Virus record (IMG/VR): IMGVR_UViG_3300030101_001149
Coordinates: 1 to 31,997 of that record
Length of the DNA stretch: 31,997 nt
Origin: a virus
Strand: one strand, 5' to 3'
Shown: piece after piece, positions 1 to 31,997 of the stretch
Position numbering within the stretch: position 1 is the stretch's first letter
How the letters are laid out: every line of letters begins with the position of its first letter
Translations under genes and position numbers: made by a program
The notes under the pieces: generated by a model
What the model saw: only the letters and a program-made list of their open reading frames with translations
Told to the model about the DNA's origin: nothing
Databases searched by the model: none

Positions 1-99
1 GAGAACTTCAGCAACACTAAATAGTTTATTTGATTCAATAAGAGGAACAGCAAATTTTCTTTCCTCAAGCACAACTACTAAAGCATTAACCACATCAGA
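1..99. repeat. Left copy of 99-bp terminal overlap
   Basis: These 99 bases are identical to bases 31899-31997. A reading frame continues unbroken when the two copies are merged. An exact overlap of 99 bases is what a de Bruijn assembler leaves when it closes a circle at k=99, so I read it as evidence of circularity (circular permutation or concatemers) and not as a phage terminal repeat. Confidence 0.95.
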
Positions 100-856
100 T
101 GATGGCACGCTTGCAAATACTTTAACTTCATTTAATTCAAATGGTTTTTCTTTAGGAAGTGATAATGGCTTGTATGGGGTAAATATATCAAGTGTAAATT
201 ATGTCGCTTGGTGTTGGTACGCTCCTACTTCAGAAACAAATAACGATGGTACAAATACAGCAACTATTAAAAAAAATGTAGATGCAGGATTTTCAATAGT
301 TAATTTTACATCTACCGGTGCAAGTAATGTAGGACACGGATTGGGTGCGCCTGATTTAATACTTTTGAAAAGTGTCGATGGGGCTTTCAATTGGCAAGTT
401 TATAATTCAATTTCAGGCACAGGTAATTATATGCGATTAAATAGTAGCGATGCAGTAGTAGGAAGGGCGTCAAGTTTTTCGTCTGTCACATCTACAACTT
501 TTACTAATGATTGGACAAGTGCAACTGTTGAATGGATTGCTTATTGTTTTAAAAACGTAGCAGGTTATCAGAAGATAGGGAGTTATACAGGGGATACAAC
601 TGAAAAAATAACCACGACAGGATTTGAACCTAGTTTTTTAATGATAAAAAGAACTAATGGTGTAGGAGGTTGGATTATGTTAGACAATAAAAGAGATACA
701 TCAAACCCAAGAACTAAATTTTTACAAGCTCATTTATCTGATGCAGAAGGTGATGCTGCTTCTATAGATATAGATTTTCTATCTGATGGGTTTTCTACTA
801 ATGGAACAAATAGTGATATAAATAATGGCACATACATTTATTTAGCAATAGCATAA
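1..856 (+). CDS. LamG-like tail fibre/appendage protein, 3' part (wraps contig end)
   Basis: This is the C-terminal part of a gene that starts at 31081. Joining 31081-31898 to 1-856 gives 1,674 nt, or 557 residues plus stop. In this window the frame is open from base 2, so the first internal ATG at 170 is not the real start. This part is rich in Ser, Thr, Gly and Asn and predicted to be beta-rich. A motif that recurs in phage virion proteins, FEPSFLMIKRTNG, appears near bases 625-665. A related version, FQPDLVWIKARTS, occurs before the junction, so this section holds at least two repeats of the same module. The stop overlaps the next ATG (TAATG). The role is probably host recognition or virion decoration; the exact structure is not known. 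Confidence 0.85.
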   Translation, partial: RTSATLNSLFDSIRGTANFLSSSTTTKALTTSDDGTLANTLTSFNSNGFSLGSDNGLYGVNISSVNYVAWCWYAPTSETNNDGTNTATIKKNVDAGFSIVNFTSTGASNVGHGLGAPDLILLKSVDGAFNWQVYNSISGTGNYMRLNSSDAVVGRASSFSSVTSTTFTNDWTSATVEWIAYCFKNVAGYQKIGSYTGDTTEKITTTGFEPSFLMIKRTNGVGGWIMLDNKRDTSNPRTKFLQAHLSDAEGDAASIDIDFLSDGFSTNGTNSDINNGTYIYLAIA

Positions 857-996
857 TGGAAAATATTAGACTTTGGGCAGTAAATAGTATGGCAGTTGGC
901 TTTAGTCTAGTTAATATAAATATGATTCTATCAACTTTGGTATTAATAGCTTCTTTAGTATGGACTATAATACAAATAAAAGATAAGTTAAAATGA
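856..996 (+). CDS. 46-residue single-pass membrane protein
   Basis: A short ORF that starts inside the stop of the fibre gene (TAATG) and ends by overlapping the next ATG (ATGA). It encodes 46 residues with one hydrophobic segment of about 25 residues (residues 18-42, rich in Leu, Ile, Val), a short polar N-terminus and a Lys-rich C-terminal end (KDKLK). The overlaps on both sides suggest translational coupling and support it as a real gene. Its place at the head of the lysis block fits a small holin-like or spanin-like membrane protein, but there is no diagnostic motif and I do not assign a function. Confidence 0.6.
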   Translation: MENIRLWAVNSMAVGFSLVNINMILSTLVLIASLVWTIIQIKDKLK

Positions 997-1397
997 CATT
1001 ACCTAAAAACGGCGCAGCAAAAGAGATAAGAAGCTATTTGGGAAGCCTCCTTATATTCTTTTTTATAGTAGGTATTATTATAACGTTTGTACAGTTTCCA
1101 GTTTTAGAATCTAACAAGGAAATTGTGCTAATGTTGATAGGGTCGATTTCTGCCTCAATCCCAATTCTCATAAGTGCTATAAGCGGAACAAAGCCAGACG
1201 ATATAAACGCATTAAAAGCAACAATAGAAAAAAAAGAACATCATATAAGTATGCTAGTAGATGCTAAAGATAGACTAGAGGAAATGGTTATAAATCTACA
1301 AAGAGAAATGTTACAAAATCAGGACAATATGATGGACAAAATCATACTGAAAGCAGCAATGGACTTTGATGACAAAAACAATAGAAATGAAAAATAA
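993..1397 (+). CDS. Membrane protein with two TM helices and a coiled coil
   Basis: A 134-residue protein. Residues about 15-35 (SLLIFFFIVGIIITFVQF) and 45-68 form two hydrophobic segments. They are followed by a charged, heptad-like helix at about 75-125, with EKKEHHISML and DRLEEMVINLQREML visible. This layout resembles small phage membrane proteins in lysis regions, in which the coiled coil projects into cytoplasm or periplasm. The start ATG overlaps the stop of the upstream 46-residue gene and the 3' end overlaps the 26-residue Cys peptide gene. It could be a holin partner or an inner-membrane spanin component; this is inferred from architecture and position only. Confidence 0.75.
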   Translation: MTLPKNGAAKEIRSYLGSLLIFFFIVGIIITFVQFPVLESNKEIVLMLIGSISASIPILISAISGTKPDDINALKATIEKKEHHISMLVDAKDRLEEMVINLQREMLQNQDNMMDKIILKAAMDFDDKNNRNEK

Positions 1398-1467
1398 ACC
1401 TAAATGTAAATGTGGATACACAAATAACGCAGAAGGTTATTGTGATAGTTCACACCTAAATAAATAA
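1387..1467 (+). CDS. 26-residue CDGSH-like iron-sulfur peptide
   Basis: A tiny ORF that starts 8 nt before the end of the upstream gene. Its sequence contains CKCGYTNNAEGYCDSSH. This matches the CDGSH iron-sulfur pattern C-x-C-x2-(S/T)-x3-P-x-C-D-G-(S/A/T)-H in its three Cys and one His ligands. The spacing differs by one residue (six rather than five between Thr and the third Cys), Pro is missing, and the Gly of CDGSH is Ser. CDGSH proteins bind a 2Fe-2S cluster with 3Cys:1His ligation. At 26 residues this would be little more than the binding loop itself. Whether it binds iron, zinc or nothing cannot be told from sequence. Confidence 0.6.
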   Translation: MKNKPKCKCGYTNNAEGYCDSSHLNK

Positions 1468-1469
1468 AT

Positions 1470-1637
1470 ATGGATGTTTTAATAATTATAATTTCAATAA
1501 TAATGTTTGCTACTGCAATAATGATGGGTTTAACTGTTTATGGTCTTTTTACCGACAAAGACAAAGACGGAATACCTGACGCATTAGAACAAAAATTTAG
1601 CGAATTAAAAGAAGAAATTAGTAAGTTGAAAAAATGA
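1470..1637 (+). CDS. 55-residue membrane protein with Ca-binding-like DxDxDG loop
   Basis: An ORF of 55 residues. Residues 3-27 are strongly hydrophobic (IIIISIIMFATAIMMG) and form one transmembrane helix. Next comes TDKDKDGIPDALE (residues 28-40), a match to the DxDxDGxxD loop of EF-hand and thrombospondin type-3 calcium sites. A short charged helix ends the protein. Its TGA overlaps the ATG of the endolysin gene (ATGA), so the two are probably coupled in translation. Position and topology fit a small holin or lysis regulator, but the acidic loop is unusual for one. Function is not assigned. Confidence 0.65.
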   Translation: MDVLIIIISIIMFATAIMMGLTVYGLFTDKDKDGIPDALEQKFSELKEEISKLKK

Positions 1638-1984
1638 AATACTTTACGTTAGATGAATTTGATTCACCAGATCACAAAGGTAGTGGTGTTAATATGGATA
1701 GTAATTTTCTTGAGTTGCTCAACAATGCACGTGAAATTGCAGGAATACCATTTAAGATCACAAGTGGATATAGAACATCTGAACATAACCAAAAAGTTGG
1801 AGGTGTACAAAACTCATCACACCTCAACGGTTTTGCAGCTGACATTGCAGTTGCATCAGGCAATGAAAGATACGTTATTCTTAACGCACTTATTAGAGCA
1901 GGATTTAAACGATTGGGAATTGCTAAAACCTTCATACATTGCGATACCGATTCTTCAAAATCAAATTCAGTCTGGACTTACTAA
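1634..1984 (+). CDS. Endolysin, peptidase M15A family
   Basis: A 116-residue protein of the zinc-dependent M15 D-Ala-D-Ala carboxypeptidase/endopeptidase type (Peptidase_M15_3), which cuts the peptide stems of peptidoglycan. The expected landmarks are in order: TSGYRT at 43-48, the zinc motif SSHLNGFAADI at 61-71 (H63, D70) and FIHCD at 100-104 (H102 as third ligand). Length is that of a bare catalytic domain with no cell-wall-binding module, as usual for phages of Gram-negative hosts. The start overlaps the upstream membrane-protein stop, and a GTA-type holin lies just downstream, so this is the lysis cassette. No signal peptide is visible, so export would depend on the holin. Confidence 0.9.
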   Translation: MKYFTLDEFDSPDHKGSGVNMDSNFLELLNNAREIAGIPFKITSGYRTSEHNQKVGGVQNSSHLNGFAADIAVASGNERYVILNALIRAGFKRLGIAKTFIHCDTDSSKSNSVWTY

Positions 1985-2002
1985 CACGGTAGGAAGCACA
2001 CT

Positions 2003-2074
2003 ATGGAACAATTAATAACAGGTTATATTATGTTTCGTTTGTTAGAATTTTTAATAGTAAAAACTTTTGGCTGA
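2003..2074 (+). CDS. Possible 23-residue peptide
   Basis: An ATG-started ORF of 23 codons between the endolysin and the holin. It overlaps the holin TTG start by 8 nt. The peptide is hydrophobic (ITGYIMFRLLEFLIVK). It fills an otherwise empty 82-nt gap and shows the tight overlap common here, but it is too short to support firmly. It may serve only to couple translation to the TTG-started holin. Confidence 0.3.
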   Translation: MEQLITGYIMFRLLEFLIVKTFG

Positions 2075-2483
2075 AAAAAAGAAATTTAAGGATACTAAAG
2101 TAGGTCAATTCTTACTTAACAAAATACCTGATGTAGTTGGTGCAGTAGCAGGTGATACACTTGCAGGTAATGTTATACAAGCTATTATTGGTGGTTCTGA
2201 AATGAGTGATGCTGACAAAGATTTAGCACTTAAAAAACTTGATATAGAACGTGCCGAAATAGATGGTATTACAAGACGTTGGGTAGCAGATGCACGTAGT
2301 GGTTCTTGGTTATCTTCTAATGTACGTCCTTTAACCCTTGTGTTTCTAACTATAAGCTATGTTATAGGCTGGTATTTAGGTTATCCATTAGATAGTATTA
2401 CAGGTTTATTATCTATCGTTATAGGTGGGTATTTTGGTAGTCGTGGAGTAGAAAAAGTATTTGGAAATAACAAGCATCAGTAA
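2067..2483 (+). CDS. Holin, GTA_holin_3TM family
   Basis: A 138-residue protein resembling the three-TM holins first described for gene-transfer-agent release. The recognisable signature is WVADARSGSWLSSNVRPLT (residues 72-90). It is followed by the hydrophobic segments LVFLTISYVIGWYLG and ITGLLSIVIGGYFGSRGVEK. An earlier Gly/Ala-rich segment lies near 18-42. Holins of this type form membrane lesions that release the endolysin. The start used is TTG at 2067 (MAEKKKF). The first in-frame ATG is at residue 46 and would remove the N-terminal third, so TTG is favoured. The gene follows the M15 endolysin directly. Confidence 0.8.
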   Translation: MAEKKKFKDTKVGQFLLNKIPDVVGAVAGDTLAGNVIQAIIGGSEMSDADKDLALKKLDIERAEIDGITRRWVADARSGSWLSSNVRPLTLVFLTISYVIGWYLGYPLDSITGLLSIVIGGYFGSRGVEKVFGNNKHQ

Positions 2484-2614
2484 TGGCAAAGCAAATAGTT
2501 ATTAACTATAAAAAAGTTAAGGTTAAACGTAAGGGTATACATAGTAAAAACAAACAATCTAAACTTAAATCTTCTAAAAACTACGTTAAAAAATATCGTG
2601 GTCAAGGTAGATAA
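2483..2614 (+). CDS. Small basic phage protein
   Basis: A 43-residue, Lys/Arg-rich ORF that starts in the stop codon of the holin (TAATG) and is below the usual size cut-off. The C-terminal part ends in KNYVKKYRGQGR and contains KGIHSKNKQSKL. Short basic proteins with a Ser/Lys-rich stretch and a terminal RGQGR are common in tailed-phage genomes, by my recollection of the family. They have no established function. Nucleic-acid binding is plausible from the charge alone. Confidence 0.7.
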   Translation: MAKQIVINYKKVKVKRKGIHSKNKQSKLKSSKNYVKKYRGQGR

Positions 2615-2679
2615 TGTGTAAAACTAATTTTAAAAAAAGTTTACATTTTAAAATAAAAGCGTGTAACTTTGGTGGGTAG
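2614..2679 (+). CDS. Possible 21-residue peptide
   Basis: This ORF continues the TAATG chain from the preceding gene: ATG at 2614 overlaps its stop. It encodes 21 residues with two Cys (C2, C17). There is no recognisable motif. The overlap is the only support; it may be spurious. Confidence 0.25.
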   Translation: MCKTNFKKSLHFKIKACNFGG

Positions 2680-2700
2680 TGGGAATGTAAATAATATTTG
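2668..2700 (+). promoter_or_regulatory. Candidate Bacteroidota-type promoter
   Basis: TTTG at 2668-2671 and AATATTTG at 2693-2700 are separated by 21 nt. This is one mismatch from the TTTG-N19-21-TAnnTTTG promoter consensus known for Bacteroidota. It lies 15 nt before the ATG of the first gene of the DNA-metabolism block and could start early transcription. Confidence 0.5.
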
Positions 2701-2714
2701 TATAACTATAAATA

Positions 2715-2963
2715 ATGATTACAGAAGATAAAATTAGAAAAATACAAGGTTATAAAACTTGGTCTACTAAAAGAAAAGTAGATGAACTACTAATGGAAGA
2801 TGCTTATATGTATTGTAATTTAGGTATTGATTCTACAACTACAGATAAGAAAAAAGTAAAAGCTATTAGTAGAAAAATATACAAAGCTATATCTATTATA
2901 AGTCCTTTAGATGGTTATATATTAGAAGCACATATGAATGAAAAAGATTTAACAAGTGCCTAA
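2715..2963 (+). CDS. Unknown protein, first gene of early block
   Basis: An 82-residue charged protein that I do not recognise. It is rich in Lys and Asp and probably helical, with KVDELLMEDAYMYCNLGID (residues 21-39) and KVKAISRKIYKAISIISPL as the most distinctive stretches. It has no TM segment and no zinc cluster. It follows a candidate promoter and overlaps the NinG-like gene by 8 nt, so it is probably co-transcribed with the recombination genes. A small DNA-metabolism accessory factor is possible, but position is the only hint. Confidence 0.7.
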   Translation: MITEDKIRKIQGYKTWSTKRKVDELLMEDAYMYCNLGIDSTTTDKKKVKAISRKIYKAISIISPLDGYILEAHMNEKDLTSA

Positions 2964-3354
2964 AAAACTTTCAAGAAGTAAACTTGTAAAGAAACTTGAT
3001 ACAGTATTTAGTAAATATATAAGAATAAGTAGTGCTGATAAAAATGGATATTGTACTTGTGTAACTTGTGGTGTAGTAAAACATTGGAAAGAAATACAAG
3101 CAGGACATTTTATGAGTAGAAAACATTACAGTACAAGATGGGATGAACGTAATATCAAGACGCAATGTGTAGGTTGTAATATGTTTAGGCAAGGTGAACA
3201 ATATAAATTTTCACTTTTTTTAGGTAAAGATCAAGCAGAAGTATTATATTTGAAAAGTAAAGAAACAGTTAAGTTTACCAATTACGAACTTGAAGAAATG
3301 ATAAAGGATTATGAAGCAAAGTTAAATAACGATAGGCTTAAAAGTATTACTTGA
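2956..3354 (+). CDS. ninG: NinG-like recombination endonuclease (HNH-type)
   Basis: A 132-residue protein resembling phage lambda NinG/Rap, a structure-specific endonuclease that cuts recombination intermediates. Visible signatures are KLDTVFSKYIR (13-23), the metal cluster YCTCVTCG (32-39), the conserved AGHFMSRKHYSTRWDERN (49-66, with H51) and the second pair CVGC (71-74). Together these give a zinc-stabilised HNH-like core. The start is GTG at 2956, in an 8-nt overlap with the upstream gene. NinG proteins usually sit near annealing proteins; here an ERF protein follows about 190 nt later. A terminator follows the gene. Confidence 0.85.
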   Translation: MPKKLSRSKLVKKLDTVFSKYIRISSADKNGYCTCVTCGVVKHWKEIQAGHFMSRKHYSTRWDERNIKTQCVGCNMFRQGEQYKFSLFLGKDQAEVLYLKSKETVKFTNYELEEMIKDYEAKLNNDRLKSIT

Positions 3355-3383
3355 TTCTTTCTTGTAATTTTGTTCTTTGTTTG

Positions 3384-3413
3384 AAGGGTGTCAGAAATGA
3401 TGCCCTTTTTTTG
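3384..3413 (+). terminator. Rho-independent terminator
   Basis: A 10-bp stem (AAGGGTGTCA with TGATGCCCTT, two G-U pairs) closes a GAAA tetraloop at 3394-3397. A run of T follows. It ends the 2715-3354 transcription unit. Confidence 0.85.
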
Positions 3414-3428
3414 TTAATTATTTTTTAC

Positions 3429-3436
3429 TATCTTTA
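3429..3436 (+). promoter_or_regulatory. Candidate -7 element just before a start codon
   Basis: TATCTTTA fits TAnnTTTG with one mismatch and stands 4 nt before the ATG at 3441. The preceding terminator T-tract occupies the -33 position. If used, the transcript would be leaderless or nearly so. The same arrangement recurs at 4469-4476. Confidence 0.4.
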
Positions 3437-3440
3437 CAAT

Positions 3441-3560
3441 ATGAACAATTATACAAAGGCAGAACTCTATGGCAAGGTACAAGAACTGCAATACGATCTG
3501 AAACAATTAAAGAATCAATTAATTTTAACTCAACAAAGCAATGAAAGAAACAAACGTTAA
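3441..3560 (+). CDS. Small coiled-coil protein
   Basis: A 39-residue protein. The frame is open further upstream (to 3351), but that would run through the terminator hairpin, so ATG 3441 is the sensible start. Most of the protein is one charged amphipathic helix (ELYGKVQELQYDLKQLKNQL) with heptad spacing of Leu/Val. It overlaps the start of the ERF gene by 20 nt in another frame. The function is unknown; an oligomerisation or accessory role to the recombinase is only a guess. Confidence 0.6.
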   Translation: MNNYTKAELYGKVQELQYDLKQLKNQLILTQQSNERNKR

Positions 3561-4050
3561 CATAAAACTATTTAACCTACAACAAGAAATAGGTACAATA
3601 AGTAAGGATGCAAAGAATCCTTTTTACAAATCAAAATACTTTGATATTAATTCATTAATTAAACAACTACAACCTCTACTTAAAAAACACAAATTACTTT
3701 TATTACAACCGATAGAAGAAGATTGTGTTTATAGTAAGTTAATTTGTATTGATGGTACAGGTGGTGTAATATCAGCACTTAAATTACCAGAAATATCTGA
3801 TCCACAAAAGTTAGGTAGTTGTATAACTTATTATCGTAGATATACTTTGGCAAGTCTTTTAGGCTTACAAGCTGTTGATGATGATGCAAATGTAGCAAGT
3901 GGTGTAACCGTAGATAAGAAATGGTTAAACCAGAACACACCTGAATATTCTAAAGCAATAGAATTTATAAAAGGGGGTGGTAGTGTAGAAGCTATTAAAA
4001 GCAAGTATAAAGTTTCAGGTAAAATAGAAAATGAACTTGCAAAACTGTAA
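3541..4050 (+). CDS. erf: ERF-family single-strand annealing protein
   Basis: A 169-residue protein of the ERF superfamily of phage recombinases (PF04404-like), which anneal complementary single strands in recombination-dependent replication and genome circularisation. The N-terminal landmarks NPFYKSKYFDINSL (26-39) and LQPLLKKHKLLLLQP (43-57), and the diagnostic KLGSCITYYRRYTLASLLGL (90-109) followed by DDDAN (113-117), are all present. The C-terminal about 50 residues are variable and basic, as in other ERF proteins. Neighbours are an SSB-like protein downstream and a RecE-like exonuclease further on, its usual functional partners. Confidence 0.9.
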   Translation: MKETNVNIKLFNLQQEIGTISKDAKNPFYKSKYFDINSLIKQLQPLLKKHKLLLLQPIEEDCVYSKLICIDGTGGVISALKLPEISDPQKLGSCITYYRRYTLASLLGLQAVDDDANVASGVTVDKKWLNQNTPEYSKAIEFIKGGGSVEAIKSKYKVSGKIENELAKL

Positions 4051-4103
4051 AGTAAAAAACGTATATATAAAAGTTAATTACAAAAATTATCAAATAATAA
4101 TTT

Positions 4104-4421
4104 ATGGAAAAAAAGAACGTAGCAATATTATCAGGCAGTTTAAATCTATCTGCGATTGATAAAAGCAAGATTGTAAAAGGTAAAGATGGTAACCAATATT
4201 TAAACATTACTATGATGATACAAGACAAATCACAGTACGGTAATAATATTTGGATTACACAAAGCCAAACACAAGAAGAAAGAGAAGCTAAAGCAAAAGC
4301 AACATCTTTAGGTAATGGTGCAGTACGATGGTTAGGTGGTGATATAACGGTAGCTGAAAGAAATGAGGTTACTAATCAACAGCAGCAACCAGCACGTGAA
4401 GAAGCTGATTTACCATTTTAA
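4104..4421 (+). CDS. Single-stranded DNA-binding protein (SSB-like)
   Basis: A 105-residue protein. The N-terminal two thirds look like a short OB-fold (VAILSGSLNLSAIDKSKIVK, then YLNITMMIQDKS and NNIWITQSQTQEE). A Gln-rich linker (QQQQP) leads to an acidic C-terminal tip, EEADLPF, the kind of tip by which SSB proteins recruit partner proteins. It would coat single strands during replication and recombination. It follows the ERF gene and precedes a terminator. It is shorter than bacterial SSB, so the fold assignment rests largely on the tip and the context. Confidence 0.75.
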   Translation: MEKKNVAILSGSLNLSAIDKSKIVKGKDGNQYLNITMMIQDKSQYGNNIWITQSQTQEEREAKAKATSLGNGAVRWLGGDITVAERNEVTNQQQQPAREEADLPF

Positions 4422-4438
4422 AAATAGTTCAACAATAA

Positions 4439-4468
4439 TAAGGGGGTTTAATTACCCCTTTTTTTTTA
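4439..4468 (+). terminator. Rho-independent terminator
   Basis: The hairpin AAGGGG...CCCCTT with a short A/T-rich loop (one bulged G possible) is followed by nine or more T. It lies 18 nt after the SSB-like gene and 13 nt before the next ATG, so it may work as an attenuator. Confidence 0.8.
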
Positions 4469-4476
4469 TACCTTTA
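4469..4476 (+). promoter_or_regulatory. Candidate -7 element just before a start codon
   Basis: TACCTTTA stands 4 nt before the ATG at 4481 and directly abuts the terminator T-tract. This is the same spacing as at 3429-3436. It suggests a near-leaderless promoter nested in the terminator end. Confidence 0.4.
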
Positions 4477-4480
4477 TAAA

Positions 4481-4627
4481 ATGCTAAAAAAATTAAAAGA
4501 AGGTGAAGAATTACCAGATGACTTTTGGAACTATAACGTTAACCCTATATTAGGTTATAAATATAATCCAAACAGAAACGAACAAGGAATTGATACAGAA
4601 AGAAAATACGCAAAACCAAGAATATGA
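4481..4627 (+). CDS. Unknown 48-residue protein
   Basis: An ORF below the usual size cut-off. It encodes a charged 48-residue protein, with motifs DDFWNYNVNPILGYKYNPN (13-31) and ERKYAKPRI at the end. Its TGA overlaps the ATG of the helicase gene (ATGA), which supports it as real and translationally coupled. I do not recognise it; a small replication accessory is possible from position. Confidence 0.65.
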   Translation: MLKKLKEGEELPDDFWNYNVNPILGYKYNPNRNEQGIDTERKYAKPRI

Positions 4628-5535
4628 TAGCACAAGCAAAGAACATACAAGATAGAATACTTGACATAAAATATGGCAGGGTAAAAGAAGGGTTAAAAAT
4701 AGATGTACCTGAAATAGATGAATACTTGCGTTACAAGCAAGGGAACTTTAATGTACTAATTGGTCACGCTAACGTAGGTAAAACTACTGTTATAATGTAT
4801 CTGTTTACGATATGGGCAATAAAACACAAATTAAGATTTGTTGTATGGTCAAGTGAAAACACTTCACAAAGTATTGTAAGAAAGATAATAGAATTTAAAA
4901 TGGGTAAAACTATTAATGAAGCAAGTGATGAATTAATAAACGAAACTATTAATTGGTGTGATACTTATTTTAAAATAATAGAAGTAGATGATCTGATTAC
5001 ATATAAACAACTACTAAAACAAGCAGGAGAAATTAAAGATGCTTGGGATTACAACGCACTACTTATTGATCCGTACAATAGTTTATCAAAAGATATAGGT
5101 TTATTAAAAGCAGTTGGTGGTCACGAATATGATTACCAAGTAGCAAGTGAGTTTAGATTGTTTGCTAAAAAAAGAGATGTAAGTGTATTTTTAAATGCAC
5201 ACGGTGTAACAGAAGCATTAAGAAGAACCCACGTTAAAGGTCACGAATACGAAAACCTACCAACACCTTTAGGTATGGCATCAGTAGAAGGTGGGGGTAA
5301 ATGGGCAAACCGTGCTGATGATGTCATATGTATACACCGTTATACAGGTTCACCAAGTGATTGGATGTATTCACACCTGCACGTATTAAAAGTAAAAGAA
5401 AATGAAACAGGTGGTAGGTGTACACCTTTTGAAGAACCAATAAGATTAAGAATGGCAAGAAATAATGTAGGTTTTAAATTTCTTGGTAGAGATTTAATAC
5501 ACAATATAAAACCAATAGAAAAGTTAGAAATTTGA
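4624..5535 (+). CDS. DnaB/RecA-fold replicative helicase
   Basis: A 303-residue ATPase with the DnaB C-terminal fold. Walker A is GHANVGKT (47-54). SSENT (76-80) occupies the place of the DnaB catalytic Glu loop. Walker B is ALLIDP (145-150), and VFLNAHG (188-194) matches the sensor strand. A later stretch, GGGKWANRADDVICIHR (about 223-239), is the typical DnaB-like segment. It lacks the DnaB N-terminal primase-binding domain, so it is a short, helicase-core-only version as in several small phages. It would unwind DNA at the phage fork. A primase and a DNA polymerase are not visible in the window, so these must come from the host. Confidence 0.85.
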   Translation: MIAQAKNIQDRILDIKYGRVKEGLKIDVPEIDEYLRYKQGNFNVLIGHANVGKTTVIMYLFTIWAIKHKLRFVVWSSENTSQSIVRKIIEFKMGKTINEASDELINETINWCDTYFKIIEVDDLITYKQLLKQAGEIKDAWDYNALLIDPYNSLSKDIGLLKAVGGHEYDYQVASEFRLFAKKRDVSVFLNAHGVTEALRRTHVKGHEYENLPTPLGMASVEGGGKWANRADDVICIHRYTGSPSDWMYSHLHVLKVKENETGGRCTPFEEPIRLRMARNNVGFKFLGRDLIHNIKPIEKLEI

Positions 5536-5747
5536 TAGTAATAATATTTTTACTAATTATATGTGCAATTTATTTAATTATAGGTCAGGTAAAAAATGCT
5601 GATGTAATTATAAGTCCTGTAATTGGTATGATGTTTGGTTTTTTATATAGCAAAGAAGAATTAGAAGAAGGTAACGAGATCACCTTGCAGTGTTTGTTGG
5701 GTGTAATTAGTGTTACTGTAATATGGACAAATCTGCACAATGGTTAG
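5532..5747 (+). CDS. Small membrane protein, TTG start
   Basis: A 71-residue protein starting at TTG 5532, which overlaps the helicase stop (TTGA). Residues 2-18 (IVIIFLLIICAIYLIIG) form one TM helix. Two weaker hydrophobic stretches follow (27-40 and 55-67), separated by an acidic loop, KEELEEGNE. It ends inside the next gene with 25 nt of overlap. I do not recognise it. Possible roles include membrane anchoring of replication or an exclusion function, but nothing in the sequence decides this. Confidence 0.55.
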   Translation: MIVIIFLLIICAIYLIIGQVKNADVIISPVIGMMFGFLYSKEELEEGNEITLQCLLGVISVTVIWTNLHNG

Positions 5748-6271
5748 CAAAGGTAGCTGAAAGGCATACTGAATGGGTTAATGTTATTAAAGGTTTTGGT
5801 GAATATGAATACGCTGAAGATTTGGTGCAGGAAACGTATTTAATTTTATACAAGTATGCAAATAAAGAAAAGGTTATTAAAGATGGTATTGTTAGCAGGG
5901 GTTACTTATATTTCACTTTACGTAGCACTTACTTTCAGTTTTATAAGAATAAAAGGAAGATTAAAAAGGTTTCTATCGACAATGAGGAATATACCAAAGA
6001 AGTGGAGGACAATACAAACTTGGATGAAGAAGTAGCCTACAATAAAATTTGCACAATGATAGATGACCACATAGAAGATTGGAGATGGTATGAAAAAAAA
6101 CTATTTACTTTATACAGGGATTCTGGTTTAAGTATAAGGGGAATAGCAAAAGAAACTAATATAAGTTGGGTTAGTATATTTAACACATTAAAAAATGCAA
6201 AACACGAATTAAAACAAAAATTCCAAGATGATTGGAGTGATTTAAAAAATAAAGATTATGAACGAATATAA
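5723..6271 (+). CDS. Sigma-70-like (ECF-type) transcription factor
   Basis: A 182-residue protein with the layout of an extracytoplasmic-function sigma factor. EYAEDLVQETYLILYKYAN (29-47) resembles region 2.1-2.2, and RGYLYFTLRSTYFQFYKNKRK (59-79) resembles the end of region 2. An acidic linker (90-105) leads to a helix-turn-helix, GLSIRGIAKETNISWVSIF (135-153), as in region 4. It could redirect host RNA polymerase to phage promoters, or act as a DNA-binding regulator if the core contacts are lost. Its position between replication genes suggests early synthesis and control of middle or late genes. It overlaps the next gene by 14 nt. Confidence 0.7.
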   Translation: MDKSAQWLAKVAERHTEWVNVIKGFGEYEYAEDLVQETYLILYKYANKEKVIKDGIVSRGYLYFTLRSTYFQFYKNKRKIKKVSIDNEEYTKEVEDNTNLDEEVAYNKICTMIDDHIEDWRWYEKKLFTLYRDSGLSIRGIAKETNISWVSIFNTLKNAKHELKQKFQDDWSDLKNKDYERI

Positions 6272-6683
6272 AGGTGATAAGCGAACAAAAGGTTACAAGC
6301 AATGGAAAAAGAACCACGAAGCAGCAAGTGATGGTTTAGGTGATACAGTAGAAAAAATAACAAAAGCTACAGGAATAAAAAAAGTAGTTGATACTGTTTT
6401 TCAAAAGTTAGAAAAAAGTTGTGGGTGTGATCAAAGAAAAGAAACGCTCAACAAAATGTTCCCAAGTAAAAAAGTTAAGTGTTTAACAGAAGATGAGTAT
6501 AACTATTTAGATACTTTCTTTAGTTCTAAAAGTTCAAGAGTAACACCTGAACAACAAAACGAACTAATAAAAATATACAACCGTGTATTTAATGGTAATG
6601 CTGTTGCTACAAGTTGTGGTAGTTGTTTTTTAAATGGTGTATATGATAAACTAAATAAGATATTTAATCAATACAACGGTTGA
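6258..6683 (+). CDS. Conserved phage protein with four-Cys pattern
   Basis: A 141-residue basic protein. The middle segment GDTVEKITKATGIKKVVDTV (28-47) followed by CGCDQRKETLNKMFP (55-69) is a combination I recall from many tailed phages of different hosts. A second pair, CGSC (119-122), gives four Cys that could bind zinc. The N-terminus is very basic (KGDKRTKGYKQWKKNH). No enzymatic motif is seen. It follows the sigma-like gene with an overlap, so a DNA-binding or late-transcription role is an inference from context. Function is unassigned. Confidence 0.7.
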   Translation: MNEYKGDKRTKGYKQWKKNHEAASDGLGDTVEKITKATGIKKVVDTVFQKLEKSCGCDQRKETLNKMFPSKKVKCLTEDEYNYLDTFFSSKSSRVTPEQQNELIKIYNRVFNGNAVATSCGSCFLNGVYDKLNKIFNQYNG

Positions 6684-7060
6684 AAGAACAAGAACTTTTT
6701 GAGTATTTAGTTTCTTGTTGTTATCCTGATTTAGTAAAAGCAAAAAGCCAAATGAGCAGGTGGGATTGTTACAGTCCTAAAACCTATCATCGTATTGAGT
6801 TAAAATGTAGATCGATACATTACGATACTTTACTTATAGAAAAGAAAAAGTATGATGCTATGATTGCAAAGTGTGATGATAATTTAGATATACCTATGTA
6901 TGTAAATTCTACACCTTCTGGTGTATATAGATTTAATTTGTATATTGTGAATCCTGTTTGGGAAATACAATATCATAACACCACAACAGAATTTAAGAAC
7001 AATAAAAAGATACCTAAAGAAATTGCTTTGTTAGATGTAAGCGAAGCAGAAATAATTTAA
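6680..7060 (+). CDS. Possible PD-(D/E)XK nuclease-fold protein
   Basis: A 126-residue protein starting at TTG 6680, overlapping the upstream stop (TTGA). The segment WDCYSP...HRIELKCR (28-44) has the spacing of a minimal PD-(D/E)XK core: D29, about ten residues, then E40-x-K42 on a predicted strand. Basic residues (IEKKKYD) follow. The protein is about the size of a small phage resolvase or restriction-like nuclease. The evidence is one short motif, so this could be wrong. The neighbours (sigma-like factor, Cys protein, RecE-like exonuclease) fit a DNA-processing role. Confidence 0.6.
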   Translation: MKEQELFEYLVSCCYPDLVKAKSQMSRWDCYSPKTYHRIELKCRSIHYDTLLIEKKKYDAMIAKCDDNLDIPMYVNSTPSGVYRFNLYIVNPVWEIQYHNTTTEFKNNKKIPKEIALLDVSEAEII

Positions 7061-7071
7061 ACAAAGAAACA

Positions 7072-7386
7072 ATGAACAAAAAAATAAACAACTTTAAAGA
7101 AATAGAATACTACACTAACTTTAATTTAGTAGGTGAACATATAGTACAATCAAGAAAACTAAAACCAGAAAACAAAGCATTAAACGATATGTATTTTTCT
7201 TGGCAAGAAGTAGGGTTTTATGTAAACAACCTTATACGTAATGAAAGGATGTACGAACAATCATTAAGTGAATACAGAAGTGATAAGATACGTGCAGTAG
7301 AACGTGCAAGAACAGCAGAACAAAAAGTAACAGAACTTGAACAAGAATTAGAAAAACTTAAAACTAAAAAAAGTTTAGGTTTGTAA
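7072..7386 (+). CDS. Unknown protein with C-terminal coiled coil
   Basis: A 104-residue protein. The first 65 residues are mixed and unrecognised (YYTNFNLVGEHIVQSRKL). The last 45 form a charged helix with heptad spacing (KIRAVERARTAEQKVTELEQ, then ELEKLKTKKS), likely a coiled coil. The leader AAACAAAGAAACAATG is the A-rich start context repeated before several genes in this block (7429, 8391, 12253). The next promoter overlaps its 3' end. Confidence 0.7.
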   Translation: MNKKINNFKEIEYYTNFNLVGEHIVQSRKLKPENKALNDMYFSWQEVGFYVNNLIRNERMYEQSLSEYRSDKIRAVERARTAEQKVTELEQELEKLKTKKSLGL

Positions 7387-7410
7387 TTGTTTAAAAAATG
7401 TTTATATTAG
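7380..7410 (+). promoter_or_regulatory. Bacteroidota-type promoter
   Basis: TTTG (7380-7383), then 19 nt, then TATATTAG (7403-7410): one mismatch from TTTG-N19-TAnnTTTG. It overlaps the end of the upstream gene. The first downstream ATG is at 7429. It probably drives the 48-residue gene and the RecE-like exonuclease. Confidence 0.6.
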
Positions 7411-7428
7411 CGCAATAAACAAAGAACA

Positions 7429-7575
7429 ATGAACGAAGAAATACGATTTACAAACGCTGGTAAAATTGGTCGTGCTAAAGGCATAACAAGAGGGTTAGTT
7501 AGTGATAATTTAGATGATTACACCAACAACAAATTAAACGAAATAATTGAAATATTAGATAGCATAGAATTATGA
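7429..7575 (+). CDS. Unknown 48-residue protein
   Basis: A small ORF just downstream of a good promoter match. Its stop overlaps the ATG of the exonuclease gene (ATGA). It encodes 48 residues with TNAGKIGRAKGITRGLVSDN (8-27) followed by an acidic helix. The basic-then-acidic layout might be a small DNA- or protein-binding factor, but I do not recognise a family. The promoter, the A-rich leader and the overlap make it credible. Confidence 0.65.
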   Translation: MNEEIRFTNAGKIGRAKGITRGLVSDNLDDYTNNKLNEIIEILDSIEL

Positions 7576-8339
7576 TAACATTACTAAACGGTGAGCATTG
7601 GGGTAAAGAAGAAATACTTACACAAATGTATGATGATGAATTTTACTATAATTTTTTAGGTAAAAACGCATTAAGTTCTTCATCACTTAAAACACTTCTT
7701 AAAAGTCCAAAAACATATAGAAACATATTAAACTATGGTGATCCTAATTCAGATAGTTTAGCACTTGCAGCAGGTAAGTTAGTGCATTGGATGATACTTG
7801 AAAGCCATAAAATAGATAAGTTACACTTTGTAGATGCTACCACAAAAAACACTAAAGTATATAAAGAAGCAAAAGCAAAGTATGGTGAGGTATTTCTTAC
7901 AAAAGAAAAGAATGCAGCAGAAAGATTAACAGATGCAGTATTAAGAAATGAAGCAGCACTTAAACTATTAAACAATAGTGAATTTGAAGTACCTGCAATA
8001 GATATGATAGAAGGGTTAGCATTTCGTGGTAAAGCAGATATTATACAAGGTGATACAATTATTGACTTGAAAACAACACAAGATTTAAATTCTTTTAAGT
8101 ACTCGTGTGATAAATATTCTTATGAATTACAAGCGTGGCTGTACTTAAAACTATTTGATAAGAAAAAGTTTACGTTTCTGGTAATAGATAAAGCAAGTAC
8201 CGATATAGGTATATTTGAAACTACAGAAGAATTTTTAGCAAGAGGTGAAAACAAATTTAAACAAGCAGTAGATAACTACAAATACTTCTTTGAACAAGAT
8301 AATGATTTAGATCAGTATGTAATGAGGGGGATATTATAA
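7572..8339 (+). CDS. RecE/exonuclease VIII-like PD-(D/E)XK exonuclease
   Basis: A 255-residue nuclease of the type annotated as putative exodeoxyribonuclease 8 (PDDEXK_1/DUF3799-like). Landmarks in order are SSSSLKTLLKSPKTY (35-49), GKLVHWMILE (68-77), the catalytic GKADII (153-158, D156) and IIDLKTT (163-169, D165 and K167), and YSYELQAWLY (182-191), the QxxxY-type motif. It would resect double-strand ends 5' to 3' and supply the strands that the ERF protein anneals. Length is close to the usual 250-300. It lies several genes from ERF, whereas in many phages the two are adjacent. Confidence 0.85.
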   Translation: MITLLNGEHWGKEEILTQMYDDEFYYNFLGKNALSSSSLKTLLKSPKTYRNILNYGDPNSDSLALAAGKLVHWMILESHKIDKLHFVDATTKNTKVYKEAKAKYGEVFLTKEKNAAERLTDAVLRNEAALKLLNNSEFEVPAIDMIEGLAFRGKADIIQGDTIIDLKTTQDLNSFKYSCDKYSYELQAWLYLKLFDKKKFTFLVIDKASTDIGIFETTEEFLARGENKFKQAVDNYKYFFEQDNDLDQYVMRGIL

Positions 8340-8390
8340 AATAGCGGAAGCCGAAAAGCTAATAGAGTAGGCAAACAAAAAACAAGAACA

Positions 8391-9137
8391 ATGAACAAAC
8401 AAGAATTAAAAATTGGGATATTTGAGGTAATAGATATTTCTAAAATTAAACCAAGTGAGTATAATAGAGATATAGATGATAATCACGTTATAAAACAAGG
8501 AGAAAGTTTAAGTGAACTTGGATGGGCAAGTGCTTTGACAGTAGATAATCAGTACAATTTAATGGATGGTCATCACAAGTATAATTGGTGTTTAAAAAAC
8601 AAACAAAATAAAGTACCTGTTTACCGTATGTGGTGGTTAGATAATTTATCAGGTAAAGAAGTGTTATCCGTTATTTTAAAGTTAAATGCTAAAACTTTAA
8701 ATTGGAAACCTGAAATGTTGTTATCCAGATATGGTAAATTAGATAATGATTATCTTTTAGCTGATGAAGCACAAAGATATTACGGTGTTAAAAATATGCC
8801 TCCATCTACATTAATATATGCATTTTTTAATAAAGCAAGTAGTACTGTTAAATTTAGAGAGGGTAGGTGTAAAATAGTTAATTTTAAATTTGCTCATAAA
8901 ATTCTTAATGAACTTTCAAGATTAAGAAACGAATACGGTAATAGTATGGTACAAGGTTCACCGATGAGAGAAATAGCAAGACAATCTCATATTTGTTACA
9001 AAAAAAATGTATCATTATTTGACTTCTTAATTGATGAGTATGAGGATATGTTAAAATCAAATCACCCATATACAAATAACATTAAAGAGTTAAGAAAATA
9101 TCTTGACAAAAAAATAAAGAGGAATGCAAAAGAATAA
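8391..9137 (+). CDS. ParB/Srx-fold protein paired with a methyltransferase
   Basis: A 248-residue protein. The N-terminal 100 residues look like a ParB N-terminal (ParB/sulfiredoxin) domain: ISKIKPSEYNR (16-26), then a central helix, then LMDGHHKYNWCLKN (57-70), the counterpart of the ParB box with its Gly-His-His. The rest (PEMLLSRYGKLDNDYLLADE, MPPSTLIYAFFNKASS) is helical and may bind DNA. It overlaps the methyltransferase gene by 14 nt, and such ParB-methylase pairs are common in phages. Known ParB-box phage proteins include nucleases and NTP-dependent clamps; which one this is cannot be said. It is preceded by the A-rich leader that recurs in this block. Confidence 0.75.
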   Translation: MNKQELKIGIFEVIDISKIKPSEYNRDIDDNHVIKQGESLSELGWASALTVDNQYNLMDGHHKYNWCLKNKQNKVPVYRMWWLDNLSGKEVLSVILKLNAKTLNWKPEMLLSRYGKLDNDYLLADEAQRYYGVKNMPPSTLIYAFFNKASSTVKFREGRCKIVNFKFAHKILNELSRLRNEYGNSMVQGSPMREIARQSHICYKKNVSLFDFLIDEYEDMLKSNHPYTNNIKELRKYLDKKIKRNAKE

Positions 9138-9864
9138 AATATATAATGAGGATTGTATGCATACTATGAAACGTATGCAAGATAATTTTGTAGATATAGT
9201 AGTTACTTCTCCTCCTTATAATATAGGTAAAGGGAGAAGAAATGGTAATGATTCCAAATCTTTATCCTATGATACTTATAGTGATAACTTACCAATAGAT
9301 GACTATTTTAAGCAAACAAGTTTGTGGATAGATGAATTATATAGAACAACAAAGTATCATATATTTTATAATATTCAAGAAGTTTCAGGAAATAAAGGAA
9401 TAATAAATTATATAATGAGTAATTATAAAGATAAAATAAAACATATTTTTTTTTGGTGCAAACCTAATCCTCCAAGCAAAATACTTGATACAGGAGTTGC
9501 TAACGGTATAGAGTATATCTTTTGCATATCAAAGGACAATCCATCTAAACAAAATTTTAACTATTGTAACTTTTCTAATTACAAAGGTGATTATATTAAA
9601 AATGTTATAATAAAACCTGTTAATTCTGATAAGGAAACTAATGGGCATAACTTTGCATTTGGTGATTGGTTACCAAAACATTTTATAAATTATTTTTCTA
9701 AAAAAGGAGATGTAGTATATGATCCGTTTATGGGAACAGGTACAACTGCAAAAGCATCTCATTTACTAAAGAGAAATTGGATAGGTTCAGAAGTATCAGA
9801 AAAATATATAGAATTATCTAATAAAAGATTAAAACCATATTTAGATCAACTAACTTTATTTTAA
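9124..9864 (+). CDS. Orphan DNA methyltransferase (beta-class N6-A/N4-C)
   Basis: A 246-residue S-adenosylmethionine-dependent DNA methyltransferase. The catalytic motif IV, TSPPYN (28-33), is N-terminal and the AdoMet-binding motif I, DPFMGTGTT (200-208), is C-terminal, the beta-class order. A nearby variable region (about 36-60, 110-180) probably holds the target recognition segment. There is no restriction endonuclease next to it, so it is an orphan; protection from host restriction or regulation is likely. The N6-adenine versus N4-cytosine target cannot be read from SPPY alone. It overlaps the ParB-like gene and ends the cassette just before the structured region at 9865-9972. Confidence 0.9.
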   Translation: MQKNKIYNEDCMHTMKRMQDNFVDIVVTSPPYNIGKGRRNGNDSKSLSYDTYSDNLPIDDYFKQTSLWIDELYRTTKYHIFYNIQEVSGNKGIINYIMSNYKDKIKHIFFWCKPNPPSKILDTGVANGIEYIFCISKDNPSKQNFNYCNFSNYKGDYIKNVIIKPVNSDKETNGHNFAFGDWLPKHFINYFSKKGDVVYDPFMGTGTTAKASHLLKRNWIGSEVSEKYIELSNKRLKPYLDQLTLF

Positions 9865-9886
9865 TGATAAAAAAAGGATGAATAAC

Positions 9887-9967
9887 AAAAACCAACCTAT
9901 GTTCTTTATATTTGTTAGTAAATAGTCATTACTAACTGAATAAGAGTTTTTGGTTGGTTCTCTTATT
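9887..9967 (+). promoter_or_regulatory. Structured promoter/leader with three inverted repeats
   Basis: TATATTTG at 9907-9914 is a perfect -7 element, but no clear -33 TTTG lies 19-21 nt upstream. GTTAGTAA (9914-9921) is repeated in inverse as TTACTAAC (9929-9936). This 8-bp repeat spans the expected start site, as an operator or leader hairpin would. AATAAGAG (9939-9946) pairs with CTCTTATT (9960-9967). The loop of that hairpin contains GGTTGGTT (9952-9959), the complement of AACCAACC (9890-9897). The region lies directly upstream of the 66-residue gene and the DnaA-like gene. Confidence 0.6.
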
Positions 9968-9972
9968 ATATT

Positions 9973-10173
9973 ATGAATAAAAAATTAATAGAAGAATTTT
10001 ATTTACTTGCTTTAGTAGATATAGTAAATGGTAAAGATATAGCAGAACTTGAAGAAACAATAAAACTATATGAAAAAGAAGAACACTATGAAGCGTGTGC
10101 AGGAATACAAAAAGCAATACACGAATCAGGATATTTAACAATTAAAGAAATAATAGAAAGAAACAAATTATAA
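9973..10173 (+). CDS. Small acidic helical protein
   Basis: A 66-residue acidic protein predicted to be two or three helices (EEFYLLALVDIVNGKDIAEL, then ETIKLYEKEEHYEACAGIQK). There is no TM segment and no metal site. It is the first gene after the structured promoter region and lies 9 nt before the DnaA-like gene, so the two are co-expressed. By charge and size it could bind a partner protein or mimic DNA; I cannot assign a function. Confidence 0.7.
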   Translation: MNKKLIEEFYLLALVDIVNGKDIAELEETIKLYEKEEHYEACAGIQKAIHESGYLTIKEIIERNKL

Positions 10174-10182
10174 AAATAAATT

Positions 10183-10578
10183 ATGAGTATACAAATAATA
10201 AAAGAAGTAGTAGAACAACACTTTGATATAGACATAACAAAAGATACAAGAAAACGTGAATATGTAGAAGCACGTGCAATGTATTTTAATTTAGCAAGAG
10301 ATTATACAAGAATGTCATTATCAGTAATAGGCAAAACAGTATATAGGGATCATACAACGGTACTGTACTTTTTAAAACAATTAAGAGATTGGATGTTACA
10401 CGATTATCGTTTAAAGCAAGATTACGATACAATAAACAAAAGAGTACAAGATGCAATACACGCTAACCCTGAAGAATTTAAAACAGCAGTTACAATAGAA
10501 GGTTTCTATGAAACACAATACAAACGTTTAAAGGAGTTAACAGAACAAATTAATAAAGACCAATTAGTAATTGATTAA
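10183..10578 (+). CDS. Stand-alone DnaA domain IV-like DNA-binding protein
   Basis: A 131-residue protein that matches only the C-terminal, DnaA-box-binding domain of the bacterial initiator. It has REYVEARAMYFNLARDYTRM (25-44), SLSVIGKTV (46-54) and RDHTTVLYFLKQ (55-66). RDHTTV is the DnaA signature that contacts the TTATnCACA box. The ATPase domain III and the DnaB-loading N-terminus are missing. It could mark a phage origin, recruit host DnaA/DnaB or compete with the host initiator. It lies close to the structured intergenic region. Its 3' end overlaps a degraded gene start (TTG at 10571). Confidence 0.85.
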   Translation: MSIQIIKEVVEQHFDIDITKDTRKREYVEARAMYFNLARDYTRMSLSVIGKTVYRDHTTVLYFLKQLRDWMLHDYRLKQDYDTINKRVQDAIHANPEEFKTAVTIEGFYETQYKRLKELTEQINKDQLVID

Positions 10579-10679
10579 AGTAAACTCTTTATCTGGTGGT
10601 AAAACAAGTTCATACATAGCAGCTAACTATATTTGAAGATGACTTTAATGAATGTGATTCTGGTTATTGTGGTATTTAA
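10571..10679 (+). pseudogene. Remnant of PAPS-reductase-like gene (both ends, middle deleted)
   Basis: The frame from TTG 10571 reads VNSLSGGKTSSYIAANY before a stop at 10634. This is the PP-loop start typical of phage phosphoadenosine-phosphosulfate-reductase-like proteins (SGGKTS binds the phosphate). One base out of frame, 10632-10679 reads FEDDFNECDSGYCGI then stop, which resembles the Cys-containing C-terminal end of the same family. Intact members are roughly 250-300 residues. So the interior seems to have been removed by a deletion that also shifted the frame. The 8-nt overlap of the TTG start with the DnaA-like gene is like other junctions here. The C-terminal match is from memory of the family and less certain than the N-terminal one. 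Confidence 0.65.
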
Positions 10680-10701
10680 CAATAAATAAAAAAAAGTATT
10701 G

Positions 10702-10723
10702 TATAATTGAATCATTAATGATT
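10702..10723 (+). promoter_or_regulatory. Possible promoter/operator before terminase
   Basis: TATAATTG (10702-10709) is one mismatch from TAnnTTTG. It abuts a perfect 14-bp palindrome, AATCATTAATGATT (10710-10723), followed by T8. The palindrome could be an operator or a weak A/T-only terminator. There is no clear -33 element. Confidence 0.35.
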
Positions 10724-10733
10724 TTTTTTGATT

Positions 10734-10973
10734 ATGGATAAAAGAAGATTTAACGGAGGTAATAAAAATGCTGGTAGAAAACCTAAAAGTGATGAGGTTA
10801 ATTTAATAGAAAAGTTAACACCATTAGAAGATGCAGCATTCCAAGCATTAAAAGCAGGTGTAGAAAAAGGTGATTTTAAATTTGTACAACTGTACTATAA
10901 TTATTACGCTGGAAAACCAAGAGAAACAAGAGATATTACTATAAACGAAGATTTACCGATATTTTTAGATTAA
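10734..10973 (+). CDS. terS: Terminase small subunit (probable)
   Basis: A 79-residue protein just upstream of the large terminase. The start is set at ATG 10734 and not the in-frame TTG at 10728. The N-terminus is basic and Gly/Asn-rich (FNGGNKNAGRKPKSDE, residues 5-20), a pattern common in small terminase-like and DNA-binding phage proteins. A helical part follows (LEDAAFQALKAGVEKGDFKF) and then AGKPRETRDI. It would recognise the packaging site and regulate TerL. It is short for a terminase small subunit; identification rests on position and the GGNKNAGRKP motif. Confidence 0.65.
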   Translation: MDKRRFNGGNKNAGRKPKSDEVNLIEKLTPLEDAAFQALKAGVEKGDFKFVQLYYNYYAGKPRETRDITINEDLPIFLD

Positions 10974-11003
10974 CGATAACCAAAACGTTATTCTAAATAA
11001 TTA

Positions 11004-12170
11004 ATGCAAGTACAAACAACACAAGCACTTAATAAACTACGTAAACTTGATAAGAGGGTACGCATTGTAAGAGGTGGTACATCAGCAGGTAAAACCATTT
11101 GCATCCTGCTTATACTTATAGATTATGCCATTAAAAATGAAGGTAAAGAAATAAGCGTAGTATCTGAATCAATACCACACTTACGTAGAGGTGCATTTAA
11201 GGACTTCTGCCAGCTGTTAAAAGGTTTAAATAGGTATAAGGATATACAGCTTAATAAAAGTATCTTAAAATACACTTTTACAAATGGTAGCTATATAGAG
11301 TTTTTTAGTACAGATCAACCAGACAAGTTGCGTGGTGCAAGAAGAACTGATTTATACATTAACGAGTGCAACAATGTACCATTTGATGCTTACAACCAAT
11401 TAGCAGTTAGAACATCTGGAAACGTTTGGTTAGATTACAACCCATCTAATATCTTTTGGGTAGATAAAGAATTAGTAGGCAAAGAAGATGTTGATTACAT
11501 AACACTAACTTATAAGGATAACGAAGTGCTACCTGATAGTATTGTAAAAGAAATAGAGAAAGCAAGAGATAAAGGCAAAACCTCAACGTATTGGTCAAAT
11601 TGGTGGAGGGTGTACGGACTTGGTGAAACAGGTTCTTTAGAAGGTGTATGTATACCTGATTGGAAAGAAATAGACAACATACCACAAGAAGCACGTTTAT
11701 TAGCACACGGTGTAGATTTTGGTTATACTGATCCTACGGTTATTGTATCATTATATAAATGGAATGATGCTTATATAGCTGATGAGGTATTTTACAAATC
11801 AAATACAGTATTAAGAGATTTATCTATGTTCTTACGACAAAACAATATAACAGAAAACTTAATTGCAGATTCAGCAGAACCAAAGAGTATTGAAACTTTG
11901 CGTAGAGATGGGCATAATATATATCCGTGTACAAAAGGTAGAGATAGTGTAAACTTTGGTATTAACTTAATAAACCAAAATGAAATATACATTACATCAA
12001 GAAGCAGGAACTTAAAAAGAGAATTACAAGGTTACATATGGGCAAAGGATAAAGATGGTAATACCCTAAATAAACCATCAGGTGAACATCCAGATTGCAT
12101 AGATAGTTTAAGGTACGTTTTAACAGATCAATTAGAAAACCCTAACAAGGGTGAATACTACATATATTAA
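11004..12170 (+). CDS. terL: Terminase large subunit
   Basis: A 388-residue packaging motor and nuclease. The ATPase has Walker A GGTSAGKT (24-31) and Walker B DLYINE (116-121), the Asn-Glu form usual in terminases of the PBSX/Terminase_3-6 type. The nuclease half begins with GVDFGYTDPT (236-245, first catalytic Asp D238), continues with ADSAEPKSIETL near 295-306, and ends with HPDCIDSLRY near 364-373, which supplies late acidic residues. It pumps DNA into the prohead and cuts the concatemer. Length is slightly under the common 400-450. The circular map of the contig fits headful packaging or cohesive ends; sequence alone does not separate these. Confidence 0.95.
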   Translation: MQVQTTQALNKLRKLDKRVRIVRGGTSAGKTICILLILIDYAIKNEGKEISVVSESIPHLRRGAFKDFCQLLKGLNRYKDIQLNKSILKYTFTNGSYIEFFSTDQPDKLRGARRTDLYINECNNVPFDAYNQLAVRTSGNVWLDYNPSNIFWVDKELVGKEDVDYITLTYKDNEVLPDSIVKEIEKARDKGKTSTYWSNWWRVYGLGETGSLEGVCIPDWKEIDNIPQEARLLAHGVDFGYTDPTVIVSLYKWNDAYIADEVFYKSNTVLRDLSMFLRQNNITENLIADSAEPKSIETLRRDGHNIYPCTKGRDSVNFGINLINQNEIYITSRSRNLKRELQGYIWAKDKDGNTLNKPSGEHPDCIDSLRYVLTDQLENPNKGEYYIY

Positions 12171-12186
12171 AATAAATTGTGTATTA

Positions 12187-12217
12187 TTTGTTAATTAAAT
12201 AAATAGTTGTATATTTA
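12187..12217 (+). promoter_or_regulatory. Bacteroidota-type promoter
   Basis: TTTG (12187-12190), 19 nt, TATATTTA (12210-12217): the best -33/-7 match in the window. It lies between terL and the gene at 12253, with a leader of about 30 nt containing AAAACAAAGACAAATG before the start codon. Confidence 0.7.
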
Positions 12218-12252
12218 CAAAGTAAAACAAAGTTTAATTAAAACAAAGACAA

Positions 12253-12498
12253 ATGAGAAAAGTAGTACAAACAGAAAATTATTCAGGCTTAAAAGGTGAA
12301 CTTATAAAGCTAACAGGTAAAGATATTATTACTCAACCAACTAATAAGTACCGAGAAATAATAGATTGGAATTATCAAATGTTAATTGATGGAAAAGTAC
12401 AATGTTTAATGAATGGACATTTAACAGATGTAAAAAAAAGATTCCAAAATAGATATTCAAAAGAATCTTATTTAAGAATTTGGAAATACGAAAAGTAA
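12253..12498 (+). CDS. Unknown 81-residue protein
   Basis: A basic 81-residue protein with its own strong promoter and a terminator 6 nt after the stop, so it is a one-gene transcription unit. Motifs visible are YSGLKGELIKLTGKDIITQP (14-33) and REIIDWNYQMLIDGKVQC (39-56). I do not recognise the family. Independent expression between terminase and tail genes suggests a regulatory or host-takeover role, but this is inference only. Confidence 0.75.
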   Translation: MRKVVQTENYSGLKGELIKLTGKDIITQPTNKYREIIDWNYQMLIDGKVQCLMNGHLTDVKKRFQNRYSKESYLRIWKYEK

Positions 12499-12503
12499 AA
12501 CAT

Positions 12504-12528
12504 AAGGGGTAGCAATACCCCTTTTTTA
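12504..12528 (+). terminator. Rho-independent terminator
   Basis: A perfect 8-bp stem, AAGGGGTA with TACCCCTT, closes a GCAA (GNRA) tetraloop at 12512-12515, followed by a T run. It ends the one-gene unit at 12253-12498. Confidence 0.9.
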
Positions 12529-12546
12529 TTAACCAATAATTATATT

Positions 12547-12732
12547 ATGGAAAACAAAGTAGAGTATATAATGGTAAAAGAATTAACTAAAAAACAAAAT
12601 AGAAAGAACATTATAAAGTTTATAAGTGGAGGTATTTTACTTGCCTTATTCAGTTATATAGCAATGTATATGTTTTTATTTTTTATATTGTGGGCTGATG
12701 AAATAACAGATAAGATAATTGGATATTTTTAA
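12547..12732 (+). CDS. Single-pass small membrane protein
   Basis: A 61-residue protein. Residues 1-25 are polar and basic (VKELTKKQNRKNIIKF). Residues 28-50 (GGILLALFSYIAMYMFLFFIL) form a TM helix with an acidic C-terminal end. The basic side suggests the N-terminus is cytoplasmic. It lies 19 nt after a terminator, so expression needs read-through or a promoter inside that gap. A superinfection-exclusion or regulatory role is possible but not shown. Confidence 0.65.
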   Translation: MENKVEYIMVKELTKKQNRKNIIKFISGGILLALFSYIAMYMFLFFILWADEITDKIIGYF

Positions 12733-12736
12733 AATT

Positions 12737-12943
12737 ATGGAAGCGTGTTGGTACGAAAAGATATACATAGTACAAAGACCATCTAAACGTGGTGGTAGGG
12801 CTTCTGATGTTTATTTAGATATAAGCGTTAATGGTCAAGTTCTAAAAGGTAAGAAGCTGTACAAACAAAACAGCATACATTTAGAAAAAACAATAGAAGA
12901 AGCATACAAATATTCATATAAAAGGTTTATATTGAAGCAATAA
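12737..12943 (+). CDS. Unknown 68-residue protein
   Basis: A basic 68-residue protein, MEACWYEKIYIVQRPSKRGG at the start and YKYSYKRFILKQ at the end. The chosen start is ATG 12737; the in-frame TTG at 12719 lies within the upstream gene. It lies 4 nt after the upstream gene and 27 nt before a terminator, so 12547-12943 is probably a two-gene unit. It has no recognised domain; it may be a small beta-plus-helix protein. Confidence 0.65.
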   Translation: MEACWYEKIYIVQRPSKRGGRASDVYLDISVNGQVLKGKKLYKQNSIHLEKTIEEAYKYSYKRFILKQ

Positions 12944-12970
12944 CTTTTCATTTGGTTTGGGTTGAGAATT

Positions 12971-13000
12971 AGGTAGCAGAAATGTTACCTTTTTCTTTTT
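12971..13000 (+). terminator. Rho-independent terminator
   Basis: AGGTAGCA (12971-12978) pairs with TGTTACCT (12983-12990), with one G-U pair, around a GAAA tetraloop. TTTTCTTTTT follows. It lies 33 nt before the ATG at 13033. This rules out the ATG at 12982, which lies within the hairpin, as the start of the next gene. Confidence 0.85.
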
Positions 13001-13032
13001 ATACAAAACACCAATTAATTTATTGTATTAAT

Positions 13033-13710
13033 ATGAAAGTTGAAATAAACGTACCTGATTCACTTAAAGAAATAACTTTAGATCAATACCAAAGATTTGA
13101 AAAGTTAAATACAGAAGAAAATAAAGAATCTACATTTTTGCTACAAAAAATGGTAGAAATATTTTGCAACCTTAACTTAAAGGATGTTGCAAACATAAAA
13201 TACAAATCAGTACAAGAAATAGTTGTACACCTCAACAAGATATTTGATAAGAAGCATAGTTTAACACCTACGTTTACTTTAGGCAATGTAGAGTATGGAT
13301 TTATACCTGTACTTGATGATATGTCATTAGGTGAGTTTATTGATCTGGATGAGAACTTGGGTAAGTGGGATAATATGCACAAAGCAATGAGTGTGTTATA
13401 CAGACCAATTAAATTTAAGAAAGATAAAAAGTACAACATAGAAGAATACAAAGGTATGAATGACAACCTAAAGTATATGCCTTTAGATATTGTGTTTGGT
13501 GCTATGGTTTTTTTTTATCATTTAAGCAACGAGTTAACACAAACTATCCTGAACTATTTACAGAAGGAGTTACCCAAGAACTTGACTATTCAGCAGAGGG
13601 AACGTTTGGGTCAAAGTGGGGTGGTTGGTATCAATCAGTCTATGGTATTGCTAAAGGAGATGCTACCAAGTTTGACGAGGTTACCCAGCTTAACGTCCAC
13701 CAATGTTTAA
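13033..13710 (+). CDS. Tail assembly chaperone, short (zero-frame) product
   Basis: A 225-residue protein, ATG 13033 (MKVEINVPDSLKEITLDQYQ). It resembles the gpG-like chaperones that keep the tape measure and tail tube subunits soluble during siphovirus tail assembly. The N-terminal half is ordinary (VEYGFIPVLDDMSLGEFIDL). After the T9 run at 13508-13516 the zero frame still stays open for 65 codons. That tail looks low in conservation (LPSLTRLPSLTSTNV at the end). The alternative -1 frame from the same point carries a more convincing domain, described in the next entry. The gene precedes a tail terminator-like and a gp10-like gene. Confidence 0.8.
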   Translation: MKVEINVPDSLKEITLDQYQRFEKLNTEENKESTFLLQKMVEIFCNLNLKDVANIKYKSVQEIVVHLNKIFDKKHSLTPTFTLGNVEYGFIPVLDDMSLGEFIDLDENLGKWDNMHKAMSVLYRPIKFKKDKKYNIEEYKGMNDNLKYMPLDIVFGAMVFFYHLSNELTQTILNYLQKELPKNLTIQQRERLGQSGVVGINQSMVLLKEMLPSLTRLPSLTSTNV

Positions 13711-13772
13711 TGTATTTGTCATTTGAAAAAGATAAAGTAGAATTAGAAAAGAAGTTAATTAAAAAACGATGA
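13033..13772 (+). CDS. Tail assembly chaperone, long form by -1 frameshift
   Basis: At T_TTT_TTT (13509-13515) a -1 slip would fuse the first 161 residues to 85 more, read from 13515 and ending at TGA 13770-13772, for about 246 residues. The extension contains FGSKWGGWYQSVYGIAKGD, FDEVTQLNVHQCLMYLS and FEKDKVELEKKLIKK. This is a coherent sequence of the type seen at the end of tail chaperone long forms. It has no start codon of its own before the late ATG (MYLSFEK). Its stop overlaps the ATG of the next gene (ATGA). The paired gpG/gpGT products by -1 shift are a hallmark of this position. A one-base error in the homopolymer would give the same picture. Confidence 0.7.
13509..13515 (+). promoter_or_regulatory. 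-1 ribosomal frameshift slippery site
   Basis: The heptamer T_TTT_TTT in the zero frame of the tail chaperone gene (within G-G-T9-A), at the point where a second open frame begins. No obvious strong downstream pseudoknot was found by eye. Confidence 0.6.
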
Positions 13773-14227
13773 AAGGTTTTTACAACGTAACAAAGGAATT
13801 AAAAACAGCACTTGCAGCAGAACCATTTGTTAATACAGTTACATTTGGTAGTTTAGATGATGTAGATTTAAACAAGCAAACAATATTCCCATTATCACAT
13901 ATAATTGTAAACAACACTACAGTAGGAACTAAAACATTGACATTTAACATTTCTATTCTTGCAATGGATATTGTAGATATAAGCAAAGCAGAAACAACTG
14001 ATATATTTGTAGGAAATGATAACGAACAAGATGTGCTAAATACACAATTAGGATTACTAACAAGGATAATAAATATCTTACAACGTGGTGATCTATATAC
14101 TAACCTCTACCAAGTACAGGGTGATGTAAGCTGTGAACCATTTGTAGATAGGTTTGAAAACAAGTTAGCAGGGTGGTCAGCAACATTTGATGTAGTAGTA
14201 CAAAATGATATGACAATATGCAGTTAA
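13769..14227 (+). CDS. Tail terminator/completion-like protein
   Basis: A 152-residue mixed protein. It starts with MKGFYNVTKELKTALAAEPF, then VNTVTFGSLDDVDLNKQTIF, and ends with GWSATFDVVVQND. This helix-strand arrangement, and the position between the chaperone and a gp10-like protein, match the tail terminator or head-tail completion proteins of siphoviruses. The start overlaps the frameshift-product stop, and its end overlaps the next gene by 10 nt. Sequence similarity is faint, so this is a positional call. Confidence 0.6.
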   Translation: MKGFYNVTKELKTALAAEPFVNTVTFGSLDDVDLNKQTIFPLSHIIVNNTTVGTKTLTFNISILAMDIVDISKAETTDIFVGNDNEQDVLNTQLGLLTRIINILQRGDLYTNLYQVQGDVSCEPFVDRFENKLAGWSATFDVVVQNDMTICS

Positions 14228-14739
14228 CAAAAACACAAGCAGCGTTAGAAGCATTTAAAAACTTTGTAATACAACAATCACGTACAAGGTTGTCTAAAGG
14301 GCGTAAGAACGTTTCTAAAGAACTTTACAACAGTTTAAAAGGTAATGTAAAAGAAATGCCTAATTCTATATCTGTAGAGTTTGAGATGGAAGATTACGGT
14401 GTGTTTCAAGATAAAGGTGTAAGTGGTACTGAAAAGAAATACAAAACACCATATAGTTATACAAACAAAATGCCTCCAAGTAAACCATTAGCACAATGGG
14501 CAAAAAGTAAGAACATAAGATTAAGAGATAAAGAAGGTAAGTTTAAAAAAGGCAACTATAACACAATAGGGTTTTTAATAGCAAGAAGCATATATAGAAA
14601 AGGTATTAAACCAAGTTTGTTTTTTACTAAACCATTTGAACAAGGTTTTAAAAAATTACCTGATGAACTAATTAAAAACTTTGGTTTAGATGTAGAAGAT
14701 TTTTTAGCATTTACATTAAAAGAAGATAGATTAAGATGA
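14218..14739 (+). CDS. HK97 gp10-like neck/tail protein
   Basis: A 173-residue basic protein. Characteristic features are a long N-terminal helix (TQAALEAFKNFVIQQSRTRL), then MEDYGVFQDKGVSGTEKKY (57-75), NKMPPSKPLAQWAKSKNIR (83-101) and RSIYRKGIKPSLFFTKPFE (122-140). The pattern of a Gly-rich turn followed by PPSK and KPSLFFTKPFE is common in HK97 gp10-like proteins of Bacteroidota phages. It would join the head-proximal tail end. It overlaps both neighbours. Confidence 0.8.
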   Translation: MQLTKTQAALEAFKNFVIQQSRTRLSKGRKNVSKELYNSLKGNVKEMPNSISVEFEMEDYGVFQDKGVSGTEKKYKTPYSYTNKMPPSKPLAQWAKSKNIRLRDKEGKFKKGNYNTIGFLIARSIYRKGIKPSLFFTKPFEQGFKKLPDELIKNFGLDVEDFLAFTLKEDRLR

Positions 14740-16223
14740 GTACATATACAAAGATAAACGTTAGAAGTCCATTCTATTTACACCTTGTAGAGCCAAGTCC
14801 TCCATTACCTAACTTTGATTGTACGGTAGCAGGGTTAGTAGGTTTTGCAGTAGATAATCAAGGTATTATTACTTTGCCAAGTCCTGCTGTTGGTGTAATA
14901 GATTCTATATCAAGTGATGATGGTGATTTTGCAAATAACAAATTCCCAGCAGAAGGTACTGATACATCAAGAACAATAAAAGTTAAACTACTTATACCTA
15001 CAGGGTACGCAAACACAAGTGATATATTTTTTGAATGTCCTGTAACTGCAACACAACCTGGTACAACAAGTTCAGTAGTACAACCTACTGTATGTTCTGG
15101 TGGTCCAGCAACAAGTGGTTCTATTGGTGGACAAAGTTTAAGTGTAGGTGGTTCAAGTGTAGATATTGATTTAGCAGGATTCTTTACAAGTGAAACAACT
15201 TACGATTTTTCTAACCTAAACCCTACATTAGTAACAGCAGCATTAAGTGGTAGTACATTAACGTTATCACCAAATGTTATAGCAGGATCAACAACTGTTT
15301 ACGGTATTGGTAGAGATAATAGTTATCCATCAACTTGTGAAGCAACACAAAGCATAGCAGTTACAGTAACAGATAGCACTACTGCATTTAGTTGTACCTC
15401 ACCTACAAACCCAGCTTTACAAGGTGGTAGTATTAGTCAAGCAGGTGTAATAACAAACCCATCAACTTTAGGTACGATCACAAAAATAATGGCAACATCT
15501 GGTGGAGGTGCAATAACAAGTGTAGCAGCAAATAATACAGCAAGTCCAATATCACATACTTTGTTTTTTGATATTACAGTACCATCAGGTTATTCTAATA
15601 CAGGAGCAACCGTAGAATGTACTGCAACCTTTTCACAAGCAGGAACTGCACCTCCTACATTTACTTGTGCACTAGCTAATTTAACAGGTCAAGCAATAGC
15701 AAGAAATGGTGCTATATTTTTAGGTAAAGCAGCATTAGGTACGGTTAAAAGTTTTACAGCACCTACAACACCTTTTACAGATGTAGCAACTGATACTTCA
15801 AGAACGGTTGTATATCAAGTAGAAATACCATCAGGATATGCAAATGCAGGATCAACAATAGATTGTAGTGTAACAATGACACAACCAGCAACGGTAAGTA
15901 TATGTGGTACAAATGAATTTTATTTAAGTTCTGCTAAATCAACACAAGAAGGTCATTGTGATGCAACTTATGGAACACCTAAATTAATAACCTCAACAGC
16001 AGCAAGTTTAGGAGCATTACTAAATAGCCAAGTTTGTCAAGGTGATGTAGCTTTTGATGGTAAAGGTTTGTACTACGGTGTATTTACTGCATTTGTTGTT
16101 AGTTCGGTTGGTGCAGGGGTTGGTAGTTATTATGTTATAAAAATAGAAAGTACAGGAATAGTAAGTGAATTAGCAATAGTTTCTTGTGATACAACAGGAG
16201 GTGGTGTTGGTGTAATAGTATAA
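14736..16223 (+). CDS. Tail surface protein with Ig-like repeats
   Basis: A 495-residue Thr/Ser/Gly-rich, beta-type protein. Three related segments lie at about 27-108, 218-302 and 309-384. Each begins near FxC and ends near IPSGYxNxGxTIxC (C29/C101, C220/C295, C311/C377), so each has one Cys at either end and could close a disulfide or isopeptide-like fold. A different domain lies between them (113-215). The C-terminal 110 residues have another Cys group (C390, C408, C434). Immunoglobulin-like repeats on phage tails often give weak binding to host or carbohydrate surfaces. It overlaps the gp10-like gene by 4 nt. Confidence 0.75.
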   Translation: MSTYTKINVRSPFYLHLVEPSPPLPNFDCTVAGLVGFAVDNQGIITLPSPAVGVIDSISSDDGDFANNKFPAEGTDTSRTIKVKLLIPTGYANTSDIFFECPVTATQPGTTSSVVQPTVCSGGPATSGSIGGQSLSVGGSSVDIDLAGFFTSETTYDFSNLNPTLVTAALSGSTLTLSPNVIAGSTTVYGIGRDNSYPSTCEATQSIAVTVTDSTTAFSCTSPTNPALQGGSISQAGVITNPSTLGTITKIMATSGGGAITSVAANNTASPISHTLFFDITVPSGYSNTGATVECTATFSQAGTAPPTFTCALANLTGQAIARNGAIFLGKAALGTVKSFTAPTTPFTDVATDTSRTVVYQVEIPSGYANAGSTIDCSVTMTQPATVSICGTNEFYLSSAKSTQEGHCDATYGTPKLITSTAASLGALLNSQVCQGDVAFDGKGLYYGVFTAFVVSSVGAGVGSYYVIKIESTGIVSELAIVSCDTTGGGVGVIV

Positions 16224-16227
16224 AATT

Positions 16228-17208
16228 ATGAGTTTAAAAAGCGTAGTAGTAGATTTATATGTATGGGATGGTACGGTATCAGATCAACCTGTATCACCTG
16301 CATATACAATAAATAAAAGTGTTATAAGTGGGCAAACAAACATCACTTTAGAAATAGCAGAACTTGTAAGGGATTATTTTACCATTACATTTAATAATGA
16401 TTACAATTCTATTGCAAGATATGTTAGAACGGTTGTAAGTTCTTTTGATGATAGTGATGAACCTTTTGAAACAAACCCTATAGTAACAACTTATGTTGCT
16501 TTAGATGGTTATGGTTATTTTGAAGAAGGCACTAACCCTGAATTAGATAGACACGCATTAATTAGTGCTACAAATATATATCTACCAGAAGGTACAGCAG
16601 GTAAGTTACCAATATTTGCAGAAGGTGTAGGTAAGGTTATAATTGATGGTGTAACAACACAAATAACAGATAACGGTAATACAAACCAAAAAGTACAATA
16701 CGTTACAATACCAGCAGATAAATCATCAATACAAGTTTTTGATACAGATGATACCACGCTAAAGAAAACAATAACAATATCTAATATTTGCGAACCTAAA
16801 TACACACCATTTAAAATAACCTTTGTCAATAAGTTTGGTGCATTTCAAGATTTATATTTCTTTAAGAAAACAAGTGAAGTAACAAACGTAACAGATGAGT
16901 TATTTAAAAAGAATATAATAACAAACACCTCATCAAACTATAACACCTACGATAACCAAAGGGGTAGAATGAATGTAAACGCACAAACTTCTTTATCAAT
17001 GAATACAGGTTTTGTTAAAGAGGATATGAATCAAACTATAGAAGAACTATTTTATAGTGAAAACGTTTATATAAGATACGAAAACAAAACACTTGCAGTA
17101 ATACCTAAATCTAAATCATTACAATACAAAACATCTTTAAATGACAAACTAATTAATTATACAGTAGAGTTTGATTTTGCGTTTGATAGAATTAATAATG
17201 TTAGATAA
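16228..17208 (+). CDS. Distal tail-like protein
   Basis: A 326-residue beta-rich protein without TM segments. It starts MSLKSVVVDLYVWDGTVSDQ. The last third (ENVYIRYENKTLAVIPKS and LINYTVEFDFAFDRINNVR) is the most distinctive. It directly precedes the 1055-residue hub-like gene (stop and ATG overlap by one base), the place where a distal tail (Dit-type) or tail-tip adaptor gene is expected. I know of similar proteins only in Bacteroidota phages, and that is from memory. Function is inferred from position. Confidence 0.6.
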   Translation: MSLKSVVVDLYVWDGTVSDQPVSPAYTINKSVISGQTNITLEIAELVRDYFTITFNNDYNSIARYVRTVVSSFDDSDEPFETNPIVTTYVALDGYGYFEEGTNPELDRHALISATNIYLPEGTAGKLPIFAEGVGKVIIDGVTTQITDNGNTNQKVQYVTIPADKSSIQVFDTDDTTLKKTITISNICEPKYTPFKITFVNKFGAFQDLYFFKKTSEVTNVTDELFKKNIITNTSSNYNTYDNQRGRMNVNAQTSLSMNTGFVKEDMNQTIEELFYSENVYIRYENKTLAVIPKSKSLQYKTSLNDKLINYTVEFDFAFDRINNVR

Positions 17209-20200
17209 TGCTACAACTACAAATATATTTTGATGGTCAACAGGTTGAACTGTTTAAGGATGAAAGCATTGTATTAACACAATCAATACAAGATATAAAA
17301 GATATACAAAAAGTGTTTGTACCTTTTACACAAACCTTTAATGTACCTGCTTCTAAAATAAACAACAAAATATTTCAACACTTTTACAATTTTAATATAG
17401 AAGGTTTTGATGCACGTAAAAAAACACCATCTGAACTACACTTAAATTATAAGCTATTTAAAAAAGGTAAAATAAAACTTGAAGGTGTACAGCTTAAAAA
17501 CAACGAACCACACACATACAAGCTAACTTTTTATGGTGATACTATAAACTTAAAAGATGTTGTAGGTGAAGATAAGTTAAGTGCGTTAGATCAGTTAGGT
17601 AAATATTCTTTTGATTGGACTGATACAAACATATCTACATATATGTCAAATGGTTTAGATGTTGTTACACCAACTGGTACAATGACCGATGCAGTAATAG
17701 TACCTTTAATAACACATACTGCAAGACTTTTATTTGATAGTAATTCAGCAGTAGTTAATACTGATACTATTAAAAACATAAACCCAGCAGCAGGCACGAG
17801 TACAGACTACGGTGTGCCTTATAGCCAATTAAAACCTGCAATCAGATTACTTGCAATAATACAAGCAATAGAAATAGAATATAATTTAACATTTAGTACC
17901 GACTTTTTTAATAGTACAAATACTGCTTTCTTTAATTTGTATATGTGGATGCACAACAAAGAAGGTGATTTCCAAACAAACCAAGATGCACAATATCAAG
18001 GTAAAAACATTACAAATGTAGTTGATGATAAACAATTTTTTACAGGATTTAAAAACGCAAGTTACTCATCTTTTTTAGATGATATAATTGCAAGAGATTA
18101 TTACAAAGGTAAAAACAATTCTAAAATATTTAGAAAAATGAATGTTACAGTAGTACCATCTGGTGGTGCTGTTTACACTTTGGTAATTAAAAAGGATGGA
18201 CAAGAATTTCAAAGATTTGAAGGTTTAACAGGTACTACTTCTTTAGGGCAATCAGCAACACTAAAAAACAAAGATTGGTTAGAACACGAAGATGGTGTAT
18301 TTACATTTTTTATAGAAACAGAAGCTGTATCAAGTTATACAATTACAGTAGAATTAATAGTAGATAAAAAAGGCACATTACTATCAAGACCAAAAGGTTC
18401 ATTTCAATTAACTGCTGCAAAAACTTCTGATGATCCTGCTAATCCATTACAATTAGTACCAGATATAAAAGTAATAGATTTTCTTACAGGGATATTTAAA
18501 ATGTTTAACCTAACAGCATTTCAAGATAACAATGGTATTATACAAGTTAAAACATTAGATGATTTTTATTCAAGTAGTACAACCGTACACGACATAACAC
18601 CATTTGTAGATAAAACAGAAACAATTACAGATGCTGTATTACCATTTAAAGAAATAGATTTTGGTTATGAAGGAACAGAAAGTTTTTTAGCTAACAACCA
18701 TTACCAAATAGCAAATACAAAATGGGGTGCGTTAGATTACGAAGCACCTAATAAATTTGATGGTAAAGTATATAACATAGAACTACCTTTTGAGCATTTT
18801 AAATATGAACACTTATTTATACAAGCAAACAATGTAGTTAGTGTTAATGATAGTGGTGTGCAATATGGATATTCAGTAGATGAAAGCCAAAACCCATATC
18901 TTGGTAAACCTCTTATATTTTATGCTACAAAATCTACTGCAACAATACGAACATTGAATTTAGCTAATACAGCAGGTGCATCTGTAGCAAACCCATATAT
19001 ACCTTTAAATTGCGAAGATAAAGGAAGTACGTATTTAGCAGGTAAACAAAGTTTGAATTTTAATGCAGAATTTGATGAGTTTTCAAGACAAGTAAACCAA
19101 GTAAGTTTATTTAAAACATATTATGAAACGTATGTAAAAGATATGTTTGATTTACGCAAAAGACTTACAAGCGTAAAAGCATATTTACCAATGAACATTA
19201 TTTTTAAACTTAATTTAGCAGATAAGTTTATTCTAAATAATAACGAATATAGAATTAACAAAATATCTACAAACTTTGAAACTGAACATAGTAGTTTAGA
19301 ATTAACAAACATATTTGAAGAACCTGTATTTAAAACATTAAAAGTATTACAAGATAATGGTTTAACTGCTGATACTAATACAATTACTGCTGATACAATA
19401 GATGTAAAAGTAGATTCAGGAAACGATAACCAATTTACATTACCAAGTATAAAAACAGGTATACCAAGTGCAACGGTAAACAACCCAGCAAGTGTATTTA
19501 CAAACACAAGTTTAACAGTTACACCTCCTACAATAGCAGTAGATCAAATACCTGTATCTACAACAACAAAAGTATTCTTCAGTCATCAAATAACTGCAAT
19601 AGGTAAAGTAGGCAATACACAAAAATTAGATGAATACGGTTATTTATATTCTACATCATTAACTAATTTAAGTTCTACAGATGATATAGATACTTTAAAA
19701 GCATTTGGTGATGTTACTACTGTACCGTTTTCACCAACGTTAGCAGTAATTAAAGTTTTATTAGATAATGGTTTATCAGTAAAAAGTACTTACGAGAAAG
19801 CAGGTTTAACACATCCTGCTATACTTTATTATAGATTCTATGCAAGAACTAACACCGATGTACAAAACGATAAAGCAGATGCTATTAGTAGTGTTGTAAG
19901 TGCATCTACTGTACCATCAGCAGTAACTCAATACAACAATGCAAATGGCGAAAACCTTGTAGGAGTTGCTGGTAGTACAGGATACTTAACAGATACATCA
20001 CCTTTAGGATTTTTCAAAGCTAACTTTAAAAATTATGGTGGTGAAGATCAAGAAGGTTTTATAATTTATCAAATTACTAATTTAACCGAAACTACTGCTA
20101 AAGAGATAATAGAATGGTTAACAAGTACAGCATTACCAGCAGTAGATACATATTATGATATATCACACACTTTTAAAGCGTTAGATAGATTTGGTGCAAA

Positions 20201-20375
20201 CAATTCAAGTATGTTTAATATGACAAATAAAACTAATGCAAAAGTTAAGTATGTAATGTTTTTAAATACATACCCTGTAGTAATGATAAAAGGTGGTACA
20301 GTTACTGGTTCACTTGCTACTTCAGGAACTTATTCAATAGGTGATGGAAATGGTGATTTACAAAGTACATCTTAA
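17208..20375 (+). CDS. Large tail-tip/hub-like protein
   Basis: A 1055-residue protein, the largest in the genome. The N-terminus (FDGQQVELFKDESIVLTQSI, then QDIKDIQKVFVPFTQTFNVP) is a recognisable pattern of large tail proteins in Bacteroidota phages. The centre (about 140-720) is mixed alpha/beta. The last 300 residues become Thr/Ser-rich, with a fibronectin-like stretch (DEYGYLYSTS...YYRFYARTN near 815-885) and a Gly-rich end. It could be the baseplate hub (Tal-like) with an attached receptor-binding part. No lysozyme or peptidase motif was found by eye. The gene sits next to the distal-tail-like gene. Confidence 0.65.
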   Translation: MLQLQIYFDGQQVELFKDESIVLTQSIQDIKDIQKVFVPFTQTFNVPASKINNKIFQHFYNFNIEGFDARKKTPSELHLNYKLFKKGKIKLEGVQLKNNEPHTYKLTFYGDTINLKDVVGEDKLSALDQLGKYSFDWTDTNISTYMSNGLDVVTPTGTMTDAVIVPLITHTARLLFDSNSAVVNTDTIKNINPAAGTSTDYGVPYSQLKPAIRLLAIIQAIEIEYNLTFSTDFFNSTNTAFFNLYMWMHNKEGDFQTNQDAQYQGKNITNVVDDKQFFTGFKNASYSSFLDDIIARDYYKGKNNSKIFRKMNVTVVPSGGAVYTLVIKKDGQEFQRFEGLTGTTSLGQSATLKNKDWLEHEDGVFTFFIETEAVSSYTITVELIVDKKGTLLSRPKGSFQLTAAKTSDDPANPLQLVPDIKVIDFLTGIFKMFNLTAFQDNNGIIQVKTLDDFYSSSTTVHDITPFVDKTETITDAVLPFKEIDFGYEGTESFLANNHYQIANTKWGALDYEAPNKFDGKVYNIELPFEHFKYEHLFIQANNVVSVNDSGVQYGYSVDESQNPYLGKPLIFYATKSTATIRTLNLANTAGASVANPYIPLNCEDKGSTYLAGKQSLNFNAEFDEFSRQVNQVSLFKTYYETYVKDMFDLRKRLTSVKAYLPMNIIFKLNLADKFILNNNEYRINKISTNFETEHSSLELTNIFEEPVFKTLKVLQDNGLTADTNTITADTIDVKVDSGNDNQFTLPSIKTGIPSATVNNPASVFTNTSLTVTPPTIAVDQIPVSTTTKVFFSHQITAIGKVGNTQKLDEYGYLYSTSLTNLSSTDDIDTLKAFGDVTTVPFSPTLAVIKVLLDNGLSVKSTYEKAGLTHPAILYYRFYARTNTDVQNDKADAISSVVSASTVPSAVTQYNNANGENLVGVAGSTGYLTDTSPLGFFKANFKNYGGEDQEGFIIYQITNLTETTAKEIIEWLTSTALPAVDTYYDISHTFKALDRFGANNSSMFNMTNKTNAKVKYVMFLNTYPVVMIKGGTVTGSLATSGTYSIGDGNGDLQSTS

Positions 20376-20385
20376 ACAAAAAGAT

Positions 20386-20526
20386 ATGATACAAAATATA
20401 TTAGATTTATTAGAATTTGCAAGAAGCGAAAAATGGAACGGACAATATATAGATATAGCTATGGGTAAAAACAAATACCCTGAATCAATAAGAGAAGCAT
20501 ACAAACAATTTAAGAAATGGCAGTAA
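20386..20526 (+). CDS. Unknown 46-residue protein
   Basis: An ORF of 46 residues (ILDLLEFARSEKWNGQYIDI, then GKNKYPESIREAYKQFKK). The start is set at ATG 20386; the frame is open from 20341, but that would overlap the hub gene. It overlaps the tape measure gene by 10 nt. Small soluble proteins between the hub and tape measure occur in this phage group; function unknown. Confidence 0.6.
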   Translation: MIQNILDLLEFARSEKWNGQYIDIAMGKNKYPESIREAYKQFKKWQ

Positions 20527-22118
20527 AAAAAACAATAGAGTTAGAAGCTAAAGTAGACAAGGCTCAAAAAGATTTAGATGGTGTAGCACAAAGTGTACAA
20601 CGAATAGATGACAACCTTGAAGAAGTTAAAGATACAACAAGTGGTGTTTCTAAAGGTGTAAAAGGTATTGGTAATGCTTTAAAAGCTGCCGGTATTGGTT
20701 TAGCTATTGCAGCATTTTCGAAACTTGCAGAAGTATTTAACCAGAATCAAAAAGTTACAGATGCTTTTAGTACTGCTTTTGAAGCGTTAAGTTTAGCGTT
20801 TAATGATTTTTTTAAGTTTCTTGATAGAAATGTAGGTACTGTTATAGATTATTTCAAAGGTTTATTTGAAAACCCTGTACAATCATTAAAAAACTTTGGT
20901 CAAGCAATAGTAGATAATGTAATAGAACGAGTAAATAGTGCTTTAGATGCTTTAGGTTTTTTAGGTGATGCAGTTGTAAAGGTTTTTAGTGGTGATTTTG
21001 TTGGTGCAGCAGAAAGTGCTAAAAATGCTGGTAAAGAATTGTTTGATGTTGTAACAGGAGTTAACAATACATTTGATAAAGTAGCAGAAGTAATTCCTAC
21101 AGTAGTTAGTAGCATTACAGACTATGCTAAATCAACAATAGATGCTGCAAGAGCAACAGTTGATCTAAACAAACAAGCAGAAGTAGCTGCTGTTATAAAT
21201 CAAGGGTTAATAGAAAAGTATGATAGACAAGCAGAGCAACAAAGACAAATAAGAGATGATGAAAGTAAAACTATTGAAGAAAGAATTGCTGCAAATGAAG
21301 AACTTGGTAGAATATTAGATGAGCAAAGTGAAAAGATGCTTGAAAATGTTGATATAACAATTAAAGCAGCACAAGCAGAATTTGATAAAAACCAAAACCA
21401 AGAAAACTACATAGCATTATTAGAAGCACAAAATGAACGTGAAGCTGTACTTGCACAAATAGAAGGTTTTAGATCGGAACAATTAATAAACAGAATTTCT
21501 TTAGAACGTGAAGTAGATGATATAAAAACAGAAGCTGATGAAAAAGAAATAGAAAGAAAAGAAAAATTAATTGAATTAGAAAAGCAAAGACAGCAAGGCA
21601 TAATGGATTCTATAGATGCTGTTGCCCAAGCAGCAGGTGAAGAAAGTAAAATAGCAAAAGCGTTGTTTCTTTTAAAAACAGGTATGATACTTAAAGAGCA
21701 AATACTTACAGCACAAGCTACTATGCAAAGAATTTTAGCATCAGCAGCAGAATCAGGTGTAGATGGAGCAAAAGGATTTATGAAAGCAGCATCAGCAGCA
21801 CCTCCTCCTGCTAACGTACCTTTAATAGCAATATTTGCAGCACAAGCAGCAGGTATAGCAATGAGTATTAAGAGTGCAGTAAGTACTGCTAAATCTATGG
21901 TTGGTAGTCAAGCTGGTGGTAGTGTAAGTGGTAGTGGTAGTGTGTCTACACCACAAGCACCATCATTTAATATAGTAGGAGCAGCACCTGAAAACCAATT
22001 AGCACAAGCAATAGGTGAACAAGAAGAAAAACCTATAAAAGCATTCGTAGTAAGTAACGAAGTAACTAACGCACAAGCATTAGAACGTAATATAGTAGAA
22101 GGTGCTTCAATTGGATAA
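20517..22118 (+). CDS. Tape measure protein
   Basis: A 533-residue helical protein. Coiled coil at the N-terminus (KVDKAQKDLDGVAQSVQRID), then a Gly/Ala-rich hydrophobic segment (GIGNALKAAGIGLAIAAFSK near 48-67), long coiled coils at about 230-370, and a second hydrophobic, Ala-rich part near 420-465 (VPLIAIFAAQAAGIAMSIKS) before a Gly/Ser linker. This is the layout of siphovirus tape measures, whose length sets tail length. At 533 residues it predicts a tail of roughly 80 nm by the usual 0.15 nm per residue rule. It is followed by the protease gene, reversing the common order in which head genes precede tail genes. Confidence 0.85.
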   Translation: MAVKKTIELEAKVDKAQKDLDGVAQSVQRIDDNLEEVKDTTSGVSKGVKGIGNALKAAGIGLAIAAFSKLAEVFNQNQKVTDAFSTAFEALSLAFNDFFKFLDRNVGTVIDYFKGLFENPVQSLKNFGQAIVDNVIERVNSALDALGFLGDAVVKVFSGDFVGAAESAKNAGKELFDVVTGVNNTFDKVAEVIPTVVSSITDYAKSTIDAARATVDLNKQAEVAAVINQGLIEKYDRQAEQQRQIRDDESKTIEERIAANEELGRILDEQSEKMLENVDITIKAAQAEFDKNQNQENYIALLEAQNEREAVLAQIEGFRSEQLINRISLEREVDDIKTEADEKEIERKEKLIELEKQRQQGIMDSIDAVAQAAGEESKIAKALFLLKTGMILKEQILTAQATMQRILASAAESGVDGAKGFMKAASAAPPPANVPLIAIFAAQAAGIAMSIKSAVSTAKSMVGSQAGGSVSGSGSVSTPQAPSFNIVGAAPENQLAQAIGEQEEKPIKAFVVSNEVTNAQALERNIVEGASIG

Positions 22119-22147
22119 CAAAATAGATAAATAATTATTGTATTAAT

Positions 22148-23476
22148 ATGGACATAGTAGAACTTTTTATAGATGAAAATGATGAGGTTTCAGGAATTGA
22201 AGCAATATCAGTAGTAGAAAACCCAGCAATAGAAGAAAACTTTATAGCACTTAAAAATCAAGAGTTTAAACTTGCAGAAGTAGACAAAGAAAAGCGTATA
22301 CTTATGGGTGCTGCTTTGATACCTAACAAACCTATATACCGTACAAACGGTGAGCAGGAGTATTATATATATTTTAGTCAAGCAACTGTAAGAAAAGCAA
22401 GTGAATTATTCTTTATAAAAGGAAACCAAAACAACTCAACATTAGAACACCAATTAGAACTTAAAGGTTTAACTGCTGTAGAAAGCTGGATAGTAGAAAG
22501 TGAACAAGATAAAAGTAGAATGTACGATTTAAATGTACCTATTGGTACTTGGATGGTATCTATGAAAGTAAATAACGATGATGTTTGGAAAAAAGTAAAA
22601 GCAGGTGAGGTAAAAGGGTTTAGTATAGAAGGTTACTTTGCAGATAAATTAGAAAGACCAAACGAACCTGTAAAAGATGAAATGAAAGAACAAGAATTAG
22701 AATCTTATTCAGATTATCCAAGTGGTGTTAAAAACAATGCTAAAAAAGGTATTGAACTAAACGAAAAAGTAAACAACAAGTGTGCAACACAAGTAGGAAA
22801 AGTAAGAGCGCAACAATTAGCACAAGGGAAACCAATAACAACAGAAACTATTAAAAGGATGTTTAGTTATTTAAGTAGGGCGCAAGAAGATTATGATGAA
22901 AATGATACTAAAGCGTGTGGAACTATATCTTACTTATTGTGGGGTGGTAAAGCAGGTTTACGTTGGGCAGGTGCTAAACTAAAAGAACTTGATCTAATAG
23001 AAGAAGATTTAAAAAAACCTTGTCAAGCAGGATATGAAATGATAGGCACTAAAATAAAAAACGGTAAAACAGTACCAAATTGTGTACCAATAAAACAATC
23101 TAAAATGAGTAAAGAAGAAATAGCTGAAGCTAAAATAGAAGAACTAAAACAATTGTTTAGTACTGAAAAAGTTGAATTAGCAAATATTAATCAACTTGCT
23201 GCTATGGTGAATCAAGCAAGATCAGAAGAAGGTGATATGGTAAATTCTTATTTAGAAGCTAAACAAAATAGTAAAAAAGGTGTAAAATCAGGGGAAAAAC
23301 ACCTTAAAAACCTAAAAGAAATAAATAATGTAGCAATGGATATTAAAAATATTTCAAAAGATTTAGGAGTAGATGTTACAAAAATAAAAGAATGGAAAAA
23401 AGCAATGGACTTTTTAAATGGCAATCCACAAAAAGCAACTGAAATAATGATTAATAAAATGAAAGGTTTATTATAA
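22148..23476 (+). CDS. XkdF-like prohead serine protease with C-terminal modules
   Basis: A 442-residue multi-domain protein. Residues 1-170 match the S78-type XkdF/prohead maturation protease: SVVENPAIEENF (21-32), LMGAALIPNKPIYR (52-65), TLEHQ with probable catalytic H101 and KGFSIEGYF with probable S159. Residues 188-282 form a second module, YPSGVKNNAKKGIELNEKV through RAQQLAQGKPITTETIKRM to WGGKAGLRWA, seen widely in marine phage proteins by my recollection. Residues 292-316 carry CQAGYEMIGTKIKNGK and VPNCVPIK. Residues 330-442 are helical. It cuts scaffold and capsid precursors, and could bring scaffold-like helices itself. Confidence 0.8.
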   Translation: MDIVELFIDENDEVSGIEAISVVENPAIEENFIALKNQEFKLAEVDKEKRILMGAALIPNKPIYRTNGEQEYYIYFSQATVRKASELFFIKGNQNNSTLEHQLELKGLTAVESWIVESEQDKSRMYDLNVPIGTWMVSMKVNNDDVWKKVKAGEVKGFSIEGYFADKLERPNEPVKDEMKEQELESYSDYPSGVKNNAKKGIELNEKVNNKCATQVGKVRAQQLAQGKPITTETIKRMFSYLSRAQEDYDENDTKACGTISYLLWGGKAGLRWAGAKLKELDLIEEDLKKPCQAGYEMIGTKIKNGKTVPNCVPIKQSKMSKEEIAEAKIEELKQLFSTEKVELANINQLAAMVNQARSEEGDMVNSYLEAKQNSKKGVKSGEKHLKNLKEINNVAMDIKNISKDLGVDVTKIKEWKKAMDFLNGNPQKATEIMINKMKGLL

Positions 23477-23566
23477 ATGAGTAAAATACCAAGTCCACAA
23501 TCAGGTCGTAGAGGTTGCTTATGTAAAAATGGTAGAAGAGTGCCTAATTGCGTACCAATTAAATAA
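23477..23566 (+). CDS. 29-residue Cys-motif peptide
   Basis: A short ORF directly after the protease stop (adjacent, no gap). It encodes 29 residues: SPQSGRRGCLCKNG followed by RRVPNCVPIK. The first half repeats the next gene (SPQNDRRGCLCKDG) and the second half repeats the protease (NGKTVPNCVPIK). Three Cys in CLC...C could bind metal. The sharing of both motifs with neighbours makes chance unlikely. The function is unknown. Confidence 0.6.
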   Translation: MSKIPSPQSGRRGCLCKNGRRVPNCVPIK

Positions 23567-23577
23567 CAATTACTATT

Positions 23578-23724
23578 ATGGAAGATAATAAAGGCAGAAA
23601 CCCATCACCACAAAACGATAGGCGAGGTTGCTTATGTAAAGATGGTAAAACTTATTCAAGAAAATGTTGTGATGGAAGTTTTCAAGCACAAGGTGTTGGT
23701 AATATAACAGGAGATGGTACATAA
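23578..23724 (+). CDS. 48-residue Cys-rich peptide
   Basis: A 48-residue protein with RRGCLCKDGKTYSRKCCDG (residues 15-33) then SFQAQGVGNI. Four Cys (C18, C20, C29, C30) in a C-x-C-x8-C-C pattern. I recall this RGCLC...KCCDG...QGxG pattern from Bacteroidota phage and prophage proteins. It lies between the protease and two coiled-coil genes. Metal binding or a virion cement role are possibilities. Its stop lies within an 18-nt repeat that recurs at 24541. Confidence 0.7.
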   Translation: MEDNKGRNPSPQNDRRGCLCKDGKTYSRKCCDGSFQAQGVGNITGDGT

Positions 23725-23738
23725 AAACACAACAAACA
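23721..23738 (+). repeat. 18-nt direct repeat, copy 1
   Basis: ATAAAAACACAACAAACA is identical to 24541-24558. Each copy covers the stop codon of one gene and lies 20-30 nt upstream of the next start, before an A/T-rich start context. Confidence 0.8.
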
Positions 23739-23761
23739 GTTAAATATATTATTATATAAAT

Positions 23762-24136
23762 ATGGATTCAAAAACAAAAGAGATACTACAAAAGTTTTCT
23801 ACTCAAAAGGTTAATTTAAATATAACTAACGAATTAAGAAAATATCCAAAAGGTTTGTTAAAATACAAAAGTGAAGGTGATGGTCTTTTAAAATTAAAAG
23901 AAAAATTAACACAAGAATTAAAACAATTAAAAAAAGCATTAAATAAATGGTCTGATCTTGGGGGAAGTATTATACAAGAAATTGATGGCGATTTAAATAA
24001 GTTTGGCAAAATAGCTAAAGAACTTGGTTTTAATCCTGAAATACAAATTGATTACTCAAACGCAGAAGATTCTTTAACAAAATATGCAGATGCAAGGAAA
24101 AAATACGAAGCAGCAGCAAAAGATATAAAATTATAA
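23762..24136 (+). CDS. Coiled-coil protein A of head gene block
   Basis: A 124-residue basic protein, nearly all helical, with a coiled coil at about 43-65 (LKEKLTQELKQLKKALNKW). It is followed by IAKELGFNPEIQIDY and a terminal helix with Ala (YADARKKYEAAAKDI). The arrangement recalls protein B just downstream and the C-terminal part of the protease. A scaffold or capsid assembly partner is likely from position between protease and capsid; there is no diagnostic motif. Confidence 0.7.
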   Translation: MDSKTKEILQKFSTQKVNLNITNELRKYPKGLLKYKSEGDGLLKLKEKLTQELKQLKKALNKWSDLGGSIIQEIDGDLNKFGKIAKELGFNPEIQIDYSNAEDSLTKYADARKKYEAAAKDIKL

Positions 24137-24145
24137 AACAATAAT

Positions 24146-24544
24146 ATGAAACCAGATGTAAAAAGAATACTTACCAAGTTAAGTGAAGAACAACAAAAAC
24201 AATCTTTACAAAAAATAGAAAAGATTGAACTTGCAAGAAAACCTGCTGTAATTTTAAAAGATGCACAAAAATTAGATGACCAAATAAATAAACAAAAAAA
24301 CAAAATAGATAAAGTTTGGTCTACATATAAAAGAGCGTGGGGAGAATGGCAACAATTTCTTGAACAAATTAATAAAAAAGCAACTGATTTACGATATAAT
24401 GACCTAAATCAAACAATGAAACAATTAGAAGATTTAGGTGTAGATTCAAGACAAGTACCTGAATTAGAAAGAGCAGCAAATTTGCTTAATAGAGCATTAA
24501 ACCAAATAGATGGTTTAAAGGACTTATATGGTAAACCACAATAA
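24146..24544 (+). CDS. Coiled-coil protein B of head gene block
   Basis: A 132-residue helical protein. A coiled coil (LDDQINKQKNKIDKVWSTYK) precedes MKQLEDLGVDSRQVPELERA (92-111) and a terminal helix (LLNRALNQIDGLKDL). The DLGVD segment is repeated at the C-terminus of the protease (DLGVDVTKIKEWKKAM), and protein A has ELGFN at the matching place. It probably arose by duplication. A role in head assembly is inferred from location only. Confidence 0.7.
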   Translation: MKPDVKRILTKLSEEQQKQSLQKIEKIELARKPAVILKDAQKLDDQINKQKNKIDKVWSTYKRAWGEWQQFLEQINKKATDLRYNDLNQTMKQLEDLGVDSRQVPELERAANLLNRALNQIDGLKDLYGKPQ

Positions 24545-24558
24545 AAACACAACAAACA
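24541..24558 (+). repeat. 18-nt direct repeat, copy 2
   Basis: Identical to 23721-23738. This copy again includes the stop of the upstream gene and precedes the TTATTGTAATATATATG start context of the scaffold-like gene. Confidence 0.8.
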
Positions 24559-24582
24559 CATTTATAATTTATTGTAATATAT

Positions 24583-25197
24583 ATGAAAGCAACAGATATG
24601 TTAAACAAAGTAAAAGAGGTTCTTGGGGTAGAGTTATCCGAAGCACCTGTAGAAGTAAAGTTGGCACAAGCTGAACTTGAAAACGGTACAATTATAGAAA
24701 GCGAAAATTTTGAAGCTGGAAATGAAATATTTATTGTTACCGAAGATGAAAAAGTAGCAATGCCTATAGGTGAGTACAAACTTGTAGATGGTGAATCTAT
24801 AATTGTAGAAGAAGAAGGTATTATTGCTTCTATTGGTGCAGTTGAAGAAGCACCAGAAGAAGAAGTAGAAGCTGCTGAAGAAAAAGAAGAAATGAACTAC
24901 GCTACTAAAGAAGAACTTGCAGAGGTTAAAGAAATGGTTGAAGAAATAAAATCAATGCTTGAACCAAAAGAAGAAATGGCAGAAGAAACTGAAGCTGAAA
25001 ATTCTATAAAATCAGAAGAAACAACAACAAAAACTGTTTATGCTGAAAAAGAAGAATTAACAACAGAAGAACCTGTTGAGAAAATAAAACATAACCCTGA
25101 AAAGGAAACAAAGAAAGTAATGAATTTGTATGGACAAAAAAGAACACAAACGACATACGATAGAGTGCTTTCAAAAATAGCTAATCTTAAAAATTAA
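24583..25197 (+). CDS. Scaffold-like acidic capsid assembly protein
   Basis: A 204-residue, strongly acidic protein immediately upstream of the major capsid gene. Residues 25-85 form a small beta domain (VKLAQAELENGTIIESENFE, then GNEIFIVTEDEKVAMPIGEY). An acidic helical coiled coil (about 88-130, NYATKEELAEVKEMVEEIKS) follows, and then a basic C-terminus (MNLYGQKRTQTTYDRVLSKI). An acidic, helical protein with a basic end preceding the capsid gene is the usual layout of a scaffold. It would guide capsid assembly and be removed by the S78-type protease. Confidence 0.7.
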   Translation: MKATDMLNKVKEVLGVELSEAPVEVKLAQAELENGTIIESENFEAGNEIFIVTEDEKVAMPIGEYKLVDGESIIVEEEGIIASIGAVEEAPEEEVEAAEEKEEMNYATKEELAEVKEMVEEIKSMLEPKEEMAEETEAENSIKSEETTTKTVYAEKEELTTEEPVEKIKHNPEKETKKVMNLYGQKRTQTTYDRVLSKIANLKN

Positions 25198-25207
25198 ATA
25201 ATTAAAA

Positions 25208-26161
25208 ATGGCAACAACAACAAGTATAACAACAACTTATGCAGGTGAGTTTGCAGGTGAATATATTTCTGCTGCATTATTGAGTGGTTCTACTATTGAA
25301 AATGGTGGACTTACTGTAAAGCCTAACATTAAGTTTAAAGAGGTAATAAAAAAAGTAGATACAAATGCAATAGTTAAAGATGCAACTTGTGATTTTGATC
25401 CTACTTCAACATTAACTCTTACAGAAAAAGTATTACAACCTGAATATCAGCAAGTAAATTTACAACTTTGTAAGAAAGATTTTCAATCTGATTGGGAAGC
25501 AGCTTCAATGGGCTTTAGTGCTTTTGATAGCTTACCTTCTTCTTTTAGTGATTTTTTAATTGCTCACGTAGCAGCTAAAGTAGCACAAAGAACAGAGCAA
25601 AGTATTTGGGATGGTAACACATCTAATAATGGACAATTTGATGGACTTACTAAACTTGTATCATTAGATGCAGCATTACCAGCAGCACAAGAAGTTACAG
25701 GTACAACAGTAACAGCTTCTAACGTAATTGCACAATTAGGTAGTGTTGTAGATGCAATTCCTTCTACAGTTTATGGAAGTGAAGATTTAAACCTTTACGT
25801 TTCATCTAACATTGCACGTGCTTACGTAAGAGCGTTAGGTGGATTTGGAAGTTCTGGATTAGGTGCAGCAGGTACTAACTCAATGGGTACGCAATGGTGG
25901 AACAACGGATCACTTACATTTGATGGTGTGAAAATATTTGTAGCACAAGGTCTTGCTGATAACAAGGTTATTGCAGCAGAAAGATCAAACCTTTTCTTTG
26001 GTACAGGTCTTTTAGCAGATCACAACGAAGTAAAAGTTATTGATATGGCTGATCTTGATGGTTCACAAAATGTACGAGTTGTAATGAGATTTACAGCAGG
26101 TGTACAATATGGAGTTATCGAAGATATTGTAACATACGGTATTACAAATTCAGCTAACTAA
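25208..26161 (+). CDS. Major capsid protein
   Basis: A 317-residue protein following the scaffold-like gene, of a type I recognise from flavobacterial siphoviruses and probably HK97-fold. Notable segments are ATTTSITTTYAGEFAGEYIS (2-21), LQLCKKDFQSDWEAASMGF, VAQRTEQSIWDGNTSNNGQF and the C-terminal RFTAGVQYGVIEDIVTYG. The mass expected (about 33 kDa) and the strong terminator directly downstream fit a protein made in large amounts. It forms the icosahedral shell. There is no long N-terminal delta domain, which fits the separate scaffold upstream. Confidence 0.85.
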   Translation: MATTTSITTTYAGEFAGEYISAALLSGSTIENGGLTVKPNIKFKEVIKKVDTNAIVKDATCDFDPTSTLTLTEKVLQPEYQQVNLQLCKKDFQSDWEAASMGFSAFDSLPSSFSDFLIAHVAAKVAQRTEQSIWDGNTSNNGQFDGLTKLVSLDAALPAAQEVTGTTVTASNVIAQLGSVVDAIPSTVYGSEDLNLYVSSNIARAYVRALGGFGSSGLGAAGTNSMGTQWWNNGSLTFDGVKIFVAQGLADNKVIAAERSNLFFGTGLLADHNEVKVIDMADLDGSQNVRVVMRFTAGVQYGVIEDIVTYGITNSAN

Positions 26162-26182
26162 TAAGTGATTAACCAATAAAAA

Positions 26183-26219
26183 GGGTGGGTAAGCCAATAG
26201 TGCCTACTCACCTTTTTTT
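26183..26219 (+). terminator. Rho-independent terminator after capsid gene
   Basis: GGTGGGTAAG pairs imperfectly with CCTACTCACC around a 7-9 nt loop, followed by T7. It lies 22 nt after the capsid stop and 17 nt before the tail tube start. Confidence 0.85.
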
Positions 26220-26236
26220 ATTAAAAATATATAAAG

Positions 26237-26785
26237 ATGGCTTGTGATTTAACAAAAGGTAGAAAAGAACCGTGTAAAGATTCGGTTGGTGGAATTAAAG
26301 CTGTATTTTTTGCAGACTTTGGTGATATTACTATTACGTATGATGGTACAGATACAGATGTAATAGATGATTTAGGTGCTGTAACGGTATTTAAATATGA
26401 ATTAAAGGGGAATAGTAGTTTTGAACAAACTATTACTTCTTCAAGAGAAAATGGTACAACTTTCTTTGAACAGGCGTTAAACCTTACTTTAAAGAAATTA
26501 ACCGTACAAGACCACAAAGAATTAAAGCTAATGAGTTATGGTAGACCACATATCGTGGTACAAGACTATAACGGTAATGCTTTCTTGATGGGTGCAGAAC
26601 ACGGATGTGATGTAACAGGTGGTACAATTACAACAGGTGGTGCAATGGGTGATTTAAGTGGTTATACACTTACATTTGCTGCACAAGAACAAGTACCTGC
26701 TAACTTTTTAGAAGGTGCTACAGAAGCTAATCCTTTTGCTGGTTTAACAGGAACTGTAACTGTAACACAAGGTACAAATTCTTAA
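26237..26785 (+). CDS. Major tail tube protein (probable)
   Basis: A 182-residue protein. ACDLTKGRKEPCKDSVGGIK (2-21) followed by AVFFADFGD is a start I recall from tail tube proteins of flavobacterial siphoviruses. The rest is beta-rich (ITITYDGTDTDVIDDLGAVT, VFKYELKGNSSFEQTITSS). Flanking terminators on both sides (26183-26219 and 26808-26836) mark it as a separately dosed, high-output gene, as expected for a structural repeat subunit. Tail tube genes usually lie near the chaperone; here it lies between capsid and portal. Confidence 0.75.
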   Translation: MACDLTKGRKEPCKDSVGGIKAVFFADFGDITITYDGTDTDVIDDLGAVTVFKYELKGNSSFEQTITSSRENGTTFFEQALNLTLKKLTVQDHKELKLMSYGRPHIVVQDYNGNAFLMGAEHGCDVTGGTITTGGAMGDLSGYTLTFAAQEQVPANFLEGATEANPFAGLTGTVTVTQGTNS

Positions 26786-26807
26786 TAGGGTTTTTATTTG
26801 GTAAATT

Positions 26808-26836
26808 AAGGGTGGCAATATGCTGCCCTTTTTTTG
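26808..26836 (+). terminator. Rho-independent terminator after tail tube gene
   Basis: AAGGGTGGC pairs with GCTGCCCTT (with G-U pairs) around a short AATAT loop, then T7G. It lies 23 nt after the tail tube stop. Confidence 0.85.
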
Positions 26837-26877
26837 TTTTAATAATAACAAATTTCATACTTTTTTATTGTATATAT

Positions 26878-27222
26878 ATGATAGTATTACAAGAAAGCGG
26901 ATCAGCACAAAATATTGATTTTATACCAAGAGAATTTACTGCAAACGCATCTTACACGGTTAAAATAACAGATGAAACGCAAAACAAAGAAGTGTACAGT
27001 CAAGCAACAACAAGCATATCACAAAACCTATATTACAATAGGTATAATGCTGTATTTCCTGTAAAACAAGATATTTATTACACACTTAAAATACTTTCAG
27101 GTAGTTCAGTTGTATTTATGGATAAAATATACTGTACAAACCAAACAGATTTACCAGCTTACACAATAAACGAAGGTGAATACACTTCTAATAGCACTAC
27201 AAACGAATTTATCACAATATAA
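26878..27222 (+). CDS. Small beta-rich virion protein (probable)
   Basis: A 114-residue protein. The start is ATG 26878 (MIVLQESGSAQNIDFIPREF), since the frame's earlier GTG at 26812 lies in the terminator hairpin. Predicted mostly beta-strand with many Thr, Ser and Tyr (ASYTVKITDETQNKEVYSQA, KQDIYYTLKILSGSSVV). It ends by overlapping the portal ATG by one base. Similar small proteins precede portal genes in related phages, by memory. A head decoration or adaptor role is inferred. Confidence 0.65.
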   Translation: MIVLQESGSAQNIDFIPREFTANASYTVKITDETQNKEVYSQATTSISQNLYYNRYNAVFPVKQDIYYTLKILSGSSVVFMDKIYCTNQTDLPAYTINEGEYTSNSTTNEFITI

Positions 27223-29147
27223 TGGATAACTTACACATAGTAAATTTAGCTTCTTATAACCGCCCTAAAATAGTTGAGGATAAACAGAAAGAATGGGTAA
27301 ATTACGGTGAGGATAATAATTACTATTCTTATTTAATTGAACTTTATACTAATTCAACAACAAACAACGCTATTATAAACGGTGTATCTAATATGATATA
27401 CGGTAAAGGGTTAGATGCTTTAGATAGTAACACCAAAACAAACGAGTATGCTGCAATGCGTTCTATTATAAGCAACACTTGTTTAAAAAAGGTTGTATTA
27501 GATTTAAAACTATTAGGTGAAGGTTCTTTCCAAGTGCTTTACAAAGATGGTAATGTATTTAAAGCAGAACACTTTCCAAGACAAACACTACGAGCAGAAA
27601 AATGTAATGAAGATGGTGAAATAGAAGCATACTACTACGCACCTGATTGGACAAAAGTGAAACCTAAAGATAAACCAGAACGAATAGCAGCATTTGGATT
27701 TGGTAACGGTAAAGAACCTGAAATAAAAATTATAAAAAGGTATGTTAGTGGTTACGATTACTATTGCCCTGTAGATTATCAAGGTGGTTTAGCATATGCA
27801 GAATTAGAAAGTGAGATAAGTGATTACCTTATTAACGATGTACAGAATGGCTTTAGTGGTACAAAGGTTGTGAACTTTAACAACGGTGTACCAGACCGTG
27901 AAAAGCAAATGCAGGTTAAGAATGATGTAATGTCAAAACTTACAGGTGCAAGAGGTGAAAAGGTAGTAATTGCATTTAATAACAATGCAGAAAGCAAAAC
28001 AACAGTTGATGACATACCATTAAACGATGCACCACAACACTATGAGTATTTATCAAATGAATGTAGTAATAAGTTAATAGTAGCACATAGGGTAACCTCA
28101 CCTTTATTATTGGGTATACGTACCGAAAACAATGGTTTAGGATCAAATGCAGACGAAATAAAGACCGCTGCGTTACTTTTTGACAATATTACTATAAAAC
28201 CCTACCAAGACTTGATAACGGACTGTATAGATGATATATTAGCTGTTAACGATATTAGTTTAAAACTATATTTTAAAACACTTCAACCTTTAGCGTTTAT
28301 AGAAACAGATAACGCAGTAACAGATGAAGCACGTGAAGAAGAAACAGGTGTAAAAAGAGAATTTACTTTAAAAAGCCAAGTAGTAGATAAAGACTTTGCT
28401 ATTATAGATGATAGGTTAGCATACGCAACAAAAGAAATGGCAATACAAGGTGCTAAAAACATAGGTTGCGAAGGTTACCACGAACACGAATACGAAGGCA
28501 AGATATGGTATATGCCTTGCGAAGAACACAAGCAAAGTAATTTAAGTGCTGAAACAGATGATAAAGTGTTTGATTTGCTTGATGAGTTTGGTGAAGATGA
28601 AGATTTAGAAAATTGGGATTTAGTAGATGAACGCAAAGTAGACTACGACCAAGAAGAATCGTTAGATAAAATGGTAGGTTTAGCATCTACAGGTAGTGCA
28701 AGATCAAATGCAAAAAGCGAACAAGATGGTGAAGCTGATGATATGAAGTTTAAAGTACGTTATCAATATGCACCATTGAAACTTTCAGCTAATAGCAGGG
28801 AGTTTTGTAGAAAAATGGTAGCTGCTAAAAAGATATACCGTAAAGAAGATATAATGCAAATGAGTAAACAACCTGTTAACGCTGGTTGGGGTAAAGGTGG
28901 TGCTGCAACTTACGATATTTGGCTTTACAAAGGTGGTGGATCGTGCCAACATTTTTGGATGCGTAAAACGTATATGGCTAAAGGTGTAAAACCAGATGCT
29001 ACTAACCCAAATGCAGAAATAAGTGTAAATGAAGCAAAGAAAGAAGGTTTTAAACCTGAAACTAATGATGCTAAAGTTGCAAAAAGACCAAGAGATATGA
29101 AAAATAGAGGGTTTATAAAACCTAAAAACTTTACAACACCACGATAA
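27222..29147 (+). CDS. Portal protein with fused C-terminal domains
   Basis: A 641-residue protein. Residues 1-370 resemble a siphovirus portal: YNRPKIVEDKQKEWVNYGED (12-31), NAIINGVSNMIYGKGLD (49-65), LKLLGEGSFQVLYKDGNVF (95-113) and later VTSPLLLGIRTENNGLGSN (near 292-310). About 415-435 holds a His/Cys-rich segment, GCEGYHEHEYEGKIWYMPCE, and 450-480 is very acidic. The last 130 residues (FCRKMVAAKKIYRKEDIMQM, GWGKGGAATYDIWLYKGGGS and CQHFWMRKTYMAKGV) form a separate domain that I recall from Bacteroidota phage head proteins. The portal ring forms the DNA gate at one capsid vertex. Confidence 0.85.
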   Translation: MDNLHIVNLASYNRPKIVEDKQKEWVNYGEDNNYYSYLIELYTNSTTNNAIINGVSNMIYGKGLDALDSNTKTNEYAAMRSIISNTCLKKVVLDLKLLGEGSFQVLYKDGNVFKAEHFPRQTLRAEKCNEDGEIEAYYYAPDWTKVKPKDKPERIAAFGFGNGKEPEIKIIKRYVSGYDYYCPVDYQGGLAYAELESEISDYLINDVQNGFSGTKVVNFNNGVPDREKQMQVKNDVMSKLTGARGEKVVIAFNNNAESKTTVDDIPLNDAPQHYEYLSNECSNKLIVAHRVTSPLLLGIRTENNGLGSNADEIKTAALLFDNITIKPYQDLITDCIDDILAVNDISLKLYFKTLQPLAFIETDNAVTDEAREEETGVKREFTLKSQVVDKDFAIIDDRLAYATKEMAIQGAKNIGCEGYHEHEYEGKIWYMPCEEHKQSNLSAETDDKVFDLLDEFGEDEDLENWDLVDERKVDYDQEESLDKMVGLASTGSARSNAKSEQDGEADDMKFKVRYQYAPLKLSANSREFCRKMVAAKKIYRKEDIMQMSKQPVNAGWGKGGAATYDIWLYKGGGSCQHFWMRKTYMAKGVKPDATNPNAEISVNEAKKEGFKPETNDAKVAKRPRDMKNRGFIKPKNFTTPR

Positions 29148-29149
29148 TT

Positions 29150-29653
29150 ATGGCTGAAGCATTATTTGTAACTCGTAAAGATATTGTAAAATACACTAAT
29201 GTATCAGGTGGGGTAGATACTGATAAGTTTATACAATACGTTAAGATTGCCCAAAACATACATATACAAAATTATATAGGTACAAAGCTATATGATAAAA
29301 TAAGTACAGATATTATAGCTGGTAATTTAGCAGGACATTACGCAACATTAGTAGAAACACATATTAAGCCAACATTATGCCATTGGGCAATGGTTGAGTA
29401 TTTACCATTTGCAGCATATACGGTATCAAATAAAGGTGTTTATAAACATAGTAGTGAAAACGCTGAAAATGTATCTAAAACAGAAGTAGATTTTTTAATT
29501 GAAAAAGAACGTACAACAGCACAATACTATACTGATAGAATGATAGAACATTTTAGTTTTTTTGCTGCTGAAAGGTATCCAGAATATTACACTAATAATA
29601 ACGATAACGTATATCCTGATAAGGATGCTAATTTTTCTGGATGGGTACTATAA
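29150..29653 (+). CDS. Head-tail connector-like protein
   Basis: A 167-residue protein following the portal by 2 nt. It is mainly helical: FVTRKDIVKYTNVSGGVDTD (6-25), KIAQNIHIQNYIGTKLYDKI (32-51), HIKPTLCHWAMVEYLPFAAY. The helical bundle, length and position just after the portal match gp6-like connectors (DUF6712-type in Bacteroidota phages). It would bind beneath the portal. Its stop overlaps the next short gene (TAATG). Confidence 0.75.
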   Translation: MAEALFVTRKDIVKYTNVSGGVDTDKFIQYVKIAQNIHIQNYIGTKLYDKISTDIIAGNLAGHYATLVETHIKPTLCHWAMVEYLPFAAYTVSNKGVYKHSSENAENVSKTEVDFLIEKERTTAQYYTDRMIEHFSFFAAERYPEYYTNNNDNVYPDKDANFSGWVL

Positions 29654-29742
29654 TGAAAGTAAGATACAAACCTAAACAACAAAACATAGTTAAGTTAAGA
29701 AACTATTTAGAAAAGATGTATAACAAAAACGTTAAAAAGTAA
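29653..29742 (+). CDS. 29-residue basic peptide
   Basis: A short ORF in a TAATG overlap with the connector gene, encoding 29 residues rich in Lys, Arg and Asn (YKPKQQNIVKLRNYLEKMYN). Probably one amphipathic helix. No family known to me. The overlap and the compact genome support it. Confidence 0.5.
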   Translation: MKVRYKPKQQNIVKLRNYLEKMYNKNVKK

Positions 29743-29752
29743 TTATATAAGT

Positions 29753-29968
29753 ATGGCTAATAACATAAATTGGGGAAAAGTATATTGTGAAATGGTAACC
29801 AATTCTACTTGGGGTACAGATAGTGCTTTTACAACTGAATTTATACCTGATATTTCAGCACCAAGTTGTTGGGGTACTTTCCCTATAACAGCAGATTTAA
29901 CACAAATATCTGGTACACCATTTTTAGCTGATACAACATTATATAGAGCAGATGCAACACAAAAATAA
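29753..29968 (+). CDS. Small Trp-rich virion-associated protein (probable)
   Basis: A 71-residue neutral protein: NNINWGKVYCEMVTNSTWGT, then PSCWGTFPITADLTQISGTP. I do not recognise a named domain, but similar proteins precede fibre genes in aquatic phage contigs, by memory. It starts the appendage block. Confidence 0.6.
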   Translation: MANNINWGKVYCEMVTNSTWGTDSAFTTEFIPDISAPSCWGTFPITADLTQISGTPFLADTTLYRADATQK

Positions 29969-29979
29969 AATATTAAAAA

Positions 29980-30606
29980 ATGGCTAAACAAGTTATAAAT
30001 ATAGGTACAACAGCAAACGATGGAACAGGTGATCCTATAAGAGATGCCTTTGATAAGGTAAACGACAACTTTACCGAACTGTATTCAGACGATGCAGGAG
30101 ATGTAGGTAGTATTGTAGCAGGTACAGGTATTTCAGTAAACCAAGCTACAGGTGATGTAACAGTCACAAACTCAAGTCCAAACGCAACTCATACAGGTGA
30201 CGTTACAGGTTCAGGTGCTTTGACTATTGCAGCAGATGCAGTAACGCACGACAAATTAGAAAATAGATATACAGCAAGTGCAACAATAACTTCAACAAGT
30301 GGAGCAACAAGTGTAGATTGGTCTACAGCTACAGTTTTTAAAATGCAGTCAGCTTGTACAGGAGCAAAAGAATTTGATTTTACAAACTACAAGGTAGGTC
30401 AGGTTATTACTATTCATAATTTAACAGGAGCTTATGCAATAACTTTAGATTCGGATGCAGCAACAAGTGAAACCTTTAACAAATTAGGTGCTAAAGATTA
30501 TGATGGTAGCACAACAAACGCTTTAATGGTAGAATGTATTGATGATTCTGCAAATGCTATTTTTAACTATTCAATATTAACGTACACAGGTGACCCAACC
30601 CCATAA
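29980..30606 (+). CDS. Tail fibre-like protein
   Basis: A 208-residue protein. The N-terminus (VINIGTTANDGTGDPIRDAF followed by DKVNDNFTELY) is a motif found in many phage fibre and neck-appendage proteins as the virion-attachment segment. Repetitive Thr/Ser/Gly/Ala sequence follows (GTGISVNQATGDVTVTNSSP, THTGDVTGSGALTIAADAVT), then a beta-rich C-terminal domain that could form a trimer tip. It probably binds to the tail tip or head. Confidence 0.8.
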   Translation: MAKQVINIGTTANDGTGDPIRDAFDKVNDNFTELYSDDAGDVGSIVAGTGISVNQATGDVTVTNSSPNATHTGDVTGSGALTIAADAVTHDKLENRYTASATITSTSGATSVDWSTATVFKMQSACTGAKEFDFTNYKVGQVITIHNLTGAYAITLDSDAATSETFNKLGAKDYDGSTTNALMVECIDDSANAIFNYSILTYTGDPTP

Positions 30607-30616
30607 TAAATAAGAT

Positions 30617-31081
30617 ATGAAAGCGATAAGAATAAATGGTTCGATAAAAAAATATACACTAATTCCCAAAGCGTGGGGAAAAGTTATTGGAGGTTTTGAC
30701 ACACTTACTTCAGATGTATGGGAAGCAGCAGGTTTTTATGATGTAGTTACACCTAGCTATGATTCTAATACACAATATTTAGGAGATATAGAATGGGATG
30801 CTGACAATAGTGTTTTCACATATTCTGTAATTGACAGGACTTGGAGTCAAACAGTAGCCGAGTTAAAAGCAAATAAAATAGAAAACCTAAAATCTATATA
30901 CAATAGAAAACTATCAGAAACTGATTGGTACATTATAAGAGCGCAAGAAGGCATTGCTGCACCACAAAATATTTTAGATGCAAGAGCAGCTTTAAGAACA
31001 GAATGTGCAACCAAAGAAGATGAAATAAATGCACTTACTACAAAGAAAGCAGTTGTTTCTTATTCTATAAATATTGACTAA
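30617..31081 (+). CDS. Tail fibre-associated/chaperone-like protein
   Basis: A 154-residue protein. N-terminal half beta-rich (IRINGSIKKYTLIPKAWGKV); C-terminal half helical (LKANKIENLKSIYNRKLSET, then DWYIIRAQEG and LDARAALRTECATKEDEINA). The segment with DWYIIRAQE and the following helix is like the C-termini of tail fibre assembly/DUF4376-type proteins, which contain a conserved SDW or DW near helices. It lies between two fibre genes, and its stop overlaps the next ATG (TAATG). Confidence 0.65.
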   Translation: MKAIRINGSIKKYTLIPKAWGKVIGGFDTLTSDVWEAAGFYDVVTPSYDSNTQYLGDIEWDADNSVFTYSVIDRTWSQTVAELKANKIENLKSIYNRKLSETDWYIIRAQEGIAAPQNILDARAALRTECATKEDEINALTTKKAVVSYSINID

Positions 31082-31997
31082 TGAGTTTAGGAAAACAAAA
31101 AATACTTTCTCAAGGTGCATCAGCTGCACCTCCTGCAATCGACCCATTAGCAAACTTTGAAACTGTAACCTATACAGGAAACGGAAGTACACAAAAGATT
31201 ACAGGGTATATTAGAAAGGGTGCTGCTTTTAATGGAAGCAGTAGTTTTATACAATCAGGTTTGACCTTGCCTGCTGATTCTACTATGTCTTTTTCTTTTT
31301 GGTTTTTCAAAAACTCAACACAAAATACGTCAGGTGATGTTTACCTTGTAAGTGATTTAAACTCTTCTGCAACTCATAGAAGAATTGATATTCGTTATAA
31401 TACAAGCGATGATAAAATTTTTATTGATATAGGTAACGGTTCATCTTCTGACCAAACTAACACAGCATATACTCCCCCAAGTGACACTTGGACACATTTA
31501 GTAGTAACATTAGATGGAACAGCAGTTAAGATGTATATTAACGGAAACAGTACACCTGTCGCAAGTTATACCTCATCAGTTGCTTTTGGAACAGCAGGAG
31601 CAGACCCATTGCATTTTGGCAGACCGGGTGTTTTTAATTGTTGTTATTTTACAGGTAAATTAGACCAAATTCGGATTTTTAGTAAAACATTATCAACTAC
31701 GGAAGTAGGCACTTTAGCTGCTGAAACCTATGCAAGTGCTACAAAATCAACTACAGATATATTTGGAGACAGTTCAGGGGTTGCTTTATATGAATTAGAT
31801 GAAAATGCAAATGATACAGGTGGAAATTACAATGGTACAGCTACAAACGTTAATTATCTTGGGATGGCGTTTCAACCTGATTTGGTTTGGATAAAAGCGA
31901 GAACTTCAGCAACACTAAATAGTTTATTTGATTCAATAAGAGGAACAGCAAATTTTCTTTCCTCAAGCACAACTACTAAAGCATTAACCACATCAGA
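31081..31997 (+). CDS. LamG-like tail fibre/appendage protein, 5' part (continues at base 1)
   Basis: ATG 31081 (MSLGKQKILSQGASAAPPAI) opens a frame that runs to the end of the window and continues at 1-856 once the 99-base overlap is merged: 557 residues in all. Residues about 50-205 look like a concanavalin/LamG-type lectin domain, with MSFSFWFFKNST, WTHLVVTLDGTAVKMYINGN and KLDQIRIFSKTLSTTEVGTL, the usual end of the LamG jelly roll. After that come ALYELDENANDTGGNYNGTA and then the FQPDLVWIKARTS module. Glycan binding on the host surface is the likely function. The reading frame across the junction shows the contig is circular. Confidence 0.85.
   Translation, partial: MSLGKQKILSQGASAAPPAIDPLANFETVTYTGNGSTQKITGYIRKGAAFNGSSSFIQSGLTLPADSTMSFSFWFFKNSTQNTSGDVYLVSDLNSSATHRRIDIRYNTSDDKIFIDIGNGSSSDQTNTAYTPPSDTWTHLVVTLDGTAVKMYINGNSTPVASYTSSVAFGTAGADPLHFGRPGVFNCCYFTGKLDQIRIFSKTLSTTEVGTLAAETYASATKSTTDIFGDSSGVALYELDENANDTGGNYNGTATNVNYLGMAFQPDLVWIKARTSATLNSLFDSIRGTANFLSSSTTTKALTTS
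31899..31997. repeat. Right copy of 99-bp terminal overlap
   Basis: Identical to bases 1-99; see that entry. When the genome is drawn as a circle, one copy should be removed. Confidence 0.95.

Follow-up and report, generated by a model that had tools for sequence, protein, structure and literature searches.

Genomic context of the methyltransferase/DnaA-domain junction

The window analyzed here is the whole of IMG/VR virus record IMGVR_UViG_3300030101_001149, 31,997 nucleotides in length. Among named phages, its terminase is matched best by Flavobacterium phages, at 48% identity, and we regard the phage as a marine Flavobacterium-type. On the plus strand, an N6_N4 DNA methyltransferase gene (9124 to 9864) is followed after a 108-nt spacer by a gene of unassigned function encoding 66 amino acids (9973 to 10173) and by a gene for a 131-residue protein with a Bac_DnaA_C domain, corresponding to DnaA domain IV (10183 to 10578). 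Relatives differ in the genes 5′ of the 66-aa gene but always have the 66-aa and DnaA-domain genes themselves, which identifies an exchangeable cassette, ending with the methyltransferase, beside a conserved block that begins with the 66-aa gene. Between the two lies a junction element of approximately 90 to 95 nt (9878 to 9972, plus strand), bracketed by copies of the direct repeat ATGAATAA at positions 9878 and 9973.

Several other features were observed around the cassette. A DUF805b RNA (RF02914, 48.7 bits), the only Rfam match in the window to reach its gathering score, is located at 8341 to 8373, directly 3′ of the exonuclease gene and on the upstream edge of the variable cassette. The motif is also present in L007, L009, L028, L032, L037, and L039, ahead of differing genes, and a match below the cutoff (35.1 bits) occurs in record L054 near the methyltransferase of that phage; this RNA may mark the cassette-exchange site at its 5′ end. 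Within 8391 to 9864, a ParB-like gene and the methyltransferase gene overlap by 14 nt, and since both encoded proteins match the DNA methyltransferase family PHROG 498, the pair may correspond to a fused enzyme in split form. Downstream, at 10571 to 10712, we observe an apparent scar of a deleted gene, in which both ends of a 282-aa gene are joined and some 730 nt are missing. This gene is intact at 3684 to 4532 of L348, a contig from a second phage described below, and the intact protein has no match in Pfam.

Inverted repeats and predicted folds

A preliminary description of this stretch had reported three 8-bp inverted repeats in the spacer, the first crossing the third, and both statements hold. 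Helix 1 pairs AACCAACC (9890 to 9897) with GGTTGGTT (9952 to 9959), helix 2 is a GTTAGTAA/TTACTAAC hairpin (9914 to 9936; arms 9914 to 9921 and 9929 to 9936) with a 7-nt loop, and helix 3 is a AATAAGAG/CTCTTATT hairpin (9939 to 9967; arms 9939 to 9946 and 9960 to 9967) whose loop contains GGTTGGTT and which ends 5 nt upstream of the start codon of the 66-aa gene. Counting perfect 8-bp repeats with loops of up to 60 nt, at least three per 108 nt are found in 0.9% of random sequences at the composition of the window and in 3.8% at that of the region itself, and the 32-kb window contains four such clusters; the repeats by themselves are therefore only mildly unusual. No Rfam family matches 9865 to 9972, even at E values of up to 5, no intrinsic terminator is seen, and the conserved core motifs of an integron attC-like site were absent on inspection by eye.

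The 108-nt region folds with a z score of −3.5 on the plus strand, where it ranks 8th of 886 windows of the same size, and −4.1 on the minus strand, and it includes an imperfect 87-nt palindrome that is stable on both strands. Lower scores were recorded at 24985 to 25164, 12925 to 13032, and 9073 to 9252, with the minimum of −6.0 at 24985. In both phages, the computed nested fold is dominated by helices 1 and 2 (P of approximately 0.97), and helix 3 has a probability near 0. When 9890 to 9897 is blocked, helix 3 forms with P of 0.92 to 0.95 in the 87-nt element of either phage, and with P of only 0.57 when a longer segment of the window is folded. Repeats 1 and 3 thus behave as alternatives, as had been suggested, being mutually exclusive in the computed nested folds of both phages. 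The idea that RNA reading through the spacer could switch between two folds gains from the appearance of helix 3 once the arm is blocked, which makes such a switch possible, and is weakened by the advantage of several kilocalories per mole that the fold with helices 1 and 2 holds over the fold with helix 3. Judged by anatomy, a pseudoknot in which helices 1 and 3 are both present is also conceivable: the arms follow the order a, b, a′, b′, with a 41-nt first loop containing helix 2, a 5-nt second loop, and zero nucleotides separating the 3′ arms.

A homologous element in a second phage

A scan for GAGTTTTTGGTTGGTT recovered one further phage, represented by two contigs (L348 and L359) that are 100% identical over 6,112 nt. 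Its element (L348, 2984 to 3075) occupies the same junction, behind a different methyltransferase from that of the window. At 88%, identity between the two elements exceeds that of the flanking 66-aa gene (77%) and of the genes for the DnaA-domain protein (66%), the terminase (73%), and the exonuclease (79%). On its own, the L348 element folds only modestly better than shuffled sequences (z = −1.4).

The elements align over 87 ungapped columns with 11 substitutions. Because the helices had been named from the window alone, conservation of their pairs in L348 provides an independent test, and all 24 of the 24 pairs are still standard pairs there: helix 1 is unchanged, helix 2 carries two changes to G-U, and helix 3 carries one double compensatory change from A-U to C-G. 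When 11 changes are placed randomly, all pairs survive in 0.34% of trials (P = 0.0034), and at least one compensatory double change is expected with P of 0.13; both values refer to a single pair of sequences, the window and L348. The covariation looked for in relatives amounts to one double and two one-sided changes within two sequences. Retention of the pairs supports the view that the repeats form part of a genuine structure under conservation, as far as can be judged from sequence.

Further searches returned little else. Exact searches with the 16-mer GGTTGGTTCTCTTATT gave the identical contig plus only unrelated contexts, those with GTTAGTAA..TTACTAAC gave common, contextless matches, and those with AAACCAACCTATGTTC gave unrelated and mostly coding-looking matches. 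BLAST searches of the region against phage and plasmid records returned nothing meaningful.

Occupied and empty junctions

In every one of approximately 20 distinct relatives, the start of the 66-aa gene coincides with the end of the preceding gene or falls within its final codons, leaving no spacer. The element is carried by 3 of 40 related records, equivalent to two phages, with one copy per carrier genome and none in the other related records. The nearest sisters of the window (L019 and L020), up to 98% identical over 615 columns of the block, have no spacer, and a tree built from the block places the two carriers in distant positions, each with noncarriers alongside. In L052 to L054, a methyltransferase of the same family as that of the window (74 to 77% identical) directly precedes the 66-aa gene, and L032 is the empty-site counterpart of L348, in which the 66-aa gene immediately follows a similar methyltransferase end. 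A link between the element and the methyltransferase was considered and rejected, as these phages have the same methyltransferase families and no element, and the two carriers have differing methyltransferases.

It had been noted beforehand that relatives lacking the repeats would refute the proposal. The spacer is absent from nearly all of them; L348 keeps all 24 pairs. The absence points to a patchy, movable element and not to a conserved region controlling the DnaA-like gene. Patchiness together with an identity exceeding that of the flanks calls for horizontal movement, strong constraint, or both; transfer in recent times, and not constraint, may account for the higher identity, and independent losses in all other lineages are less likely.

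Possible mobility raises the question of whether this is a selfish REP- or MITE-like palindromic element, inserted at a ATGAATAAA site and without a role for the phage. The patchy occurrence on the block tree, the same insertion point behind different genes, the imperfect palindrome stable on both strands, and the ATGAATAAA direct repeats 92 nt apart in L348 would all fit. Moreover, Rickettsia palindromic elements (RPEs), units of about 150 bp that are missing from the corresponding sites of some relatives, show that an open frame can be part of such an element (PMC10969869). However, each genome holds a single copy at a single site, and other copies are absent from the 40 related records and from two Bacteroidota sets of approximately 395 genomes, in which a model of the element gave zero matches in a search run without a positive control. 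At the same gene pair, L348 is occupied and L032 empty. The ATGAATAAA repeats coincide with the conserved start of the 66-aa gene, however, and may have served as mere microhomology in cassette exchange. We consider a purely selfish element quite improbable.

A prophage source was also rejected: across 396 genomes from the order to which a Winogradskyella genome belongs, the 66-aa family yielded a single marginal, partial match, and the element model matched neither these nor 395 genomes of the phylum (the same search, without a positive control).

Promoter, operator, and origin functions

The preliminary description had placed a promoter, and possibly an operator or part of a replication origin, at the repeats. 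The TATATTTG sequence at 9907 to 9914 does overlap the second repeat, sharing its first base, and is a perfect match to the −7 consensus of the Bacteroidetes primary sigma factor, TAnnTTTG (PMC6847099, PMC9723704). A promoter with a dyad operator serving the 66-aa and DnaA-domain genes would account for this overlap of box and perfect dyad. However, TAnnTTTG occurs at chance frequency, with 26 matches on the plus and 29 on the minus strand of the window (55 in total), the box is lost in L348, where it reads TATATCTG, and the relatives have no room for a promoter at this junction. TTG at the −33 spacing from TATATTTG is absent, which is not decisive because promoters of Flavobacterium johnsoniae show only a weak −33 motif (PMC6847099). 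Were transcription to start near 9920, the RNA would be without the 5′ arms of helix 1 and helix 2, so the promoter and the switch are mutually exclusive. As for the operator, repeat 2 survives in L348 only through its two G-U pairs and is thus retained as RNA and imperfect as a DNA dyad, and no second copy was found in the window. This combination of promoter and operator is very unlikely. The phage also encodes a sigma-factor-like protein (5723 to 6268; phrog_1740, E = 3e-10), so some of its promoters may depart from the host consensus.

An origin bound by the DnaA-domain protein is suggested by the position 210 nt upstream of the DnaA domain IV gene and by the AT-rich hairpin. Yet the TTATCCACA box is absent from the window, which holds just two relaxed boxes, both distant; GC skew does not change at the element; and the element is missing from nearly all relatives that retain the DnaA-domain gene. 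This role can for practical purposes be dismissed.

Coding potential

The L348 element is an uninterrupted 31-codon frame (MNKNQPTFFISVSEQSLLTQSEFLVGSLIIL) that starts immediately 3′ of the methyltransferase stop and runs into the 66-aa gene through an ATGA overlap. The same frame in the window (9878 to 9976, plus strand) reads MNNKNQPMFFIFVSK*SLLTE*EFLVGSLIIL* and is interrupted by two in-frame stops, TAG at 9923 to 9925 and TAA at 9941 to 9943, before the TGA at 9974 to 9976 that overlaps the next ATG. A minimal frame, MIKKG* (9864 to 9881, plus strand), begins on the methyltransferase stop (TAATG).

These observations would be expected if the locus held a small gene, some 31 codons long and coupled in translation to both neighbors, which is still complete in L348 but has decayed in the window through two nonsense changes, the palindromes being by-products. 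Consistent with such a gene, the frame in L348 is open all the way from the methyltransferase stop to the ATGA overlap, the elements differ in length by 3 nt, which keeps the frame, and the L348 frame is 80% identical to the broken one. On the other side, the substitutions spread 3/3/5 over codon positions 1, 2, and 3, with the two stops among them, so coding explains the conservation poorly, and the retention of all 24 pairs (P = 0.003) is not what a by-product would predict. Moreover, the frame has zero protein relatives in Pfam, phage records, or 386 loci, and by rough reckoning an open stretch of 31 codons arises by chance in several percent of cases, which is not rare. A decayed small gene is possible, if on the unlikely side, and would make this an ordinary matter.

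A candidate tuner of translational coupling

Our preferred reading, to which we tentatively assign a probability of roughly 0.42, is that of a palindromic junction element of about 90 nt that has moved between phages and acts within read-through mRNA. It sits exactly between the exchangeable methyltransferase cassette and the block of 66-aa and DnaA-domain genes, where, as read from its sequence and position, it is probably a tuner of translational coupling. Free of ribosomes, the transcribed element would adopt one long hairpin of helices 1 and 2, without helix 3. Ribosomes leaving the methyltransferase gene would cover the 5′ arm and allow formation of helix 3 at a distance of 5 nt from the start codon; another possibility is that helices 1 and 3 stand together as a pseudoknot. 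The element could in this way substitute for the direct stop-start coupling seen in relatives and lost in the window, and adjust how strongly the 66-aa and DnaA-domain genes are translated, the replacement taking the form of a 31-codon bridge in L348 and of a gap with hairpins in the window. In Flavobacterium johnsoniae, initiation proceeds without Shine-Dalgarno sequences, and structure close to the start codon is linked to lower initiation (PMC6847099), which makes a hairpin 5 nt before the ATG a plausible tuner.

A bolder version, which we think improbable, would see here a new family of mobile palindromes in marine flavophages, combining a reading frame with an RNA switch or pseudoknot, traveling independently of the genes on either side, marking the downstream border of DNA-modification cassettes and recoupling translation across it. 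More generally, this phage group swaps genes, including DNA methyltransferases, at one hot spot with the operon kept translatable. Found exactly at the border and seeming to move independently of both neighbors, the element would be a concrete case of how translation may be kept in register after such swaps in hosts without Shine-Dalgarno use.

Comparison with known systems

Three known systems resemble parts of the element. Similar to erm-type, ribosome-mediated translational attenuators with leader peptides (PMC11264731), it has a short upstream frame running over one arm and hairpins predicted to be mutually exclusive, the second beside a start codon. In contrast to such attenuators, it has no inducer, its leader length differs between the two phages, and its start-adjacent helix needs an occupied 5′ arm. 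With the stop-start (ATGA) coupling of phages it shares the ATGA that L348 retains through the element, and relatives couple directly, whereas coupling in the window is broken by stops and the 108-nt gap. Like RPEs, MITEs, and REPs, it is short, palindromic, and frame-bearing, occurring at some sites and missing from relatives; unlike them, it is single copy, intergenic rather than intragenic, and confined to one constant junction, and a family of dispersed copies was not found. With no dispersed copies found and ribosome stalling only hypothetical, the element fits neither the attenuators nor the mobile palindromes, and we prefer to leave it unclassified, as a structured junction element of which two members are known.
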